Shown here one piece after another: positions 1 to 64,000 of a stretch of DNA of 64,000 nt. Under the pieces are notes generated by a model. It had not been told where the DNA came from, searched no databases, and worked only from the letters and a program-made list of their open reading frames with translations. The DNA lies in the NCBI RefSeq assembly GCF_000419605.1, contig NZ_ATTI01000001.1, positions 190,001 through 254,000 of the forward strand, read 5' to 3'. Origin of the DNA: Sphingomonas phyllosphaerae 5.2 (GTDB lineage Bacteria; Pseudomonadota; Alphaproteobacteria; Sphingomonadales; Sphingomonadaceae). The translations under genes were made by a program, and so were the position numbers. Position 1 is the first letter of the stretch. Every line of letters starts with the position of its first letter.

Positions 1-890
<890 letters not shown>

Positions 891-1008
891 GCACACACCC
901 CCAACATCAACGTTGGATGTGGGTGACTTCCAGACAAATCATAATGTGCATCGATTTTGAACCTCCCTGGCCTCAACAACCAGGGAAAACCCCCGTATGC
1001 TGGCCCCA

Positions 1009-1127
1009 TTGCCTGGTGGCCATAGCGTCGGTGTCCCACCCGATCCCATCCCGAACTCGGACGTGAAACCCGACCGCGCCAATGGTACTATCGCTCAAGC
1101 GATGGAAGAGTAGGTCGCCGCCAGGCA
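1009..1127 (+). rRNA. rrf: 5S ribosomal RNA
   Basis: The segment starts TGCCTGGTGGCCATAGCG and ends CGCCAGGCA, so its ends pair as the 5S helix I. Internal landmarks are CCCGATCCCATCCCGAACTC and GGAAGAGTAGGTCGCCGCC. The size of about 119 nt is normal. The ends are set from the helix and are good to a few bases. Confidence 0.93.
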
Positions 1128-1176
1128 TTGAAGCCAGCACACGCAAAGAACCCATCACAATCTCCAAAACACCCGG

Positions 1177-1253
<77 letters not shown>

Positions 1254-1260
1254 ACGCTAT

Positions 1261-1298
1261 CACAAAAGCCCCAAGCCTCGCGGCCTGGGGCTTTTGTG
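1261..1298 (+). terminator. Rho-independent terminator of the rRNA operon
   Basis: CACAAAAGCCCC and GGGGCTTTTGTG pair into a long stem with a GC-rich centre and a short TCGC loop. The TTTT run lies on the 3' side. It begins 7 nt after the tRNA, as expected for the end of an rRNA operon. Confidence 0.9.
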
Positions 1299-1667
1299 CG
1301 TTCGGCGCAAACGCTTCCTCTGCGAACGCCACAATCCAATAGATCGCGCGTACAATCCTACCGCCCGACGACGGCCGAGCACCAACCTCGTCGATACGCC
1401 GCCGCGCAGATCGTGTCCCTTCGCAACCGCGTGATCGTCGAAGGTCATGGCGCGCCGAACGCGGAGATCGCCCGTGCGGACAAACAAGGGTACTGCGCGG
1501 AAACTCCACTCGTTGTGACGCGGGTGTCAAGTCCTGTGCACCCAACTCCATGGCAGCGTGACGATGGCGGGAGACCGATCATACAGAAGCGCTCCAATAC
1601 AAACGTACCTACGTAAGAGACTTGAGCCCGCATCCACCCGATACGTTCGAAGCATAAGCACTTGGGC
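1299..1667. other. Gene-free gap between the rRNA operon and the IS remnant
   Basis: No open frame here has a convincing start, ribosome site or recognisable protein. Short frames on both strands look random. The stretch may be older decayed mobile DNA, but nothing visible proves this. Confidence 0.5.
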
Positions 1668-2707
1668 TAGAGCATCGAGCGTTCAATACGGTGCATAACC
1701 GACCGCATGGAAGTGTTTCCAGCACTCGTCTGGAGAGTAGAGTTGCAGGTGCTGCCGATAGCCTTCCAGAGGTCGTCGATGGTTCGCGCGCCGATATGCC
1801 TGAGATGGGCCTTTAGCTTGGCGCGGGTCATTTCGATCGGATTGAGGTCAGGGGAGTGGGGCGGCACAGAAACCAGGCCCCTCGTTGATTGAGGGTTGCC
1901 TTGGCCTTCTCGCTTTTATGGCTGGGCAGATTGTCGAGGATGACGACATCGCCGGGATCGAGCGTGGGCGCGAGTTGGTTTCGACCCAGATTTCGAAGAT
2001 CTCACGGCTCGTGGGCCGATCGATGATCCACGGTGCAGTCAGGCCGTCGTGGTGCAGGGCGTGACGAACGTCTGCGTGCCCCAATGGTTGAACGGCGGGC
2101 GTGCTCGGTAGCGCTGCCTGCGTCGTGCCCGACTGCGCAGCCGGGACATTTTCGTCGTGGTGCCGGTCTCGTCGATGAACACCAGCCGGTGCGGCTCCTG
2201 CCGCATCCGCGGCTGGCGACCGCTACGCCACGTCCGGCGTGCCAAGGCCACGCCCTCGCGACCGATCTCGTCGGCCATCAGCGTTTTTGTGACGGTATAG
2301 CCGATCGTTCGCCGGAACCGCGACCGCGATGCCGGAGGCGCCACCGCCCAAGCTCGCTCACCAATCGCGCTGCCGATTCGGGCATCGTGATGTCACCCTG
2401 TCTCGAGCCAACGGATCGGGACGCCCCGTGCGCCGCCAGCTTGCCCCCACCAGCCGGACGACGTTGCCGCGCCCGGGCCAGCGGGCCTGTCACCGCCATC
2501 CGCTGCGCCAGCCGTACGCCCGTGCTCGCGCTGGTCCCGGGACGCCGTGCCGCTGCACGCCGCGAGCCGCCACCGGCAATCTCGCCATAAACCCGCGCCC
2601 GAAGATCGCCAGAATGCGCCTTGCCCACGATCCACCTCCGCCGACGGTGGATCACAAATCAGACCCCGCGTGAATCCCGCAAGTCATACTCAGCCTCAAC
2701 GCTTCTA
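1668..2707 (-). mobile_element. Decayed IS630-family insertion sequence
   Basis: The element runs from TA at 1668 to TA at 2706. The inner ends GAGCATCGAG (left) and GAAGCGTTGAG (right, reverse strand) resemble each other as imperfect terminal repeats. TA duplications and a length of about 1.0-1.1 kb fit the IS630/Tc1 group. The interior encodes recognisable but frame-broken transposase segments. The right end touches the stop codon of the LacI-type gene. The boundaries are my estimate. Confidence 0.7.
1683..2628 (-). pseudogene. IS630-family transposase, multiply frameshifted
   Basis: Pieces of a DDE transposase appear in order in different frames on the minus strand: an N-terminal DNA-binding part (GKAHSGDLRARVYGEIAGGG, about 2628 to 2340), the catalytic-core start HRLVFIDETGTTTKM near 2170, the segment HHDGLTAPWIIDRP near 2040, and the C-terminal SPDLNPIE block near 1850 holding the last catalytic Glu. 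The last piece ends SPDECWKHFHAVGYAPY in yet another frame before the stop at 1683. At least three frame changes separate the pieces, so no active enzyme is made. A GTG at 2628 is the likely original start. Confidence 0.85.
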
Positions 2708-3742
2708 CTAAGCCCGCGGTGCGAGCACATGATGGCTCTCTCGCGCCCTGAGCTCCATCGGCCAGCGATGTTGCAACGGAGAAGGCATATCCCCGTCCTC
2801 GTGCCCGAGGATCGCGACCAGCTGCTGCGCCAGCATCAGGCCAAGGGCGTTCAGATCCAGCGTGAAGCACGTCAGGTCGGGCGACAGCGCCCGACACGTC
2901 GGGTTGTCGCGCAGTCCGATCACGGCAATATCGCGGCCGGGCTCGCGCCCCAGGCTTCGTAGCGCGCGATACGCGCCGACCGGCGCTGTCTCCCCCATCA
3001 GGAGAAGCGCTGTTGGCGGCCGATCCAGCGACATCAGCTGGCGCGTCGCCGCCTCCCCGTCGTGTTCGTCGGAGTCGCCGCGATGGATCAGACCCTCATC
3101 CACGGTGAGCCCGGCGCCGGCGAGCGCCGCGCGGTACGCCGCTATCACGACATGGCTGTTGTTGATCGTGGCGGGCGGCGCGACCAGCCCGATGCGACGG
3201 TGGTCGTCGGCGATCAGCAACGCCATGGCCTGCGCGACCAATCCCTCGAAATCGAGGTCGATCCATGCATAGTCGCTGGCGGACGCCGTCCGGCCGAGCG
3301 CGACGAAGGGAATTTTTCGTTCCAGCAGCAACGCGATCCGGGCGTCCTCGTGCTGCGTCCCGGAAAGGAGCCAGCCATCCACCGTCCCGCGAGCGATGTG
3401 GCGGCGCAGAAAGGTCTCCCCATCCTCGCCTTTGCGCGCGAGCAGGATGACTAGATCGAGGCCATGTTCGAACAGGCCGGCCTGCACGCCTTCCAGCAGC
3501 GCCATGAAGAACGGGTCGCCGTGCAGCGCGCTGTCATGTTCCAGCGTTAGCATGAACCCGACGGTCGCGGTGCGCCCGATCCGCAGCGTACGGCCGGATT
3601 GGTTCGGTGTGTAACCGAGCGTCGATGCCGCCTCCAGCACGCGCTGGCGCGTAACGGGGCTGACGTCTTTTCGATCGTTCAGCGCCCGCGACACTGTGCC
3701 GATCGATAGGCCGAGGTGCGCCGCAAGAGACCGGATATCCAT
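2708..3742 (-). CDS. LacI/GalR-family transcriptional regulator
   Basis: This 344-aa protein begins with the LacI helix-turn-helix (LAAHLGLSIGTVSRALN, residues 6-22) and a hinge around YTPNQSGRTLR. A periplasmic-binding-protein-like sugar domain fills the rest, containing LLLMGETAPVGAYRALRSLG. Such proteins are usually repressors released by a sugar ligand. It is divergent from the GH31-transporter-GH-TonB operon, with 114 bp between the starts, so it probably controls that operon and itself. Length is normal, so the IS630 remnant touching its stop has not visibly removed essential sequence. The ligand is unknown. Confidence 0.93.
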   Translation of the reverse strand: MDIRSLAAHLGLSIGTVSRALNDRKDVSPVTRQRVLEAASTLGYTPNQSGRTLRIGRTATVGFMLTLEHDSALHGDPFFMALLEGVQAGLFEHGLDLVILLARKGEDGETFLRRHIARGTVDGWLLSGTQHEDARIALLLERKIPFVALGRTASASDYAWIDLDFEGLVAQAMALLIADDHRRIGLVAPPATINNSHVVIAAYRAALAGAGLTVDEGLIHRGDSDEHDGEAATRQLMSLDRPPTALLLMGETAPVGAYRALRSLGREPGRDIAVIGLRDNPTCRALSPDLTCFTLDLNALGLMLAQQLVAILGHEDGDMPSPLQHRWPMELRARESHHVLAPRA

Positions 3743-3779
3743 AGCGCGTGATGCGGAGTGCTCCTGCCGAGCGCAAGGC

Positions 3780-3835
3780 TTGACACGAAAGCGCTCATCA
3801 TGGACAAGCCGAAAACGTTTACGGTCAGCTAAGAT
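3780..3835 (+). promoter_or_regulatory. Promoter/operator region between the LacI-type gene and GH31
   Basis: A palindrome AAACGTTT (3813-3820) with a central CG sits in GAAAACGTTTAC, the shape of LacI/GalR-family operators. A second shorter palindrome, AGCGCT, lies at 3790-3795. A perfect TTGACA (-35-like) is at 3780-3785 and TAAGAT (-10-like) at 3830-3835. These two are too far apart for one promoter, so no promoter pair can be fixed. Binding by the adjacent LacI protein is inference. Confidence 0.55.
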
Positions 3836-3856
3836 CGAGCCGGGGAGAGGACACGC

Positions 3857-5905
3857 GTGGATACGCTAGCACTGGAAACGCGCGCCATTGCCTGGGCATA
3901 TGATGGCAACTGGGTCCGGATCGAGGCGCACGGCCCCGATGGGCTGCGGGTCCGGGCGTCCACCTATGCTCAGCGCGCGCCTGCGCGGGGCGCACTGCTC
4001 GACATTGCTGCGACGGATGCGACCGTCACGCGTGATGGCGCCGTAGCGCGGATCAGCAATGGTCGGATCGTTGGCGAGATCGATCTGCAAGGTCGCTTGC
4101 GCTTCCTCGATGACGATGGCCGCGTCCTGCTGGAAGAGAAGTGGCGGCAGCGCGACACGGTCGCCAAGTTCTGGACCGTCGGCAGCGAGGCCGTGGACAC
4201 GATCAGCGCGCTCGGATTGTCAGGCCGCGAATTCGAGCCGCTGCCTGGCGGCGCGGCGCGGATCACGGTGCGGTTCGAAGCCAGGCAGCACGAGCGGTTG
4301 TATGGAATGGGCCAATACCAGCAACCGAACCTCGACCTCGCCGGCTGCGTCCTCGAACTTGCGCAGCGCAATTCGCAGGCGAGCGTGCCGTTCGTCGTTT
4401 CCAGCCACGGTTATGGCTTCTTATGGAACAGTCCGGCGGTCGGTGAGGCGTGTTTCGCCGCGAACGGCGCCGTGTGGACGTCGCGAGCCGCGCACGAGAT
4501 CGACTATTGGATAACCGCGGCGGAGACGCCGGCACAGATCGTTCGCAACTATGCGCAGGTCACCGGTACTGCGCCGATGATGCCGGATTATGCGTTGGGC
4601 TTGTGGCAAAGCAAGCTGCGCTACCGCACGCAGGACGAGTTGCTTTCGGTCGCACGCGACTATCACGCGCGTGGTATCCCGCTGGCAGTGATCGTCGCCG
4701 ACTTCTTTCACTGGCCGGTGCAGGGCGACTGGCGCTTCGACGCGCGCGAGTGGCCCGATCCTGCCGCGATGTGTGCCGAGTTGAAGGCGATGGGCACCGA
4801 ATTGCTGGTGTCGGTATGGCCCACCGTCGATGCACGCTCGGAAAATTACCCGGCGTTGGTCGAGAAGGGTTACCTGGTGCGCGCCCATCGTGGCGTCGAC
4901 GTGCAGCAGGAGTTCCTGGGCAACACGCGTTTCATCGACGTGACGCACCCTGGTGCCCGCGATTTCCTGTGGCAGATGCTCAAGCGCAATTACCGTGATC
5001 ATGGCGTCCGGCTGTTCTGGCTCGATGAGGCCGAGCCGGAATATGGCAAGTACGATTTCGACAACTACCGTTACCACGCCGGCGAGGTGCTGGCGGTGGG
5101 CAACGCCTATCCGCTCCATTATACGCAGGCGGTCTACGACGGCCTGCAAGCCGATGGCGAACGGGAGATCGTCAGCCTGGTCCGCTGTGCCTGGGCCGGC
5201 AGCCAGCGTTATGGCGCGCTGGTGTGGTCGGGGGACATCCACAGCTCGTTCACCGCGATGCGCAACCAGTTGAGCGCGGGACTGAACATGGCGATGGCGG
5301 GGATACCGTGGTGGACGACCGACATCGGCGGCTTCCACGGGGGTGACGTTGCGGACGCGGCGTTCCACGAGCTGATGATCCGATGGTTCCAGTGGGCGGT
5401 GTTCACGCCGGTGCTGCGGATGCACGGCCACCGCGATCCCATCACTCCGCCGGCCGAGCCGTTCCGCGATGGCGTGGCGCAATGCGACACCGGCGCAGGC
5501 AACGAATTGTGGAGCTTCGGCGAGGACGTGTTCGCGATCCTGCGTCGTTTCGCGGCCTTGCGTGAACGGTTGCGGCCGTATGTCGCGGGGCTGATGCGGA
5601 CTGCGCACGAAGCGGGCGATCCGCCGATGCGGCCGATGTTCTACGACTATCCGGGCGACCCGCGCAGCTGGGACGTCGATGACCAATATATGTTCGGTCC
5701 CGATTTGCTGATCGCTCCGATCATTGCGGCCGGGCTCACCGCGCGCGACGTCTGGCTGCCGGCCGGCGAGTGGATCGACGCATGGACCGGGGCGCAGGTG
5801 ACCGGTGGCGCCACGATCACCGGCGCGGCGCCGATCGAGCGGATGCCGGTGTTCGTTCGTGCCGGTGCCGTGGTCGCAGGCGCGTTTGCGGACGACGCGG
5901 CATGA
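3857..5905 (+). CDS. Glycoside hydrolase family 31 (alpha-glycosidase/alpha-xylosidase type)
   Basis: A 682-aa retaining alpha-glycosidase of GH31. The catalytic barrel is clear: WLDEAEPEY holds the nucleophile Asp390 and WSGDIHSS the acid/base Asp460. PWWTTDIGGF after the acid/base is also typical of GH31. No signal peptide is visible, so it probably acts in the cytoplasm on imported oligosaccharides. The start is GTG after a GAGAGGA ribosome site. The stop overlaps the transporter start (ATGA), so the two are translationally coupled. Family membership is secure; alpha-xylosidase versus alpha-glucosidase cannot be decided here. Confidence 0.93.
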   Translation: MDTLALETRAIAWAYDGNWVRIEAHGPDGLRVRASTYAQRAPARGALLDIAATDATVTRDGAVARISNGRIVGEIDLQGRLRFLDDDGRVLLEEKWRQRDTVAKFWTVGSEAVDTISALGLSGREFEPLPGGAARITVRFEARQHERLYGMGQYQQPNLDLAGCVLELAQRNSQASVPFVVSSHGYGFLWNSPAVGEACFAANGAVWTSRAAHEIDYWITAAETPAQIVRNYAQVTGTAPMMPDYALGLWQSKLRYRTQDELLSVARDYHARGIPLAVIVADFFHWPVQGDWRFDAREWPDPAAMCAELKAMGTELLVSVWPTVDARSENYPALVEKGYLVRAHRGVDVQQEFLGNTRFIDVTHPGARDFLWQMLKRNYRDHGVRLFWLDEAEPEYGKYDFDNYRYHAGEVLAVGNAYPLHYTQAVYDGLQADGEREIVSLVRCAWAGSQRYGALVWSGDIHSSFTAMRNQLSAGLNMAMAGIPWWTTDIGGFHGGDVADAAFHELMIRWFQWAVFTPVLRMHGHRDPITPPAEPFRDGVAQCDTGAGNELWSFGEDVFAILRRFAALRERLRPYVAGLMRTAHEAGDPPMRPMFYDYPGDPRSWDVDDQYMFGPDLLIAPIIAAGLTARDVWLPAGEWIDAWTGAQVTGGATITGAAPIERMPVFVRAGAVVAGAFADDAA

Positions 5906-7290
5906 CGACGCTTGCAAAGCAGGGCGATGCTGCGCCGCTCGCGCCCGGGTCGACCGCGGCGGGTCGCGTGCCATTCGCGGAAAAGATCGCTTATGGCTTT
6001 GGCGATGCAGGCGGCACCGTCATCACCGGCCTGATCGCCAACTTCCTGACCTTCTATTACACCGACATCTTCGGGATCGCGCCCGGCGTGGTCGGCATCC
6101 TGTTCCTGTCGTTGCGCATCTTCGATGCTATCTCCGATCCGCTGATCGGGGTCGCGGCCGACCGGACCAAGACGCGCTGGGGACAGTTCCGCCCGTACCT
6201 GTTGTGGACCGCGATACCGGTCGGGTTCTGTTGCTTCCTGACCTTCCAGTCGCCCGACCTCGGACGGGACGGGAAGGTTGCCTATGCCGCGATCACCTAC
6301 TTCCTCCTCGCTTTGTCCTACTCGCTCAACAACGTCCCTTACTGCGCGCTCATCACCCGCATGACGGACAGCGCAACCGAGGGCGTGGCGTGCCAGTCGG
6401 TGCGGTTCGCGATGGTGGCGGTCGCCTCGTTCGGCGTGTCGGTCGGGCTGCCGATCATGGTTCGCGAACTGGGCGGCGGCGATCTGGCACGCGGTTACCG
6501 CGACGGCGTGGCGATCCTGAGCATCGCCGCCGTCGTGATGTTCCTGATCTGCTTCCTGTTCGTGCGTGAGCGTGTGGACTTCGCCGCCTCCGAGACGCCG
6601 CCGCTGCGTACCGCCATCGCCAACACGCTGCGTAACGACCAGCTGCGCATCACCTTCGGCATGACGCTGATGTTGATCGCGATCTTCAACACCAAGGGCG
6701 GCGCGGCGCTGTACTTCATCACCTACGTCCTCAACGGCGGGACGACCTATCAGGCCTTCTTCTTCGGGATCGCCACGATCGGCGGGTTCGTCGGCTCGAT
6801 CGTCGTTACCTTTTTCACCCGTCGCTACGATGTGCGGACGATCTATATCTGGGTGAACCTGATCCTGGTCGCCGGGCATTTCGCGGCCTTTTTCGTCCCG
6901 GGCGATTACTCGACCTTGTGGCTGGTGCTGGTCGGGCTGTGTTGCGTGGTGCTCGGCTGCACGCTGCCGCTGCACTTCACGTTGATCCAGCTGGCCGATC
7001 AATATGGCGAGTGGAAGCTGGGGATGCGTTCCTCGGGGATGAGCTTCGCCTTCAACCAGTTCTTCGTGAAGCTTGCCTGGGCAGTCGCTGGCGCGCTCAT
7101 CAGCGGGGTGCTGGTGCTGGTGTCGTACAAGGCGGGGGTTGGCAACCAGACGCCGCTGTCGCTTGCCGGCATCCGCGCGCTGTCGACCGTCATCCCGGGG
7201 CTGATGCACCTGTTGCTGGCCTTCCTCGTCAGCCGGCTGGTCCTGGACGGCCCCACCATCGCCCGCATGAACGCCGCGCGCGCCGCATGA
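5902..7290 (+). CDS. GPH-family (MelB-like) sugar:cation symporter
   Basis: A 462-aa, roughly 12-helix inner-membrane carrier. The N-terminus has GFGDAGG and RIFDAISDPLIG, then ADRTKTRWGQFRPYLLW, the signature of glycoside-pentoside-hexuronide symporters. It likely brings in the glycoside cleaved by GH31. The ATG overlaps the GH31 stop, and the TGA lies in an ATGA next to the following gene, so the genes form one transcription unit. The in-frame extension upstream of 5902 lies inside GH31 and is rejected. Confidence 0.93.
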   Translation: MTTLAKQGDAAPLAPGSTAAGRVPFAEKIAYGFGDAGGTVITGLIANFLTFYYTDIFGIAPGVVGILFLSLRIFDAISDPLIGVAADRTKTRWGQFRPYLLWTAIPVGFCCFLTFQSPDLGRDGKVAYAAITYFLLALSYSLNNVPYCALITRMTDSATEGVACQSVRFAMVAVASFGVSVGLPIMVRELGGGDLARGYRDGVAILSIAAVVMFLICFLFVRERVDFAASETPPLRTAIANTLRNDQLRITFGMTLMLIAIFNTKGGAALYFITYVLNGGTTYQAFFFGIATIGGFVGSIVVTFFTRRYDVRTIYIWVNLILVAGHFAAFFVPGDYSTLWLVLVGLCCVVLGCTLPLHFTLIQLADQYGEWKLGMRSSGMSFAFNQFFVKLAWAVAGALISGVLVLVSYKAGVGNQTPLSLAGIRALSTVIPGLMHLLLAFLVSRLVLDGPTIARMNAARAA

Positions 7291-7325
7291 CCATGTCCTT
7301 CTTGTCTCCGTCAGGATCTCGCACG

Positions 7326-9944
7326 ATGCGCCACCTCTTCCTTGCCGGCCTGCTCGCCACCGCCGCTGCGCCCGCGCTGGCACGTGGCGCCGCCGAGACG
7401 CTGACCGTCGACATGAGCAGCGATACGGGCGCGTTCCATGGCGGGGCGTCCGGGACGCTCTACGGCCTGTACGACGCGCGCCTGCCGCACCCCAATCTGA
7501 TCGAGGGCATCGACCTGCGTACCGTGTCGACGAAAGCGCAGGACGGACCGCAGCACCCGGGCGCCGACGCGCTCGAAGTATCGACGCTGCTCACCGATGC
7601 CTCGGGTGGCGACACCTACATCTACATGAGCGATATCTTCCGTGAATTTCCCTACCGCTGGAAGAACGGCGACTGCGCGCAATCCGTAACCAACTATATC
7701 GCCGTCCTGCGCCGTCAGGCCGAACAGCTTCGCAGCATGCCGGCGCGCTATCGTGAACGCATCGTGTTCGTGCCGTTCAACGAGCCCGACGGCAACATGT
7801 TCGGCACCGATGCCAAGAGCTGTACGGGCGTCAGCTGGCTCAAGGAGCCCAAGGTGTTCTTCAATGCCTGGGACCGCGCGGTGCGCGCGTTACGGCAGGC
7901 GATGCCGGGAACGCGGATCGCGGGGCCGAACACCAGCATCCTGTTCGATGAGGTCGAGGGCTTCATGCGCCATGCGATCGCCGCGGATACCGTACCGGAC
8001 ATCGTCACGTGGCACGAACTGAGCAATCCCGCCGCCGTGCGTACGAGTGTCCGCCGGTATCGCGCATGGGAGGATACGCTGTTCGCGGCGACGAAGTGGC
8101 AGGGACGCCACCTGCCGATCAACATCAACGAATACGCATATAACTATCACACGTCGGTTCCCGGCCAGATGATCCAGTGGATCGCCGCGATCGAGGATGC
8201 GAAGGTCGACGCCGACATCGCCTATTGGAACATCGACGGTAACCTGAGCGACAGTGCCGTGCAGGCGAACCGCGGCAACGGGCAATGGTGGCTGCTCAAC
8301 GCCTATGCGACGATGAGCGGGCACACGCTGGACGTGACGCCGCCACACCGGGACGAAAGCTATACACTGCAGGGCGTCGCCTCCCTTGATCCGGCGCGGC
8401 GCGAGGCGCGCTTGCTGCTGGGCGGTAAGAGCGGGGCCGCCACCGTCGAGATGACCAAGATGCCGTCATCATTCGGCGCCAATGCACGGGTGCGCGTCCG
8501 CGAGATCGGCTGGAGCGGGCAGCTCGGTGATTCCGCGCCACCTGCCGTGATCGCCGACCGGCTGGTTCGGGTGGAAGGCGACACGATCAGCGTGGCGTTC
8601 GGTCGCGACGGGCTGCCGGAGCTGCGCGAAGAATCGGCCTATGAGCTGGTCGTCACTGCCGGCACCGCCGCCCCGCCGTCGCCGTTCGTACCCTGGCGGC
8701 AGGATTACGAGGCCGAAGCGGCGACGCGTCGCGGCAGCGGACTGAAGCGGCGCGGACCGGAAGGCTCCCCGAAGGACGTCGCGCGCTTCCACACGTCCGG
8801 CGGCTATTCGATCGAGGGATTCACGACGGGTGTCGAGGCGGCGCTGGACTTCGCGGTCGAGGTGCCACGGGACGGCCGCTACGACCTGCGCGTGCTCGCC
8901 AGCACCTTCAACAAGGATCCGCTGGCGACCGCACAGGGGCCGACCAACGTTTTCCTTCTGGTCGACGGCAAGGATGCCGGCGAACTGTACCTGCCGCTCG
9001 GCTACAAGCCATCCGTGCTGGATCACGCCGATACGGTGGTGACGCTGGCGAAGGGGCGGCACGTCCTGACGCTGGCGACGCGCAACCAGGATGGGCGAGG
9101 CCGGACGCAGGGCAATGCGCTGGTCGACCGGATCACGCTGAGCGAGGCCGCGCGCGGCGGCGCGACGCGAGACTACGACGTACGCGACGCGATGCTGACG
9201 GGCGCCGCACCGGGCGGGGACGCCGTGTCGCTGCCATCGGGCGCGCAGGCGACCTTCTGGGTCTATGCGCGCAGCGATGGCCCGATGCGGCTCACCCCGC
9301 AGCTGGCTGGCGGGCGTGCGACGCTGAAGGTCAACGGGCGTGCGGTACCGGGCGACGAGGCGTTCCTGCTGGGCGGGATCAACAAGGTGGTGGTGGTCGG
9401 CGGCGCGGGCACGCGGCTGCGCGGATTGCGCACCGGCGAGGTGCCGGGCAGCGCAGCGCGCAGCTACGAAGCGGAAGCCGCGCAACTCGCCGGTACCGCG
9501 CGCATCGCCGCGGCATCGCTGGCCAGCGGCGGGAAGGCCGTGGTCGACATCGGGGGCGCGCCGGGCAACGGCAACACGTTGACCTTCCCCGACGTGCGGG
9601 TCGCGCGCGCCGGCAGCTATGCGTTGACGGTGCGCTTCGCAAACGACGAGCAATCGAAGGCGACGCATTACAATCCCGATCCGCTGGCGCGGATCGCACG
9701 CATCTCCGTCAACGGCGCGGCGCCCGTGCTGGCGACCTTCCCCAACAGCTTTCACCGCAACAATTGGTGGGAGATGACGGTGCCCGTGACGTTGCGCGCC
9801 GGCACCAACACGATCCGCGTCGCGGGCGAGGAACATCCGAACTGGGACGGCAAGACCTATGCGTCGCGGGTCTGGCCGGACGTGCTGCTGCGCTCGCGCT
9901 TCGCTCCCGACATCGACCGGATCACGATTACGCCGATGCCGTGA
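7326..9944 (+). CDS. Secreted clan GH-A glycoside hydrolase with two CBM35/CBM6-like modules
   Basis: An 872-aa exported hydrolase. The first about 20 residues form a signal peptide ending near APALARG. The barrel has PFNEPDG (acid/base Glu153) and ININEYAYN (nucleophile Glu269), resembling GH39-like clan GH-A enzymes. Two beta-sandwich carbohydrate-binding-like modules begin with YEAEA at about residues 461 and 714. The ATG at 7326 has a TCAGGAT ribosome site; an in-frame ATG at 7287 overlaps the transporter stop and would add 13 residues. It probably trims polysaccharide outside the inner membrane. Exact family and substrate are uncertain. Confidence 0.85.
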   Translation: MRHLFLAGLLATAAAPALARGAAETLTVDMSSDTGAFHGGASGTLYGLYDARLPHPNLIEGIDLRTVSTKAQDGPQHPGADALEVSTLLTDASGGDTYIYMSDIFREFPYRWKNGDCAQSVTNYIAVLRRQAEQLRSMPARYRERIVFVPFNEPDGNMFGTDAKSCTGVSWLKEPKVFFNAWDRAVRALRQAMPGTRIAGPNTSILFDEVEGFMRHAIAADTVPDIVTWHELSNPAAVRTSVRRYRAWEDTLFAATKWQGRHLPININEYAYNYHTSVPGQMIQWIAAIEDAKVDADIAYWNIDGNLSDSAVQANRGNGQWWLLNAYATMSGHTLDVTPPHRDESYTLQGVASLDPARREARLLLGGKSGAATVEMTKMPSSFGANARVRVREIGWSGQLGDSAPPAVIADRLVRVEGDTISVAFGRDGLPELREESAYELVVTAGTAAPPSPFVPWRQDYEAEAATRRGSGLKRRGPEGSPKDVARFHTSGGYSIEGFTTGVEAALDFAVEVPRDGRYDLRVLASTFNKDPLATAQGPTNVFLLVDGKDAGELYLPLGYKPSVLDHADTVVTLAKGRHVLTLATRNQDGRGRTQGNALVDRITLSEAARGGATRDYDVRDAMLTGAAPGGDAVSLPSGAQATFWVYARSDGPMRLTPQLAGGRATLKVNGRAVPGDEAFLLGGINKVVVVGGAGTRLRGLRTGEVPGSAARSYEAEAAQLAGTARIAAASLASGGKAVVDIGGAPGNGNTLTFPDVRVARAGSYALTVRFANDEQSKATHYNPDPLARIARISVNGAAPVLATFPNSFHRNNWWEMTVPVTLRAGTNTIRVAGEEHPNWDGKTYASRVWPDVLLRSRFAPDIDRITITPMP

Positions 9945-9992
9945 CGACAACGATCACGGTGAAAACAGAAACGACAAAAAGGAGGGACGATC

Positions 9993-12770
9993 ATGACCAT
10001 GAAGACGACCGTACGGCTACTGATGTCCAGCGCCGCCCTGGCGATGACGATCGGCGCGGCCGCTGCCGCCGCGCAAACCGCACCGGTACAGGACGGAGCG
10101 ATCGCCGGGGAGCCGGGCCGCACGCCGCCGTCCGGCGATGACGCGACGGCGCCGCCTGCGTCCGCAACCGGCGACATCGTCGTCACCGGTATCCGGCAAA
10201 GCCTGGGCAGCGCGCAGAACATCAAGCGCAATTCCGACGCCATCGTCGACGCGCTGGTCGCCGAGGACATCGGCAAGTTCCCCGACAACAACGCTTCGGA
10301 GGCGATCGCCCGCATCACCGGCGTCCAGGTCACCCGCTACACCGACGAGGCGAACGGTGTGCTCATCCGCGGCCTGCCGAACGTGCAGACGACCGTGAAC
10401 GGTCGCGAGATCTTCACGGCCGACGGTCGTTCGGTGGCGATCCAGGACTTTCCCGCGCAGGCGGTGGCGCGGGTCGATGTCTTCAAGGCGGTCACCGCAC
10501 AGAATCTCGAGGGCGGGATTGCCGGGTTGATCGATGTCGGCCTGCGCCGCCCGTTCGACTTCAAGGGTTTTCAGCTCGCCGGTGCCGCGCGCGGCGTCTA
10601 CAATACCGAAAGTCGCAAGCTCGACCCGATCGGCAGCCTGCTCGTCAGCGATCGTTGGCAGACCGGTATCGGCGAGATCGGCGCCTTGCTCAACGTGTCC
10701 TTCACGCAGACCCGCTACCTCAATTCGATCCGCTATCAGGGCTTCCAGGACAATGTGCCGGCTGCGCAGGCGGTGCTGCCGGCCTCGGTCGGTCGCAACT
10801 TCACGTTCCCGCAGGACATCGGCCTGTTCTACGCACGCGGTAACCGGCAGCGCCCATCGGTCAACGGATCGCTGCAATGGCAGCCGGCCGATAACCTGAT
10901 GATCTATGCCGACGGTCTGTGGCAGGCCTACCGGAACAAGAACAACAACGACTTCTTCGGCCTACCCATCCAGGCCAGCACCACGGGCAGCACGCCGCCG
11001 GCCGTCCGTAATGCGGTACTGACCGGCGACGGCACCACCCTCCAGTCTTTCGACATGGACCTGGGCATCGTCAACGGTCCCACCAAGGAAGGCGGACGCG
11101 GGCGGACAGATACGTTCCAGGGCGCGTTGGGTGCGCGCTGGGAGCTGGGCAATGCGGTCTTCACGACCGATCTGGCCTATACGAAGTCGATCGTCGACAA
11201 CACGTTCTTCCGGTTCGAGACGCAATTGGCCAATCCGCTGTCGATCGCGGTTCGCCTGAACGCCGATCGCGGCGTCGACTTCGTTCCGAGCGGCGTCGAT
11301 TTCGCCGATCCCGCCAGCTACCTCATGCGCGGCTTCTACGAAAACCGGAATCGTTCGACCGGCGACCAGTGGCAGTGGACGGGCAACATGGACCTGGAGA
11401 CGGGATCGTCGCTGTTTCCGCGCTTCAAGTTCGGCCTGCGCTACGCCAACCGCAACGCCTCCTCCACGTACGGTGATCGCGACGCCAGGCTGGCGGGATT
11501 GCGTGATCCGATCTCGCGCGTGCCCGGTGTGTCCGAAGGCGGGATCATCGAGCCCGGTTTCCATGGCGACGACGCGCAGAAGTTCCGGTCGTGGTTCGCG
11601 CCGAACTCGAACATACTCAACGACAGGCTGGACGACGTGCGCGGCTACATCCGCGACGCGCTGCTCCGCAGCAATGCGGGTGCAGGGGCGCGGGAAGCAT
11701 GGGAGTCCGAACGGCCGATGCTCAATCCGCTATCCGCGTTCGCCGCGCGGGAGCAGGTGTTCAGCGGTTATGCGCAGGTCGATTACGCCTTCGATATCGG
11801 CATACCGGTCGACGGGGTGATCGGGACACGGATGGTGATCACGCGCAATCGGCTGGACGGCACCAATTCGTTGCCGATCCCCGGCACGAACCAGACACAG
11901 TTGGTACCGATCGCGTCGTCGACGCAATATGTCGACGTGCTGCCGAACATCAGTGCGCAGCTGCACTTCACCGATCGCCTGAAGCTGCGTCTGTCGCGCA
12001 CCGAAGCGCTGACCCGGCCCGGCTTCAACCAGATCAATCCGACGCTCACCATCCAGCAGGGGACGATCGGCGGAAACATCTCGTTCACCGGGAACGGCGG
12101 CAATCCGGAACTGCAGCCGATCCGTTCCGACAATTACGACGCCTCGCTGGAATATTACTTCTCGCGCACCGGATCGGTGACGGTCGCAGGCTTCTATCGG
12201 AAGATCGAGGGCTTCATCAATTCGCTGCCCAGCAAGGTGACGGTCGCGCCGTTCGGCGACATCCTCGTCTACCGTCCGACGAACTCGGCGTCCGGTAACA
12301 TCAAGGGCATCGAAGCTGCCGCGACTACCTTCTTCGATTTCCTGCCGGGTGCGTTGCGCGGGTTCGGTGCGCAGGCCAATTTCACCTATATCGACGGGGA
12401 GCAGGTGGTCCCGGCGGCGGAGAATTTCGCGGGTGGTCGCAACACCTTGCCCGGGGTGTCGAAGTACAGCTTCAACGTGATCGGGCTATATGAACTCGGC
12501 CCGAGCAGCGTGCGGCTCGCTTACAATTACCGCAGCGCCAACGTGGACGGCTTCGGTGCGCCGGGCGTGTTCACGACCGTCTATTCGGACGCCGTCGGGC
12601 GGCTGGATCTGTCGGCAAGCTACAATCTCAACGACAACATCACGCTGACCGTGGACGCAACGAACCTTCTGCGCACACCCTACCACAGCTACGTCAAGGA
12701 CGCGCGCTACCCGCGCGACGTGCGTTGGGAAGCCAGCCTGCTCTCGGCAGGAGTTCGCTTCCGCTTCTAG
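9993..12770 (+). CDS. TonB-dependent outer-membrane receptor
   Basis: A 925-aa receptor. A signal peptide (about residues 1-28, ending AAAAAQT) precedes a TonB-box-like GDIVVTGIRQSL. The plug domain has AEDIGKFPDNNASEAIARI and LIRGLPNVQTTVNGRE, the Caulobacter/Sphingomonas receptor class often linked to oligosaccharide uptake. The barrel ends in the aromatic GVRFRF needed for outer-membrane insertion. The ribosome site AAGGAGGG (9979-9986) is the strongest in the locus. It is the last gene of the operon and probably imports the oligosaccharides handled by the upstream genes. Confidence 0.94.
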   Translation: MTMKTTVRLLMSSAALAMTIGAAAAAAQTAPVQDGAIAGEPGRTPPSGDDATAPPASATGDIVVTGIRQSLGSAQNIKRNSDAIVDALVAEDIGKFPDNNASEAIARITGVQVTRYTDEANGVLIRGLPNVQTTVNGREIFTADGRSVAIQDFPAQAVARVDVFKAVTAQNLEGGIAGLIDVGLRRPFDFKGFQLAGAARGVYNTESRKLDPIGSLLVSDRWQTGIGEIGALLNVSFTQTRYLNSIRYQGFQDNVPAAQAVLPASVGRNFTFPQDIGLFYARGNRQRPSVNGSLQWQPADNLMIYADGLWQAYRNKNNNDFFGLPIQASTTGSTPPAVRNAVLTGDGTTLQSFDMDLGIVNGPTKEGGRGRTDTFQGALGARWELGNAVFTTDLAYTKSIVDNTFFRFETQLANPLSIAVRLNADRGVDFVPSGVDFADPASYLMRGFYENRNRSTGDQWQWTGNMDLETGSSLFPRFKFGLRYANRNASSTYGDRDARLAGLRDPISRVPGVSEGGIIEPGFHGDDAQKFRSWFAPNSNILNDRLDDVRGYIRDALLRSNAGAGAREAWESERPMLNPLSAFAAREQVFSGYAQVDYAFDIGIPVDGVIGTRMVITRNRLDGTNSLPIPGTNQTQLVPIASSTQYVDVLPNISAQLHFTDRLKLRLSRTEALTRPGFNQINPTLTIQQGTIGGNISFTGNGGNPELQPIRSDNYDASLEYYFSRTGSVTVAGFYRKIEGFINSLPSKVTVAPFGDILVYRPTNSASGNIKGIEAAATTFFDFLPGALRGFGAQANFTYIDGEQVVPAAENFAGGRNTLPGVSKYSFNVIGLYELGPSSVRLAYNYRSANVDGFGAPGVFTTVYSDAVGRLDLSASYNLNDNITLTVDATNLLRTPYHSYVKDARYPRDVRWEASLLSAGVRFRF

Positions 12771-12808
12771 GGCGCGAAGACGAGCGGGCGCTACATCGGT
12801 ATGGCTGG

Positions 12809-12834
12809 CGAGCCGAAGCGGTTGCTTCGGCTCG
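12809..12834 (+). terminator. Hairpin after the TonB receptor
   Basis: CGAGCCGAAGC and GCTTCGGCTCG form a perfect 11-bp stem around a GGTT loop, 38 nt after the receptor stop. There is no T-run, so it may be a weak terminator or an mRNA 3' stabiliser. Confidence 0.6.
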
Positions 12835-12930
12835 TCGGCTGGGCGCCACAACTGTCCGCGGCATATCACAGGGATCGAGGGATCGAAGTGCAGGGCGAAC
12901 CGTCCGATCGCATGATCCGGATCGCCGGGA

Positions 12931-13806
12931 TCACGATAGATGCTCGGTGAGCGCGTCAAGAAACAGGCGCACCTTTCGCGGGATGAGCCGCCGTGTCGGC
13001 AGCACCGCCCATATGCCCTGATCCGGTACGATGCCGTCGCTCAGGCTGATCTCCTGTAGCCTCCCGGAGACGAGGTCTTCGCGCACGTTCCATTCCGACA
13101 GTTGCACGATGCCGAGCCCGAGGATGCTCGCTTCGTGCAGTGCCTCCATGCTGTCCGCGGAGAAGCGCCCGGTGATCGCCTGTCGAATGGTTTTTCCCGA
13201 TCGTTCCAGCGTCCAGTGCCGGGCGGCGGGAACGGCAAGGCATTCATGATCGCGCAACCCGGACACCGTGGTGGGGGTGCCCCGCCGCGCGAGATAGGCG
13301 GGTGCGGCGTATAGGCCGCGCGCGTTGTCGGCCAGTCGGCGCGCGACCAGGGTGCTGTCGCGCAATTCCCCGAAGCGGATCGCGACGTCGACACCCTGCG
13401 CAGCGATATCCACCACCGCATCGCTGAGCAGCAGCTCGACCTTGACCCGCGGGTGGGCGGCGAGGAAGCGCACGAGCATCGGCGTCACGACCTTGCGGCC
13501 GAACGGAACCGAGGCCGCAACCCGCAGCAGCCCGCCTGCGCCTTCGTCGTCGCCGGCAACGGCGGCGCGCGCGTCCTCGGCATGGGCGAGGATCGCCTCT
13601 GCATGGGGCAGGAACGCCTCGCCTTCCGGCGTCAGCGAAAGTGATCGCGTCGTTCGATGCACCAGCCGGGCACCCACTTCGGCTTCGAGCGCCGCGAGCC
13701 GGCGCGACGCGACCAATGGCGTCAACCCCAACCGACGCCCGGCCGCCGACAGGCTCCCCTGCTGCACGGCTTCGATCAGGACGGCGATGTCGGCCAGCTC
13801 CAGCAT
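12931..13806 (-). CDS. LysR-family transcriptional regulator
   Basis: A 291-aa LysR protein. The winged helix-turn-helix lies in residues 1-60 (AVQQGSLSAAGRRLGLTPLV, then RRLAALEAEVGARLVHRTTR). The effector domain has the usual DVAIRFGEL and SILGLGIVQLSEW motifs. It is divergent from an MFS transporter and a flavin monooxygenase, the classic arrangement for regulating an adjacent catabolic or resistance pair. The ATG at 13806 lies in an inverted repeat TATC-N7-GATA, so autoregulation is likely. A much longer in-frame extension runs antisense through the neighbouring genes and is discarded. Confidence 0.92.
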   Translation of the reverse strand: MLELADIAVLIEAVQQGSLSAAGRRLGLTPLVASRRLAALEAEVGARLVHRTTRSLSLTPEGEAFLPHAEAILAHAEDARAAVAGDDEGAGGLLRVAASVPFGRKVVTPMLVRFLAAHPRVKVELLLSDAVVDIAAQGVDVAIRFGELRDSTLVARRLADNARGLYAAPAYLARRGTPTTVSGLRDHECLAVPAARHWTLERSGKTIRQAITGRFSADSMEALHEASILGLGIVQLSEWNVREDLVSGRLQEISLSDGIVPDQGIWAVLPTRRLIPRKVRLFLDALTEHLS

Positions 13807-13820
13807 ATCTTCGTATGATA
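13805..13820 (+). promoter_or_regulatory. Inverted repeat and regulon-like motif between LysR and MFS genes
   Basis: TATCTTCGTATGATA reads as TATC-N7-GATA and covers the LysR start codon. It could be a LysR site, but it also matches the ATATCTTCGTATG variant of the motif found upstream of five other genes here. In that reading it sits 89 nt upstream of the MFS start in the shared orientation. Confidence 0.4.
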
Positions 13821-13905
13821 AGCCGGCTGATCGAATGGCGCTACTTATGCTTCGCGGCGACAGGGTCCAGATGGGGGCAGATCGCTGCATACCCAGGAGG
13901 TCCGT

Positions 13906-15096
13906 ATGACACCCACCGCACACGCCGCCGAGACGGGACCGAGGCCACGGCTCCGTTCCGGGCTGAACTTCTCGATGGCGGTCGCCGCCGGGGTCGCCGT
14001 CGCCAACATCTATTATAATCAGCCGATGCTGGGGATCATGGAGCAGGACCTGCCCGGCACCGCCACCAGCTTCGTGCCGACCGCGACGCAGCTCGGCTAT
14101 GCGGCGGGGCTCTTCCTGCTGGTGCCGCTGGGCGATCTGGTCGAGCGCAAGCGCCTGATCGTCCTGCAGTTCGGGGGACTTGCGCTCGCGCTGACCATTG
14201 CGGCGATGGCGCCCGGCGCAGCGCTGGTGATCCTTGCCTCGCTGCTCGTGGGTATCCTCGCGACCGTCGCGCAGCAGATCGTGCCGCTCGCGGCGCATCT
14301 GGCGACGCCGGAGCGGCGCGGGGCGACGGTCGGCACGGTGATGGCCGGGCTGCTGTGCGGCATCCTGCTCAGCCGGACACTCGCCGGCTTCGTCGCCACG
14401 CATGCCGGGTGGCGCGAGATGTTCTGGCTTGGCGTGCCGCTGGCGGTCGGCGCCGGTGCAGTGATGGCGGCGGTGCTGCCGCGCAGCGCACCGGACACGA
14501 CGCACAGCTACGGCTCGCTGCTCCGGTCGCTCGGCGGTCTCTGGTCCGGGTTCGCCGCCTTGCGCACCGCGGCGATCACGCAGGCGTTGCTGTTCGCCGG
14601 CTTCAGCGCGTTCTGGACGATCCTCGCATTGCACCTGCAGGAACCACGCTTCTCGCTCGGTGCAGACGTCGCCGGGCTGTTCGGCATCGTCGGTGCCGTC
14701 GGCGTCCTCGCCGCGCCAGTGGCAGGCCGGATCGCCGACAGGCGCGGGCCGCAACTCGTCATCCTGCTCGGTGCGGCGCTGACGCTGTTCGCCTGGCTGG
14801 TATTCGGTGTCCTCGGGTCGATCGCGGGCCTCGTCGTCGGCGTCATCCTGCTCGACTTCGGCGTGCAGAGCGCGCTCGTCTCCAACCAGCATGTCGTCTA
14901 CGCGCTGCGCCCCGAGGCGCGGGCGCGGCTGAACACCATCTTCATGGGCGCGATGTTCCTGGGTGGTGCGGCGGGCTCCGCCGGCGCGACCTTCGCGTGG
15001 AACGCCGCCGGCTGGAGCGCGGTCGTCATGCTCGGCATCGTCCTGTCCGCAGCCGGCGTGCTGATCCAGCTCGTCCATTCGAAGCGGGAGCGCTGA
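13906..15096 (+). CDS. MFS transporter (efflux type)
   Basis: A 396-aa, 12-helix major facilitator. After a charged N-terminus the first helix holds [10 protein letters not shown], typical of drug or arabinose-efflux-like exporters, and the A-motif-like loop reads [12 protein letters not shown]. The start has a good ribosome site (CAGGAGGTCCGTATG). It is 3 nt from the downstream flavin monooxygenase, so the two are co-transcribed. Export of a toxic substrate or intermediate is plausible; the substrate is unknown. Confidence 0.88.
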
Positions 15097-15099
15097 GCC

Positions 15100-16200
15100 A
15101 TGCGGGTTGTGATCGCCGGCGGATCGATGGCCGGACTGTTCGCCGCGGCGCTGCTGCGTAAGGCGGGGCATGACGTCCACGTCTACGAACGGTCGCACGC
15201 CGGTCTCGAAGGACGCGGCGCGGGGCTGGTCGCCCAGCAGGAGGTGTTCGACCTTCTGCACGAGATCGGACGGGACGAGGTTGCGCAGCTGGGCGTGGTC
15301 GCGAAGGAACGGATCACGCTCGCCTCGGATGGGACGATCGCAGCGGCCGGGGGACCGCCGCAGATGCAGATATCCTGGGATCACCTCTATGTGGCGACCC
15401 GGATGCAGATCCCGGACGAGGCCTATCATCTCGGGCGCGGCGCGATCGGCGCAGGGCAGGACGCCGCCGGCGCGTGGCTGGAGCTCGACCATGGCGAACG
15501 TATCCGTGCCGATCTCGTCATCGGTGCGGACGGCATCGGTTCGGCGGTCCGTCGATCGATGATGCCCGACGCCCCCGGCCCGCGCTATACCGGCTATGTG
15601 GCGTGGCGGGCGCTCGTACCGGAACGGTTGTTGCCGGTGTCGGCGGCGGATGTGCTGTCGGACCGCTTCGCCTTCTTCCACCTGCCCGGCGGTCAGGCGC
15701 TCGGCTATACCGTCACCGGCGCGAACGGAGAGCTGACACCGGGGCAGCGGCGCTACAATGCCGTCTGGTATCGCACCACGCCCGATCTCGCGGCGACGCT
15801 GACTGATCGGGACGGCCGCGTTCACCCCTATTCGCTGCCGCCCGGTGCCGTGCGCGCCGATGCCGTGCAGGAGGTGATCGCATCGGCACGTGCAGTGCTG
15901 CCGCGGCCATTCGCGACCGTGTTCGCGGCGGAGTCGCAGCCGTTCGTGCAGGCGATCTTCGACATGGAGATCGCGCGGATGGTCGAGGGGCGGCTCGCGC
16001 TGATCGGCGATGCGGCCTTCGTGGCGCGTCCACATACCGCGATGGGCGTCGCCAAGGCAGCCGGTGACGCGATGGCGCTCGCCCGGGCCGTGGATCTGGG
16101 ATGGACGCCCGAGGCGCGACGCGCGTTCGAAGCCGTACGGTTGCGGACGGGTCACGCCATCGTGGACTATGGCCGACGCCTGGGCGCCTCGCTCGGCTAG
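15100..16200 (+). CDS. FAD-dependent monooxygenase (aromatic hydroxylase type)
   Basis: A 366-aa class A flavoprotein hydroxylase. The N-terminal Rossmann motif is VIAGGSMAGLFAAALLRKAG, the middle FAD/NADPH motif is DLVIGADGIGSAVR, and the C-terminal FAD motif is RLALIGDAAFVARPH. Layout and length resemble 2,6-dihydroxypyridine hydroxylase and salicylate-type enzymes, which add oxygen to an aromatic ring using NAD(P)H. It probably acts with the adjacent MFS carrier under LysR control. The substrate is not determined. Confidence 0.88.
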   Translation: MRVVIAGGSMAGLFAAALLRKAGHDVHVYERSHAGLEGRGAGLVAQQEVFDLLHEIGRDEVAQLGVVAKERITLASDGTIAAAGGPPQMQISWDHLYVATRMQIPDEAYHLGRGAIGAGQDAAGAWLELDHGERIRADLVIGADGIGSAVRRSMMPDAPGPRYTGYVAWRALVPERLLPVSAADVLSDRFAFFHLPGGQALGYTVTGANGELTPGQRRYNAVWYRTTPDLAATLTDRDGRVHPYSLPPGAVRADAVQEVIASARAVLPRPFATVFAAESQPFVQAIFDMEIARMVEGRLALIGDAAFVARPHTAMGVAKAAGDAMALARAVDLGWTPEARRAFEAVRLRTGHAIVDYGRRLGASLG

Positions 16201-16207
16201 GCCCGCT

Positions 16208-16236
16208 CGGCACGTTCCCGCCGCGGGAACGTGCCG
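16208..16236. terminator. Bidirectional terminator hairpin
   Basis: CGGCACGTTCCCG and CGGGAACGTGCCG form a perfect 13-bp stem with a 3-nt loop, exactly between the convergent monooxygenase and nitrobindin-like genes. No long T-run is present, but position and strength argue for termination in both directions. Confidence 0.75.
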
Positions 16237-16247
16237 GGCCATATCGA

Positions 16248-16901
16248 TCAGTCTGCCCGGCGCCTGGCGAGGATCGCAGCCCACGGATTGGGGCGCGCAT
16301 CGCCGATGCGGTGCAGCGTGTTGCGGTCCTGATGCGCGAACGGCGCGTCGCGCCCCTCGACCATCAGCTCGGTATCGGTGACGTAGCTCCACGTGCCGTC
16401 GGGGTTGAAGGTGATAGCGATGCGATAGCTCTCGGTCCGGAAAGATTGCTCCAGGAACTGCGTCGAGCAGATGCCGTAGCCGGTTTCGCCGCGCGTCGCC
16501 GTCACCACGATCTCGTCCGCATCCGGCGCGACCCGCCCGGACGCGAGCGCGACCTGTCCGCGGGGGATCGCCAGCGTCTGCATGACGAGTCCGGTGGCGG
16601 GTTCCCACAGCCAGTAGCCGACCTGTTCGTGAAAGGTGATGTCTTCCTCCTCGGTCGTGATGTGGAGGTGGTAGCGCAGGCCGTAAAAGAGCTGTGGCCC
16701 ATTCGCCTGCGGGTCGATCGCCTGGAAATCGATGTTCTCGATAAAGACGCGGCGCTCCGGCCCGTCCGGCTTCGGCGCGAGATCGACGCCCTTGCGTGCG
16801 CGCCAGCGACCGGCAAGGCGGCGAAGCGGACCCAGGTTCGCCAGCGTGTCGGGGTCGACGTCGGTCGGTTCGGTAAAGATGTCGTGCGGCTTCGGGGTCA
16901 T
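16248..16901 (-). CDS. Nitrobindin-like/FABP-like beta-barrel protein
   Basis: A 217-aa protein with LGPLRRLAGRWRARKGVD, a long beta-rich middle (YHLHITTEEEDITFHEQVGY, then LWEPATGLVMQTLAIPRGQ) and TWSYVTDTELMVEG near the end. This matches the heme-binding beta-barrel group formerly DUF1794, whose studied members bind heme and react with nitric oxide or peroxynitrite. The ATG at 16901 has a GGAG site; a longer in-frame extension lacks one. A regulon-like motif lies 89 nt upstream. Heme binding is inference, since the axial His cannot be assigned with confidence. Confidence 0.7.
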   Translation of the reverse strand: MTPKPHDIFTEPTDVDPDTLANLGPLRRLAGRWRARKGVDLAPKPDGPERRVFIENIDFQAIDPQANGPQLFYGLRYHLHITTEEEDITFHEQVGYWLWEPATGLVMQTLAIPRGQVALASGRVAPDADEIVVTATRGETGYGICSTQFLEQSFRTESYRIAITFNPDGTWSYVTDTELMVEGRDAPFAHQDRNTLHRIGDARPNPWAAILARRRAD

Positions 16902-16989
16902 GGCGGATCTCCGGCTGGGAGGTGAAGCAGGCGACGCCGGTATCGACGGCGTACGAAGGACCGTACGCCCGCGCCCCGGAACAGGCAGC

Positions 16990-17004
16990 CATACGTAGGT
17001 TTCG
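16990..17004 (-). promoter_or_regulatory. FixJ-like binding site A
   Basis: CATACGTAGGTTTCG on the plus strand reads CGAAACCTACGTATG toward the nitrobindin-like gene, 89 nt before its start. The core ATACGTAG matches 7 of 8 positions of the FixJ consensus GTAMGTAG. The FixJ-type regulator at 17642-18307 is the natural candidate binder. Confidence 0.5.
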
Positions 17005-17206
17005 AGCCGCAACGATGAGCGTCGCGCCGGGTCGGCCGGGGCAGCGCCGCGTTTCGTGGAACGCCAAGCCGTCGGCAGCGGGCGCGCTCACCTTTTCGCG
17101 GAGTGAGGGCCGGGCACGGAATGCCGTTACTTCCCGGGCTACGTGCTTCCAGCGCGAAGGCCGGCGAGGGCGCGGCACATCTGAGAGGGAGCGCCGCCGC
17201 CCGCGC

Positions 17207-17572
17207 TCAGCCGATGGCGTCCTCGATCGCCTCGAGCAACGTGTCGGGATCGATCGGCTTGGTCAGGAAGGCACGTGCACCGTTCGCCAGCATCTGGTCG
17301 CGGGTGGCGGACGTGGGGAAGGCGGTCATCGCGATGAGCGGATGCGAGCACCCGCGACGCTTCAGCTCGAGTTGCAATGCGCGGCCGTCGACGCCCTCCA
17401 TATGGACATCGGTGACGATGCAGGCGAACGTCTCCAACTGCCGGCTGTCGAGCAGCGCGCCGCCATCCGCAAATGCGATGCCGGTCAGCCCTGCGGAGCC
17501 GAGCAGGCTGACGATGCTGCCGCGGACGCCCGGATCGTCATCGACGATGGCCACAAGCTGGGAATGGGGCAA
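17207..17572 (-). CDS. Stand-alone response-regulator receiver (CheY-like)
   Basis: A 121-aa single receiver domain: acidic pocket DDD at 11-13, phospho-acceptor Asp55 in IVTDVHMEG, Thr83 and Lys105 in LTKP. There is no output domain, so it must act by protein contact or as a phosphate sink. The start is a TTG behind GGAGTATGCC. It follows the FixJ-type regulator and its PAS kinase on the same strand, so it probably exchanges phosphate with that kinase. A regulon-like motif lies 71 nt upstream. Confidence 0.85.
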   Translation of the reverse strand: MPHSQLVAIVDDDPGVRGSIVSLLGSAGLTGIAFADGGALLDSRQLETFACIVTDVHMEGVDGRALQLELKRRGCSHPLIAMTAFPTSATRDQMLANGARAFLTKPIDPDTLLEAIEDAIG

Positions 17573-17591
17573 GGCATACTCCGGACCCGGG

Positions 17592-17659
17592 CCGAACGCG
17601 CCCGTCGCACCCTCATTGGGCGGTTCGGCGTCACCTTGCCATCATACGGAGATATTAAA
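17592..17659 (-). promoter_or_regulatory. Hairpin and motif D between the FixJ-type and receiver genes
   Basis: CCGAAC-CGCCC and GGGCG-GTTCGG (17592-17628) form a hairpin with one bulged base, perhaps attenuating read-through. CATACGGAGATATT at 17643-17656 overlaps the last codons of the regulator gene and reads toward the receiver gene 71 nt away. It shares CCGTATGATGG with the other motif copies. Confidence 0.4.
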
Positions 17660-18307
17660 GCGGTGGATGGTCGCGTCGCGGACGCCGAGCTGCTCGGCCA
17701 TGCGCACCAGATCGGCCAGCGACTGCGCTTCCATCTTGCGCATCATGTTGCCGCGATGGATCTTGACCGTGATCTCGCTCAGCGAAAGCTTGGCGGCGAC
17801 CTGCTTGTTCATCAGGCCGGTCACCACCAACGCCATGACGTCCCGTTCCCGCGGGGTCAGCCGCTCGTAGCAGGCTTTCAGGTCGGCGATCCCGGCAGCC
17901 TCGGCCAGCCGCGCGCGGTCGGCATCCAGCGCGGTCGCCACCGCCGCCAGCAGCTGTTCGTCCTCGAACGGCTTGGGCAACACGTCGATCGCACCGGCGC
18001 GCATGCCGCGCACCGTCATCGGTATGTCGCCGTGGCCGGTGATCAGCACGACGGGAAGGTGGATGCCATGGTCCGCCAGCCGCTCCTGAACGTCGAGGCC
18101 GTTTTCGCCAGCCAAGCGGATGTCCAGGATCAGGCAGGCGGGAACCGTCGGTGGCGCGACCGACAGGAATGTCCCCGGACCATCGAAAAGCCGGACATCG
18201 TACCCGATCGAGCGCAGCAGGCTGCCGATCGAGCTGCGGACTTCCGGGTCGTCGTCGATGACGCAGATACAGTCCGGTGCCATCTCGCCCGGCGTCGCAT
18301 CCGTCAT
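17642..18307 (-). CDS. FixJ-family response regulator (REC-LuxR HTH)
   Basis: A 221-aa regulator with an N-terminal receiver (DDD at 18-20, phospho-Asp62 in [12 protein letters not shown], Lys in VLPKPF) and a C-terminal LuxR-type helix-turn-helix ([20 protein letters not shown], then [13 protein letters not shown]). This is the FixJ/NarL-like layout of a phosphorylation-activated DNA-binding protein. Its ATG overlaps the kinase stop as ATGA, making a tight kinase-regulator pair. The GTAMGTAG-like sites nearby are probable targets. Confidence 0.95.
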
Positions 18308-19827
18308 GCCGCCACCCTTTCGCGCTCGTCGACGATTGGCAACCGGAAGCTGAACGTCGCGCCGCCATTCGCATTGCCGGCCGCGGTCAGCGTGCCGCCA
18401 TGCTGTTCGATGATCGAGCGGCAGATCGACAGGCCCATGCCCATCCCCTCCTGCTTGGTGGTGAAGAAGGGGCGGAACAGGTTCTCGGGATCGGCGTCCG
18501 CGATCCCGCTCCCGCAGTCGCTGACGTCGACGGCGACATAGGCCCCATCGCGGGCGCCATCGATGCACAGCGTGCGGCGATCGGCGGGGGTGCCGGCCAT
18601 GGCCTGTTGCGCGTTGATCAACAGGTTCATCAGCACCTGTTGCAGTTGCACGCGGTCGCCGCTCACCGCCGGAAGATCCTCCGCGATGGTCATCCGCAGC
18701 GTCACTCCGTTCGCGCCCAGTTCGCGGTCGAGGATCGCGGCGGTATCGGTGACCAGCGATCCGATCGCGACCGCGTCGTGCTCGGGATCGGCTTTGCGCG
18801 CGAGGTCGCGGATGCGGGCGATCACGTCCGCCGCTCGCCGCCCGTTCGACGCGATATGATCCAGGCAGTCGGCGACTTCCGCCGCCTCCGGTGCCGCGCG
18901 TGCCAGCCACCGCCGTCCCGAGCTCGCATAGGTGATGATCGCCGACAGCGGCTGGTTCACCTCGTGCGCGATCGACGCGGCAAGCTGTCCGAGCGTCGTC
19001 ACGCGCGCCATGTGCGTCAACTCCGCCTGTGACTCCGCGAGCCGTGCCTGCGCGCGGTTGCGTTGCGTCACGTCCAGCGCGGTGATCAGCACATGTTGCC
19101 ATCCGTGATGGTCGGGCGGCAGCGTCACCCGCAGGACGACGTCGATCACCGTTCCCGAGGTAGTGCGGAATTGCGCCTCTTCCTCGACCGGCATCTCGCC
19201 GCGCAGCAACCGTTCGAAGATGCGGACCTGCGCCGTCTGTGCTGCGGCGGTGTGGTGCGCGATGATGTTGCCGCCGATCAGCGCGGATCGATCCGCATAG
19301 CCGAACAGGCGCGCCACTTCCTGGTTCGCGTCGCGGATATGGGTCCGCCCGGCGGCGCGCTGCACCAGGTCGAGGTTCAGCGCCTCGCCGGCGTGGAGCA
19401 TCGCGTAGGCTGCCGACCAGTCGGATTCCCAGATCGGAAAGCCGGCCGCGTTGAAGATCATGCCATAGCGTTGATCGGCGCGCTGCCGGTCCGCCGCCAC
19501 GGTGATCTGGCGCGCGCACAGCAGCGCGGTGGTCGCGATCGCGATCAGGCTGACGGCCAGTCGCATCGTCGGCGAACCGATGCCGTCGGCGCCGTGGCTG
19601 ATCCAATAGCCGACGATAGCCAACGCGGCGCAAACCGAGCCGGCCACATGCACGGCCGATCGCCGTTGTTCGCGTGCCACGACGAGGACGACGATCGTGT
19701 AGAGCACGGCGACCGCGCCTTGCAGCGGGCTGAGCACGTCGAGCGCAAAGATGCCGAGGGCAAGCAGCGCGGCCATCCCGATCCGGCCGGCGGCGATCCA
19801 CCGCCGCACCTCGCTGTCACCTTCCAT
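18304..19827 (-). CDS. PAS-containing sensor histidine kinase (FixL-like)
   Basis: A 507-aa membrane sensor kinase: N-terminal hydrophobic helices (about residues 15-110), a PAS-like domain (about 125-260, with [17 protein letters not shown]), a HisKA box [13 protein letters not shown] with phospho-His288, then HATPase N-box LLINAQQAM and G-boxes DCGSGI and GMGMGLSI. The kinase core resembles FixL/DctB. No heme-ligand motif could be assigned in the PAS domain, so oxygen sensing is not claimed. The ATG at 19827 is preferred over an in-frame extension of 24 residues. It is translationally coupled to the FixJ-type regulator. Confidence 0.93.
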
Positions 19828-19923
19828 TGCCGCCTCCCGCAGCGATCGAAAGGATCGCCACCCCGAAACGAAGCTGGCCGATCGCGCAACGAACTGCAAC
19901 TCTACTCTATTTTCTCACGTCGG

Positions 19924-20562
19924 TCAGATGAGTACGTCCATCACGAACCGCGTTCCCGGGCATGCGGCCTCCCACCTCACGGTCGCGCCGAGCTTCGCGG
20001 CCGTGGCATGGATCAGCCGGCTGCCAAGCCCTGTGCCGCTGCTCGGGGTCTCGGACGCATGCCCGCGGTCCTCGACCATGAACCGGTATCTGCCATCCGC
20101 ACGCCGCCGCAGGGACATCACGATCGCGCCCGGCTCGCCAGCGCGGTACGCGTGCTTGCAGGCGTTCGTCACCAGCTCGGTCGCGAGCATGCCGATCGCG
20201 GTCGCGACGGCGCCGGTGGCGGGAACCGCCGCGGCATCGACGATCACCGACCGGCCCGGTCCGCAGCTGCGCGACAGTCGCTCGCCCAGTTCCTCGAGAT
20301 ACGCGCCCAGATCGATCGCGCCCCCGTCGCTGGCATAAAGATGGCGGTGGACAGCGCCGATCGCGACGATGCGTTCGCGCGTCCGCTCCAGCGCCGCCAG
20401 CGTCTCTTACGAGGCACCCCGCGCCTCGACCGCGATCAGCGCCGTGATCAGCTGGAGCTGATTGGCGATACGATGGTTCGCTTCATCCGCGCCGCTTGGT
20501 GGCGCCGCCCCCGGTGTTGCGAAGTTCGGCGTAGGCGACAAACCTGCGATCATCATGCACAT
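19924..20562 (-). pseudogene. HisKA_2-type histidine kinase with an in-frame stop
   Basis: One continuous frame on the minus strand encodes a short soluble kinase: H-box EANHRIANQLQLI, then ERIVAIGAVHRHLYA, N-box LATELVTNACKHAY and G-box GTGLGSRLI, ending FVMDVLI. This is the HisKA_2/HWE-like layout of about 210 aa. The frame is cut by TAA at 20407-20409, just after EARGAS and before ETLAALERT. No ribosome site or start is visible soon after the stop. Either the gene is dead, or the base is a sequencing error, or the stop is read through. Start taken as ATG at 20562. Confidence 0.8.
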
Positions 20563-20617
20563 CCCAGCCAGATTCAGCGGTGTTCGATGGTGTCATCTGG
20601 CGGACCGCGGCTGATGT

Positions 20618-20678
20618 GCGCCATCATACGCAGGTTTACGTGGCAGCGAGGCCGATCGAAACCTGCGTATGATGGCGC
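20618..20678. repeat. Perfect 20-bp inverted repeat in a divergent promoter
   Basis: GCGCCATCATACGCAGGTTT (20618-20637) and its exact reverse complement (20659-20678) are separated by 21 bp. The region lies between the divergent HisKA_2 kinase and the cNMP-flavoprotein genes. Each arm contains AAACCTGCGTATGATGG reading toward the nearer gene, 63 and 76 nt from the starts. It looks like paired activator sites serving both promoters, and could also fold as a hairpin. Confidence 0.8.
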
Positions 20679-20746
20679 CATCGCGATAGACGCGAGATGG
20701 TCCCCCTCGAGAGACGCGGCGACAGCCGGCATGAAGGGCGAAGAGC

Positions 20747-22387
20747 ATGATCGACACGCGTGAGCACCAGCGCTTTCCTGTTCTGACCCCGGCGCAGATC
20801 GATACCGCGCGCCGTTTCGCCAGCGGACCCGAGCGACGATTCGGCCCGGGCGAGACGATCTTTGCGATCGGGGAGCATGGCGCGCCGGCGTGGCTGGTGA
20901 TCGGCGGCGCGATCGAGGTCGTGCGCCGCGACGGACTGAGCCGCGAGGCGGCGATCACCACCCATCATCCCGGCCAATTCTCCGGTGAGGTGAATCAGCT
21001 GGCGGGGCGTCCGTCGATCGCGGCCGGTCGGGCCGGGCCGGAGGGCTGTACCGCTTTGCCGCTGGACCCCGCGCACCTGCGCGCGCTGATGGTCGGATCG
21101 GCGGATGTCGGGGAAATCGTCATGCGGGCGCTGATCCTGCGCCGCGTCGGCCTGATCGAAGAGGGCGGCGCCGGCACGATCCTGATCGGCACGCCCGGCA
21201 GCCCCGACATGGTGCGGCTGCAGGACTTCCTTGGCCGCAGCGGTTTGCCCAACCTCGTGCTCGACGTCCGGTCCGACGAAGAAGGTCGGGCGCTGGTCGA
21301 GCGTACCGGCGTGCTGCCCGAAGAGCTGCCGCTGGTGGTGTGTCCGACGGGATCGGTGCTGAAGCGGCCCGGCGTCGAAGAACTCGCTGCGTGCCTCGGC
21401 GTCGTTCCCGACATCGATCCGGATCGTCTGTTCGACGTCGCGATCGTCGGCGCCGGCCCGGCCGGCCTGGCGACCGCCGTCTATGCGGCATCCGAGGGAT
21501 TGTCGGTCATCGTTCTGGATTCGAGGGCGATGGGTGGACAGGCCGGGGCCTCGGCGCGGATCGAGAATTACCTCGGCTTTCCGACCGGGATCTCCGGTCA
21601 GGCGCTCGCCGGTCGCGCGTTCAATCAGGCGCTGAAGTTCGGGGCAGAGGTCGCGATCCCGGTCTCCGTGGAACGACTCGTCTGCGATGCGCCGGAACTG
21701 AGCCTGTTCTGCGCCGACGAGCGCCGCGTGAAGGCACGCGCGGTCGTGATCGCCTCCGGCGCGCGATATCGCCGCCCTGACGTGCCGAACCTCGCCACGT
21801 TCGAGGGTGCGGGCATCTCCTACTGGGTCTCGGCGATCGAGGCACGGTTGTGTGCCGGCGAGGAGGTGGTGCTGGTCGGCGGCGGCAATTCCGCCGGACA
21901 GGCCGTCGTCTTCCTCGCGCCGCAGGTCCGCAAGCTGCACCTCGTCGTGCGTCGCGAGCTCGCGGCCACCATGTCGCGCTACCTCATCGATCGCATCGCC
22001 GCGCTACCGAACGTGGAGATGCACATCGGCAGCGAGGTGGCGGGTCTGGAGGGCGATCGGGAGACGGGTCTGGCGGCTGCGACATTCCGCGACCGCCGCA
22101 GCGGCGCACTCACGCGCCGCGAGGTGCGGCACATGTTCCTGTTCATCGGCGCCGACCCGAACGCCGATTGGGCACAGGAATGCGTAGCGACGGATGGCAA
22201 GGGCTTCATCGTCACCGGCGATGGCGGCCTGCCACTCGAAACGAGCCGCCGCGGCGTGTTCGCGATCGGTGACGTGCGTGCCGGCTCCACGAAGCGCGTC
22301 GCCGCGGCCGTCGGCGAAGGCGCCGCGGTCGTCGCCCAGATCCACAGCATGTTCGCCGCACAATCAGCCAAGGAGACCCAGCGATGA
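20747..22387 (+). CDS. Cyclic-nucleotide-binding/thioredoxin-reductase-like flavoprotein fusion
   Basis: A 546-aa three-part protein. Residues about 1-130 form a cNMP-binding Crp-like sensor (RRFGPGETIFAIGEHGAPAW). About 140-220 look like a glutaredoxin/thioredoxin-fold segment (LPLVVCPTGSVLKRPGVEEL). About 225-540 form a pyridine nucleotide-disulfide reductase core with DVAIVGAGPAGLATAVYAA (FAD), VVLVGGGNSAGQAVVFLA (NADPH) and GVFAIGDVRAGSTKRV. The CxxC found in true thioredoxin reductases is absent: the region reads GISYWVSAIEARLC. The stop overlaps the zinc-finger gene (ATGA). Probably a redox enzyme gated by a small ligand; the partner is unknown. Confidence 0.87.
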   Translation: MIDTREHQRFPVLTPAQIDTARRFASGPERRFGPGETIFAIGEHGAPAWLVIGGAIEVVRRDGLSREAAITTHHPGQFSGEVNQLAGRPSIAAGRAGPEGCTALPLDPAHLRALMVGSADVGEIVMRALILRRVGLIEEGGAGTILIGTPGSPDMVRLQDFLGRSGLPNLVLDVRSDEEGRALVERTGVLPEELPLVVCPTGSVLKRPGVEELAACLGVVPDIDPDRLFDVAIVGAGPAGLATAVYAASEGLSVIVLDSRAMGGQAGASARIENYLGFPTGISGQALAGRAFNQALKFGAEVAIPVSVERLVCDAPELSLFCADERRVKARAVVIASGARYRRPDVPNLATFEGAGISYWVSAIEARLCAGEEVVLVGGGNSAGQAVVFLAPQVRKLHLVVRRELAATMSRYLIDRIAALPNVEMHIGSEVAGLEGDRETGLAAATFRDRRSGALTRREVRHMFLFIGADPNADWAQECVATDGKGFIVTGDGGLPLETSRRGVFAIGDVRAGSTKRVAAAVGEGAAVVAQIHSMFAAQSAKETQR

Positions 22388-22683
22388 CCTGCACGCATAC
22401 GGCCACGATCCATGAGGTGACACCAAGTGCGAAGGGCTGCGAGGAATGCCTGAAGATCGGCAGCGAATGGGTGCATCTGCGGTTGTGCCGCGAATGCGGC
22501 CATGTCGGCTGCTGCGACCAGTCGCCGCATCGTCACGCACGCGCGCATTTCAACGCGACCCGCCATCCGATCATCGAGGGGTATGACCCGCCCGAAGGCT
22601 GGGGCTGGTGCTACATCGACGATATCGAGGTGGAACTGCCGGACCAGACGCCGCAGATCGGGCCGATCCCGCGCTTCTACTAG
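22384..22683 (+). CDS. UBP-type zinc-finger protein
   Basis: A 99-aa protein that is essentially one ZnF-UBP domain. Likely metal ligands are Cys3, His5, Cys19, Cys22, Cys35, Cys38, Cys43 and histidines 49-61, with the family motif CRECGHVGCCDQSPHRHA followed by HFNATRHPI. In eukaryotes this fold binds the ubiquitin C-terminus. Bacteria lack ubiquitin, so its role is unknown. It is translationally coupled to the cNMP-flavoprotein gene, which suggests an electron-transfer or regulatory partner. Confidence 0.88.
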   Translation: MTCTHTATIHEVTPSAKGCEECLKIGSEWVHLRLCRECGHVGCCDQSPHRHARAHFNATRHPIIEGYDPPEGWGWCYIDDIEVELPDQTPQIGPIPRFY

Positions 22684-22721
22684 CGCCAACCGAGATTCAG
22701 CCGACTTTTCCGTACGCGCCG

Positions 22722-22903
22722 TCATTGCGAGCGTAGCGAAGCAATCCAGGGCGTCGCGCGGACCGCTGGGTTGCTTCGAGACGCTTGCGACGGCGCGTGG
22801 AGGGAGCGAGTCTGGCCGATCGTGGGAGCGCGGTTCGCCCGGGTTGCTCATCTTCATTGGTGGGCAGTCCGGCACCCGCGAAGCGCTGAATGTCGGTCCC
22901 GCC
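22722..22903 (+). repeat. Composite dispersed repeat, copy 1
   Basis: Three blocks occur in order: a palindromic GCGAGCGTAGCGAAGCAA (from about 22728), CGTGGGAGCGCGGTTCGCCC (22821-22840), and GGCACCCGCGAAGCGCTGAA with following bases to 22903. The same three blocks occur inverted at 36324-36466. The last block translates as GTREALNVxPA in both copies. It fills most of the 393-bp gap after the zinc-finger gene. No gene is claimed here. Confidence 0.75.
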
Positions 22904-23028
22904 TGAAGCTTCGGCGATGGCGGTCCGGCACGCTCGATACGCTCGGGCCGAACCCGCCGTTGTCACCGGGCACGATCAGGATGCCGCGTGAAGGGCAGCG
23001 CGGTGATGCGTAGTGGCGGCACAGCGAA

Positions 23029-23057
23029 ACGAGGGGCGGCTCGCGTCCGCCCCTCGT
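23029..23057 (-). terminator. Rho-independent terminator of the alpha/beta hydrolase gene
   Basis: ACGAGGGGCGG and CCGCCCCTCGT pair perfectly over 11 bp with a 7-nt loop. On the minus strand the stem is followed by TTTCG, about 20 nt after the hydrolase stop. Confidence 0.8.
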
Positions 23058-23076
23058 CCCGGCGTTTGGCGGACGA

Positions 23077-23913
23077 TCAGCTGCGCACGAACGCCAGCAG
23101 GTCCGGGTTGATCACGTCGGCGTGGGTGGTCAGCATGCCGTGGGGGAAGCCTTCGTAAATCTTCAGCGTCGCATGTTGCAGGAGCTTCGCCTGAAGCAGC
23201 GCGGCATCCTTATAGGGGACGATCTGGTCGTCATCGCCCTGCAGGACCAGCGTCGGCACGGTGATTGCCTTCAGATCCCCGGTCTGGTCGGTCTCCGAGA
23301 ATGCCTTGATGCCGTCGTAATGGGCATTGGCACCGCCCATCATGCCCTGTCGCCACCAATTGCGAACCACCCCCTCTGAGACAGTCGCGTCCTCGCGATT
23401 GAAGCCGTAGAACGGACCTGCCGCGACATCGAGGAAGAACTGCGCCCGGTTGGCGGCCAGCGCCTGGCGAAAGCCGTCGAAGACCGTGATCGGCGTACCC
23501 TCCGGATTTGCCTCCGTCTGCACCATCAACGGCGGCACGGCGCTGACCAGCACCGCCTTCGCGACCCGGCCTTGTGGCTGACCGTGCTTCGCCACGTACC
23601 GCGCCACTTCGCCGCCGCCGGTGGAGTGGCCGATGTGGACCGCGTTCCGGAGATCGAGGTGCTCCGCGACCGCCGCTGCGTCGGCAGCATAATGATCCAT
23701 GTCGTGGCCGGTGCCGACCTGCGCCGAGCGACCATGACCGCGGCGATCGTGCGCGACGACGCGATAGCCGTTCGCAAGGAAGAACAGCATCTGCGCGTCC
23801 CAGTCGTCGGACGACAGCGGCCAGCCGTGATGGAAGACGATCGGTTGCGCGTCTCTGGGCCCCCAGTCCTTGTAGAAGATCTCGACGCCGTCTGCGGTGG
23901 TTACGTAAGCCAT
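23077..23913 (-). CDS. Alpha/beta hydrolase (non-heme chloroperoxidase/arylesterase type)
   Basis: A 278-aa alpha/beta-hydrolase. Catalytic residues are visible: Ser97 in [10 protein letters not shown], Asp228 or 229 in [10 protein letters not shown], and His258 in EGFPHGM. The N-terminal [13 protein letters not shown] and HDRRGHGRS are typical of the cofactor-free chloroperoxidase/arylesterase group, which hydrolyses esters and makes peracids from peroxide. The ATG at 23913 follows GGAGGACAGC, so I use it rather than one four codons upstream. No signal peptide. A motif copy lies 78 nt upstream, linking it to the nearby two-component system. Confidence 0.9.
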
Positions 23914-23990
23914 GCTGTCCTCCATCCCGGTGGGCGTGCGATCGCCCTTCCGACACGGCTCATGTCGTACATCCCGCTGCCCGCCGCTAT

Positions 23991-24005
23991 CATACTGACG
24001 TTTCG
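23991..24005 (-). promoter_or_regulatory. Regulon-like motif C upstream of the alpha/beta hydrolase
   Basis: CATACTGACGTTTCG reads CGAAACGTCAGTATG toward the hydrolase gene, 78 nt before its start. It keeps the CGAAAC and GTATGAT parts of the motif but diverges in the middle. Confidence 0.4.
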
Positions 24006-24408
24006 GGTGCTGAACGGTCCGCGATCAACGCTGTGATCCCTCACGCCGAGAGGTCGGCATGGTTATGTCTGCCGCACCTTCCGGAACTGATCGCTCAACG
24101 CCGTTCGAGGCGACCGCTGGACGTATCCTGCTCATCGCATGACGCGCGCCGCATCACTACCACCTGACAAGGATACGGCCGTTCGCTGGTGTGCCGCCGT
24201 TTCGCTTCTGCCGTCATCAACCTTACCGCCGGCAGCTCGCGGCCTTTCAGGCGAACGAGGCCCAGCTTCCGGCGAGCACCTCGGCCTTCAGGTCGCCGAA
24301 CACCGCTATCGCGCCGGCCTGCCTTGATCTCGCATCTGGTGGGTCGTCAATCCGGTGATCCCGTTGCAGGCTTCACCGCTGCGACGTCTGGTCTTCGCAT
24401 CATGTCCG
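24006..24408. other. Gap without an intact gene; possible TolC-like remnant
   Basis: No intact gene is visible. On the plus strand, YRRQLAAFQANEAQL (about 24230) and, in another frame, LQVAEHRYRAGLP (about 24290-24327) faintly recall the end of TolC/NodT-type outer-membrane efflux proteins. If real, this is an advanced remnant. Confidence 0.3.
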
Positions 24409-25260
24409 TCACAGCGGATCGCCGCGCTGGCAACGCTCCAGCTCGACGGGATCATGCGTGCAGGTGACGGTCACCTCACCGCGCCGCGCGATCGACAGCT
24501 GCCGCAGGCGCTCCTGATTGTTCAGGCGGCTGGTCGCATCCACTTCCATCAGGCGTTGATAGGCGCGCAGGCCAGGCGTGCAGCGGCGGCGTGCGCCGCG
24601 CATCTCGCCGCGGTAGAAATAGGCGTCGCCGGCGTGCAGCAGCCACCCTGTGTCGTGCCGCACCGCGACGCCCGCGTGCCCCCACGTGTGCCCGGGCAGC
24701 GGGACCATCAGGATCTCGGGCGGCAGGCCGTCGAGATCGCGCACCGCATCGAAACCGAACCACGGCTCGCCCGACGCGCCGTAGCGCCGCCAGTTGGCGA
24801 CGTCGTTCAGCTGCCGCGTTCGCCAGCGGTTGCGCGCAACGATGCCGTCGCGCGGTCCGGTGGCGTCGTCATATTCGCGTTGCATGACGTGCACGGTGGC
24901 GTTCGGGAAATCCTCCAGCCCACCGGCGTGATCGAAGTCGAGGTGCGTCGCGACGATGTGCCGCACGTCGCTGGAGTGATGACCAAGCGCCTCGATCTGG
25001 CGGATCGCGGTATCGCGCTCGTGCAGGCGGATGTTGAGCATCATCCGCCATGGCAAGGTGATCCGCGGCTCCGGATGACGATGTGGATGCGCGACATCGC
25101 GCAGGCCATAGCCGGTGTCGACCAGGACGAGGCCATGCGCATCGGTCTCGATGAGCAGGCAATGGCCGACGATCCGGCCGAGCGGCCCCAGGCTGCGCCC
25201 GTCGAACAATGCGCCGCCCAACGGGCAGTCGGTCCCGCAATTCAGGTGATGGATTCTCAC
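24409..25260 (-). CDS. Metallo-beta-lactamase-fold hydrolase (AHL-lactonase-like)
   Basis: A 283-aa MBL-fold enzyme starting at a GTG behind CGGAGCG. Metal-site motifs are ATHLDFDHAGGL, LPGHTWGHAGV and HAGDAYFY. Length and the early LVDTGYGLRD resemble N-acyl-homoserine-lactone lactonases and related lactonases, so quorum quenching is possible. The usual HxHxDH appears here as HLDFDH, with Asp in place of the second His. This may change metal binding or mark a separate subfamily. It lies 82 nt downstream of the Mn catalase on the same strand. The substrate is unproven. Confidence 0.82.
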   Translation of the reverse strand: MRIHHLNCGTDCPLGGALFDGRSLGPLGRIVGHCLLIETDAHGLVLVDTGYGLRDVAHPHRHPEPRITLPWRMMLNIRLHERDTAIRQIEALGHHSSDVRHIVATHLDFDHAGGLEDFPNATVHVMQREYDDATGPRDGIVARNRWRTRQLNDVANWRRYGASGEPWFGFDAVRDLDGLPPEILMVPLPGHTWGHAGVAVRHDTGWLLHAGDAYFYRGEMRGARRRCTPGLRAYQRLMEVDATSRLNNQERLRQLSIARRGEVTVTCTHDPVELERCQRGDPL

Positions 25261-25342
25261 GAGCGCTCCGTTCCTCGTCGGTGTTGCAGGGCAGGAAAGC
25301 GCAAGGCCGGGGAGGCGAAACCCGCCGCCCCGGCCCATTTGC

Positions 25343-26197
25343 TCAGCCGATCTGCGTGTCCTGCGCGCCGCTGTCCGGCCGCGCCGGCCCGAGGATCGGC
25401 TCCTCGCCGAGCGGCCGGTTGGGGAACACGGTGAACTCGCCGCGCCCATCGATCGTCGGGCCGCTCGTCCAGCGTCCTTCCGGCACGCTGCCGTCCGCCG
25501 CCGTTGCGTAGAAATTGTAGTTGTTCTCCTGGTCCTCCAGCTCCTGCGGGAAGGAGTTCGGCACCGGCAGGTTCGCCGACGAGCCGCCGAGTTCTTCCAG
25601 AACCGCGAGCCATTGCTGCTGGTGCATCGTGTCGCGCGCGATCATGTAATGCAGCATCTTCTTCATGCCGTCGTCGTCGGTCGCGTTGAACAGCCGCACC
25701 GCCAGTACGCGCCCGGTGCTCTCGGCCGCGACGTTGCAATACATGTCCGCCGCGACGTTCCCGCTGGCGTAGATGTGGCTCATGTTGAACGGCACGCCGT
25801 CCGAATCCATCGGCATCGCCGCGAGGCCGCTCGAGAGCAGGTTCTTGTGGATCAGCCCCTCGATCGAGGTCTTGGCGCTCCCGCCACCCATCACTGCCCC
25901 GACGATCGCGTCCGCGGCACCTTCCTCCTGTGCCGACGACGGTGCGGTCTCCAGGTTCATCGCGACGGCGGTCGCCAGCATTTCGATATGTCCGATTTCC
26001 TCGGTCGCGGTATGCAGCAGCATGTCGCGATACTTGGTCGTCGGCGCGCGGTTGCCCCACGCCTGGAAGAAATACTGCATGCAGACGCGGATCTCGCCCT
26101 CGACGCCGCCGATCGCCTGCTGGAGCATGCGCGCGAAGGCGGGGTTGGGCTTGTCGACCACTACCGGATATTGCAGCCGCTTGTCGTGATAATACAT
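25343..26197 (-). CDS. Manganese catalase
   Basis: A 284-aa non-heme dimanganese catalase that disproportionates hydrogen peroxide. Likely Mn ligands line up with the family: Glu35 (VEGEIRV), Glu67 and His70 (TEEIGHIEM), Glu159 (NVAAESTGR) and His192 (ARDTMHQQQW), with the 33-residue spacing of the last pair kept. The ribosome site is AGGAAG before the ATG. No signal peptide, so it is cytoplasmic. It supports a peroxide-stress theme for the region. Confidence 0.95.
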   Translation of the reverse strand: MYYHDKRLQYPVVVDKPNPAFARMLQQAIGGVEGEIRVCMQYFFQAWGNRAPTTKYRDMLLHTATEEIGHIEMLATAVAMNLETAPSSAQEEGAADAIVGAVMGGGSAKTSIEGLIHKNLLSSGLAAMPMDSDGVPFNMSHIYASGNVAADMYCNVAAESTGRVLAVRLFNATDDDGMKKMLHYMIARDTMHQQQWLAVLEELGGSSANLPVPNSFPQELEDQENNYNFYATAADGSVPEGRWTSGPTIDGRGEFTVFPNRPLGEEPILGPARPDSGAQDTQIG

Positions 26198-26508
26198 GGA
26201 TCAACTTCCTGCTGTGGACATGACGCAACAGGAGGGTGAACATGCGAGCGGCGGCAAAGTTTTCGTGGTTAAGGGACGAACTTCGGAAAAGTGCTTGATG
26301 TGCCTCAATATACCGCATCGCCGATGATTTGCTTTGCCGATGGCGCGCAGGCGAACCGCCCACGTTCCGTCATCTACCGGCTCGCGTAAGAAGCAGGATC
26401 TTCATAGCACAGGCGGCGCCTGGAAGCGCCCGAACACTGATGAATGTTAAGGTGCGGCGCGAGCCATCTCGCTCGGGCCCGTTAGAGGCGCTCCGTCGTT
26501 CACGCGAC
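26198..26508. other. Divergent promoter region; possible 18-codon leader ORF
   Basis: This region separates the divergent Mn catalase and spore photoproduct lyase genes. At 26242-26298 an ATG preceded by AGGAGGGTGAAC opens an 18-codon frame (MRAAAKFSWLRDELRKSA). The ribosome site is excellent, but with so short a frame coding is uncertain. No clear sigma-factor sites were found. Confidence 0.3.
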
Positions 26509-27594
26509 ATGTCGACCCAACCGGATCTGCCGACGAACGCGCGCGCGGGATGGCTTCCGCGCCGGCTTCTGGTCACCCGCTCGTCGCTGGCGTTCGAACA
26601 TGGGCGTGCCATCGCGGAGCGAGCCGCCGCGCTTGGCGTCGAGGTTGTCGCGCTTGCCGGCGACCGCCTCGCGACGGGGCTGCCGGATGATCCGCGCGCC
26701 GCTTATGCCAGTGCGAAGGCCACGCTGGCCGTCGTCGTCGCACCGCCATCGAAGCGGCGGCTGCAACCGATCGCGCCAAGCGCCGACTGGCGGGTCGATC
26801 TGGCCGAGGGATGCCCGGCGCATTGCAGCTACTGCTATCTCGCGGGATCGCTGAAGGGACCGCCGATAACGCGCGTCTACGCGAACCTCGAAGAGATCCT
26901 CGACGGCATCCCGGCGTACCTGGGGCAGGGAACGATCACGTCGCGCAGCCGCGACCGCGCGCACGAAGGCACCACCTTCGAGGCGTCGTGCTACACCGAT
27001 CCGCTGGCACTCGAGCCACTCACCGCCTCGCTGTCGACGGCGATCGCCTGGTTCGGGCGGTTGCAGGCGCCTGCGCAACTCCGCTTCACGACCAAGTTCG
27101 CAGACGTTCGCCCGCTGCTGTCGCTCGATCATCAGCGGCGGACGCGGATGCGCGCCTCGATCAATCCGCGCATGTTCGCCCGCTTCGAAGGCGGCACCGC
27201 GCCCGTCGCCCGGCGACTGGCCGCGCTGCGCGAGATGGCCTCCGCCGGTTATCCGATCGGCCTGACGATCGCGCCGATCATCGCAGCGCAGGGATGGCGC
27301 GACGCGTACGGCGACCTGTTGGCCGACGCGGCTGCAATGCTGGGCGACATCGCGGACGACCTGACGATCGAGCTCATCACGCATCGCTTCAACACCGGGT
27401 CCAAGGCCGTGCTCGAAAGCTGGTATCCCGGCTCCGCACTGGACATGACCGCCGCCAACCGGACCACCAAGCGCACCAAGTTCGGAACCGAGAAGCAGGT
27501 CTACGACGCACCGACGATGCGCGCGCTCCGCGATTTCTTCGAGGAGCGGATCGCGGCGCTGCTGCCCGCTGCCCGCATCCTGTATTTCACGTGA
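26509..27594 (+). CDS. Spore photoproduct lyase-family radical SAM protein
   Basis: A 361-aa radical SAM enzyme. The iron-sulfur motif GCPAHCSYCYL gives Cys102, Cys106 and Cys109 in CxxxCxxC spacing. FEASCYTDPLA holds Cys161, in the position of the hydrogen-donor cysteine of Bacillus SplB. Such enzymes reverse the UV spore photoproduct in DNA, but this organism should not sporulate, so the lesion repaired is open. The start is uncertain; an in-frame ATG at 26440 would add 23 residues. The stop overlaps the phosphoesterase GTG (GTGA). Confidence 0.87.
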   Translation: MSTQPDLPTNARAGWLPRRLLVTRSSLAFEHGRAIAERAAALGVEVVALAGDRLATGLPDDPRAAYASAKATLAVVVAPPSKRRLQPIAPSADWRVDLAEGCPAHCSYCYLAGSLKGPPITRVYANLEEILDGIPAYLGQGTITSRSRDRAHEGTTFEASCYTDPLALEPLTASLSTAIAWFGRLQAPAQLRFTTKFADVRPLLSLDHQRRTRMRASINPRMFARFEGGTAPVARRLAALREMASAGYPIGLTIAPIIAAQGWRDAYGDLLADAAAMLGDIADDLTIELITHRFNTGSKAVLESWYPGSALDMTAANRTTKRTKFGTEKQVYDAPTMRALRDFFEERIAALLPAARILYFT

Positions 27595-28073
27595 CCGTCT
27601 TCTTCACTGCCGACACGCACTTCGGCGACCATCGCACGATCAACATCCAGAAGCGCCCATTCGGCAGTGTCGCGGAGATGGACGCAGTGCTGATCGCCCG
27701 GTGGAATGCTGTCGTCGCCCCGGGCGACATCGTCTGGCACCTCGGTGATGTCGCGCGGCGTCCGGCCGACGTGCCGCCGTTGCTCGACCGTCTGCACGGC
27801 ACGAAACACCTGCTGCGCGGCAACAACGATCCCGACGCGGCGGCCGCGGCACCGGGATGGGCAAGCGTCGGCAGCTATGCGGAGCTCGAACTCGGCGGGC
27901 ACCGCCTCGTCCTGTGCCATTATCCTTTCCGCAGCTGGAACGGCCAGCACAAGCGTGCGCTGAACCTCCACGGGCACAGTCACGGGCGGTTGAAGCCGAT
28001 GCCGCGGCAGTTCGACGTCGGAGTCGACGTTCACGGCTTCGCGCCGGTGACGCTGACGCAATTGCTGGCCTGA
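27591..28073 (+). CDS. Metallophosphoesterase
   Basis: A 160-aa calcineurin-like phosphoesterase. Motifs in order: FTADTHFGD, WHLGDVARR, RGNNDPD, LCHYPFRSW and LHGHSHG. The usual GNHD is GNND here. The GTG start overlaps the stop of the spore photoproduct lyase gene, so the two are co-translated and perhaps linked in nucleic-acid repair. The substrate is unknown. Confidence 0.9.
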   Translation: MTVFFTADTHFGDHRTINIQKRPFGSVAEMDAVLIARWNAVVAPGDIVWHLGDVARRPADVPPLLDRLHGTKHLLRGNNDPDAAAAAPGWASVGSYAELELGGHRLVLCHYPFRSWNGQHKRALNLHGHSHGRLKPMPRQFDVGVDVHGFAPVTLTQLLA

Positions 28074-28110
28074 CCGAACGCGCGCGGGCGCACGCGCGAT
28101 ACCGGCGGGC

Positions 28111-28776
28111 TCAGCGATCCAGCGGTGAGTTCTCGAAACCGGCGAGCAGCGCGGCGACGTCGTCATACAGGGCGATCGCCCCTGCACCCGTCAGGGCATC
28201 ATCGTCGAACTTGCCGGAACGGACGGCGACGGCCCGGATATCGCATTTGGCGGCCGCCTCGATATCGTAGGGTGTGTCGCCGACGACGATCACCTCGGCG
28301 GGTGTCAGCGGCGCCAGCTTCTTCAGCGCAACGGCAAAAATGTCGGGTGCCGGCTTGGTCTTCTCGACGTCGTCGGACGTGGTCGAAACGCTGACGATCC
28401 CGCGTACGTCGAGCAGGTCGAGATAATGATCGAGCTCGTCCGACGACGCCGAGGACGCGAGAACGACCCGGCGGCCGCTGTCCGCGACCCTCATCAGCAG
28501 TGCGCGAGCCTCCGCGAAAGGCACGACGCGATCAAGGAAGCGCGACTTGAAGATCGTGCCATGTTCGTCGCCCATCCGCTCCTGCTCCGCCGCATCCGTT
28601 CCGGGAAGCAGGGTCGGCACGAGCATGTCGGTACCCTTGCCGATCTGGTCGTGGATCTGCTCCGCGGTGAAATGCGCACCGGCGTGCTCGAAGACCTCGT
28701 TCCAGGCCGCGACATGGTAATCGTTGCTGTCGACGAGCGTGCCGTCAATATCGAACAAGACTGCCTTGATGGTCAT
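28111..28776 (-). CDS. HAD-family hydrolase (beta-phosphoglucomutase/phosphatase-like)
   Basis: A 221-aa HAD enzyme of the cap-C1 type. FDIDGTLVDS holds the nucleophile and acid/base aspartates, LASSASSDELDHYL is motif II, KTKPAPDIF carries the Lys, and VVGDTPYDIEAA is motif IV. It probably dephosphorylates or isomerises a small phosphorylated sugar. It is convergent with the phosphoesterase gene and has no operon partner. Confidence 0.9.
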   Translation of the reverse strand: MTIKAVLFDIDGTLVDSNDYHVAAWNEVFEHAGAHFTAEQIHDQIGKGTDMLVPTLLPGTDAAEQERMGDEHGTIFKSRFLDRVVPFAEARALLMRVADSGRRVVLASSASSDELDHYLDLLDVRGIVSVSTTSDDVEKTKPAPDIFAVALKKLAPLTPAEVIVVGDTPYDIEAAAKCDIRAVAVRSGKFDDDALTGAGAIALYDDVAALLAGFENSPLDR

Positions 28777-28972
28777 TTCCGCGATGGCTCCTGCCTTGAT
28801 AGCCGAAGGCGCGGCGTTTCATGATCGGTTTTCGCGCTTCCTTGCCGCGCGGCCGTGCGCTGCCGACGCTTTGTAACAACGCGACTTCATGCGAGGCGCA
28901 CACCGGCCGGTCAGCTACGCTCCGGCCGGGCTGACGCGATCAAGCCCGTACCAGGGTCGGTGCGTCGTCCGG

Positions 28973-29113
28973 CTACGACTTGGCGGTTTGCACGCGCTGC
29001 GCGAAGGCGCGCTCGACGGGGGTCAGGCCGGCCATCGGATCGTCGTTGATACGGCGCCCGGCGGCGGGGGCGGCCTTGGCGTTCTTGAACAGGCTAAGGG
29101 TATTGCGGGTCAT
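28973..29113 (-). CDS. Small hypothetical protein (46 aa)
   Basis: A 46-aa basic protein beginning MTRNTLSLFKNAK and ending PVERAFAQRVQTAKS. It has a good ribosome site (AGAGGACGAA) and no membrane segment or known domain. It stands alone between a HAD gene and the hybrid kinase. Coding is supported by the ribosome site and a plausible amino-acid pattern only. Confidence 0.5.
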   Translation of the reverse strand: MTRNTLSLFKNAKAAPAAGRRINDDPMAGLTPVERAFAQRVQTAKS

Positions 29114-29480
29114 TTCGTCCTCTGGATCGCGCAGCGAGCGACACGTGGGCTGCCGCAGCGAAAACCGCGCGTCGCGGGCTTGGTTCCAGACGAGCCCCTG
29201 TCGGGCGCGACTGTCGCCGTCGTCGCCATGCCGCCTTCTCCGCAAAGGCGTAGGCAGGCCGGATTCCGGAGCCCCGCTGTTATGGATGGCGGTAGAGGCG
29301 GAGCCCCGGCTCGGGATCGGAGTGAAGGAAATCGGGCTATCCTGATTGTGATGTCAAGCTGTCCGATCGTACCCGAACGTCGATCCGCCCCGGTCTCCGC
29401 CGATGATGGCGCGCCCGACCCGATAATACCGGCCGCGCGATGCATCAGGTCACCGCGCGCCTCGATCACTCACGCGGCGA
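29114..29480. other. Gap without a recognisable gene
   Basis: No convincing coding frame, RNA or terminator. A short direct repeat CGGAGCCCCG occurs twice near 29270-29310. The overlapping frames read as shadows. Confidence 0.4.
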
Positions 29481-31829
29481 CTACGTGGAGACACCGCTCG
29501 ACAATGCCGACAGGCTCTCCGCGAGGTCGGCGCTGCGGAAGGGCTTCGTCAGCCGGGGGATATCGGGATCGATCCCCTCCGCTTCCGCATAGCCCGAGAC
29601 GATCAGCGTCCGTAACGTCGGGTGCTCGGCCTTCAGCTCGCGGACCAGTTGCGCGCCGGTCATCCCGGGCATCAGGTGATCGGTGACGAGCAGGTCTGGG
29701 GCGAGCCCGTCACGCACCATACGCAGCGCCTCTTCGGCAGAACCTGCCTCGACGACATCATAGCCGAGGTCCGCCAGCATGTGGGCCGTGCTCATGCGCA
29801 CCAGATCCTCGTCATCGACGAGAAGCGCGACCCCGCGCCCCTCGGGCAGCGCGTGCGGCTCGGCGGCGGGCTGATCGGCTTCAAGGGCGGACGTGCTGAT
29901 CGGCAGCCACAATTCGATCGTGGTGCCGCGGCCCGGCACGCTATCGATCGTCAGCGCGCCGCCGAGCTGGGCGGCGAGCCCATGGACCATCGACAAGCCC
30001 AGTCCGGTTCCCTTGCCGATCCCCTTGGTGGAGAAGAACGGCTCGACCGCACGCCGGCGCGTGTCCTCGTCCATGCCCTTGCCGGTGTCCGTCACGCCCA
30101 GCCGGACGTAATGGCCGCGGCGAAGGTTCGGTATCGGCTTGCGCACGCTCTCGCGCGTCGCCGCGATCGTCAGTTCGCCGCCGTCCTGCATCGCATCGCG
30201 TGCGTTCACGGCCAGATTGAGCAGCGCCATCTCGAGCTGGTTCGGATCGGCTTGCGCCGGCGGCAGGTCGGGTGCGAGATCGATGCGCAATTCGATGGTC
30301 GGCCCCACCGTCGACGAGATCAGGTCGACCATTCCACCGACCAGTTCCGGCAGGTCGACCGCGGTCGGCTGGAGGGGTTGGCGGCGGGCGAACGCGAGCA
30401 GGCGCTGGACGAGCGTCTTCGCGCGCTCGGCCGACTGCAAGGCGCCATCGATCAGGCGTCGCTCGCGCTCGCTGCCAAGCTCCTTGCGGTGGAGCATGTC
30501 CAGTGACCCGATGATCGGGGTCAGCAGATTGTTGAAGTCGTGCGCGACGCCACCGGTCAGGCTGCCCATCGCCTCCATCTTCTGGCTTTGCCGCAGGGCC
30601 TCCTGCGCCGCCTCCAGCTCGGCCTCGCGAGTCTTCATGTGGCTCAGGTCGCGTCCGACGGCAATGAAGTTGCGACCGTCCGGTTCGGGCGCGACCGTCC
30701 ATTCGACCGGTTTCCAGCCACCGTCGCGCATGGCGATGCGGTTCTCGAAGCGTGTCGGCTTGCCGCTCTCCGACATCGCCGCGATCGCCTCCAGCGTGGC
30801 CGCGGCGTCGTCCGGGTGCATGAACGTGGCGTAACCGCGCGACAGCAGTTCTTCCTCGGTCCAGCCGAGCGACCATCCCCACGCCGGGCTGACCGCCGAC
30901 ATCATCCCCGAGAAATCGGCGCGCGTCAGCATGTCCGGCGACAGGTTCCAAAGCTGGTCGCGCTCCGCCGAACGCGCGGCGACCAGCGCCTCAAGCGTCT
31001 CGTTCATCTCCTGCAACCGCAGTTCGGCGCTACGCCGCGCGGTGATATCGCTGAAAAGGATCGCCACCCGCCGTTCTCCCGGCGCGCCGACCCGGAACGC
31101 ATGGACGTCCCACCAGCGGCCCAGCGCCGCCGATCCTTGTTCGAAGCGATCCGCGACGCCGCTGGTCGCGACCTCACCGTACAAGTCGAACCAATGCTGT
31201 TCGTGATCGGGAACGATGTCGCGCATCCGGCGCCCGGCGGGGTCGAAGCCGGCCTGTCGTTCGAAGGCGGGATTTGCCTCGATGAACAGATAGTCGACCG
31301 GGCGTCCGTCGGCATCGAAGATCATCTCGACGATGCAGAAGCCGACCTCAATATTCTCGAACAGCGTCCGATAACGCGTTTCGCTTTGCTGGAGCGCGAG
31401 CAGGCGCGCGCGGGCTTCATACTGGCGTTTGCGGGCGCGGATCGCGGAGCGCGCGAGGCTGACGAGCGTCGTCGGATGGAACGGCCGCTCCAGGAACGTG
31501 ACGTTGCCGAGCACGTCGAGGTGTCGCGCCGCCGCCGGGTTGCGCTCCAGCCCGCCGCCGCGCCGCGTGAGCAGGATGATCGGCAGGTCGGACCATTCCT
31601 CCTGCGCCGCCAGCCAGTCGGAGAACGGCGCGAGGTCGGCGGTGGCGATCGCTTCCTCGGTCATCACGACCAGCCCGGCGCCCTGATCCAGCCGCTCGAT
31701 CAAGGCCGTCAGCGACGGGCAGGCGGCCGTGTCGAGTGCCGCCTCCGACAATATTCCGGTCGCGATCGCCGCGTCGCGCCCGAGCGGCGCAAGCACCAGC
31801 GCGCATTCCGAAACCGTGGTGCGCTTCAC
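29481..31829 (-). CDS. Hybrid sensor histidine kinase/response regulator with PAS domains
   Basis: A 782-aa soluble kinase. Order: a degenerate receiver-like domain (about 1-130), PAS (about 150-270), PAS/PAC (about 295-410), HisKA with GGVAHDFNNLLTPIIGSLD, HATPase with NLAVNARDAMQDGG and GKGTGLGLSMVHG, and a C-terminal receiver with LLVDDEDLVRM, LVTDHLMPGMTG and LTKPF. The GTG start overlaps the stop of the KaiC-like gene (GTGA), so the two form an operon. No DNA-binding output is present, so it must signal through a partner regulator not seen here. Confidence 0.93.
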   Translation of the reverse strand: MKRTTVSECALVLAPLGRDAAIATGILSEAALDTAACPSLTALIERLDQGAGLVVMTEEAIATADLAPFSDWLAAQEEWSDLPIILLTRRGGGLERNPAAARHLDVLGNVTFLERPFHPTTLVSLARSAIRARKRQYEARARLLALQQSETRYRTLFENIEVGFCIVEMIFDADGRPVDYLFIEANPAFERQAGFDPAGRRMRDIVPDHEQHWFDLYGEVATSGVADRFEQGSAALGRWWDVHAFRVGAPGERRVAILFSDITARRSAELRLQEMNETLEALVAARSAERDQLWNLSPDMLTRADFSGMMSAVSPAWGWSLGWTEEELLSRGYATFMHPDDAAATLEAIAAMSESGKPTRFENRIAMRDGGWKPVEWTVAPEPDGRNFIAVGRDLSHMKTREAELEAAQEALRQSQKMEAMGSLTGGVAHDFNNLLTPIIGSLDMLHRKELGSERERRLIDGALQSAERAKTLVQRLLAFARRQPLQPTAVDLPELVGGMVDLISSTVGPTIELRIDLAPDLPPAQADPNQLEMALLNLAVNARDAMQDGGELTIAATRESVRKPIPNLRRGHYVRLGVTDTGKGMDEDTRRRAVEPFFSTKGIGKGTGLGLSMVHGLAAQLGGALTIDSVPGRGTTIELWLPISTSALEADQPAAEPHALPEGRGVALLVDDEDLVRMSTAHMLADLGYDVVEAGSAEEALRMVRDGLAPDLLVTDHLMPGMTGAQLVRELKAEHPTLRTLIVSGYAEAEGIDPDIPRLTKPFRSADLAESLSALSSGVST

Positions 31830-33312
31830 GCGACCTCGCTCTCCAGCAGGTCCACCGGGCCGTGCAGCACCGGCACGCCGCGAAGCACCCCCTGGAACTT
31901 CGTCAACGGTGCGCCAAGCGTGATCCCGTCGCTGCCGATCCGATATTCGCGAATTGTGTTCTCATGCGGCCCCGTGCGTTTCTTTACGATCGATATCGCG
32001 CGCCTGACGCGTCCCAATGCCTCGAAATATCGCAACAGAATGACGGTATCGGCCAGATACGTGACGTCGACCGGGGTCTTCATGTCGCCGACCAGCCCGT
32101 GCTGCGCCACGGTCAGAAACGTCGTCGCACCTTGCCGGTTAAGATACTGGAGAAGTTCGTGAACGTGCAGGATCAACGCCTGCTCGCCCGGCATCGCGGC
32201 CTGGTAGCCGTTGAGGCTGTCGATCACGACGGTGCGCGCGCCCTGCTCCTCGACGCAGCGGCGGACACGCGACGAAAATTCGCCGGGAGATAATTCAGCA
32301 GCATCAACCTGTTGCAGCAGCAGCGAACCATCGTCGACCATCGCCTGCAAGTCGATATTCAGCCCTTTCGCACGCTGGATCAGCAGGCCGATTTCCTCGT
32401 CGAATACGAACATCGCCGCACGCTCGCCGCGCGCGACCGCAGTCCGGATGAAGGTCAGCGCGATCGAGCTCTTGCCCGTACCCGCCGGGCCAAGTACCAG
32501 GACACTTGATCCGCGCTCGATCCCGCCGCCGAGCAGTGCATTCAGCTCCGGCGAGTCTGCCGTCATCGGGGAGCGGTCGAAGTTGGTCTTGTGCTCCGCC
32601 GAGATCAGGCGCGGATAGACGCAGACGCCGCCGGTCTCGATTGTGATGTCATGGTACCCGCCGCGGAAACGCCGGCCACGATACTTGACGACACGCAGCC
32701 GCCGCCGTTCCGCGCCATATTCAGGCGCGAGTTCCTCAAGGCGGATCACGCCATGCGCCACCGAGTGCACCGTCTTGTCATTGGCATCGGTAGTCAAGTC
32801 GTCGAGCATCAGCACGGTCGCGTTGCTCTTGGCGAAATAATGCTTGAGCGCGAGGATCTGCCGCCGATACCGCAGCGAGCTTTGCGCCAGCAGACGGATC
32901 TCGGAAAGGCTGTCGAGGACCACGCGATCTGGCTGAACGCGTTCAATACCTCGAAAATACGCCTGGTCGTCTCGCCGAGTTCCAGGTCTGACGAATAGAG
33001 CAGGCTCTGCTGCTGGTCTTCGTCGAGGAGGTTTTCCGGCGGGATCAGCTCGTAGATTTCCAACCCCGCCAGGTCCAGACCGTGCGAGGCCGCGGCGGCC
33101 CGCAACTCGTCCTCCGTCTCCGACAGGGTCACGTACAGGCACCGCTCACCCGCCTCGGCGCCGGTGATCAGAAAACGCAGCGCGATCGTGGTCTTGCCCG
33201 TGCCGGGGCTTCCTTCGAGCAGGAAGGTGCGCGCACGGTCGAGCCCGCCGGCGAGGACGTCGTCGAGCCCCGCTATCCCCGTCTGTGCGTCTTTTGAACT
33301 CGTCGCGGGCAA
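31826..33312 (-). pseudogene. KaiC-like RecA-fold ATPase, frameshifted
   Basis: A two-domain KaiC-type ATPase, about 495 aa when repaired. The first P-loop is GSPGTGKTT and the second GPAGTGKSS, with VVIDSLNGYQAAMPGE as a Walker B region. The frame breaks at about 32939: the first part reads IFEVLNAF, while the correct continuation VQPDRVVLDSLSEIRLL is in another frame. One inserted base there restores a full-length protein. It is either a recent mutation or a sequencing error. The probable start is a TTG at 33312 behind GGAGATGGGA. Such proteins are often co-encoded with hybrid kinases, as here. Confidence 0.85.
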
Positions 33313-33425
33313 ATCCCATCTCCACCGTCTGTGCGGGTTGAATGACCGTCGTAGCACAGCCTGCCACGACAATCGTTACGACAGATCAAGCGCCTGTGGT
33401 CACCAACGGGGACGCTCGGTGCCGC

Positions 33426-34796
33426 TCAATCGATCGACCATTCCCATAATCCCGCACCGGGTGTCGCAACCGTCAGCCGTAAGTAGCGCGCGGTGACAGC
33501 ATGGCGCAGCATTATCGGCGAACCGGAACGCTCGCGCGGCGCGGCCAGCCGCGTCCATCGTTTGCCGTCGCGTGACGCCTCGATCGCGTAGCGGTAGCTG
33601 CGTGTCGCGAATTCGGGACGCAGGCGGCTGCCCTTCACCTGGCGGACGCTGCCGAGGTCGGCGGTGAGCGTCCCGACCGCGTTCGCCGGCGCGCGCCACA
33701 GCGTCGCGTAATTGTCGTCGGCGGCATGCGCCCCATCGCCGACCGGCTGCCAGCGCAGGCCGCGGTCGCGCGCGGCGGCAAAGCCCGCGACCGCGCTGCC
33801 ATGCGTCGGACGTACCGGCGCCAACGTACCGTCACGCCGGATCGTCAGCCGATCGACCGCCACCTGCCGCAGCACCGCGTCGCCGTGTTGAGGCCATGGC
33901 AGCGCCTGGCGGTGGTAGAGGATGTAGCTGGCGCTCCCCGAGCGGAAGATCGCGTGGTGCCCGGGACTGACGATGTCGCGCGCCGCGTCGGTCTGCAGGA
34001 TCGGGCTGTCGGCGGCTTCCTTGAACGGCCCGAACGGGGTCGCGCCGACGGCATAACGGACCTTGTAGGTGTCTCTGGTGGTGTTGCCGTCGCTGTAGGT
34101 CAGCAGGTAGCGACCATGCGCCTTCATCATGAACGGCCCCTCGAAATAGTTCGCGGGCGTCACGTCGCGCGGGGTGCCGTCGAACGTCACCATATCCGGC
34201 TTCAGCCTGACGACGAAGCAATGGCCGTTGACCCAGTTCAGCCCCGATCCCCAGTAGAGATACGCCCGGCCGTCATCGTCCACGAACGCCTCGGCGTCGA
34301 TCATGTGATACGCCGGGGCAAAATCGCGTTTGATCAAGGGCTTTCCGCCGTTCGCATCGCGCCACGGCCCTGCCGGCGAGGGGGCGCTGCCGACCCACAC
34401 CTCGCTGCCCACCGAGACGTACATGTACCAGCGCCCGTTCACGGCGCGCACGACCGATGGCGCCCAGACCTTGGAATCGCCGGAGGTCGGGCTGGTTGCG
34501 GCGCGCTTGGTCGGCCATTCCGGCGTCGAGAAGCGCCAGTCGCGCCCGTTGTCCGACGTCCACAGCCCCAGCCGATCGTCGCCCCACGGATCGATCGTCG
34601 CGAAGACGTACCAGCGCCCGCCGTCGCGGACGATCGACGGGTCGGCGAAATAGCCCGGCAACAGCGGGTTCGAGGCCCCGGCTGCATCCCACCGCGGCGG
34701 CTCGTCCGCGGCCAGCGTCAGCGGGGCGGCGAGCAGCAGCAGCGCAGGCGCCCAACGGCGCAGGCGATCGGTCAGGCGGCAGGTGAGGCGGGGCAT
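33426..34796 (-). CDS. Secreted GH43-like glycosidase with a C-terminal discoidin-like module
   Basis: A 456-aa exported five-blade beta-propeller hydrolase. The signal peptide ends near LTLAADE. The three GH43 acidic motifs are present: FADPSIVRD (base), MIDAEAFVD (pKa modulator) and YFEGPFMM (acid). From about residue 325 a discoidin/CBM32-like domain follows (LWRAPANAVGTLTADLGSV, then YRYAIEASRDGKRWTRL). GH43 enzymes release arabinose or xylose, or cut arabinan or galactan. It overlaps the upstream GH30 gene by 25 bp and shares its operator. Confidence 0.9.
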   Translation of the reverse strand: MPRLTCRLTDRLRRWAPALLLLAAPLTLAADEPPRWDAAGASNPLLPGYFADPSIVRDGGRWYVFATIDPWGDDRLGLWTSDNGRDWRFSTPEWPTKRAATSPTSGDSKVWAPSVVRAVNGRWYMYVSVGSEVWVGSAPSPAGPWRDANGGKPLIKRDFAPAYHMIDAEAFVDDDGRAYLYWGSGLNWVNGHCFVVRLKPDMVTFDGTPRDVTPANYFEGPFMMKAHGRYLLTYSDGNTTRDTYKVRYAVGATPFGPFKEAADSPILQTDAARDIVSPGHHAIFRSGSASYILYHRQALPWPQHGDAVLRQVAVDRLTIRRDGTLAPVRPTHGSAVAGFAAARDRGLRWQPVGDGAHAADDNYATLWRAPANAVGTLTADLGSVRQVKGSRLRPEFATRSYRYAIEASRDGKRWTRLAAPRERSGSPIMLRHAVTARYLRLTVATPGAGLWEWSID

Positions 34797-36256
34797 GGCA
34801 AGTCCTTCCCGGCGCCGCGGCGCAGGATCAGTGTGACAACGGCGCGCGGCGGCGCGATCGTGCCGGGAACGCAGGCAGCGTCGTGCGCAGCGTCGGTGAC
34901 AACCATCCGCGCCCGCCAGCCTGGTGGCAGCGTCAGTTGCCGCGGATTGAGCCCGGGGTTGACGTGCACCAACACCAGCCGCCGTCCGTCGGGCGACATC
35001 GCACCGGCAGTATCGAGATCGTCGACCGAGACCAGGCGGTCGCCCGGCCGGATGTAGCGGCTGAACTGCGCCATCGCCCAGTATTTGCGCGTGACGTGGA
35101 TCGCGTGCGCGGCGCCGGGGGACGCCCGCAGGTCGGCCTTCACCAGCCCCCAGTTCGACCCCTTGCCGCCGTCGCGCGTGCTGAGGTCCTCCACCGCCTG
35201 CCAGAACACCCAGGCGGCAGGCTCAAGTCGCTTGAGATCGAGCACGATATGCTCGGCCATCGCCAGCGGCGAGGCCATGCCGTCGAAGCTCTCCGGGTCC
35301 TTGTCGAGCGGGGCGTCGTTCTCGCTCATCCACAAGCGGATGTTCGCGGCACGCGCGGCGTCGCGAACGCCGGTCTGGTTGATGTTGCCATAGCTGTGGA
35401 CGTTCAACTGGCCGATCCGCGCGCGCGTCGATGCCGGATAGCCGGCCCAATCGGCCAGGAAGAGGACCGAGTTGGTCTCGTCGGGTGCGGCCACAACGGT
35501 CGTCAACCCGCGCGCGCGCAGCGCCGCGTCGGTCGCGTCGATCATCGCCGCCTGCCGCGCCGGGCTCCAGTGTGCCCCTTCCTGCTTGTTGGCGGCGAAC
35601 CAGTAATCGGTGTTGGGCTCGTTGACTGGCGACAGGGTGCGAAAGGTGATGCGATGCCGCTTCTGCAATTCATCGACGCTGCGCGCGAGATAGGCGGCGA
35701 ACGGCGCCTCGAAGCCGGGGCGGAGATTGTCGTCGGTGGCTTTCTCCGCACCCGACACACGCCCGGAAACGGTCATGAACCACGGTGGAGAGTTCGAGAA
35801 CGCCTCGAAGATCGGCGCCTTCACGCGGGTGCGGATCGCGTCGAGCCACCAGCGCTGGCGCTTGTCCTGCGACCAGTCCCACATCGCCGGATCGTCGGCG
35901 CGCCACCAGTCCCTGCCCTGCGCGCCGGCGGGTTGCTGCCAGAAACCGGGCACCGCGCCGCCGGGGCGGAGATACGGTGGCGTACCGGCAGCGTTGCCGC
36001 CACCGATGTTATAGCGGGCGATCGTCCAGCCGAGCCCGTCCTTGCCGTAGAACAGGTCGGCCAGCCGCTCCCGCTCTGTATCGGGCCACCCGCCCGTGAC
36101 GTCCGCGAACCACGCGAGCGCGGTGCCCCACCCCTCGAACACGGTCGATGGGCGCTCCACCGCCGGATGCAACGTGACCGTGACCGGGCGTTCCTGCGCG
36201 GCGCAAGGCGTCGCAAACACCGCCAGGAGCGCGGCGAGGCGAGGAATGCGGATCAT
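34772..36256 (-). CDS. Secreted GH30-like glycoside hydrolase
   Basis: A 494-aa exported clan GH-A enzyme. Signal peptide of about 20 residues (to FATPCAAQ). FEGWGTALAWFADVTGGW near the N-terminus is typical of GH30. LSPVNEPNTDYW holds the acid/base Glu and LWMSENDAPL the nucleophile Glu. The sequence feel is closest to endo-beta-1,6-galactanase-like members, but subfamily is uncertain. A large palindrome overlaps its ribosome site (GGGAGAAG). Together with GH43 it likely attacks an arabinogalactan- or xylan-like plant polymer outside the inner membrane. Confidence 0.88.
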   Translation of the reverse strand: MIRIPRLAALLAVFATPCAAQERPVTVTLHPAVERPSTVFEGWGTALAWFADVTGGWPDTERERLADLFYGKDGLGWTIARYNIGGGNAAGTPPYLRPGGAVPGFWQQPAGAQGRDWWRADDPAMWDWSQDKRQRWWLDAIRTRVKAPIFEAFSNSPPWFMTVSGRVSGAEKATDDNLRPGFEAPFAAYLARSVDELQKRHRITFRTLSPVNEPNTDYWFAANKQEGAHWSPARQAAMIDATDAALRARGLTTVVAAPDETNSVLFLADWAGYPASTRARIGQLNVHSYGNINQTGVRDAARAANIRLWMSENDAPLDKDPESFDGMASPLAMAEHIVLDLKRLEPAAWVFWQAVEDLSTRDGGKGSNWGLVKADLRASPGAAHAIHVTRKYWAMAQFSRYIRPGDRLVSVDDLDTAGAMSPDGRRLVLVHVNPGLNPRQLTLPPGWRARMVVTDAAHDAACVPGTIAPPRAVVTLILRRGAGKDLPCPASPAA

Positions 36257-36261
36257 CTTCT

Positions 36262-36290
36262 CTCCCGGTTTTGTATGACAATACCGGGAG
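36262..36290 (-). promoter_or_regulatory. 29-bp palindromic operator (GntR/FadR type) over the GH30 ribosome site
   Basis: CTCCCGG and CCGGGAG flank a core TTGTATGACAA centred on 36276. The core fits the FadR-subfamily GntR consensus TNGTNNNACNA exactly, and 12 of 14 base pairs of the full palindrome match. Its gene-proximal arm is the ribosome site of the GH30 gene, 6 nt from the ATG. A bound repressor would block transcription there. No GntR gene is in the window. Confidence 0.7.
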
Positions 36291-36323
36291 CCAGGAGCGG
36301 GTCAAGCGATCGACGCTGCACGC

Positions 36324-36466
36324 GGCGGGATCGACATTCAGCGCTTCACGGGTGCCGTACTGCTGGGAGACGAAGACGATCGATCCGTTCGGGCGAACCG
36401 CGCTCCTACGGTCCGGCAGGCGTGCTCCCCCCAACCCGTCGTTGCTTCGCTGCGCTCGCGACGACG
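36324..36466 (-). repeat. Composite dispersed repeat, copy 2 (inverted)
   Basis: The reverse complement repeats the blocks of copy 1: a palindrome with GCGAGCGCAGCGAAGCAA, then CGTAGGAGCGCGGTTCGCCC, then GGCACCCGTGAAGCGCTGAA with following bases. The last two blocks differ from copy 1 at only a few positions, while the DNA between them has diverged. It fills the gap between the penicillin-binding protein and GH30 genes. Confidence 0.75.
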
Positions 36467-36501
36467 GCGAACGCAGGGAACCGGCGGGATGTTGAACGGC
36501 C

Positions 36502-38664
36502 CTAGAAGCGGCCATAATCCCCGTTCGGGCCTTCATCCTCGGGTGGCGGCCCACGATCGTCGGGGTAGCGTTCGACCGGCACGCGCTGACGCGGCTCGGG
36601 CGGTTGCGGGAGTTCGATCCCGAGTTCGCGCAGGCGATCGACCGCCTCCGCGATCGAAGGTTGCGCGCCGTCGATCACGCGCCCGAACTCGTCGATCGCG
36701 CCGCCGTCCATATTGTCGAGCGGGGCGCCCATCTCGTCCTCGGCGGGCGCGACGACGACGGGGATGTCGAGCGCCGACATCATGAACTGCCGCCAGATCT
36801 GCGCCGGCATCCCGCCGCCGTGCAGCCCCGGATTGGGCGTGCTGTCGTCCTTGCCGACCCACACGCCGACGACGAGATTGCCCGCGAAGCCGATGAACCA
36901 GCCGTCGCGCCCGCCCTGGCTGGTGCCGGTCTTGCCGAACGCATCGACCGGCAGGTTCGCGTCGCGACCGGTGCCGCGGATCGACGAGCCGAGCAGCGAA
37001 CGCATCTCGTCGCGGATCTTGCCCGGCATTTCGGCATCGCGCCCGGCGATCGCCTCATACCAGCTGGCGTTGCGGTTGCCTTCCACGCCGCGCGGGGTCA
37101 CCGGATAGCGGCCGCTGGCGATCGCGGCATAGGCGCCGGTCAGCTCCAGCAGCGACACCTCGGCGGTGCCGAGGCCGATCGTCGCCTCGTTCGGGATCGG
37201 GGTGGTGATGCCGAGGTCGCGCGCGGCCTTGATGACGTTGCGGACGCCGACTTCCTGCGTCAGCCGCGCGGCGACGACGTTCGAGGAGCGGGCGAAGGCG
37301 CGGCGCAGCGTGATCGGACCGAGATAGCGGCCATCGTCGTTGCGCGGTTTCCACCCGGCGATCTCGACCGGCGAATCGTCGCGGACGTCGTCGGGGGTCA
37401 GTCCGGCGCGCAGCGCGGCCAGATACACGAACAATTTGAAGGTCGAGCCCGGCTGGCGTTTCGCCTGCACCGCGCGGTTGAAGGCGCTGGTGCGATAATC
37501 CTTGCCGCCGACCATCGCGACCACCTTGCCATCGGGACGCATCGCGACGACCGCGGCCTGCAACCCGCGCAAGCTCGCCTGCCGCACGACGCGCTCGGCG
37601 GTGGACTGGAGCCCGCGGTCCAGCGTGGTCTTCACCCTGGCGTCGGTGCCGGCGTCGCCCGCGACCTCACGTGCGGTGGGCAACACCCAGTCGGCGAAGT
37701 AGGTGCCGGTCGGCAGCGTGTCGGTGCGCGCGGGCAGCACGCGCTGTGGCTGGACGACGGCGGCTTCGCGTTTCGTCAGGAAGCCGGCATCGACCATCGC
37801 GCCGACGACCACGGCCTGCCGGGCACGTGCGCCCTTGAGATTGCCGGTCGGGGCGAGCCGCGACGGCGCCTTCACCAGCCCGGCGAGCATCGCGGCTTGC
37901 CCGACATTCAGTTTCTGCGGCGTGCGCCCGAAATAGTGCTTCGCCGCGGCGGTGATGCCGTACACGTTGTCGCCGAAATACACGTTCGACAAATAGCGTG
38001 AGAGGATCTCGTCCTTGGAAAGCCATGCCTCGAGCCAGAAAGCGATCATGACCTCGCGGATCTTGCGTGCGGCGGTGCGGTCCGAATCGAGGAACACGTT
38101 CTTGGCCAGTTGCTGCGTGATGGTCGACCCACCCTGCCGGACGCCGCCAGAACCGACGTTCGCCCAGGCAGCACGCGCGATCCCGCGCGGATCGATGCCC
38201 CAATGCGAGTAGAAGCGGCGATCCTCGATCGCCATGAACGCCTCGCGCACGTGCGGCGGCAGCGTCCTGGCATCCACCGGCGTGCCGATGATCGCGCCGC
38301 GCCGGGCGATCGGCGTACCGTCGGCGGCGGTGAGCGTGATCGAGGGCGGCATCTGCGGCTTGAGCGATTGCGAGAGCGGCGCGGTCACCGCCAGCCAGAT
38401 CACCGCGATCACGAACAGCACGATCGACGCGGCGAGCGCGCGGACGATCCACTTGCCCCACGCGATGCGGCGCAGCGGCGCCCGCGGCGGCGGCGTGCCC
38501 CCGCCATCGTCGTAGCGCGGGGGGGCGTGGAAATCGGCCGCGCGATCGGCGTCGTCGTGCCAGGCGCCGAACGAGGGCAGCGGGTCGGGCGTCGCACCAC
38601 CGGGCGTATCGCCGCGAGCGTGGTTGTAGCGGACGCGGCCGGTATCGTAGGGATCGGGGCGCAT
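36502..38664 (-). CDS. Class A penicillin-binding protein (PBP1A type)
   Basis: A 720-aa bifunctional peptidoglycan synthase. A charged cytoplasmic N-terminus (about 65 residues) precedes one membrane helix (VRALAASIVLFVIAVIWLAV). The GT51 glycosyltransferase domain has FMAIEDRRFYSHWGID and GGSTITQQLAKN. The transpeptidase domain has Ser in GSTFKLF (SxxK), RSSNVV (SxN) and FGKTGTSQG (KTG). An acidic, proline-rich tail ends the protein. The ATG at 38664 is used; a TTG 13 codons upstream is less likely. It is divergent from the FMN-reductase gene. Confidence 0.94.
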   Translation of the reverse strand: MRPDPYDTGRVRYNHARGDTPGGATPDPLPSFGAWHDDADRAADFHAPPRYDDGGGTPPPRAPLRRIAWGKWIVRALAASIVLFVIAVIWLAVTAPLSQSLKPQMPPSITLTAADGTPIARRGAIIGTPVDARTLPPHVREAFMAIEDRRFYSHWGIDPRGIARAAWANVGSGGVRQGGSTITQQLAKNVFLDSDRTAARKIREVMIAFWLEAWLSKDEILSRYLSNVYFGDNVYGITAAAKHYFGRTPQKLNVGQAAMLAGLVKAPSRLAPTGNLKGARARQAVVVGAMVDAGFLTKREAAVVQPQRVLPARTDTLPTGTYFADWVLPTAREVAGDAGTDARVKTTLDRGLQSTAERVVRQASLRGLQAAVVAMRPDGKVVAMVGGKDYRTSAFNRAVQAKRQPGSTFKLFVYLAALRAGLTPDDVRDDSPVEIAGWKPRNDDGRYLGPITLRRAFARSSNVVAARLTQEVGVRNVIKAARDLGITTPIPNEATIGLGTAEVSLLELTGAYAAIASGRYPVTPRGVEGNRNASWYEAIAGRDAEMPGKIRDEMRSLLGSSIRGTGRDANLPVDAFGKTGTSQGGRDGWFIGFAGNLVVGVWVGKDDSTPNPGLHGGGMPAQIWRQFMMSALDIPVVVAPAEDEMGAPLDNMDGGAIDEFGRVIDGAQPSIAEAVDRLRELGIELPQPPEPRQRVPVERYPDDRGPPPEDEGPNGDYGRF

Positions 38665-38733
38665 GGCTGATGGTGTCTTACGCTGATAAAACAGTTGTCG
38701 CAAGCCTCGCCCGCGTCAGACAAGGATAGCCAA

Positions 38734-39333
38734 ATGCAGGATGATGCGAAAGGCGCGGATGCGCCGCTGGTGGTGGGAATCGGGGGAACGATCGGCGGCG
38801 TGTCGTCGACCGAGCGGGCGTTGCGCATCGCGCTGGGCGAGGCGGAGGCGCAGGGCTTCCGCACCCGGATGTTCGGCGGGGCCGACATGGCTCGGCTGCC
38901 GCTCTATGACCCGCGTGCCACGTCGCGGACCGTCGAGGAGCGCGCGTTCGTCGATGCGGTGCGGCAGGCGTCCGCGGTCATCATCTCCAGCCCCGGCTAT
39001 CACGGCAGCATCTCGGGCGTGGTGAAGAACGCGCTCGACCTGCTCGAGGAAACCGCACGCGATGCGCGGCCATACCTGGCCGACATGCCGGTCGGGCTGA
39101 TCGCGACCGCTTATGGCTGGCAGGCGACGGGCTCGACGATCGCGGCGCTGCGCTCGATCGTCCACGCGCTGCGTGGCTGGCCGACGCCGTTCGCGGCCGC
39201 GATCAACACGCAGGTGACGCGCTTCGACGACGAGGGCGGCGCGAGCGACCCTGCGGTGGTCGAGCAATTGCGGCTGATCGGCCGGCAGGTGGCGCGCTTC
39301 GCGCCGCTGAGCGCGGGCGCGGCCGGGGCATGA
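38734..39333 (+). CDS. NAD(P)H-dependent FMN reductase-like flavoprotein
   Basis: A 199-aa flavodoxin-like oxidoreductase. VGIGGTIGGVSSTERAL is the phosphate loop, and VIISSPGYHGSISGVVKNAL is the SsuE/chromate-reductase-type signature contacting FMN. It would reduce FMN or a quinone with NAD(P)H. The ribosome site is AAGGATAG. It overlaps the downstream aldolase start (ATGA), so the two are one unit. Confidence 0.88.
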   Translation: MQDDAKGADAPLVVGIGGTIGGVSSTERALRIALGEAEAQGFRTRMFGGADMARLPLYDPRATSRTVEERAFVDAVRQASAVIISSPGYHGSISGVVKNALDLLEETARDARPYLADMPVGLIATAYGWQATGSTIAALRSIVHALRGWPTPFAAAINTQVTRFDDEGGASDPAVVEQLRLIGRQVARFAPLSAGAAGA

Positions 39334-40184
39334 GCGCGGCACGGCCGCGGCGTAGCGCGCTGTTCCTGCCGGCGTCGAACGCGCGCGCGATCGAGAAGGC
39401 GCGGACGCTGCCGTGCGACGTCGTGATCCTCGACCTTGAGGATGCGGTGGCCCCGGCGCAGAAGCCGGCCGCGCGCGCGGCGGCGGTGACGGCGGTGCGG
39501 GACGGCGGGTTCGGCGCGCGCGAGCTGGTGGTGCGCGTCAACGCCGCGGATACGGCAGAGGGGGTGGAGGATCTCGCCGCATTGTCGGACTGTGCGGCGG
39601 ATGCGGTGGTGCTGCCGAAGCTGGAGACGGCGGCGACGTTGGTGGCGGCGCGCGCGGCGGTGGGCCCGGGGCCGGCGCTATGGGCAATGATCGAGACGTG
39701 CAGCGGTGTGCTGGCGCTGCGCGAGATCGTCGCCGCGGCGCGCGACACGGGATTGGCGGCGCTGGTGGTCGGCACCAACGATCTGGCGCGTGAGCTGCGC
39801 TGTCGCCCGGGGGCGGACCGCGCGCCATTGTTGCCCGCTTTGGCGCAGGTGCTGCTGGCGGCGCGGTCGGCGGGGCTGGTGGCGCTGGACGGGGTCATCA
39901 ACACGCTCGACGACGATGCGGCAATCGCGGCGGAATGCCGGCAGGGGCGCGACTGGGGGTTCGACGGCAAGACGCTGATCCATCCGGCGCAGATCGCCGC
40001 GGCGAATGCGGTGTTCGGCCCGTCGGACGAAGATGTCGCGGCGGCTCGGGTGCTGGCGGCGGCGTTCGACGGGCGCGAGGACGAGGGCGCGATCCGGATC
40101 GACGGACGAATGGTCGAGCGGCTGCATCTGGTGGAGGCGCGGCGCACGCTGGCGCTGGCGGCGGCGATCGCGGCGCGCGGGTAG
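39330..40184 (+). CDS. HpcH/HpaI aldolase / citrate-lyase beta-like protein
   Basis: A 284-aa CitE-like barrel enzyme: RSALFLPASNARAIEKA at the N-terminus, VILDLEDAVAP (metal-binding Glu/Asp), VVLPKLETAATL and GFDGKTLIHPAQ. Members cleave or form C-C bonds of acyl-CoA substrates such as malyl-CoA or citramalyl-CoA, or are related thioesterases. The start overlaps the FMN reductase stop. The substrate is not predicted. Confidence 0.9.
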   Translation: MSAARPRRSALFLPASNARAIEKARTLPCDVVILDLEDAVAPAQKPAARAAAVTAVRDGGFGARELVVRVNAADTAEGVEDLAALSDCAADAVVLPKLETAATLVAARAAVGPGPALWAMIETCSGVLALREIVAAARDTGLAALVVGTNDLARELRCRPGADRAPLLPALAQVLLAARSAGLVALDGVINTLDDDAAIAAECRQGRDWGFDGKTLIHPAQIAAANAVFGPSDEDVAAARVLAAAFDGREDEGAIRIDGRMVERLHLVEARRTLALAAAIAARG

Positions 40185-40246
40185 GACGTAACTGGCATCG
40201 TACCCGCTACGCCCGTCCTTTCATCGCGACCGTAGCGAAGCGCCGG

Positions 40247-40666
40247 CTACTTCCTGCAATATCCCTCACCGGACTTCACGATCAGGCAATCCTTCTTGCC
40301 CGCCAGCCACTTGAGCCCCGCCTGGTCGCCAGTGCCGGGCACCGCGACTTCCGCGACGCCGTTGCGCATGAAGCGCAGCCCCTCGGCGGTGACCGATCCC
40401 TCGAAGGTGCCGCGATGGTCGAGATCCCATTGCATCTCCATCGTCACCCCGCCACCGGTGCGCGGCGCGACATCGAGGAACATCCCCTCGACCCCGATCC
40501 AGCGGCCGACATAGCGCTGCTCGGTCGCGACCGCGGGATCGCCGCGCGGTTCCGCGACCGGGCCTACATGCTCGCTGGGCGTCGCGCTGGGCGACGGGTC
40601 GGGGGCGGGTTGCGCGCAGGCGGCGAGCGCGAGCGGGGCGGCGAGCAGCGAGGCGAGCTTGGTCAT
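40247..40666 (-). CDS. Putative lipoprotein
   Basis: A 139-aa protein with a lipobox: MTKLASLLAAPLALAAC, the lipidated Cys at position 17. A proline/serine-rich linker follows (PAPDPSPSATPSEHVGP), then a small soluble domain with YVGRWIGVEGMFLDV and KKDCLIVKSGEGYC, whose two cysteines may pair. Function unknown; probably anchored to a membrane facing the periplasm. Confidence 0.75.
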   Translation of the reverse strand: MTKLASLLAAPLALAACAQPAPDPSPSATPSEHVGPVAEPRGDPAVATEQRYVGRWIGVEGMFLDVAPRTGGGVTMEMQWDLDHRGTFEGSVTAEGLRFMRNGVAEVAVPGTGDQAGLKWLAGKKDCLIVKSGEGYCRK

Positions 40667-40779
40667 GGCGGGTTCAACCGGCCGTGGTGGCGAACCGTTC
40701 CGGGACGGGCGTTCCGGGTGGCATTCGCGCGCGGTCGCCGCTAGAGGGCGTCGACATCCTTCATCACGGGAGTCGATCC

Positions 40780-41214
40780 TTGCGTATCGCCATCGCCTGC
40801 GACCATGCCGCCGTCTCGCTGAAGGACGACCTGCGCGACTGGCTGGCGGGCGAAGGGCATGAGATGCTCGACCTCGGCACGCATGGCGCCGGCAGCGTCG
40901 ACTATCCCGATTACGGCCGCCGGCTTGGCGCCGCATTGGCGGCGGGCGAGGCCGAGCGCGGGATCGCGCTGTGCGGCTCGGGCATCGGCATCATGATCGC
41001 GGCCAACCGCAACCCGGCCGTCCGCTGTGCGCTCGTCAACGAACCGCTTTCCGCCGCCCTGGCGCGCAGCCACAACGACGCGAATGCGATCGCGATGGGC
41101 GCGCGGCTGATCGGCCCCGAGATGGCGCGCGCCTGCGTGGCCGCCTTCCTTTCCACCGACTTCCTGGGGGGGCGTCACGCCGCCCGCGTCGACATGCTCA
41201 AGGAGCTTGCATGA
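40780..41214 (+). CDS. rpiB: Ribose-5-phosphate isomerase B
   Basis: A 144-aa RpiB/LacAB-family isomerase interconverting ribose-5-phosphate and ribulose-5-phosphate. Motifs: [45 protein letters not shown] (active-site Cys) and [17 protein letters not shown]. The start is a TTG behind CGGGAGTCGATCC; longer frames lack support. It begins an operon with glyA (ATGA overlap), the small membrane protein and nrdR. Confidence 0.93.
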
Positions 41215-42533
41215 GCACCAACCCGACCTCGCTTTCGCAGATCCAGCCCGCCTATAAAACGGATGGCGGCTTCTTCACGCGCGGCCTTGCCGACGCCGAT
41301 GCCGCGGTGTTCGCCGGGATCGAGCACGAACTGACCCGCGAGCAGACGCAGATCGAGCTGATCGCGTCGGAAAATATCGTCAGCCGCGCGGTGCTGGAGG
41401 CGCAGGGCAGCGTCTTCACGAACAAATATGCCGAGGGCTATCCCGGCAAGCGTTACTATCAGGGTTGCCACCCGTCCGACGAGGTCGAGCAGCTGGCGAT
41501 CGACCGCGCCAGGCAGCTGTTCGGCTGCGGCTTCGTCAACGTGCAGCCGCATTCCGGCGCGCAGGCGAACGGGGCGGTGATGCTCGCGCTGGTGAAGCCG
41601 GGCGACACGATCATGGGGCTCAGCCTGGACGCGGGCGGGCACCTGACGCACGGTGCGCGTGCCGCAATGAGCGGCAAATGGTTCAACGCGGTGCAATATG
41701 GTGTCGCGCCGGACACGCATCTGATCGATTATGACGCGGTCGAGCGCCAGGCCGTGGAGACGCAGCCGAAGCTGATCATCGCGGGCGGCTCCGCCTATCC
41801 GCGCCATATCGACTTCGCACGCTTCCGCGCCATCGCGGACAAGGTCGGCGCGTTCTTCATGGTCGACATGGCGCACTTCGCCGGGCTGGTCGCGGGTGGT
41901 GTCCATCCGACCCCGTTCGGCCATGCACATGTCGTGACGACCACCACGCACAAGACGCTGCGCGGCCCGCGCGGCGGGATGGTGATGACCGACGACGAGG
42001 CGATCGCCAAGAAGATCAACTCGGCGGTGTTTCCGGGGCTGCAGGGCGGGCCGCTGATGCACGTCGTCGCCGCCAAGGCGGTGGCGTTCGGCGAAGCGCT
42101 GCGCCCCGACTTCAAGAGCTATGCCGCCGCGGTCGTCGAGAACGCGAAGGTACTGGCCGCGACGTTGAAGGAGCGCGGTGCCGATCTGGTTTCGGGCGGC
42201 ACCGACACGCATTTGGCGCTGGTCGACCTGACGCCGTTGGGCATCACCGGGCGCGACGCCGACGAGGCGCTGGAGCGCGCCGGCATCACCTGCAACAAGA
42301 ACGGCATCCCCAACGATCCGCTGCCGCCGGTCAAGACCAGCGGCATCCGCGTAGGCTCGCCCGCGGGCACGACGCGCGGCTTTGGCGTCGCCGAGTTCCG
42401 CGAGATCGGCAACATGGTCGCCGACGTGCTCGACGGCTTGCGCGCGAAGGGTGAGGCGGGCGACGCCGAGGTCGAGGGTGCAGTGCGGGAACGTGTGCGC
42501 GCCTTGTGCGCTCGGTTCCCTATCTACCAGTAA
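41211..42533 (+). CDS. glyA: Serine hydroxymethyltransferase
   Basis: A 440-aa PLP enzyme converting serine and tetrahydrofolate to glycine and methylene-tetrahydrofolate. Signatures: [36 protein letters not shown] and [16 protein letters not shown] with the PLP lysine Lys248. Length is normal. The ATG overlaps the rpiB stop. Confidence 0.98.
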
Positions 42534-42545
42534 GGAGACCCGTTC

Positions 42546-42737
42546 GTGGCCGATATCGACAACAAGCTGAACGAAGTGCAGGGCACGGTGAAGAACACGC
42601 CGGGGCTGGGCAAGAGCATGGCCAAGTGGAGCGCATTGGGCGCGGTGGTGGCGATCCCGCTGCCGGTGGTCGGGCCGATCTTCGGCGCGATCGCGGGCGC
42701 GGCCTATGCCTATCGCAAGGGCACCAAGAACAAGTGA
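42546..42737 (+). CDS. Small membrane protein (63 aa)
   Basis: A 63-aa protein starting at GTG behind AAGGAGACC. A charged N-terminus (ADIDNKLNEVQGTVKNTPG) is followed by one hydrophobic, glycine-rich segment (GAVVAIPLPVVGPIFGAIAG) and a basic tail. It sits in the operon between glyA and nrdR. Function unknown. Confidence 0.75.
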   Translation: MADIDNKLNEVQGTVKNTPGLGKSMAKWSALGAVVAIPLPVVGPIFGAIAGAAYAYRKGTKNK

Positions 42738-42745
42738 CCGCCTGA

Positions 42746-43207
42746 ATGCGATGCCCGTTCTGCGGCCACGACGCCAGCCAGGTGAAGGACAGCCGCCCCA
42801 CGGACGATGGGGCGGCGATCCGGCGACGGCGGCAGTGCGAGGGATGTGCGGCGCGCTTCACCACCTTCGAGCGTATCCAGCTGCGCGAGCTGACCGTGGT
42901 GAAAAGCGAGCATCGCCGCGAGCCGTTCGATCGCGAGAAGCTGCTTCGGTCGATCTCGATCGCCGCGCGCAAGCGGCCGGTCGAGCCGCTGCGTCTGGAG
43001 AAGCTGGTCAGCGGCATCCAGCGCCAGCTGGAGACGAGCGGCGAGGCCGAGGTGACCGCCGAGCGGATCGGCGAGATGGTGATGGACGGACTGAAGGGCC
43101 TCGATTCCGTCGCCTACATCCGGTTCGCCAGCGTCTATCGCGACTTCAGCGAGGCGCGCGACTTCGAGGAATTCGCGGGGACGGTCGAGGAGGCCGGGCG
43201 GGGGTGA
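42746..43207 (+). CDS. nrdR: Transcriptional repressor NrdR
   Basis: A 153-aa NrdR: a zinc ribbon with Cys3/Cys6 and Cys31/Cys34 ([35 protein letters not shown]), then an ATP-cone domain ([20 protein letters not shown]). NrdR senses ATP/dATP and represses ribonucleotide reductase genes. It follows glyA, as is common in alphaproteobacteria, and starts 8 nt after the small membrane protein. Confidence 0.97.
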
Positions 43208-43276
43208 CGTCACTTCCGTTCGATTTGCGCAGCATCGCGCTTGCCGAAATGCGATCGTCGCGAACATAGCGATGCG

Positions 43277-44383
43277 ATGAGCTTCTACGTCTACATCCTG
43301 CGTTGCGCCGACGGCAGCTATCACACCGGCCACACCGACGATCTCGAGCGCCGCATCGCCGAGCATCAGGCGGGGACGACGCCGGGCGACACGCAGGATC
43401 GACAGCCAGTCGAGCTGATGTGGGCGCAGAATTTTCCCAGCCGGATCGAGGCGCTGGAGCGCGAGCGACAGGTGAAGGACTGGTCGCGTGCCAAGCAGGA
43501 AACGCTGTTTCGCAACGATCGGGAAGAGCTGGGTGCGATGGTCCAGGGGCGACTGCGCGTCCCGGCGGCGCCTGACGCTGGCGCGACCCGAACGGTGGAA
43601 GAAATGTTCCCCGCGACGGACGAGCGTGCGGCGGGAGCGCCTTTGAACAGCGAGCGAACGTCGGTACCGCCACCGCTGATCGTGCTCGTTCGCCCGCAGC
43701 TTGGCGAGAACATCGGCAAGGCGGCGCGGGCGATGCTTAATTTCGGGCTTGCCGAATTGCGGCTCGTGGCACCACGCGACGGGTGGCCCAATCCGCAGGC
43801 AGGGCCGGCGGCGTCGGGGGCGGACGTGGTGCTGGACGGCGCAATCGTGTTCGACAGCGTGGCGGAGGCGGTGGCCGATTGCGCGCATGTCTATGCCACG
43901 ACGGTTCGCAAGCGCGGCGTGACCAAGCCGGTCGTCACCCCGGCGGGCGCTGCGCAGGCGATCCACGCCGGGCCGGGCCGGTCAGCGATCCTGTTCGGGC
44001 CGGAGCGGTCCGGGCTGGAGACCGACGACGTGGCGGTGGCGCGGACGATCGTGACCGTCCCGATCAATCCCGAGTTCGGCAGCCTCAATCTCGCGCAGGC
44101 CGTGATCCTGGTCGCCTATGAATGGTCGAAGGGGCAGGCGCTGGTCAGTCCGCCGACTGTCGAGGTCGATCCGCCTGCGCCGCAGGTAGAGCTCGACGGG
44201 ATGATCGCGCAACTCGACACGCTGCTGGTTGACGGCGGTTACTATTTTCCGCCGGACCGCACGCCGGCGACACGGCGGATGCTGCGAACGCTGCTGACCA
44301 AGCCGGGCTGGTCGACGCAGGAGGTGCGGACGGTCCGCGGCATCCTGTCGTCGCTGGTGCCCAAGCGGCCGCGCGGCGGCTGA
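43277..44383 (+). CDS. GIY-YIG nuclease-like domain fused to TrmJ-type RNA 2'-O-methyltransferase
   Basis: A 368-aa protein in one uninterrupted frame. Residues 1-90 are a GIY-YIG domain (FYVYILRCADGSYHTGHTDD, then RRIAEHQAG). A linker of about 45 residues (about 91-135) leads to a SPOUT methyltransferase: PLIVLVRPQLGENIGKAARA, FGPERSGLETDDV and INPEFGSLNLAQAV are TrmJ/TrmL-type motifs for SAM binding and the knot. TrmJ methylates position 32 of tRNAs. Both halves normally occur as separate proteins. A TTG at about 43643 with GGGAGC in front could start a separate methyltransferase. It is convergent with the next gene. Confidence 0.85.
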   Translation: MSFYVYILRCADGSYHTGHTDDLERRIAEHQAGTTPGDTQDRQPVELMWAQNFPSRIEALERERQVKDWSRAKQETLFRNDREELGAMVQGRLRVPAAPDAGATRTVEEMFPATDERAAGAPLNSERTSVPPPLIVLVRPQLGENIGKAARAMLNFGLAELRLVAPRDGWPNPQAGPAASGADVVLDGAIVFDSVAEAVADCAHVYATTVRKRGVTKPVVTPAGAAQAIHAGPGRSAILFGPERSGLETDDVAVARTIVTVPINPEFGSLNLAQAVILVAYEWSKGQALVSPPTVEVDPPAPQVELDGMIAQLDTLLVDGGYYFPPDRTPATRRMLRTLLTKPGWSTQEVRTVRGILSSLVPKRPRGG

Positions 44384-44385
44384 GA

Positions 44386-45336
44386 TCAGTCGATCCGTGG
44401 CGAGGCGGGGCGCCGCTCGCAATAGGATCGCGCGGGATCGTTCAGCGACAGGCCGGCTGCGACGGCGCGCTGGATGATCAGGCGGATCGAGCCGTGCCGC
44501 GCGTCGCCGTCGTTGCCGGGCTCGCCGTTCCGGAAACGATCGGTGGCGACGTGCAAGCCGTTGCTGGTACGGATGTAAAGCCCGCCGCTGCCGCAGAACG
44601 GCGCGATCCGGCGCCGCACCGTCGTGTTCGGGACCGACAGCGCTCGGGCGATTTGCGTGACGCGCACGGCGTGGCGCGGCAACAGCGCGTTCGGGTTCCC
44701 ATGGAGAGAGCGATCGGCTTCGAGCGCCTGTTTGTTGGCGTGCAGCACGGCCGAGAAGATCGCGAGATCGATCGATTCCGGGCACCATGAGCGGTTCGCG
44801 TCCGCGAGCGCGAGCAACAGGTCAGCGGCCGCGCATACGCCGTCGTCAAGCGACAGCCTGGGATTGGGAGACTGCACTGCCGATGTCGCCGGAAAGGCGC
44901 CGGTCGCAACGCCGTCTGCGACAAGCCGCACGAAGCAGTCGTGTGCATGGCGCATCTGACGCCAATTTGCGGGGGTGGCCCAATACGGCCGCGACAGCAT
45001 CACCCCGCTCGACGTCCGCTCGCACACGTTGCGATCGAGCAACGCGCAGATGTGGCGGCGGACGGTCTCGAACGGGCGCCCCAGCGACATGGCGGCGGAG
45101 TGGACCGAGATCGTCCCGTTGCGGTCGGGGTGCGACAGGCTGGTGCGAAGAAGGAAGCAGAAGACCATGAACCGGTCGATATTGCCGTCGAAGTAGCGCA
45201 TCCCCGCGACGTTGATGCTGGTGTGGAATTCGGCCAATAGTCCGGCAAGTGGCGGAATGATCCGAGAAGACAGCATCCTCGTCGGGAAATTGCCTGTACT
45301 ATCAATTCGTTGCTGCGAAGCAGCATAGATTGGCAT
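44386..45336 (-). CDS. Hypothetical protein with two helix-turn-helix-like segments
   Basis: A 316-aa protein of unknown family. Two regions look like winged helices: SLGRPFETVRRHICALLDRN (with SSGVMLSRPYW after it) and VTQIARALSVPNTTVRRRIA (with GGLYIRTSNGLHVA after it). Each reads as HTH plus a wing with an aromatic turn, so it may be a duplicated DNA-binding protein. The start at 45336 is chosen over longer frames because an AAGGTG-like site precedes it. The upstream 350 bp is unusually AT-rich, which could indicate acquired DNA. Confidence 0.65.
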   Translation of the reverse strand: MPIYAASQQRIDSTGNFPTRMLSSRIIPPLAGLLAEFHTSINVAGMRYFDGNIDRFMVFCFLLRTSLSHPDRNGTISVHSAAMSLGRPFETVRRHICALLDRNVCERTSSGVMLSRPYWATPANWRQMRHAHDCFVRLVADGVATGAFPATSAVQSPNPRLSLDDGVCAAADLLLALADANRSWCPESIDLAIFSAVLHANKQALEADRSLHGNPNALLPRHAVRVTQIARALSVPNTTVRRRIAPFCGSGGLYIRTSNGLHVATDRFRNGEPGNDGDARHGSIRLIIQRAVAAGLSLNDPARSYCERRPASPRID

Positions 45337-45691
45337 TTCACTGCACCTTTTTCCGAACAACAAAGCTCGGCGTTCGCATCTCACGCGGAACGATAGTGAT
45401 GGCGCATGGCCGCGTGTGATGCTTCGCAAAAGCATGTGTCGCACAAAAGGAACGAAAGATACAAGGTATCGCCTGGGCAGAGCTGTTTCTGTACCATTGC
45501 TGCTTCATTACAAAGCCAGCATAATTACGGCGCGCAGCTCTTGCACGAGGGTGGCGGGGACGGTGCGAAAGCGTACCCTGCAGTGACTTCTCGATATTAA
45601 TCCATCGCGCAACAAATGTTAAAAGTCTAGGAATTACACAGACATATGGAGGCGCGGCAACGGGCGCTTCGGGCACCCGTCGCTCCCCGGT
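45337..45691. other. AT-rich intergenic region
   Basis: This 355-bp stretch holds no credible gene. It is richer in A/T than its surroundings, especially 45590-45650 (for example AACAAATGTTAAAAGTC). It contains the promoter of the double-HTH gene and the 3' side of the dicarboxylate carrier gene. Confidence 0.5.
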
Positions 45692-47014
45692 CTATTCCGC
45701 CGGCTGGGCCGTTGCAGGCACCGTCCGCGGCCGACCGGCCAGTGCATCGTCGAGCGCGTCGCGATCTAATTTTCCTTCCCATCGCGCGACCACGATCGCC
45801 GCGACGGCGTTTCCGACGAAGTTGGTCAGGCTGCGGCACTCGCTCATGAAGCGATCGACGCCCAGAATCAGCGCCATGCCTGCGACCGGCACGGTGGGCA
45901 CGATCGACAGCGTTGCGGCCAGCGTGATGAAGCCTGCGCCGGTGACGCCTGCCGCGCCCTTCGACGACAGCATCGCGACGCCCAGCAGCAGCAATTGCTG
46001 GCCGATCGTCAGCTCGACGTTGCACGCCTGCGCGATGAACAGCGCGGCGAGGGTCATGTAGATGTTGGTGCCGTCGAGGTTGAACGAATAGCCGGTCGGT
46101 ACGACGAGGCCGACGACGCCGCGGTCGCAACCCGCCGCCTCCAGCTTCGTCAGCAGCCCCGGCAAGGCCGGCTCCGACGACGAGGTGCCGAGCACCAGCA
46201 GCAGCTCGCCCTTCAGATAGGCGAGCAGGCGCAGGATCGAGAAGCCGTGCAGCCGCGCGACGATCCCGAGGATGCCAAACACGAACAGCGCCGAGGTCAG
46301 GTAGAAGGTCGCGACCAGCCCGCCGAGATTGACGAGGCTGCCGACGCCGTATTTGCCGACGGTGAAGGCGATCGCGCCGAACGCACCGAGCGGGGCGACG
46401 CGCATCAGGATCGCGACGATGCGGAAGACGACGATGTTCAGCCGCTCGATGAAATCGAGGATCGGGCGCGCCGGTTCGCCGACCAGACTGAGTGCGACGC
46501 CGAACAGGATCGCGACCAGTAGGACCTGCAGGATGTTGCCCTGGACGAGTGCGGAGACGAGCGTGTCGGGGATGATGTTGAGCACGAAGCCCGTCAGCGT
46601 CGTGTCATGCGCCTTCTCGGCATAATCGGCGATCTTGCCGGCATCGAGCGTGGCGGGGTTGATGTTCATCCCCGCGCCGGGCTGGACGACATTGGCGACG
46701 ATCATGCCGACGATCAGCGCGAGGGTGGAGAAGAAGAGGAAGTAGCCGAACGCCTTGCCCGCGACGCGACCGACCGCACGGAGTTCGCGCAGACCCGCGA
46801 TGCCGCTGACCAGGGTCAGGAAGATGACGGGAGCGATCACCATCTTCACCAGCTTGATGAACCCGTCGCCGAGCGGCTTCAGCGCTTCGCCGAGTTGCGG
46901 GTAGAAGTGGCCGAGGATCGCGCCGGCGACGATCGCGATCAGCACCTGCACATACAGGTGGTGGTGAAGTCGCCGCGGGCCCTCGGCCTCCGGCGGAATG
47001 GTGGTGGCGTGCAT
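45692..47014 (-). CDS. dctA: Dicarboxylate/amino acid:cation symporter (DctA/GltP family)
   Basis: A 440-aa DAACS-family carrier. The serine-rich hairpin [16 protein letters not shown] and the motifs [20 protein letters not shown] and [14 protein letters not shown] are diagnostic, as is [17 protein letters not shown] near the end. It imports C4-dicarboxylates such as succinate and malate, or glutamate, with protons or sodium. The motif set is closest to DctA, but glutamate specificity cannot be excluded. It appears to be a single-gene unit. Confidence 0.93.
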
Positions 47015-47209
47015 AACCTCTCCTCGCGTCCACGCTGACGGACGTCTTGGGGTGAGGCTAACGCGGATTACCCCGCGTGCGAAAGGACGTTGTTCGGCCT
47101 CTTCAAGCGGTTGATAATGCCCGTTATTTCAGCAGGGGTGTAGGCATTCCGTCGCGAGGCGTGCGGGAATCCGCCCGCGTCGCGATCGGCTCGTGCTGCA
47201 ATCCGCACG

Positions 47210-48178
47210 TCACGGGCGACCGGCACGGTCCCAGGCCGCGATGTCCGCAACCGCCTGCGCGACGGACATGCGCGGCCGGTAGCCGGTCGCCAGCATCCGG
47301 TCGATCGCGTAGCGGACCGGCGTGCGGAAGCGCGCGACTTCGTCATGCGACGGAATGCGCGCGACGAAGCGGTCGAGCGGGGCGAGCGACGTGCCGGCGC
47401 GTTCCGCGACGGCGCCCAGCGCCTTGGCCGCCTTGCGCGCGATCAGCATCGGCCGACCGGGCAGGCGGCCGTGCGGACGCGGCGCCTGCACCGCGTCGCG
47501 CAAGGCTTCCAGATAGGCGTCCCACGTCGGGATGTCGGCGCCGTTGACGTTGAAAACCCCGGAAACCGGCGCGGCGGCGCTTGCGAGATGGACGATGAAG
47601 CCGGCGAGGTCGTCGACATGGACCAGGTTGGCGTCGCCTTGCCCTGCGGCGCCGAGCACCGGCCATCCGCCGTCGAGCAGCCGGTCCAGATAGAGCGTCG
47701 TCCAGGCCGCGCTGCCGGGCCCGTAGATCAGCGTCGGTCGCATGATCGCCACCGCCATCGCATCGGCGGCGGCATGGCAGGCAGCCTCCGCCGCGACCTT
47801 CGCCGCGCCGTAAGCGCCGTGCGGCCGGTCGATCGGCGTATCCTCGTCGACATGGCCGTGAACGGCGCCATAGACCGCGACCGAACTGAGCTGGACGAAG
47901 CGCTTCACGCCGGCGGCGCGCGCGGCGGCAAGCGTGTTGCGCGTGCCGTCGACGATCACGCGCGTGTCGCGCGGCCCGCCCACCGCGGTGTGGACGACCG
48001 TCTCGATCCCCGGCATCGCCACCGCGAGCGTCTTGGGGTCGAGCACGTCGAGCGCCCGGCCGCCGGCGGGCGGACGACGGTACGCCGCGACCACCGGAAC
48101 GCCCGCCGCCTGCAACGCCGCTACCACCCGCCGGCCGACGAAGCCGCCCGCACCGGTCACCAGCACCTTGCCCGTCAC
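47210..48178 (-). CDS. NAD-dependent epimerase/dehydratase (extended SDR)
   Basis: A 322-aa extended SDR: VLVTGAGGFVGRRVVAAL binds NAD(P), VQLSSVAVYG and the Tyr/Lys pair in GAYGAAKVAAEAA form the active site. Typical substrates are nucleotide sugars, also sterols or acyl intermediates. The GTG at 48178 overlaps the GMC oxidoreductase stop (GTGA), so I prefer it to a GTG two codons upstream. With the GMC oxidoreductase it forms a two-gene oxidation-reduction unit. Confidence 0.88.
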   Translation of the reverse strand: MTGKVLVTGAGGFVGRRVVAALQAAGVPVVAAYRRPPAGGRALDVLDPKTLAVAMPGIETVVHTAVGGPRDTRVIVDGTRNTLAAARAAGVKRFVQLSSVAVYGAVHGHVDEDTPIDRPHGAYGAAKVAAEAACHAAADAMAVAIMRPTLIYGPGSAAWTTLYLDRLLDGGWPVLGAAGQGDANLVHVDDLAGFIVHLASAAAPVSGVFNVNGADIPTWDAYLEALRDAVQAPRPHGRLPGRPMLIARKAAKALGAVAERAGTSLAPLDRFVARIPSHDEVARFRTPVRYAIDRMLATGYRPRMSVAQAVADIAAWDRAGRP

Positions 48179-49800
48179 CGGCACTGCTCCTTCAAATGGT
48201 CGGCGAGCCGCAATGCGAGCGCGATTGCGGTCAGCGTCGGATTGGCCTGGCTGGAGGTCGGCGTGACCGCAGCGCTGGCGACATAAAGCCCGGCGACGCC
48301 GTGAACGCGGCAGTCTCGATCGACGACGCCGTCGCGCGGCGTGGCGGACATGCGCGTGGTGCCACTATGGTGACCGCCATAGGCGCCGGCGTCGAGCAGC
48401 GCGTCTTTCAGCGCGTCCTCGTCATAGGTCAGCGTGCCGGTGCCGGTGCGCGCGAGTTCGTCACGCATCAGCCGGTAGGTGGCGCGCGCCGAATCGAAGT
48501 CCGCCGATGCGACGCGCCAGTCGACAAGCAGGCGCCGCATCCCCAGGGCGTCGCGCGCCGAGGTGAGTTGCACGCGGCTGTCCCAGTTCGGCGACTGCTC
48601 GCTGACGAATTCCAGCGGATAGCGATTGTCGCGCGACGGCAACGCGATCGACGGTATGCGGCGCGAGGCGAGATAGCGCTTCACGCCCCAGGTGCGCACG
48701 AAATTGGCGAGTTGCAGCGGATGCCGCGCGATGTTCGCGATGTGGCGCAGGTACGGACCGAGCGAGCGGTCCGCCTCGCGTGCGCCGCGGCTGTACTCAT
48801 ACTTCACCGCAAAGGCGGCCAGGAACATCAGCGACAGCACCGGATCGCCGTGCGCGGGATCGTTGGCGTCGCGGATATGCAGCCGCGCGGTGCCGTTGAG
48901 CAGCCGGAGCGCGCGCTGTGCCTCCGGCGTCGGCGCGATCCGGCGGCGGATGTAGATCCCCTCGGCATCGCGCTCATAGTCGAAGCCGATGCTGCGCGGC
49001 GCGCCGGTGAAGTGCGCCATCCCGAACGTGGCGGCGAGGTGGCACATATAGCCGCGCCCCAGCCAGCCGCCGGTGTTGCCTACCCCGTCGGGCTGTACAT
49101 CATCCGAGGCGAGCAGCAGCCGCGCGGTTTCCAGCCCGCCCGCCGCCAGCACGTAATGCCGCGCACGGACCTGCCAGTCGCTGCCGTCCGGCGCGCGCAC
49201 CGCGAGATGGTCGACGCTGTTGCCGTCGGCGGCGAGCCGCACCGCGGTGACCGGCGCATGGGTGAGCACGCGTACGTTCGGCGCGGCGGTCAGTTGCTTG
49301 CCGTAGCGCGTCCAGAAGTCCGTCGGGCGGCTGAAGCGCTCGATCGTGGTGTGAAGCCACTCACCGTCAAGCCCGGGGACGATCGGCGCGGAGGGCGTGT
49401 GATCGAACGCGCCGGCCTCCGCCGCCTCCATCGCGGAAGGATAATAAGGCGCGACGTCATCGTAACCGATCGGCCAGCCGGAATGCGCGACCCAGTCGCG
49501 CTGCTCGAAATCGATCGGATCGAACGGGATCGAGCGCCCGCCCCACAGCGAGGTCGTCCCGCCGAGCGCGCGGATGCGGTATGTGTCGGGCGGCCAGTGG
49601 ACGCGCGCGTCGGCGACGTCGCCGGCATACGCATCCTGCACCGCGGGTTCCAGCCGCGCACCGCCCGCTTCCAGCACCAGCACCTCGAGCCCGAACGCGG
49701 CACAGCGCGCCGCAAGCGTCAGTCCCGCCGCGCCCGTCCCGACGATGCACACGTCGGCGGGGGCGGGTGGGGCGGTCAATTCGCTGCTATCGGCTCGCAC
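48175..49800 (-). CDS. GMC-family FAD oxidoreductase
   Basis: A 541-aa glucose-methanol-choline oxidoreductase. The N-terminal FAD site is DVCIVGTGAAGLTLAARCAA, RALGGTTSLWGGRSIPFD is the second family motif, and the C-terminus has HHSGTTRMS with the catalytic histidines and ANPTLTAIALALRLAD. It oxidises an alcohol, perhaps a sugar. The start is GTG behind GGGAGACAGC. It is co-transcribed with the SDR gene. The role in the neighbouring polysaccharide-like region is inferred from position only. Confidence 0.9.
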   Translation of the reverse strand: MRADSSELTAPPAPADVCIVGTGAAGLTLAARCAAFGLEVLVLEAGGARLEPAVQDAYAGDVADARVHWPPDTYRIRALGGTTSLWGGRSIPFDPIDFEQRDWVAHSGWPIGYDDVAPYYPSAMEAAEAGAFDHTPSAPIVPGLDGEWLHTTIERFSRPTDFWTRYGKQLTAAPNVRVLTHAPVTAVRLAADGNSVDHLAVRAPDGSDWQVRARHYVLAAGGLETARLLLASDDVQPDGVGNTGGWLGRGYMCHLAATFGMAHFTGAPRSIGFDYERDAEGIYIRRRIAPTPEAQRALRLLNGTARLHIRDANDPAHGDPVLSLMFLAAFAVKYEYSRGAREADRSLGPYLRHIANIARHPLQLANFVRTWGVKRYLASRRIPSIALPSRDNRYPLEFVSEQSPNWDSRVQLTSARDALGMRRLLVDWRVASADFDSARATYRLMRDELARTGTGTLTYDEDALKDALLDAGAYGGHHSGTTRMSATPRDGVVDRDCRVHGVAGLYVASAAVTPTSSQANPTLTAIALALRLADHLKEQCR

Positions 49801-49858
49801 GCTGTCTCCCGGGGCTTGCTCGGCACCGGGGTAGCACGCCCGCGCGCCGGGGCAAGCA

Positions 49859-49904
49859 CGACGGCCCCGTATTGCCCCGATTCGGAGCGAAGACGGGGCC
49901 GTCG
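49859..49904 (-). terminator. Strong hairpin between the spike-type genes and the GMC gene
   Basis: CGACGGCCCCGT and ACGGGGCCGTCG pair perfectly over 12 bp with a 22-nt loop. It lies after the SGNH/small-ORF transcription unit and before the GMC gene on the same strand. No T-run is present. Confidence 0.65.
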
Positions 49905-49925
49905 ATCGTGATGCGAACCAGTCGC

Positions 49926-49997
49926 TTAGAGGTCGGCCGCCTGGTACCGGTCGGCTTTGGGCGGGATCGACGCACCAACGTGGTTTCCGCTCTTCAT
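49926..49997 (-). CDS. Possible 23-aa small protein downstream of the SGNH hydrolase gene
   Basis: ATG behind AATGGGGGT opens a 23-codon frame, KSGNHVGASIPPKADRYQAA followed by Asp-Leu and a stop. It lies 55 nt after the SGNH stop, before the terminator-like hairpin, so it would share the spike-type transcript. The composition is not random-looking, but coding is unproven. Confidence 0.3.
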   Translation of the reverse strand: MKSGNHVGASIPPKADRYQAADL

Positions 49998-50052
49998 ACC
50001 CCCATTCACGCCGCCGGCAGGCCCGCGGCGACGCGATGGCTTTCGATCCCGC

Positions 50053-51204
50053 CTAGAGAATGGCGCGCGCGATCGCGGCGGCCTGCACGTCATAGGCCCA
50101 TGCCGTTTCGTGGAGCCCGTCGGCGAACGCGCCGCTCGCCTGCGCGACGGCACGACCGCCGAGCAGCGCTTCCTCGTCGACGAACAGGCAATCGTTGTCG
50201 AAGGCGAGCGCGCGCAACGCCGTCCGCCACTGCGCCCGCAGTGCATCGGGACCGCCGGTCGGAGCGCTGCCGCCGACGGCGGGCCAGGTGAGGATCACGC
50301 TGCCGCTCGCCCGCGCCTGCTGGACGATCGCGCGCACGTTCGCCAGCCACGTGGCCATCGCGAGATTCTGCGCGATGTCGTTGGTGCCGAGGTTCACGAC
50401 CGTGAGGTGCGGCGCATAGACTGCCAGCGCGGCAGCGGGCGAGAACGCGGCGCTCGTATCGGCCTGGAAGGCCGAGGTGACGCCGAAGACGCCGAAGTTG
50501 GCAACCTCGATCCCCGCGCGCGTGCTGTCCCACGCCACCATGCCGACCAGTTGCAGGTTGCTCGCCGGCCCGGTCCGCGTCACCACGATCGGGCTGGCGT
50601 CGCGCGTCGTGAAGCTCGCCTCCAGGCGCGCGAACCCGCCGACCGCGCCGGCCGGGACCAGCGTCACGCTTTCCCCGCCCTTCGCGACCGTGAAGGCGGG
50701 GCGGTCGGTGCCGCTGCGGATGAACACCGAGCAGCGATCGACCGGTGCGGCCGGCTGGAACTTGCCGGGATTGCCGTTCGACGCGCTCAGCGCCGCGCCA
50801 CCCAGCGAATTGCTGCCGCCGCTCCAGCCCGAAAACCCGCTTCGTCGCGGATCATAGGCGAGTACCTCGGCGATGCTGCCCAGCCCCGCGCAGCCGAAGA
50901 AGCTGTCGCCCCGGATCGGGAGGCCGCCCGCCGCAAGCAGCGCGGCGACGCGTGCCGGGCGGCTGCGCGCAAATGCTCCCGCGGTGCCCGCACCCGTTCC
51001 CGCACCTGCTCCCATCGTCTTGCTGTCGCCGACGAACGCGATCCGCGCCGCATCGGCCATGCCGGTGCGCACCCGTCCGCGCGCCGCCGCCCATGCCAGC
51101 AGCGCGGTGGGCGCGGCCCTTTCCACGGCCGGTACCGGCGCACCGACGCGTGCCAGCGACGCGGCGCTTACCGCGCCGCCGATCGACCCCGAGGTCCGCG
51201 TCAT
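50053..51204 (-). CDS. SGNH/GDSL-family hydrolase (GTA head-spike protein-like)
   Basis: A 383-aa SGNH hydrolase. Block I is IAFVGDSKTMGAG with Ser61, block III is VVNLGTNDIAQN, and block V ADGLHETAW holds the catalytic Asp and His. A middle region (about 130-230) has a beta-rich carbohydrate-binding feel. It starts 1 nt after the stop of a spike-base-like gene. In Rhodobacter capsulatus the gene next to rcc01079, rcc01080, belongs with it in the gene-transfer-agent head spike that contacts capsule polysaccharide. I infer the same pairing here. A polysaccharide esterase is the simpler alternative. Confidence 0.8.
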   Translation of the reverse strand: MTRTSGSIGGAVSAASLARVGAPVPAVERAAPTALLAWAAARGRVRTGMADAARIAFVGDSKTMGAGAGTGAGTAGAFARSRPARVAALLAAGGLPIRGDSFFGCAGLGSIAEVLAYDPRRSGFSGWSGGSNSLGGAALSASNGNPGKFQPAAPVDRCSVFIRSGTDRPAFTVAKGGESVTLVPAGAVGGFARLEASFTTRDASPIVVTRTGPASNLQLVGMVAWDSTRAGIEVANFGVFGVTSAFQADTSAAFSPAAALAVYAPHLTVVNLGTNDIAQNLAMATWLANVRAIVQQARASGSVILTWPAVGGSAPTGGPDALRAQWRTALRALAFDNDCLFVDEEALLGGRAVAQASGAFADGLHETAWAYDVQAAAIARAIL

Positions 51205-51205
51205 C

Positions 51206-51472
51206 TCAGGCCTCCGCGATCAGGCTGGTGGCGGTGGTGCCGGTGGCGCGGACGTATAATGCGCGCACCGCGACGTAGCTGGCGTCCGGCAAGTTGCGGT
51301 AGGTCACGTCCTCGGTGCCGCCCACCCCGCGCAGCGTGATCGTACCGCCCCCGCCGACATAGATGCCCTTCGGCACCGACGGCAGTGGAGTGGCGTCGTC
51401 GGGCACTATCGCAAACGGCGCGGTCGCGGGCGCGGTGGCATTATCGGCGTTGTTCTGAAACCGGTCGGGCAT
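51206..51472 (-). CDS. Spike base protein, RCAP_rcc01079-like
   Basis: An 88-aa protein beginning MPDRFQNNADNATAPA and containing PKGIYVGGGGTITLRGVGG and PDASYVAVRALYVRATGTTA. Length and pattern match my recollection of the rcc01079-type spike base family, tied to gene-transfer-agent and phage capsid spikes. The ATG has a strong GGAGGA site. It is tightly coupled to the SGNH gene. No other capsid or tail gene is in the window, so the pair is either detached from a GTA cluster elsewhere or repurposed. Confidence 0.72.
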   Translation of the reverse strand: MPDRFQNNADNATAPATAPFAIVPDDATPLPSVPKGIYVGGGGTITLRGVGGTEDVTYRNLPDASYVAVRALYVRATGTTATSLIAEA

Positions 51473-51650
51473 CGTCACATCCTCCATCGTATGGAATGTT
51501 CCCTTTATGTTCGCTACATGCTTGTAGGACAGCCCCCTTGTGCGCCGGTAGGTGCGCGCGCCTTTTCAATTGGCGGGGAAGCGCTTACGCTTTAGCGTCG
51601 AGCGCGTTGACCGCCCGCCAACCCCCATCATCACGGAAGTGCGTTACCCG

Positions 51651-53792
51651 ATGGCCCGATCGCTGACCCTCGATGCTGCGTCCGTCTCCCGGCCGGAACG
51701 CGCCGATGCGCCGCGCGTGACGGTGGCCGATGCCACCGCGACGCCGCCGTCGTTCGAGGACAAGGTGGTGCTGGCGATGTTCGCGATCGGGGTGATCGGC
51801 GTCGTCGTGCTTCAGAAATTCGCGTGGCCGCTCGCGGGCGGCGGCTTCGTGCCGGTGGTGCTGCCGTTGTTCGCCGGTGCCATCGCGTTCGCGCCGATCC
51901 TGATGCGCCCGCGCTTCGATCCGGTGCGGATCGGCGGCTTCTTCCTCGCCTTTCTGGTCGCGTCCTTTTCCACTTTCTTCCTGGCCCCGCGCTACAGCGC
52001 GTCCAGCCTGATGCTGTTCGCCGCACTCTATGCGCCGTTCGTGATCCAATATGAGACAAGCGCCGCCAATTACCGGCGCTGCATGAACCTCTACATCACC
52101 GTCATGCTCGGGTTCGTCGGCGTCACGCTGGCGCAGCACCTGATCCAGCTGACGATTTCGTGGCGTGCGTGGCCGAACCTCAACCTGCTGATCCCCGCAC
52201 CGTGGCTGGTGCCCGATTACAATTACATCCAGCCGATCATCTACGGCTCGCGCTTCATGAAGCCGAACGCGGTCGTCTTCCTCGAAGTGTCGCTGCTGTC
52301 GCAATTCATCGCGGTGGCGCTCGCGATCGAACTGACGCTGTTCCGGCGCCCGATCCGGCTGATCGTGCTGACCGGCGGGCTGCTGATGACGATGGCCGGC
52401 ACGGGCGCGCTGTTGATGGCCGCGACGCTGCCGGTGCTGCTGGGTCGCCTGCGGCTGCGCAATGCGGTGGTGATGCTCGCGATCCTGCTGGTGGTGTGCG
52501 TGATCGCGTTCCGGCTCGGCTGGTTCGATATCGTCAGCTCGCGCATGGACGAATACAAGCATAACGGCACCAGTGCCAACATGCGCTTCATCCTGCCCGC
52601 CGAGCGGCTGCTGGAGTTCCTGCGCGATCCCCGTGGACTGATCGCCGGCATCGGTGCCGGACAGATCGAGAAGGGCGGCAATTTCATCTGGTGGCCGTTC
52701 GTGAAGGTGGCGATCGAATACGGGTTGTTGAGCGCGATCCTTTTCTACGGCTGGGTGATCTATTGCCTGTTCCACCGCGCGCCGGACCGCGCGCTGGCGT
52801 TCGTGCTGCTGGTGTGGTTCTCGTTCGAGGGGACGCTGTTGACCGCGCACAATGCGTTGGCGCTGGTGGTGTTCGGAACGCTGCTCCGCGTCGCCCCGGA
52901 AGAGGCGCGACGTCGGCGATCCAGGGCAGCGGCGCCCGATGCCGAGGTTACGGAGGCGCCACGGCGGCGACGGTCGGAATCCTCCGCGGCGCGGTCGCTT
53001 GCCACGGCGCCTTCGCCGTCCGTCGAGCCGGTCGGCGACGTCACGGGTGAGGCGCTGGTGTCACTGCTCGGCACGCCCGACACCGGCGGGCGGCTGATCT
53101 ATGCGATCGGCGACCTGCACGGGCGCGTCGACCTGTTCGACAAGCTGATCGCGCGGATCCGCGCCGACATCGCGGCCCATCCCGGCGGCTACGAAGGCAA
53201 GCCGATGATCGTGCTGCTGGGCGATTACATCGACCGGGGCCCGGCGTCGGCGCAACTGATCGAGCGCATCCTCGCCTTGTCGGCGGACGAGACGATCGAA
53301 TGGCGGTCGGTGCTCGGCAACCACGAGGATGCGATGGTCGCGTTCCTCGACGAACGCAGCAGCGGGCAAAGCTGGGGCCGCCACGGCGGGATGACGACAC
53401 TCGCGTCATACGGTGTCGACGCGCCGGAGAATGCGGACGGCTGGGCGGTGGCGCGCGAGCGGTTGCGCGCGGCGGTGCCGCCCGCGCACGACGCCTGGCT
53501 GCGCGGGCTGGAGCAGCATATCGTGCAGGGCGAACTGATCTTCGTCCATGCCGGGTTGCGCGCGGGCGTGCCGCTCGATCGACAGAAGCTGAAGGACATC
53601 CTCTACATCCGCGAGGAGTTTCTGAGCACGCCGGTCGACGCCGGCCTGCTGATCGTCCACGGCCATACCCCGCAGGACGAGGCGTACGGCGCGCCGGGGC
53701 GGATCTGCCTCGACAGCGGTGCCTATGCGACGGGCGTGCTCACCGCGGCGCGCTTCGATGGCGGACCGGTGCGGTTGATGACGACGCGCTGA
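51651..53792 (+). CDS. Wzy/O-antigen-ligase-like membrane protein fused to a PPP-type phosphatase
   Basis: A 713-aa two-part protein in one frame. Residues about 35-425 are a multi-helix membrane domain with a large loop and GLIAGIGAGQIEKGGNFIWW followed by VAIEYGLLSAILF, as in Wzy polymerases and O-antigen ligases. A basic Ala/Arg-rich linker follows (about 425-480). Residues about 480-713 are a complete serine/threonine-phosphatase-like metalloenzyme: GDLHGR (Asp488, His490), GDYIDRGP (Asp525), GNHED (Asn557, His558), VHAGL (His633) and HGHTP (His672). No stop or Met start separates the halves. It may couple polysaccharide assembly to dephosphorylation. Start ATG at 51651; a GTG four codons upstream is possible. 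Confidence 0.82.
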   Translation: MARSLTLDAASVSRPERADAPRVTVADATATPPSFEDKVVLAMFAIGVIGVVVLQKFAWPLAGGGFVPVVLPLFAGAIAFAPILMRPRFDPVRIGGFFLAFLVASFSTFFLAPRYSASSLMLFAALYAPFVIQYETSAANYRRCMNLYITVMLGFVGVTLAQHLIQLTISWRAWPNLNLLIPAPWLVPDYNYIQPIIYGSRFMKPNAVVFLEVSLLSQFIAVALAIELTLFRRPIRLIVLTGGLLMTMAGTGALLMAATLPVLLGRLRLRNAVVMLAILLVVCVIAFRLGWFDIVSSRMDEYKHNGTSANMRFILPAERLLEFLRDPRGLIAGIGAGQIEKGGNFIWWPFVKVAIEYGLLSAILFYGWVIYCLFHRAPDRALAFVLLVWFSFEGTLLTAHNALALVVFGTLLRVAPEEARRRRSRAAAPDAEVTEAPRRRRSESSAARSLATAPSPSVEPVGDVTGEALVSLLGTPDTGGRLIYAIGDLHGRVDLFDKLIARIRADIAAHPGGYEGKPMIVLLGDYIDRGPASAQLIERILALSADETIEWRSVLGNHEDAMVAFLDERSSGQSWGRHGGMTTLASYGVDAPENADGWAVARERLRAAVPPAHDAWLRGLEQHIVQGELIFVHAGLRAGVPLDRQKLKDILYIREEFLSTPVDAGLLIVHGHTPQDEAYGAPGRICLDSGAYATGVLTAARFDGGPVRLMTTR

Positions 53793-53808
53793 CCGGCCGC
53801 GCGTCGCT

Positions 53809-54132
53809 TCAGCGGCGCCGCGCCGGGCGCATCGGGCGCAGGCGGACGGCGATGCAGATCACCGTCGGCCAGAAGAGCGTGTTGATGATATCCGGGATCG
53901 TGTCCCACCACCGCCAGCTATGGTAATGAAGCCGGTCGAGGACTTCGTTCGTCAACTCTGCCAGCATCACCACCGACAGCGGGATGAAGGTGCCGAGCGA
54001 GCGACGCGTCACGATGCGCGCGATCATCAGCACCGCCATCCCGGCGTGGATGTGCAGAACGGTGTCGGTGGTACCGGTGCCGTCGCCGATCCAGGAAATG
54101 AAGCGGGCGTACAGCCCCGGTACGTCGATCAC
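53809..54132 (-). CDS. Small integral membrane protein (107 aa)
   Basis: A 107-aa protein with about three hydrophobic helices (HAGMAVLMIARIV, FIPLSVVMLAELTNEVLD, and a last helix around TLFWPTVICIAVRL) and a basic end. It starts at GTG, 4 nt after the PMM-like gene, and belongs to that operon. No family recognised. Confidence 0.7.
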   Translation of the reverse strand: MIDVPGLYARFISWIGDGTGTTDTVLHIHAGMAVLMIARIVTRRSLGTFIPLSVVMLAELTNEVLDRLHYHSWRWWDTIPDIINTLFWPTVICIAVRLRPMRPARRR

Positions 54133-54136
54133 CGGG

Positions 54137-54883
54137 TCACTTCTGGCAGGCGACGATCGCGGTCACGACGCTGATGGTTTCCTGCGGGTCACGAACGCGG
54201 ACGCAATCCACCCCCGCCTCGTGCGCGGGATAGTCGTTGCCGCCCGGGAAGATCGCGTCGCCGATGAACAGCATGTCCGACAAGGCGAAGCCGCTCTCCT
54301 CCGCCAGCTTGCGCAGGCCGTAACCCTTGTCGACCCCCTCCCGCGTGATGTCGATCGAGGTCGATCCGCCCATGTTGATCGCGAGACCGGGCAAGCGCTT
54401 GCGCAGGTCGGCCTGGATCACCTTGCGCTTGGCGAAGTCCGGATCCCAATGCTCCTTGGCATCGAGCGGCGCTTCCTGGCCGAGCGCGGAGAAGGTGATC
54501 TGGCTGCCGCGATCCTCGATCCGCTCGCCCCACGTCTTCTCCGGTACGAACCCGGTGGCTTCCAGCGCCTCACCGAAAGCGGCGATGATCTTCTGCTTCT
54601 CAGGCTCGTCGAACAGCTCGGCATAGACCGTCTGCCATGAACCGTCCTTGTGCGTGAACAGCTTGGTGCCGGTGGTCGGCATCAGCCACAGCCGCTTCAG
54701 ATCGGCGCGCGCGGGCAGGCGGCTGGCGACCTGCTTGTCGAACTGCGGCCAGTCGCCGCCCGAGATCACCGCGACGTCCGCGACCATCAGCAGGTCGGCC
54801 AGCGTCTCGCCCATGTCGTCCTTCAGCGGTTGCTTGCTGAGTGCGAGAGTGCCGTCGAGATCGAAGGCGACGAGCTTCTTCAT
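54137..54883 (-). CDS. HAD-IIB phosphatase/phosphomannomutase-like
   Basis: A 248-aa HAD-IIB enzyme. LVAFDLDGTLALSKQPL is motif I, VAVISGGDWPQF motif II, and FIGDAIFPGGNDYPAHEAG resembles the Mg site of eukaryotic-type phosphomannomutases. It could interconvert mannose-6-phosphate and mannose-1-phosphate, or be a sugar phosphatase. The ATG overlaps the Cof-type gene's neighbour junction (ATGA), so it is translated with it. Confidence 0.83.
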   Translation of the reverse strand: MKKLVAFDLDGTLALSKQPLKDDMGETLADLLMVADVAVISGGDWPQFDKQVASRLPARADLKRLWLMPTTGTKLFTHKDGSWQTVYAELFDEPEKQKIIAAFGEALEATGFVPEKTWGERIEDRGSQITFSALGQEAPLDAKEHWDPDFAKRKVIQADLRKRLPGLAINMGGSTSIDITREGVDKGYGLRKLAEESGFALSDMLFIGDAIFPGGNDYPAHEAGVDCVRVRDPQETISVVTAIVACQK

Positions 54884-55686
54884 TCAGTATCTCCGCGGGG
54901 CAGGATGATCGTTTCGATGGCGTGCGCTACGCCATCTTCGTCGTTCGCGCGAGTGGTGGAGTGCGCCTTCGCCTTCACCGCATCGGGCGCGTTCCCCATC
55001 GCGATCGACAGCCCCGCACGTGCCAGCATCGGCAGGTCGTTGGCCTGATCGCCGATCGCCGCCGTATCGCCGAGGTCGACGTCGAGCGCCTTCGCCAGCG
55101 CGGCGATGCCGTCGCCCTTGTTGGCGGCGAGCGCGGTGACGTCGAGATAATAGGTCTGCGACTGCGCGACGGTGGCGCGTTCGCCGAACGCCGCGTGGAC
55201 GCGTTCGTAGAGCGCGTGCAGCGCGGCCTCGTCGTCGCTGACGAAGGTGATCTTGTCGGCGCGATCGAGCAGGTCGTCGAATGACGCGACCACCGCTGGC
55301 TCCTGCGCGCTGCTGCGACGCTCGCTTTGCGTGTGCGGACCGTCACCGTCGCTGGCGTACCATTGGTCGTCCGCGAAGACCCATGTGTCGACGCCGTCCG
55401 CCATCGCGAGGACGCCGCGCGCGATCTCCGCGGGGATCGTGACGTGGCTGACGATCGTGCCGTCGCGGCGAAAGACGATGCCGCCGTTGAACGCCGCCAC
55501 GTCGCCGTCGAGTTTCAGCGGTTCGAGGAGCGGGCGGATGCCCGACATCGGCCGCGCGCTGATGACGGTGAAGCCGACGCCCGCGGCGCGCAGCCGATCC
55601 ACCGCCGCGATCGTCGCGGCGGTGAGTCGCTTGTCCTTGTCGACCAACGTTCCGTCGAGGTCCGACACCAGCAGGCGGATCGCCAT
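54880..55686 (-). CDS. Cof-type HAD-IIB sugar phosphatase
   Basis: A 268-aa HAD-IIB enzyme: LLVSDLDGTLVDKDKRLT (nucleophile), FTVISARPMSG (motif II), TALAANKGDGIAALAKALD (motif III Lys) and AAIGDQANDLPMLARAG (motif IV). It likely dephosphorylates hexose phosphates. Its ATG overlaps the upstream dehydrogenase stop (TAATG) and its stop overlaps the next gene (ATGA), giving a tight three-gene set. Confidence 0.9.
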   Translation of the reverse strand: MAIRLLVSDLDGTLVDKDKRLTAATIAAVDRLRAAGVGFTVISARPMSGIRPLLEPLKLDGDVAAFNGGIVFRRDGTIVSHVTIPAEIARGVLAMADGVDTWVFADDQWYASDGDGPHTQSERRSSAQEPAVVASFDDLLDRADKITFVSDDEAALHALYERVHAAFGERATVAQSQTYYLDVTALAANKGDGIAALAKALDVDLGDTAAIGDQANDLPMLARAGLSIAMGNAPDAVKAKAHSTTRANDEDGVAHAIETIILPRGDTE

Positions 55687-56669
55687 TACTGCGGCATCTC
55701 GACGTGCCCGCCGAACCCGAAGCGCATCGCCGACAACACCTTTTCGCCAAAGGTATGCTCGACGCGGCTGCGATAGCGCGCGAACAAGGCGGTGGTCAGC
55801 ACGTTGGCGGGAACCGCCTCCTCCATCGCCGCCTCGATCGTCCACTGGCCCTCGCCCGAGTCGGCGACGTTGCCGCTGAACTTTTCGAGCTTGCCGTCCG
55901 TCGTCAGCGCGTCGGCGGTGAGATCGAGCAGCCACGACGAAATAACGCTGCCGCGCCGCCATACCTCGGCGATGTCGGACAGGTTGAGGTCGTAGCGCTG
56001 ATCCTCGGGAAGCCGCTCGGAAACCTTGCCCTTCAGGATGTCGAATCCCTCGGCATAGGCTTGCATCAGGCCGTACTCGATGCCGTTGTGAACCATCTTG
56101 ACGAAATGGCCCGCACCCGCCGGACCGGCATGGATATAGCCGTTTTCGGCGCGCGCATCCGCACCGCTCTCGGCACGGCCGCGCGTGCGCGGGATCGTGC
56201 CCATGCCGGGTGCCAGGGCAGAGAAGATCGGATCGAGATCGCGCACGACCTGTTCGGGGCCGCCGATCATCATGCAATAACCGCGTTCAAGCCCCCACAC
56301 GCCGCCGGACGTACCGACATCGACGTAGTGGACGCCTTTTTCGGCGAGCGTCTTGGCGCGGCGGATATCGTCCTTGTAGAAGCTGTTACCGCCATCAATC
56401 ACGATGTCGCCCGCCGCGCTGCCGGCGGCGATCTGGTCGACCATGCCATCGGTGATCTCACCGTGCGGCAGCATCACCCACCAGATGGCGGGGATGCTGG
56501 CCTTGGCGCGCGCATCATCGACCGAGGTCGCCGCGATCGCGCCATCGGCAACCAGCTTCTCCACCGCTTGCGCGTCGCGGTCATAGGCGACGATCTCGTG
56601 ACCCGCCTTCATCAGGCGGCGTGCCATGTTGCCACCCATTCGGCCGAGGCCGATCATCACCAGTCGCAT
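55686..56669 (-). CDS. gnd: 6-phosphogluconate dehydrogenase, decarboxylating (NAD-type)
   Basis: A 327-aa short-form dehydrogenase giving ribulose-5-phosphate and CO2. [20 protein letters not shown] binds the nucleotide, [16 protein letters not shown] and [20 protein letters not shown] are substrate motifs, and [20 protein letters not shown] holds the catalytic Lys-Asn. The short length (about 330 versus 470 aa) indicates the YqeC/GntZ-like group that often prefers NAD. The start is fixed by MRLVMIGLG. It heads the operon with the HAD enzymes. Confidence 0.93.
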
Positions 56670-56752
56670 TGCGTACCTCCTCGCTGGCCGCTTAATCATC
56701 CGCACCGGCGCTTGGTTCCGACGCCGCAACAACCCTAGGGAGCGCCCGGTTC

Positions 56753-57883
56753 GTGCGAAACCCCCGCCTGCTCGTGATCTTCGGCACCCGCCCGGAGGCA
56801 GTGAAGATGGCACCGGTGCTAGCGGCTCTGCGTGCGCAGCCGCGCATCGACACGCGTTTGCTGGTCAGCGGGCAGCATCGCGAGTTGCTGGACCAGATGC
56901 TGGGGGCGTTCGGGATCGTGCCGGACGAGGATTTGCGCGTGTCCGGTGACGAACGGTCGCTCGAGGGACGACTTGCGACGATGCTGGTCACGATCGGTGC
57001 CGCGATCGCGCGCGAACGGCCCGATCGCGTGCTGGTGCACGGCGATACGCTCACCACGCTGGCCGCGACCCTGGCCGCGCACCTGCGGGGCGTGCCGGTC
57101 GCGCATGTCGAAGCCGGGCTGCGAAGCGGCGACCTGTCCGCCCCCTGGCCGGAGGAAGGGAGCCGACGCGTGGCCGGGGTGCTGGCCGACCTGCACTTCG
57201 CCCCGACCCCGGCCGCGGCAGCGGCGTTGCGCGCGGAGAACGTGGCGGCCGAGGCGATCCATATGACCGGCAATACCGTGGCGGATGCGTTGCGGCTGAT
57301 GCAGGCGCGCATCACCGCCCGACCGGCGCTGGCGCAGGAAGCGGAACGGGTCCTGGCGCGGTTCGCGGGCCGGCGGATCGTGACCGTCACCGCGCACCGG
57401 CGCGAGAACCATGGCGCCGCGCTGGCGGCGATCGGCGACGCGCTGCTGCGGCTGGCGGCCCGCGACGACATTGGCATCGTGGTGTCGCTGCACCCGAACC
57501 CGGTGGTGGCGGATGCGCTGTCCGACAAGCTGGGCACGCATTGCAACGTCGCGCTGGTGCCTGCGCTCGCTTACCCGTCGTTCGTGCGGTTGATGGCGGC
57601 GAGCACGCTGATCCTGACCGATTCGGGCGGCGTGCAGGAGGAGGCACCGGCGCTGGGCGTGCCCGTGCTGGTGCTGCGCGACCGGACCGAGCGACCGGAG
57701 GGCATAGCAGCCGGCGGCGCACGGTTGATCGGCACCGATGCGGCGCGCATCGTCACCGAGGCGAGCGCGCTGCTCGACGACGGCGACGCCCATGCCGCGA
57801 TGGCGGTGCCGCGGCTTTGCTACGGCGACGGACACGCCGCGACCCGCATCGCGGCGATACTGGCGACGGCGATGGCGGGGTGA
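56753..57883 (+). CDS. wecB: UDP-N-acetylglucosamine 2-epimerase (non-hydrolysing)
   Basis: A 376-aa GT-B-fold epimerase making UDP-ManNAc for surface polysaccharides. Motifs: [55 protein letters not shown] and [18 protein letters not shown]. The GTG start has an AGGGAG site at slightly long spacing. It is divergent from gnd. Confidence 0.95.
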
Positions 57884-57977
57884 CTGCGGCTCCAGCTTCG
57901 TCACCCGATGCTTTTCCGCGCTTGCACCGCGGGCCCATGCCGACGCACGTAGCGGCGATGAAGAGGGGCAGGCATTC

Positions 57978-58757
57978 GTGGATCCGCTGAGCACGCTGGC
58001 GGGCTTTCTGGTCGGTGCGATCGTCGGGCTGACCGGGGTCGGTGGCGGGTCGCTGATGTCGCCGGTGCTGATCCTGCTGTTCGGGGTCGCGCCGGCGACC
58101 GCCGTCGGCACCGACCTGTGGTTCGCGGCGATCACCAAGATCGTCGGCGGAACGATGCACCACCGCCAGAACAACGCCGACTGGGCGATCGTGCGGCGGC
58201 TGTGCTGGGGCAGCCTGCCGGCGGTCGCGCTCACCCTGTGGTGGCTGTGGGGGCATGGCCAGAAGGCGGAGAGCGGCGGATTGATCGTGCGCGTGCTCGG
58301 AGTGACGCTGGTGCTCTCCGCGGTGCTGACGCCGTTTCGCACCCGGCTCGCGCGGCGGTTCGCACGCGCGGAGGGGGCGCGGACCGAGGCGCTGTTGCGC
58401 TGGCAACCGCTGCTGACCGCAGCGGCGGGCGCGCTGCTGGGAGCATTGATCACGCTGACCTCGGTGGGCGCGGGGGCGCTGGGCGCGACGTTGCTGCTGA
58501 TGCTCTATCCGTTCCGGCTCAACGCGAAGCGGCTGGTCGGGACCGACATCCTGCACGCGGTGCCGGTCGCGCTGATCGGCGGGATCGGACATGCGGTGAT
58601 CGGGAATATCAACCTGCCGCTGCTCGCCTCGCTGCTGCTCGGGTCGGTGCCCGGCGTGATCCTGGGGGCGAAGCTGACCGATCGCCTGCCCGAACGGGTG
58701 GTCACTCCGGCGCTGGCGCTGGTGCTGCTGATCGTGGGGCTGCGGCTGCTACGCTAG
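57978..58757 (+). CDS. TauE/SafE-family membrane exporter
   Basis: A 259-aa membrane protein with about seven to eight helices. Two internal repeats each begin with a glycine-rich motif: FLVGAIVGLTGVGGGSLMSP and AGALLGALITLTSVGAGALG. This is the TauE/SafE layout, thought to export sulfite or organosulfonates. The GTG start is 95 nt after wecB on the same strand. The substrate is unknown. Confidence 0.88.
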   Translation: MDPLSTLAGFLVGAIVGLTGVGGGSLMSPVLILLFGVAPATAVGTDLWFAAITKIVGGTMHHRQNNADWAIVRRLCWGSLPAVALTLWWLWGHGQKAESGGLIVRVLGVTLVLSAVLTPFRTRLARRFARAEGARTEALLRWQPLLTAAAGALLGALITLTSVGAGALGATLLLMLYPFRLNAKRLVGTDILHAVPVALIGGIGHAVIGNINLPLLASLLLGSVPGVILGAKLTDRLPERVVTPALALVLLIVGLRLLR

Positions 58758-58884
58758 GCCCGATCGGCCCGCAGGTGCGCACGTCGGCCGGCGCATCATC
58801 CCGCGCGCAGCCGGAGGACAGTTCTTTACCCGTCGTCCATCGCCGGGGTCGGGTCGCCTCGGGGGCGAACGGAAGCGCGTGAGC

Positions 58885-59679
58885 TCAGCCCAGCGCCGCG
58901 CGGACGCGGTCGGACAGGCGCAGGACCGCGGCGGCGTGGATGCCGGCGGTGCTGACCAGCACACCGTACGCGCGCGGATCGGGCTTGTTGAAGAGCAACG
59001 GCGTCCCGAGCGCGTCGCTGACCGAGGCGCCTGCCGCCTCCGCGACCAGCACCGCGGCGGCGATGTCCCATTCATTGCCCCACCGCAGCGTGGCGACCAG
59101 GTCGGCGCGGTCGTCGGCGACCATCGCCACCCGCAAGGCGATCGAATTCGGTTTCTCGACCGCGGTCAGGTCGCGGTCGACCTTCGGCAGCGCGTCGACC
59201 GGCACGCGCGCGCCGGGCAGCACGTCGCGCCGACCCGCGGTCACCACCACCCCGTTGCGCGTCGCCGTGCCGCCCGCGACCGCGCGCCACACCTCACCGC
59301 GCGCCGGCGCATCGAGCACGCCGATCACCGGGCGGCCATCCTCGACCAGCGCCACCGACACGCACCAGCCGGCACGCCCACGGATATAATCGCGCGTGCC
59401 GTCGATCGGGTCGACCACCCACACGCGCCGGCGCGCAAGCCGGGCCGGGTTGTCGGCGGTCTCCTCCGAGAGCCAGCCCGCGTCGGGCAGCAAGGCGCCG
59501 AGCCGCGCGTGGAGCATCCGGTCGACGTCGAGATCGACCTCGCACACCGGGCTGCCGGGTTCCTTTTCCCAGCGCGCGAAGTCAGTGCGCCAGCGGGCCA
59601 TCGCCATCTGCCCCGCTTCGCGCGCGACGGTGGCGACGGCATCGGCAAGCGCGTTGTCGGGGCGCGGGCGATCAGCCAC
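58885..59679 (-). CDS. Inositol monophosphatase/CysQ-family phosphatase
   Basis: A 264-aa lithium-sensitive-phosphatase-fold enzyme. LSEETAD, VWVVDPIDGTRDYIRG and GNEWDIAAAVLVAEAAG supply the metal-binding acids. Members hydrolyse inositol phosphates or 3'-phosphoadenosine 5'-phosphate (CysQ); the choice is not visible. The GTG start overlaps the pmbA stop by 8 nt. Confidence 0.9.
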   Translation of the reverse strand: MADRPRPDNALADAVATVAREAGQMAMARWRTDFARWEKEPGSPVCEVDLDVDRMLHARLGALLPDAGWLSEETADNPARLARRRVWVVDPIDGTRDYIRGRAGWCVSVALVEDGRPVIGVLDAPARGEVWRAVAGGTATRNGVVVTAGRRDVLPGARVPVDALPKVDRDLTAVEKPNSIALRVAMVADDRADLVATLRWGNEWDIAAAVLVAEAAGASVSDALGTPLLFNKPDPRAYGVLVSTAGIHAAAVLRLSDRVRAALG

Positions 59680-61018
59680 CGGCGATCGTCATCCCGTCGA
59701 TCCGCAGCGTCGGCACGTTGACCCCCTGACGGAACACCAGGTCGTTGGCCGGGGTCAGTTCGCGGTACATGGCGAGCAGGTTGCCGGCGATCGTGAAGCC
59801 GGCGATCGGGCCGGCGAGCTGGCCGTCGCGGATCGCGAAGCCGGCCGCCCCGCGGCTGTAGTCGCCGGTCACCGGGTTCACGCCCTGCCCGATCATCTCG
59901 GTGATGTAGACGCCTTCCGCGATGTCGGCGATCAACGTCGCGACCGGCACCTTGCCGGCCTCCATGTAGAGGTTGCTGGTCGACACGCCCGGTGCTCCGG
60001 CGATCCCGCGCGCGGCATGGCCGGTCGGCTCCAGCCCCAATTGCCGCGCGGACGCGCTGTCGAGCAGCCATGTCTCCAGCATCCCCGCCTCGACGATCGC
60101 CATCGGCGAGACCGGCAGTCCCTCACCATCGAACGGGCGCGAGCGGAGTCCATGCGGGCGATGCGGATCGTCGCGGATCGTGACGCCGGGCGCGAACACC
60201 GCGGTGCCGAGCGCGTCGAGCAGGAAGCTGGTGCGGCGCGTGATCGACGTGCCGGAGATCGCGCCGCTGAGATGCCCGATCAGGCTGGCGCCGACGCGCG
60301 GGTCGAACACCACCGGCATCGCACCGCTGCGGACGACGCCCGGGTCGAGCCGCGCTACCGCACGCTCGCCCGCAAGCTGCCCGATCAGTTCGGGCGCATC
60401 CAGATGCGCGCGGTGGCGCGCGGAGTGGAAGGCATAGTCGCGCTGCATCGCGCTGCCTTCGCCGGCGATGACGCTGGCCGAGACGCTGAACCCGGTGGTG
60501 GCGTAGCTGCCGGCGAAGCCGTGGCTGGTGGCGAGCGCCCAGACGCTTTCGGAGACGGCGGCACCCGCGCCCTCGCTGTTGCTCACACCCTCCACCCCGC
60601 GTGCCGCATCCTCGGCGCGCAACGCCGCGGCGCGCAGATCCTCCGGCGTGCAGGCGTGGCTGTCGGCAAGGTCGAGCAGTGGCGGCGCGCCGTGGAGCAG
60701 GCGCTCCTGCGGGGCAAGCCCGGCCCAGCGATCCTCCGGCGCCTCACGCGCCATTGCGACGGCGCGTTCGACCAATGCGTCCATCGCGGCGACCGACAGG
60801 TCGGAAGTGGACACGCTCGCCGAGCGCTGCCCGACGAAGACGCGCAACCCGAGGTCCTCGCCCTCGGAGCGGCCGACGTCCTCCAGCTTGCCGAGCCGCA
60901 CCGCGACTTCGGTGGAGCCGTGCGCGGAGAAGACCGCGTCGGCGGCGTCAGCTCCCGCCGCTGTTGCGCGGCGGACGAGGTCGGCGGCGCGTTCCTGCGC
61001 CTGATCGGGGGTCAGCAT
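59672..61018 (-). CDS. pmbA: TldE/PmbA-type metalloprotease subunit
   Basis: A 448-aa member of the modulator-of-gyrase family. TldE (PmbA) lacks the zinc motif of TldD, as does this protein, and works with TldD to degrade unfolded or modified peptides. Signatures: GLRVFVGQRSASVSTSDLS, AMPVVFDPRVGASLIGHLSG, GLPVSPMAIVEAGMLETWLL and GQGVNPVTGDYSRGAAGF. No TldD gene is in the window. It overlaps the phosphatase gene downstream. Confidence 0.93.
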   Translation of the reverse strand: MLTPDQAQERAADLVRRATAAGADAADAVFSAHGSTEVAVRLGKLEDVGRSEGEDLGLRVFVGQRSASVSTSDLSVAAMDALVERAVAMAREAPEDRWAGLAPQERLLHGAPPLLDLADSHACTPEDLRAAALRAEDAARGVEGVSNSEGAGAAVSESVWALATSHGFAGSYATTGFSVSASVIAGEGSAMQRDYAFHSARHRAHLDAPELIGQLAGERAVARLDPGVVRSGAMPVVFDPRVGASLIGHLSGAISGTSITRRTSFLLDALGTAVFAPGVTIRDDPHRPHGLRSRPFDGEGLPVSPMAIVEAGMLETWLLDSASARQLGLEPTGHAARGIAGAPGVSTSNLYMEAGKVPVATLIADIAEGVYITEMIGQGVNPVTGDYSRGAAGFAIRDGQLAGPIAGFTIAGNLLAMYRELTPANDLVFRQGVNVPTLRIDGMTIAGG

Positions 61019-61082
61019 CGTAGCGATCTAGGGGCGAATGGGTGCGGTTGCCATATCACGATACAACGCGCCCGCGTGCGGA

Positions 61083-61988
61083 TTAGATGCGCGTGCCGAC
61101 CACGAGACAGGCGAGGAACATCAACAGCCCCGCGGCGCGGTTGCTACGGAAGCGGTGCAGCGCGCCGGCGCCGTCGCCTTCGCGGAGGGTCGCGACCTGC
61201 CAGCCGAGGTGCAGCGCGACGGGCGCGAGCGCGGCGAGCACGAGCGGGTCGGCGCGGACCTGCCATAACGCCGCCGCCCACAACGCGACCGCGAGCGCGT
61301 AGCAGAACGTGACGCCGGCGCGGACGTGGCGGCCCAGCGCCAGCGCGGAGGAGCGGATGCCGACGAGCGCATCGTCCTCGCGATCCTGCAGCGCGTAGAT
61401 CGTGTCATAGCCGATCACCCAGAAGATCGTGCCGGCGTAGAGGGTGATGCCCGGCCACGTCAGGCTGCCCCAGGTTTCGGTCCAGCCCACCAGTGCCGCC
61501 CACGAGAAGACCAGCCCCAGCCACGCCTGCGGCCACCACGTGATCCGCTTCATGAACGGATAGGCGGCGACCGGCGCGATCGCGGCGACCGAGACGACCG
61601 CTGCGGGGAGATGGAGCTGGAGCAGCACGACCAATCCGACGAGGCACAGCGCCAACAGCCAGATCCACGCCGATTTCGCCGACACCGCGCCGCTCGCCAA
61701 CGGACGATCGCGGGTGCGCGCGACGCTGGCGTCGAGGTCGCGGTCGACGATGTCGTTGTAGACGCAGCCCGCGCCGCGCATCGCGACGCTGCCGAGCAGC
61801 AGCCACAGCATCAGCGGCCAGCGCTGAACCGTGCCGCCCGCCAGCGCGACGCCCCAGGCACCGGGCCAGAACAGCAGCCACCAGCCGATCGGGCGATCGA
61901 AGCGCGCCAGCGACGCGAACACACGCAGGCGCGGCGGCAGGAGCGAGAGCAGGCCGCGATGCTGGCTATCGGGAACGATGTCGGTCAC
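61083..61988 (-). CDS. ubiA: 4-hydroxybenzoate polyprenyltransferase
   Basis: A 301-aa membrane prenyltransferase of ubiquinone synthesis. The two Asp-rich motifs are NDIVDRDLDASVARTRDRPL and IYALQDREDDALVGIRSSAL. About eight helices are predicted by eye. Start is GTG. Confidence 0.96.
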   Translation of the reverse strand: MTDIVPDSQHRGLLSLLPPRLRVFASLARFDRPIGWWLLFWPGAWGVALAGGTVQRWPLMLWLLLGSVAMRGAGCVYNDIVDRDLDASVARTRDRPLASGAVSAKSAWIWLLALCLVGLVVLLQLHLPAAVVSVAAIAPVAAYPFMKRITWWPQAWLGLVFSWAALVGWTETWGSLTWPGITLYAGTIFWVIGYDTIYALQDREDDALVGIRSSALALGRHVRAGVTFCYALAVALWAAALWQVRADPLVLAALAPVALHLGWQVATLREGDGAGALHRFRSNRAAGLLMFLACLVVGTRI

Positions 61989-62120
61989 TGCGCCTCGATA
62001 GCCGGCCCGGCGGCGGTCGTCAGCGGCTTATGTCGCATCGATCGCATCGGCGGAGGATTGGTTCGCGGGGTGCACGCCCTTACCTAGACAAGACGTAACG
62101 CCCGCACGAGTATCGCCCGC

Positions 62121-62507
62121 ATGTTGACGCTTATCGCCCTGCTCGCCGCCGCCGCCAGCGATCCGCTCGCCGGCACCTGGCGCAATGCCGCCGACAGCGT
62201 CCGCATCCGCGTCGCGCCGTGCCGCGGCGCACCGGGCATGTGCGGAACGGTGGTCGCCGCCAGCGACAAGGCGAAGGCGGACGCCGCCGCGGCGGGCACC
62301 GACCGGCTGGTCGGCACCCCGCTGTTCCGCGGGTTCGAGCGTGACGAGGACGGCAGCTGGGCGGGCAGCGTCTTCGTCCCCGACGTCGGCAGCGAGGTGG
62401 ACGGCACGCTGCGGCTGGAGGGGCGCAACACGCTGGTCGCGGAAGGGTGCCTGTTCGCCGGGTTCGGCTGCAAGGAGCAGCGCTGGACGCGCCTCGCCGC
62501 GAAGTGA
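62121..62507 (+). CDS. DUF2147-like secreted protein
   Basis: A 128-aa protein. A short hydrophobic leader (MLTLIALLAAAA) precedes DPLAGTWRNAADSVRIRVAPC, and the end reads LVAEGCLFAGFGCKEQRWTR, typical of the small periplasmic DUF2147 family. Function unknown. The stop overlaps the next GTG (GTGA). Confidence 0.83.
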   Translation: MLTLIALLAAAASDPLAGTWRNAADSVRIRVAPCRGAPGMCGTVVAASDKAKADAAAAGTDRLVGTPLFRGFERDEDGSWAGSVFVPDVGSEVDGTLRLEGRNTLVAEGCLFAGFGCKEQRWTRLAAK

Positions 62508-62668
62508 TCCACCTCTCGGTTGCGATCGGCCGGTTTTTCGAGGCGCTGTTCTATGCCATCCTGCGCGTCGCGGGGGTGGTGGCGGGCTCGGTGCTCGGGA
62601 TCGCGCTGGCCGGTGCGCTGCTGTTCCTGATCGCGCGCGTATTGATCGGACGGGGAAGGAAGAAATGA
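62504..62668 (+). CDS. Small single-pass membrane protein (54 aa)
   Basis: A 54-aa protein dominated by one long hydrophobic stretch (GVVAGSVLGIALAGALLFLI) with a basic end RGRKK. GTG start overlaps DUF2147 and its stop overlaps rsmE (ATGA), so it is translated from the same mRNA. Function unknown. Confidence 0.72.
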   Translation: MIHLSVAIGRFFEALFYAILRVAGVVAGSVLGIALAGALLFLIARVLIGRGRKK

Positions 62669-63408
62669 TGGGGGCGGTGCCCGCCTGGCCGCCGCGCTCG
62701 ACGCCGCGGCTGTATGTCGAGACGCCGCTGGCGCCGGGGCCGCTGACGCTCGGCGGCGCGCAGGCGCATTACCTCGTGTCGGTGATGCGCACGAAGCCGG
62801 GCGATCCCGTGAAGTTGTTCGACGACGCGAGCGGCGAGTGGCTGGCGGTGGCGAGCGTCGTCGGCAAGCGCGACCTGACGCTGGACGTGACCGAGCGGCT
62901 GCGCGAGCGTGAGGCGGTGCCGGACCTGTGGCTGGTCGCGGCGCCGCTGAAGAAGGGGCGCGTCGACTGGATGGCGGAGAAAGCGTGCGAACTGGGGGTG
63001 GCGCGGCTGGTGCCGGTCGTCACGCGTCGCACCGTGGTCGACAAGCCCAATACCGAGCGGCTGCGCACGCACATGATCGAGGCCGCCGAGCAATGCGGGC
63101 GCACGGCCGTGCCCGCGGTGGCGGAGATGGTGAAATTGCCGGCGTTGCTGCGCGAATGGCCGGCGGAGCGCGCGTTGTTCTTCGCCGACGAACTGGGCGG
63201 TGCGCCCGCACTGGCGGCGATGCAGGCGCGGCGCGGCGCGGCGGCGATCCTGATCGGGCCGGAGGGCGGATTCGACGACGAGGAGCGCGCGATGATCCGC
63301 GCGCATCCGGCCGCGGTGGGCATCGCGCTGGGTCCGCGCATCCTGCGTGCGGATACCGCGGCGGCGGCGGCGATCGCGGTGTGGATGACGGCGGCGGGGG
63401 ACTGGTAG
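62665..63408 (+). CDS. rsmE: 16S rRNA m3U1498 methyltransferase
   Basis: A 247-aa SPOUT methyltransferase. Motifs: HYLVSVMRTKPGDPVKLFDD, MIEAAEQCGRTAVPAV, ILIGPEGGFDDEERAMI and GPRILRADTAAAAAIAVW. It modifies U1498 of 16S rRNA. The first of two adjacent ATGs overlaps the upstream stop. Confidence 0.96.
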   Translation: MMGAVPAWPPRSTPRLYVETPLAPGPLTLGGAQAHYLVSVMRTKPGDPVKLFDDASGEWLAVASVVGKRDLTLDVTERLREREAVPDLWLVAAPLKKGRVDWMAEKACELGVARLVPVVTRRTVVDKPNTERLRTHMIEAAEQCGRTAVPAVAEMVKLPALLREWPAERALFFADELGGAPALAAMQARRGAAAILIGPEGGFDDEERAMIRAHPAAVGIALGPRILRADTAAAAAIAVWMTAAGDW

Positions 63409-63540
63409 GGGCGCCTGGCAGACCGGCGAGGCGACAGGATATCGCGCGCCGCGGAGAGCCCAGGCGCCCGCAGCGGTGCTTTATCCACGGCAAGCCGATC
63501 CACCCTAGCGCGCCGGTTCGCCGCGGCGTAAGGCGCGGCC

Positions 63541-64000
63541 ATGACGACCAAGACCGTTTCGGACACCCGCGCAGCGGTCATCGAATCGCGCGACCAGTTG
63601 ATCGCCCGTTTCGCCAGTGGCGAGAAGCCCGCGGAGCGCTGGCGGATCGGCACCGAGCACGAGAAATTCGTCTATGCCACCAGCGACCATCATGCGCCGG
63701 CGTGGGACGAGCCGGGTGGCATCCGCGACCTGCTCCACGCGCTGGAGCCGCACGGCTGGCGACCGGTCGAGGAGGGCGGCAAGATCATCGCGCTGACCGG
63801 CGCCGACGGTTCGGTCAGCCTGGAGCCGGCCGGGCAGTTCGAGCTGTCGGGCGCGCCGCTGGAGAACCTCCACCAGACGTGCGCCGAGACCGGCCGCCAT
63901 CTGGCGCAGGTGAAGGAAGCGGGCGAGAAGCTGGGCATCGGGTTCCTCGGGCTGGGCATGTGGCCCGACAAGACACGCGCCGAGCTGCCGATCATGCCCA
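63541..64000 (+). CDS. gshA: Glutamate-cysteine ligase, N-terminal part (runs off the window)
   Basis: At least 153 residues in one frame to the window edge. ERWRIGTEHEKFVYAT, EEGGKIIALTGADGSVSLEP and GQFELSGAPLENLHQTCAET are typical of the plant/alphaproteobacterial-type ligase that makes gamma-glutamylcysteine for glutathione. It lies 132 nt after rsmE. Confidence 0.93.
   Translation, partial: MTTKTVSDTRAAVIESRDQLIARFASGEKPAERWRIGTEHEKFVYATSDHHAPAWDEPGGIRDLLHALEPHGWRPVEEGGKIIALTGADGSVSLEPAGQFELSGAPLENLHQTCAETGRHLAQVKEAGEKLGIGFLGLGMWPDKTRAELPIMP

Follow-up and report, generated by a model that had tools for sequence, protein, structure and literature searches.

A 64,000-nt stretch of the genome of Sphingomonas phyllosphaerae 5.2 (contig NZ_ATTI01000001.1, positions 190,001 to 254,000; hereafter the window) contains a two-component system surrounded by genes that seem to share a short sequence in front of their start codons. 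The question is whether this sequence is a genuine regulatory element and, if so, which protein reads it. A reading made from the sequence only had claimed six copies of the motif, each facing a named gene, and all six are indeed present. Taken as 21-mers with GTATG in register, they are as follows.

13803-13823, plus strand: box copy 1, precedes the MFS/FAD-monooxygenase pair and covers the start codon of LysR, which is transcribed divergently
16984-17004, minus strand: box copy 2, precedes the THAP4/nitrobindin-like gene; lowest score of the six
17637-17657, minus strand: box copy 3, precedes the stand-alone receiver gene and covers the stop codon of the regulator
20619-20639, minus strand: box copy 4, precedes the HisKA_2 kinase frame, with the kinase-regulator genes further downstream
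20657-20677, plus strand: box copy 5, precedes the cNMP-flavoprotein/zf-UBP genes; divergent twin of the 20619 copy
23985-24005, minus strand: box copy 6, precedes the alpha/beta hydrolase gene

In all six cases the start codon lies 62-82 nt past the end of the box, the start of the receiver gene being taken as the TTG at 17572. Copy 1 (motif at 13805) overlaps the ATG at 13806 (minus strand) of the divergent LysR gene, and copy 3 (motif at 17643) overlaps the TGA of the regulator at 17642-17644.

With as many as 3 mismatches allowed, the loose consensus MYATCNNCGTATGATR occurred 17 times in the window; 13.1 matches were expected, and the excess is not significant. Since a mismatch scan of this kind is too loose to decide the matter, we used weight matrices with leave-one-out and simulated controls instead. 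With their own matrix the six copies are the six best matches in the window. At the score of the weakest copy the window has exactly 6 matches and 20 first-order Markov windows have none, the matrix for this comparison being built from the same six sites. When each site was held out in turn, it ranked 1st in four cases and 2nd in the other two among 127,955 window positions; the strongest competitor was always at 985, in the spacer ahead of a 5S rRNA gene. Three copies of AAACCCCCGTATGCTGG were set aside: the one in the window is the spacer immediately 5' of the 5S rRNA, and the two further copies are presumably parts of other rRNA operons. In the 3.92-Mb genome, good matches to a model trained on the window and related loci are confined to the cluster, and a model match at 3697845 stays below 15 bits with the 21-bp matrix. 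A motif equally frequent elsewhere would have spoken against the proposal, and a comparable match is absent from the rest of the genome. These results confirm that the box is real and not due to chance.

The genes of the cluster, with the domains assigned by Pfam matches, are as follows.

12931-13806, minus strand: LysR regulator, divergent from the MFS gene
13906-15096, plus strand: MFS transporter
15100-16200, plus strand: FAD monooxygenase-like protein, starting 3 nt past the MFS gene
16248-16901, minus strand: THAP4-type heme-binding beta-barrel protein
17207-17572, minus strand: stand-alone receiver (Response_reg), with a probable TTG start
17642-18307, minus strand: response regulator of the StyR/FixJ subfamily (REC plus LuxR-type HTH; Response_reg and GerE), the proposed box binder
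18304-19827, minus strand: histidine kinase (HisKA, HATPase_c), whose stop overlaps the ATG of the regulator
19924-20556, minus strand: HisKA_2-type kinase frame, interrupted by an in-frame TAA at 20409-20407
20747-22387, plus strand: cNMP-binding and thioredoxin-reductase-like flavoprotein
22384-22683, plus strand: small zf-UBP protein, overlapping the flavoprotein stop
23077-23913, minus strand: alpha/beta hydrolase

The PAS match of the histidine kinase is weak (20.3 bits, below the cut-off of 22.6), and by eye its N-terminus has a membrane-spanning look. In the flavoprotein, CxxC is absent from the usual redox position. The HisKA_2 kinase had been counted among the targets of the regulon; a box does precede its frame, but the kinase itself is broken here by the in-frame stop. 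The HisKA_2 domain was matched both in the intact relative in genome G008 and in the portion of the window frame past the stop. As this box stands before the HisKA_2 kinase gene, it also stands before the kinase-regulator genes. The label "redox or stress" given to the regulon is a guess read off the gene names.

To follow the box in relatives, boxes lying 38-88 nt before a gene were counted with a matrix from the window sites alone at a threshold of 15 bits, leaving out the window's own rows and removing duplicates. Among the relatives' loci with the system, a box was found before the HisKA_2 kinase in 12 of 12, the receiver in 14 of 15 (the exception, G201, has none reaching the threshold), the alpha/beta hydrolase in 9 of 10 (in the exception, G210, the threshold is likewise not reached) and the flavoprotein in 3 of 3; the MFS gene was boxed in only 3 of 6 and the zf-UBP gene in only 4 of 8. 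Reversed controls with the same matrix and threshold gave no boxes, and in genomes without the system no box was found before the hydrolase (0/15) or the flavoprotein (0/9). The box thus recurs before orthologues in same-genus genomes carrying the system, which answers whether it is conserved there, although these genomes are not independent and the shared ancestry of the locus accounts for much of the conservation. Copy 1 is found unchanged over all 21 positions, at the corresponding place, in G008 and G122, and as a variant in G210. The box ahead of the receiver is often superimposed on the stop codon of the regulator gene. The THAP4 box is kept at 80 nt in G008, the sole relative's locus where that gene was found; this site and the receiver sites of G226 and G006 all score at least 15 bits. 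Two sites outside the training set lie apart from the kinase-regulator pair, namely that of a receiver gene on another contig in G189 and that of a HisKA_2 kinase gene about 9 kb away in G226, and both genes are still boxed.

The occurrence of the box tracks the presence of the regulator across the genomes compared. At E<=0.1 the model R1 matched all 17 genomes that carry the system and none of the 17 that lack it, R1 having been trained on sites of 16 of the former plus G023; a 61-site matrix likewise drew its training sites from genomes with the system. When all first-look candidates were scored, the 17 control genomes contained only relatives of the regulator of at most 45% identity, such distant relatives being present in 11 of them; control L039 was dropped from the box counts because its source, G018, holds a 54% relative. 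Model matches away from the locus at G008:C2:1476606, G124:C52 and G043:C214 do not reach 15 bits with the 21-bp matrix, and off-locus matches in G141 (two) and G122 score 17.5-25 bits.

The box is a degenerate, imperfect 6-N4-6 dyad, TCAWAC-N4-GTATGA, with 61% complementary pairs when the dyad is centred at 7.5; none of eight other centres gives more than 39%. An A occurs at +40 in 5 of the 6 window sites, and outside the training genus it is present in 46 of 77 sites (P=4e-15); for this cross-genus set L153, L154, L156 and L158 were left out, as they share records or species with the genus genomes, and near-duplicates, 10 of 87 sites, were removed. Beyond this A the putative -10 element varies, with T at +43 in the genus and T at +44 outside it. 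Since the A at +40 keeps a constant distance from the box, as a base of a -10 element would, the box is predicted to be centred at about -43, an activator position. GTATGAT as a plain -35 element is excluded by the spacing and the dyad.

The regulator had been called FixJ-type. Membership of the FixJ subfamily stands, but it is StyR-like and not a true FixJ: it scores 195.4 bits against the curated NCBIfam FixJ model, under the cut-off of 255, and its best solved-structure match is 1yio, which we take to be StyR, at 181.6 bits against 152.1 bits for FixJ. The histidine kinase likewise falls short of the curated FixL model (219.4 against a cut-off of 850, over residues 245-500 only). The suggested link of the box to the FixJ consensus GTAMGTAG proved weak, as the core ATACGTAG occurs verbatim in only one of the six copies (motif at 16990) and the dyad layout is of the TodT/StyR type. 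Published FixJ sites are given as GTAMGTAG, GTAGTTTCCC or TAAGTAATTTCCCTTA in passages of PMC4999443, and true FixJ sites were set aside on sequence as the identity of the box, ATACGTAG being a near-match to them.

The box is nearer to the TodT/StyR box ATAAACN4GTTTAT than to these FixJ sites; with the former it has the 6-N4-6 layout and A.AC-N4-GT.T in common, but the half-sites ATAAAC/GTTTAT differ from TCAWAC/GTATGA, so that the full StyR/TodT box is not matched. StyR and TodT also share the REC plus LuxR-HTH architecture of the window regulator. Their recognition residues are Lys175, Val176 and His179 (PMC5874301); in the recognition stretch TVKIHRGN of the window regulator the Lys is kept, Val is replaced by Ile and His by Gly, and the position of His179 is Gly in 75 and Ser in 5 of 80 relatives. 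With His179 replaced and the outer half-site bases different, the specificity would not simply be that of StyR. Furthermore, the target genes of StySR/TodST differ from those of the window cluster, and TodS-like kinases have a receiver domain (PMC5874301, in part), whereas the window kinase has none. The FixLJ-FixT systems of Sinorhizobium and Caulobacter resemble the present one in having a kinase-regulator pair and a receiver-only protein, which in the window is putatively controlled by the regulator; in those systems the receiver FixT inhibits FixL (PMC7078487). The window receiver has 2 cysteines and thus lacks the 4-Cys motif of Caulobacter FixT. The FixJ-analogous FxkR has a box, GTTACA-N4-GTTACA, of the same 6-N4-6 spacing but of unrelated sequence; it is printed as a repeat of GTTACA yet termed palindromic in the same source (PMC4999443, in part). 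Kinases and single-domain receivers are also found in sphingomonads in the general stress response, with its Pak kinases, single-domain regulators and EcfG, but the output there is PhyR/EcfG, whereas here it would be a LuxR-HTH regulator with its own box.

From these data the six boxes are very probably the operators of the cluster's own StyR-like response regulator, and conservation, regulator co-occurrence and promoter geometry support the earlier proposal that the two-component system is the centre of a compact regulon that regulates itself. The kinase would phosphorylate the regulator on some signal; a regulator dimer on the box at about -43 would recruit RNA polymerase in a class II manner; and this would raise expression of the effector genes, the receiver and the operon of the regulator itself. 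By analogy with FixT, the receiver is probably a brake on the kinase. The direction of regulation, activation, we infer from the position of the box only. Repression through the box is unlikely. Autoregulation by repression is common, and StyR itself contributes to repression when it occupies an additional site (passages of PMC2442086), but the boxes stand singly, at about -43 and at a constant distance from a -10-like base, as suits an activator, and the predicted position compares with about -40 for STY2, the activating site of StyR (same passages).

It is improbable that the boxes belong to a different regulator, such as a FixJ-type paralogue from elsewhere in the genome, with the local system just one target. 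Each of the 35 genomes with a match has 37-105 loose FixJ-type candidates, and in G023 a HisKA_2-kinase/receiver pair is boxed although the regulator was not matched at E<=1e-55; a match of 44% identity was seen. Against this, the 11 control genomes with distant relatives of the regulator have no box at E<=0.1, and across genera the box sits at the regulator's own 3' end. LysR, the second of the two DNA-binding proteins in the cluster, was rejected as box binder: it stands beside the system in only 4 of 17 loci, window included (the regulator is in 17 of 17 by choice of loci), and of the 16 relatives' loci that have the system, 3 contain an orthologue of at least 70% identity, a 35% LysR in G102 not being counted; it is unlikely to be the general binder. 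The conserved A at +40 at fixed spacing would also fit if the box were itself part of a promoter read by an alternative sigma factor, but this is highly improbable given that the box is a dyad, that its occurrence follows the two-component system and that the box-to-A distance is 24 bp, too long for an ordinary -35/-10 pair. Chance likeness, or copied DNA without a regulatory role, has next to no probability: the loose scan was close to expectation and the 20619/20657 pair could be a single inverted duplication, but the simulated windows, the whole-genome scan, the +40 spacing and the relatives' counts are all contrary, and the box is present even where the regulator protein is only 50-60% identical.

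If the proposal is true, it supplies a DNA code for the FixJ-family regulators of a large clade, whose regulons become readable from sequence across Proteobacteria; no box described for them was among the matches listed in the open-access PMC literature. The locus would also serve as a compact and testable model for feedback that is built in, with an operator over a stop codon feeding a stand-alone receiver, and, if the effector genes share one function, a first handle on the cNMP-flavoprotein/zf-UBP pair. We tentatively suggest that this may be an old, widespread cassette not described as such, extending from sphingomonads to Bradyrhizobium, Burkholderia and Lysobacter. It would consist of a StyR-like kinase-regulator pair, an operator over the regulator's stop whose base pairs both end the gene and drive the adjacent FixT-like receiver, and a small movable box-carrying set (flavoprotein with zf-UBP, alpha/beta hydrolase, MFS/monooxygenase). 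At 15 bits, a box near the regulator's stop was found in only 46 of 80 named loci, and outside the sphingomonads the box also stands before the receiver gene in Rhizobiales, Pseudooceanicola, Burkholderia and Lysobacter.

All six copies of the box, a 6-N4-6 dyad with the consensus TCAWAC-N4-GTATGA, were found in the window (C1:190001-254000 of a 3.92 Mb genome in two contigs), oriented toward the genes named in the sequence-only reading, with the end of the box 62-82 nt from the start codons. When leave-one-out matrices were run over 127,955 positions, the held-out copy ranked 1st in four of the six cases and 2nd in two, the strongest competitor being the spacer preceding the 5S rRNA. With the cut-off set to the weakest copy's score, the window contains exactly these six matches and 20 simulated windows contain none; a loose consensus scan of the window gave no significant excess. 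The six-copy observation is correct. A box-like sequence was also seen at 985-1005 (+), within the 23S-5S rRNA spacer, and identical 17-mers of the rRNA-spacer sequence occur at C1:659611 and C1:1524543, which probably mark other rRNA operons.

The same reading had proposed that these genes form a regulon around the two-component system, and this idea is well supported. Close relatives of the regulator bear the label Sphingomonas. A regulator match at E<=1e-55 was obtained in 35 of the 201 genus genomes drawn; the 17 genomes whose match is at least 64% identical were regarded as having the system, and in 17 control genomes the closest regulator relatives are at most 45% identical (six of these have none at E<=1e-30). 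Using a matrix made from the window's six sites alone, a threshold of 15 bits and 250 nt of upstream sequence, and leaving the window itself out, we found the box in relatives' loci with the system before the HisKA_2 kinase (12/12), the stand-alone receiver (14/15) and the THAP4 gene (1/1). For four genes, loci with and without the system could be compared: hydrolase (9/10 with, 0/15 without), flavoprotein (3/3 and 0/9), zf-UBP gene (4/8 and 0/5) and MFS gene (3/6 and 0/1). The FAD monooxygenase gene, which sits after the MFS gene, was preceded by a box in neither of two loci with the system, and reversed upstream sequences gave no box for any gene. Genomes G008 and G032 provide a telling contrast: their flavoproteins share 93% and 90% identity with that of the window, but both the system and the boxes are present in G008 and absent from G032. 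In locus L135 of genome G122, the kinase match and the hydrolase match are each broken across two frames and the HisKA_2 kinase match is absent; this cassette may be decaying, the alternative being assembly errors.

The box is also found outside the genus. In 80 loci around regulator relatives from named genomes (the best 80 of 592), a matrix of 61 sites trained on genomes with the system gave 131 box matches, compared with 4 in reversed sequence. Between -30 and +230 of the regulator's stop codon, 46 of these 80 loci contain a box that reaches 15 bits with the window-only matrix; by our reading of the table, 1 of 80 does so when the sequence is reversed. Lowering the threshold to 10 bits gives 54 and 11. 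The box starts 7 nt upstream of the stop codon in 29 of the 46 boxed loci, which places the stop codon in the dyad spacer. The window's regulator is two codons longer and stops within the right half of the box, the box DNA being retained. Among the genera in which the box lies at this junction are Novosphingobium, Pseudooceanicola, Bosea, Ancylobacter, Bradyrhizobium, Methylobacterium, Devosia, Chelatococcus and Lysobacter; in Burkholderia, Cupriavidus and Paraburkholderia, the box precedes a receiver gene that points toward the regulator gene. The most unusual feature is this putative operator over a stop codon, which would feed a receiver and is retained across a long evolutionary distance. 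In a Novosphingobium MAG locus (L162, 12011-12492) regulator and receiver are about 1.5 kb apart, and it is the receiver that the box accompanies.

In 77 deduplicated sites from outside the genus, A2, A4, G10, T11 and A12 are invariant, C5, T13, A15 and T16 hardly vary, and C1 (55/77) and G14 (66/77) are mostly kept. Complementary pairs amount to 61% at dyad centre 7.5, and none of eight alternative centres exceeds 39%. In Bradyrhizobium, several copies that lie upstream of the kinase (L178, L188, L199 and L229, at about 7.7-8.1 kb) carry the perfect dyad TCATACCTAGGTATGA, and these palindromes are a good reagent for binding tests. Downstream of the box, an A at +40, a column not part of the 21-bp matrix used to pick sites, is present in 43 of the 50 genus sites of at least 22 bits and in 46 of the 77 non-genus sites (background 0.19, P=4e-15; top of 200 column-base tests). 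The second-strongest column outside the genus is T at +44 (27/77, P=2.5e-5), and in the genus set T is most frequent at +43 instead (27/50), so the A alone is common to both. Five of the six window copies have this A, and in the 20625 copy it comes one base later. If the A is part of a -10 element, the dyad centre is predicted to lie at about -43, an activator contact position for polymerase.

R1, a model built purely from the sequence of the box and its downstream region (50 sites, 46 columns), with training sites from 16 of the 17 system-bearing genomes plus G023, was run on 34 genomes. At E<=0.1 it matched in 17/17 genomes with the system and 0/17 without. G189, which contributed no training site, has its best match before a receiver relative (53%) on a separate contig. 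Six matches were obtained in the window's genome at E<=1, five of them inside the cluster: 17643, 20625, 20659 and 23991 (2.7e-4 to 1.0e-3) and 13805 (0.29). The sixth (E 0.86), outside the cluster, has no 21-bp matrix match, and the 16990 copy was missed in this search. Box-like sites outside the cluster at L250 3828 (+) in G141 and L252 3809 (+) in G122 are possible further targets.

The window encodes two DNA-binding proteins: the regulator, present in all 17 loci by definition, and the LysR protein, present in 4 of them. Against solved structures the regulator scores highest with 1yio (181.6 bits), which we take to be StyR, followed by FixJ 5xso (152.1 bits), and it falls under the curated FixJ cut-off. 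Instead of the FixJ label given earlier, it should be described as a regulator of the StyR/FixJ subfamily whose box is a variant of the tod type. Its recognition helix, TVKIHRGN, retains the Lys of StyR, with Val changed to Ile and His to Gly. The TodT/StyR box has been published as ATAAACN4GTTTAT (PMC5874301), and FixJ sites as GTAMGTAG, GTAGTTTCCC and TAAGTAATTTCCCTTA (PMC4999443). The TodT/StyR box has the inner half-site bases in common with the present box, whereas the outer ones differ, and the helix changes would fit this pattern if residues and bases are matched as we infer. AcfR of Azorhizobium is another FixJ-family regulator, for which the excerpt of PMC7945327 gives no binding site. 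Among the open-access matches listed, judged by title and start of abstract, no description of this box or regulon was found, subscription journals being thinly covered.

The kinase and regulator genes share a four-base overlap, and a 96-nt gap separates them from the upstream HisKA_2 kinase frame; the 20625 copy could therefore drive the whole set of HisKA_2 frame, kinase and regulator, which would amount to self-activation. The stand-alone receiver would be switched on from the 17643 copy. A precedent is FixT, a receiver whose expression FixLJ induces and which prevents FixL from autophosphorylating (PMC7078487). The system's outputs would be the hydrolase together with the flavoprotein/zf-UBP and MFS/monooxygenase pairs, with the THAP4 protein as a possible further one. 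Two of the boxed genes have the following features:

20409-20407, - strand, in-frame TAA at residue 50 of the HisKA_2 kinase frame
20747-22387, + strand, flavoprotein, a cNMP-binding domain fused to a thioredoxin-reductase-like part

The HisKA_2 family of the broken kinase was confirmed, and its orthologue in G008 is intact and open along its full length; the protein is thus probably dispensable in the window's genome. The thioredoxin-reductase-like part of the flavoprotein has WVSA where, presumably, a CxxC pair is expected by comparison with E. coli TrxB, and it reaches 201 of the 343 bits of the curated thioredoxin reductase family, so that the protein is probably not a thioredoxin reductase.
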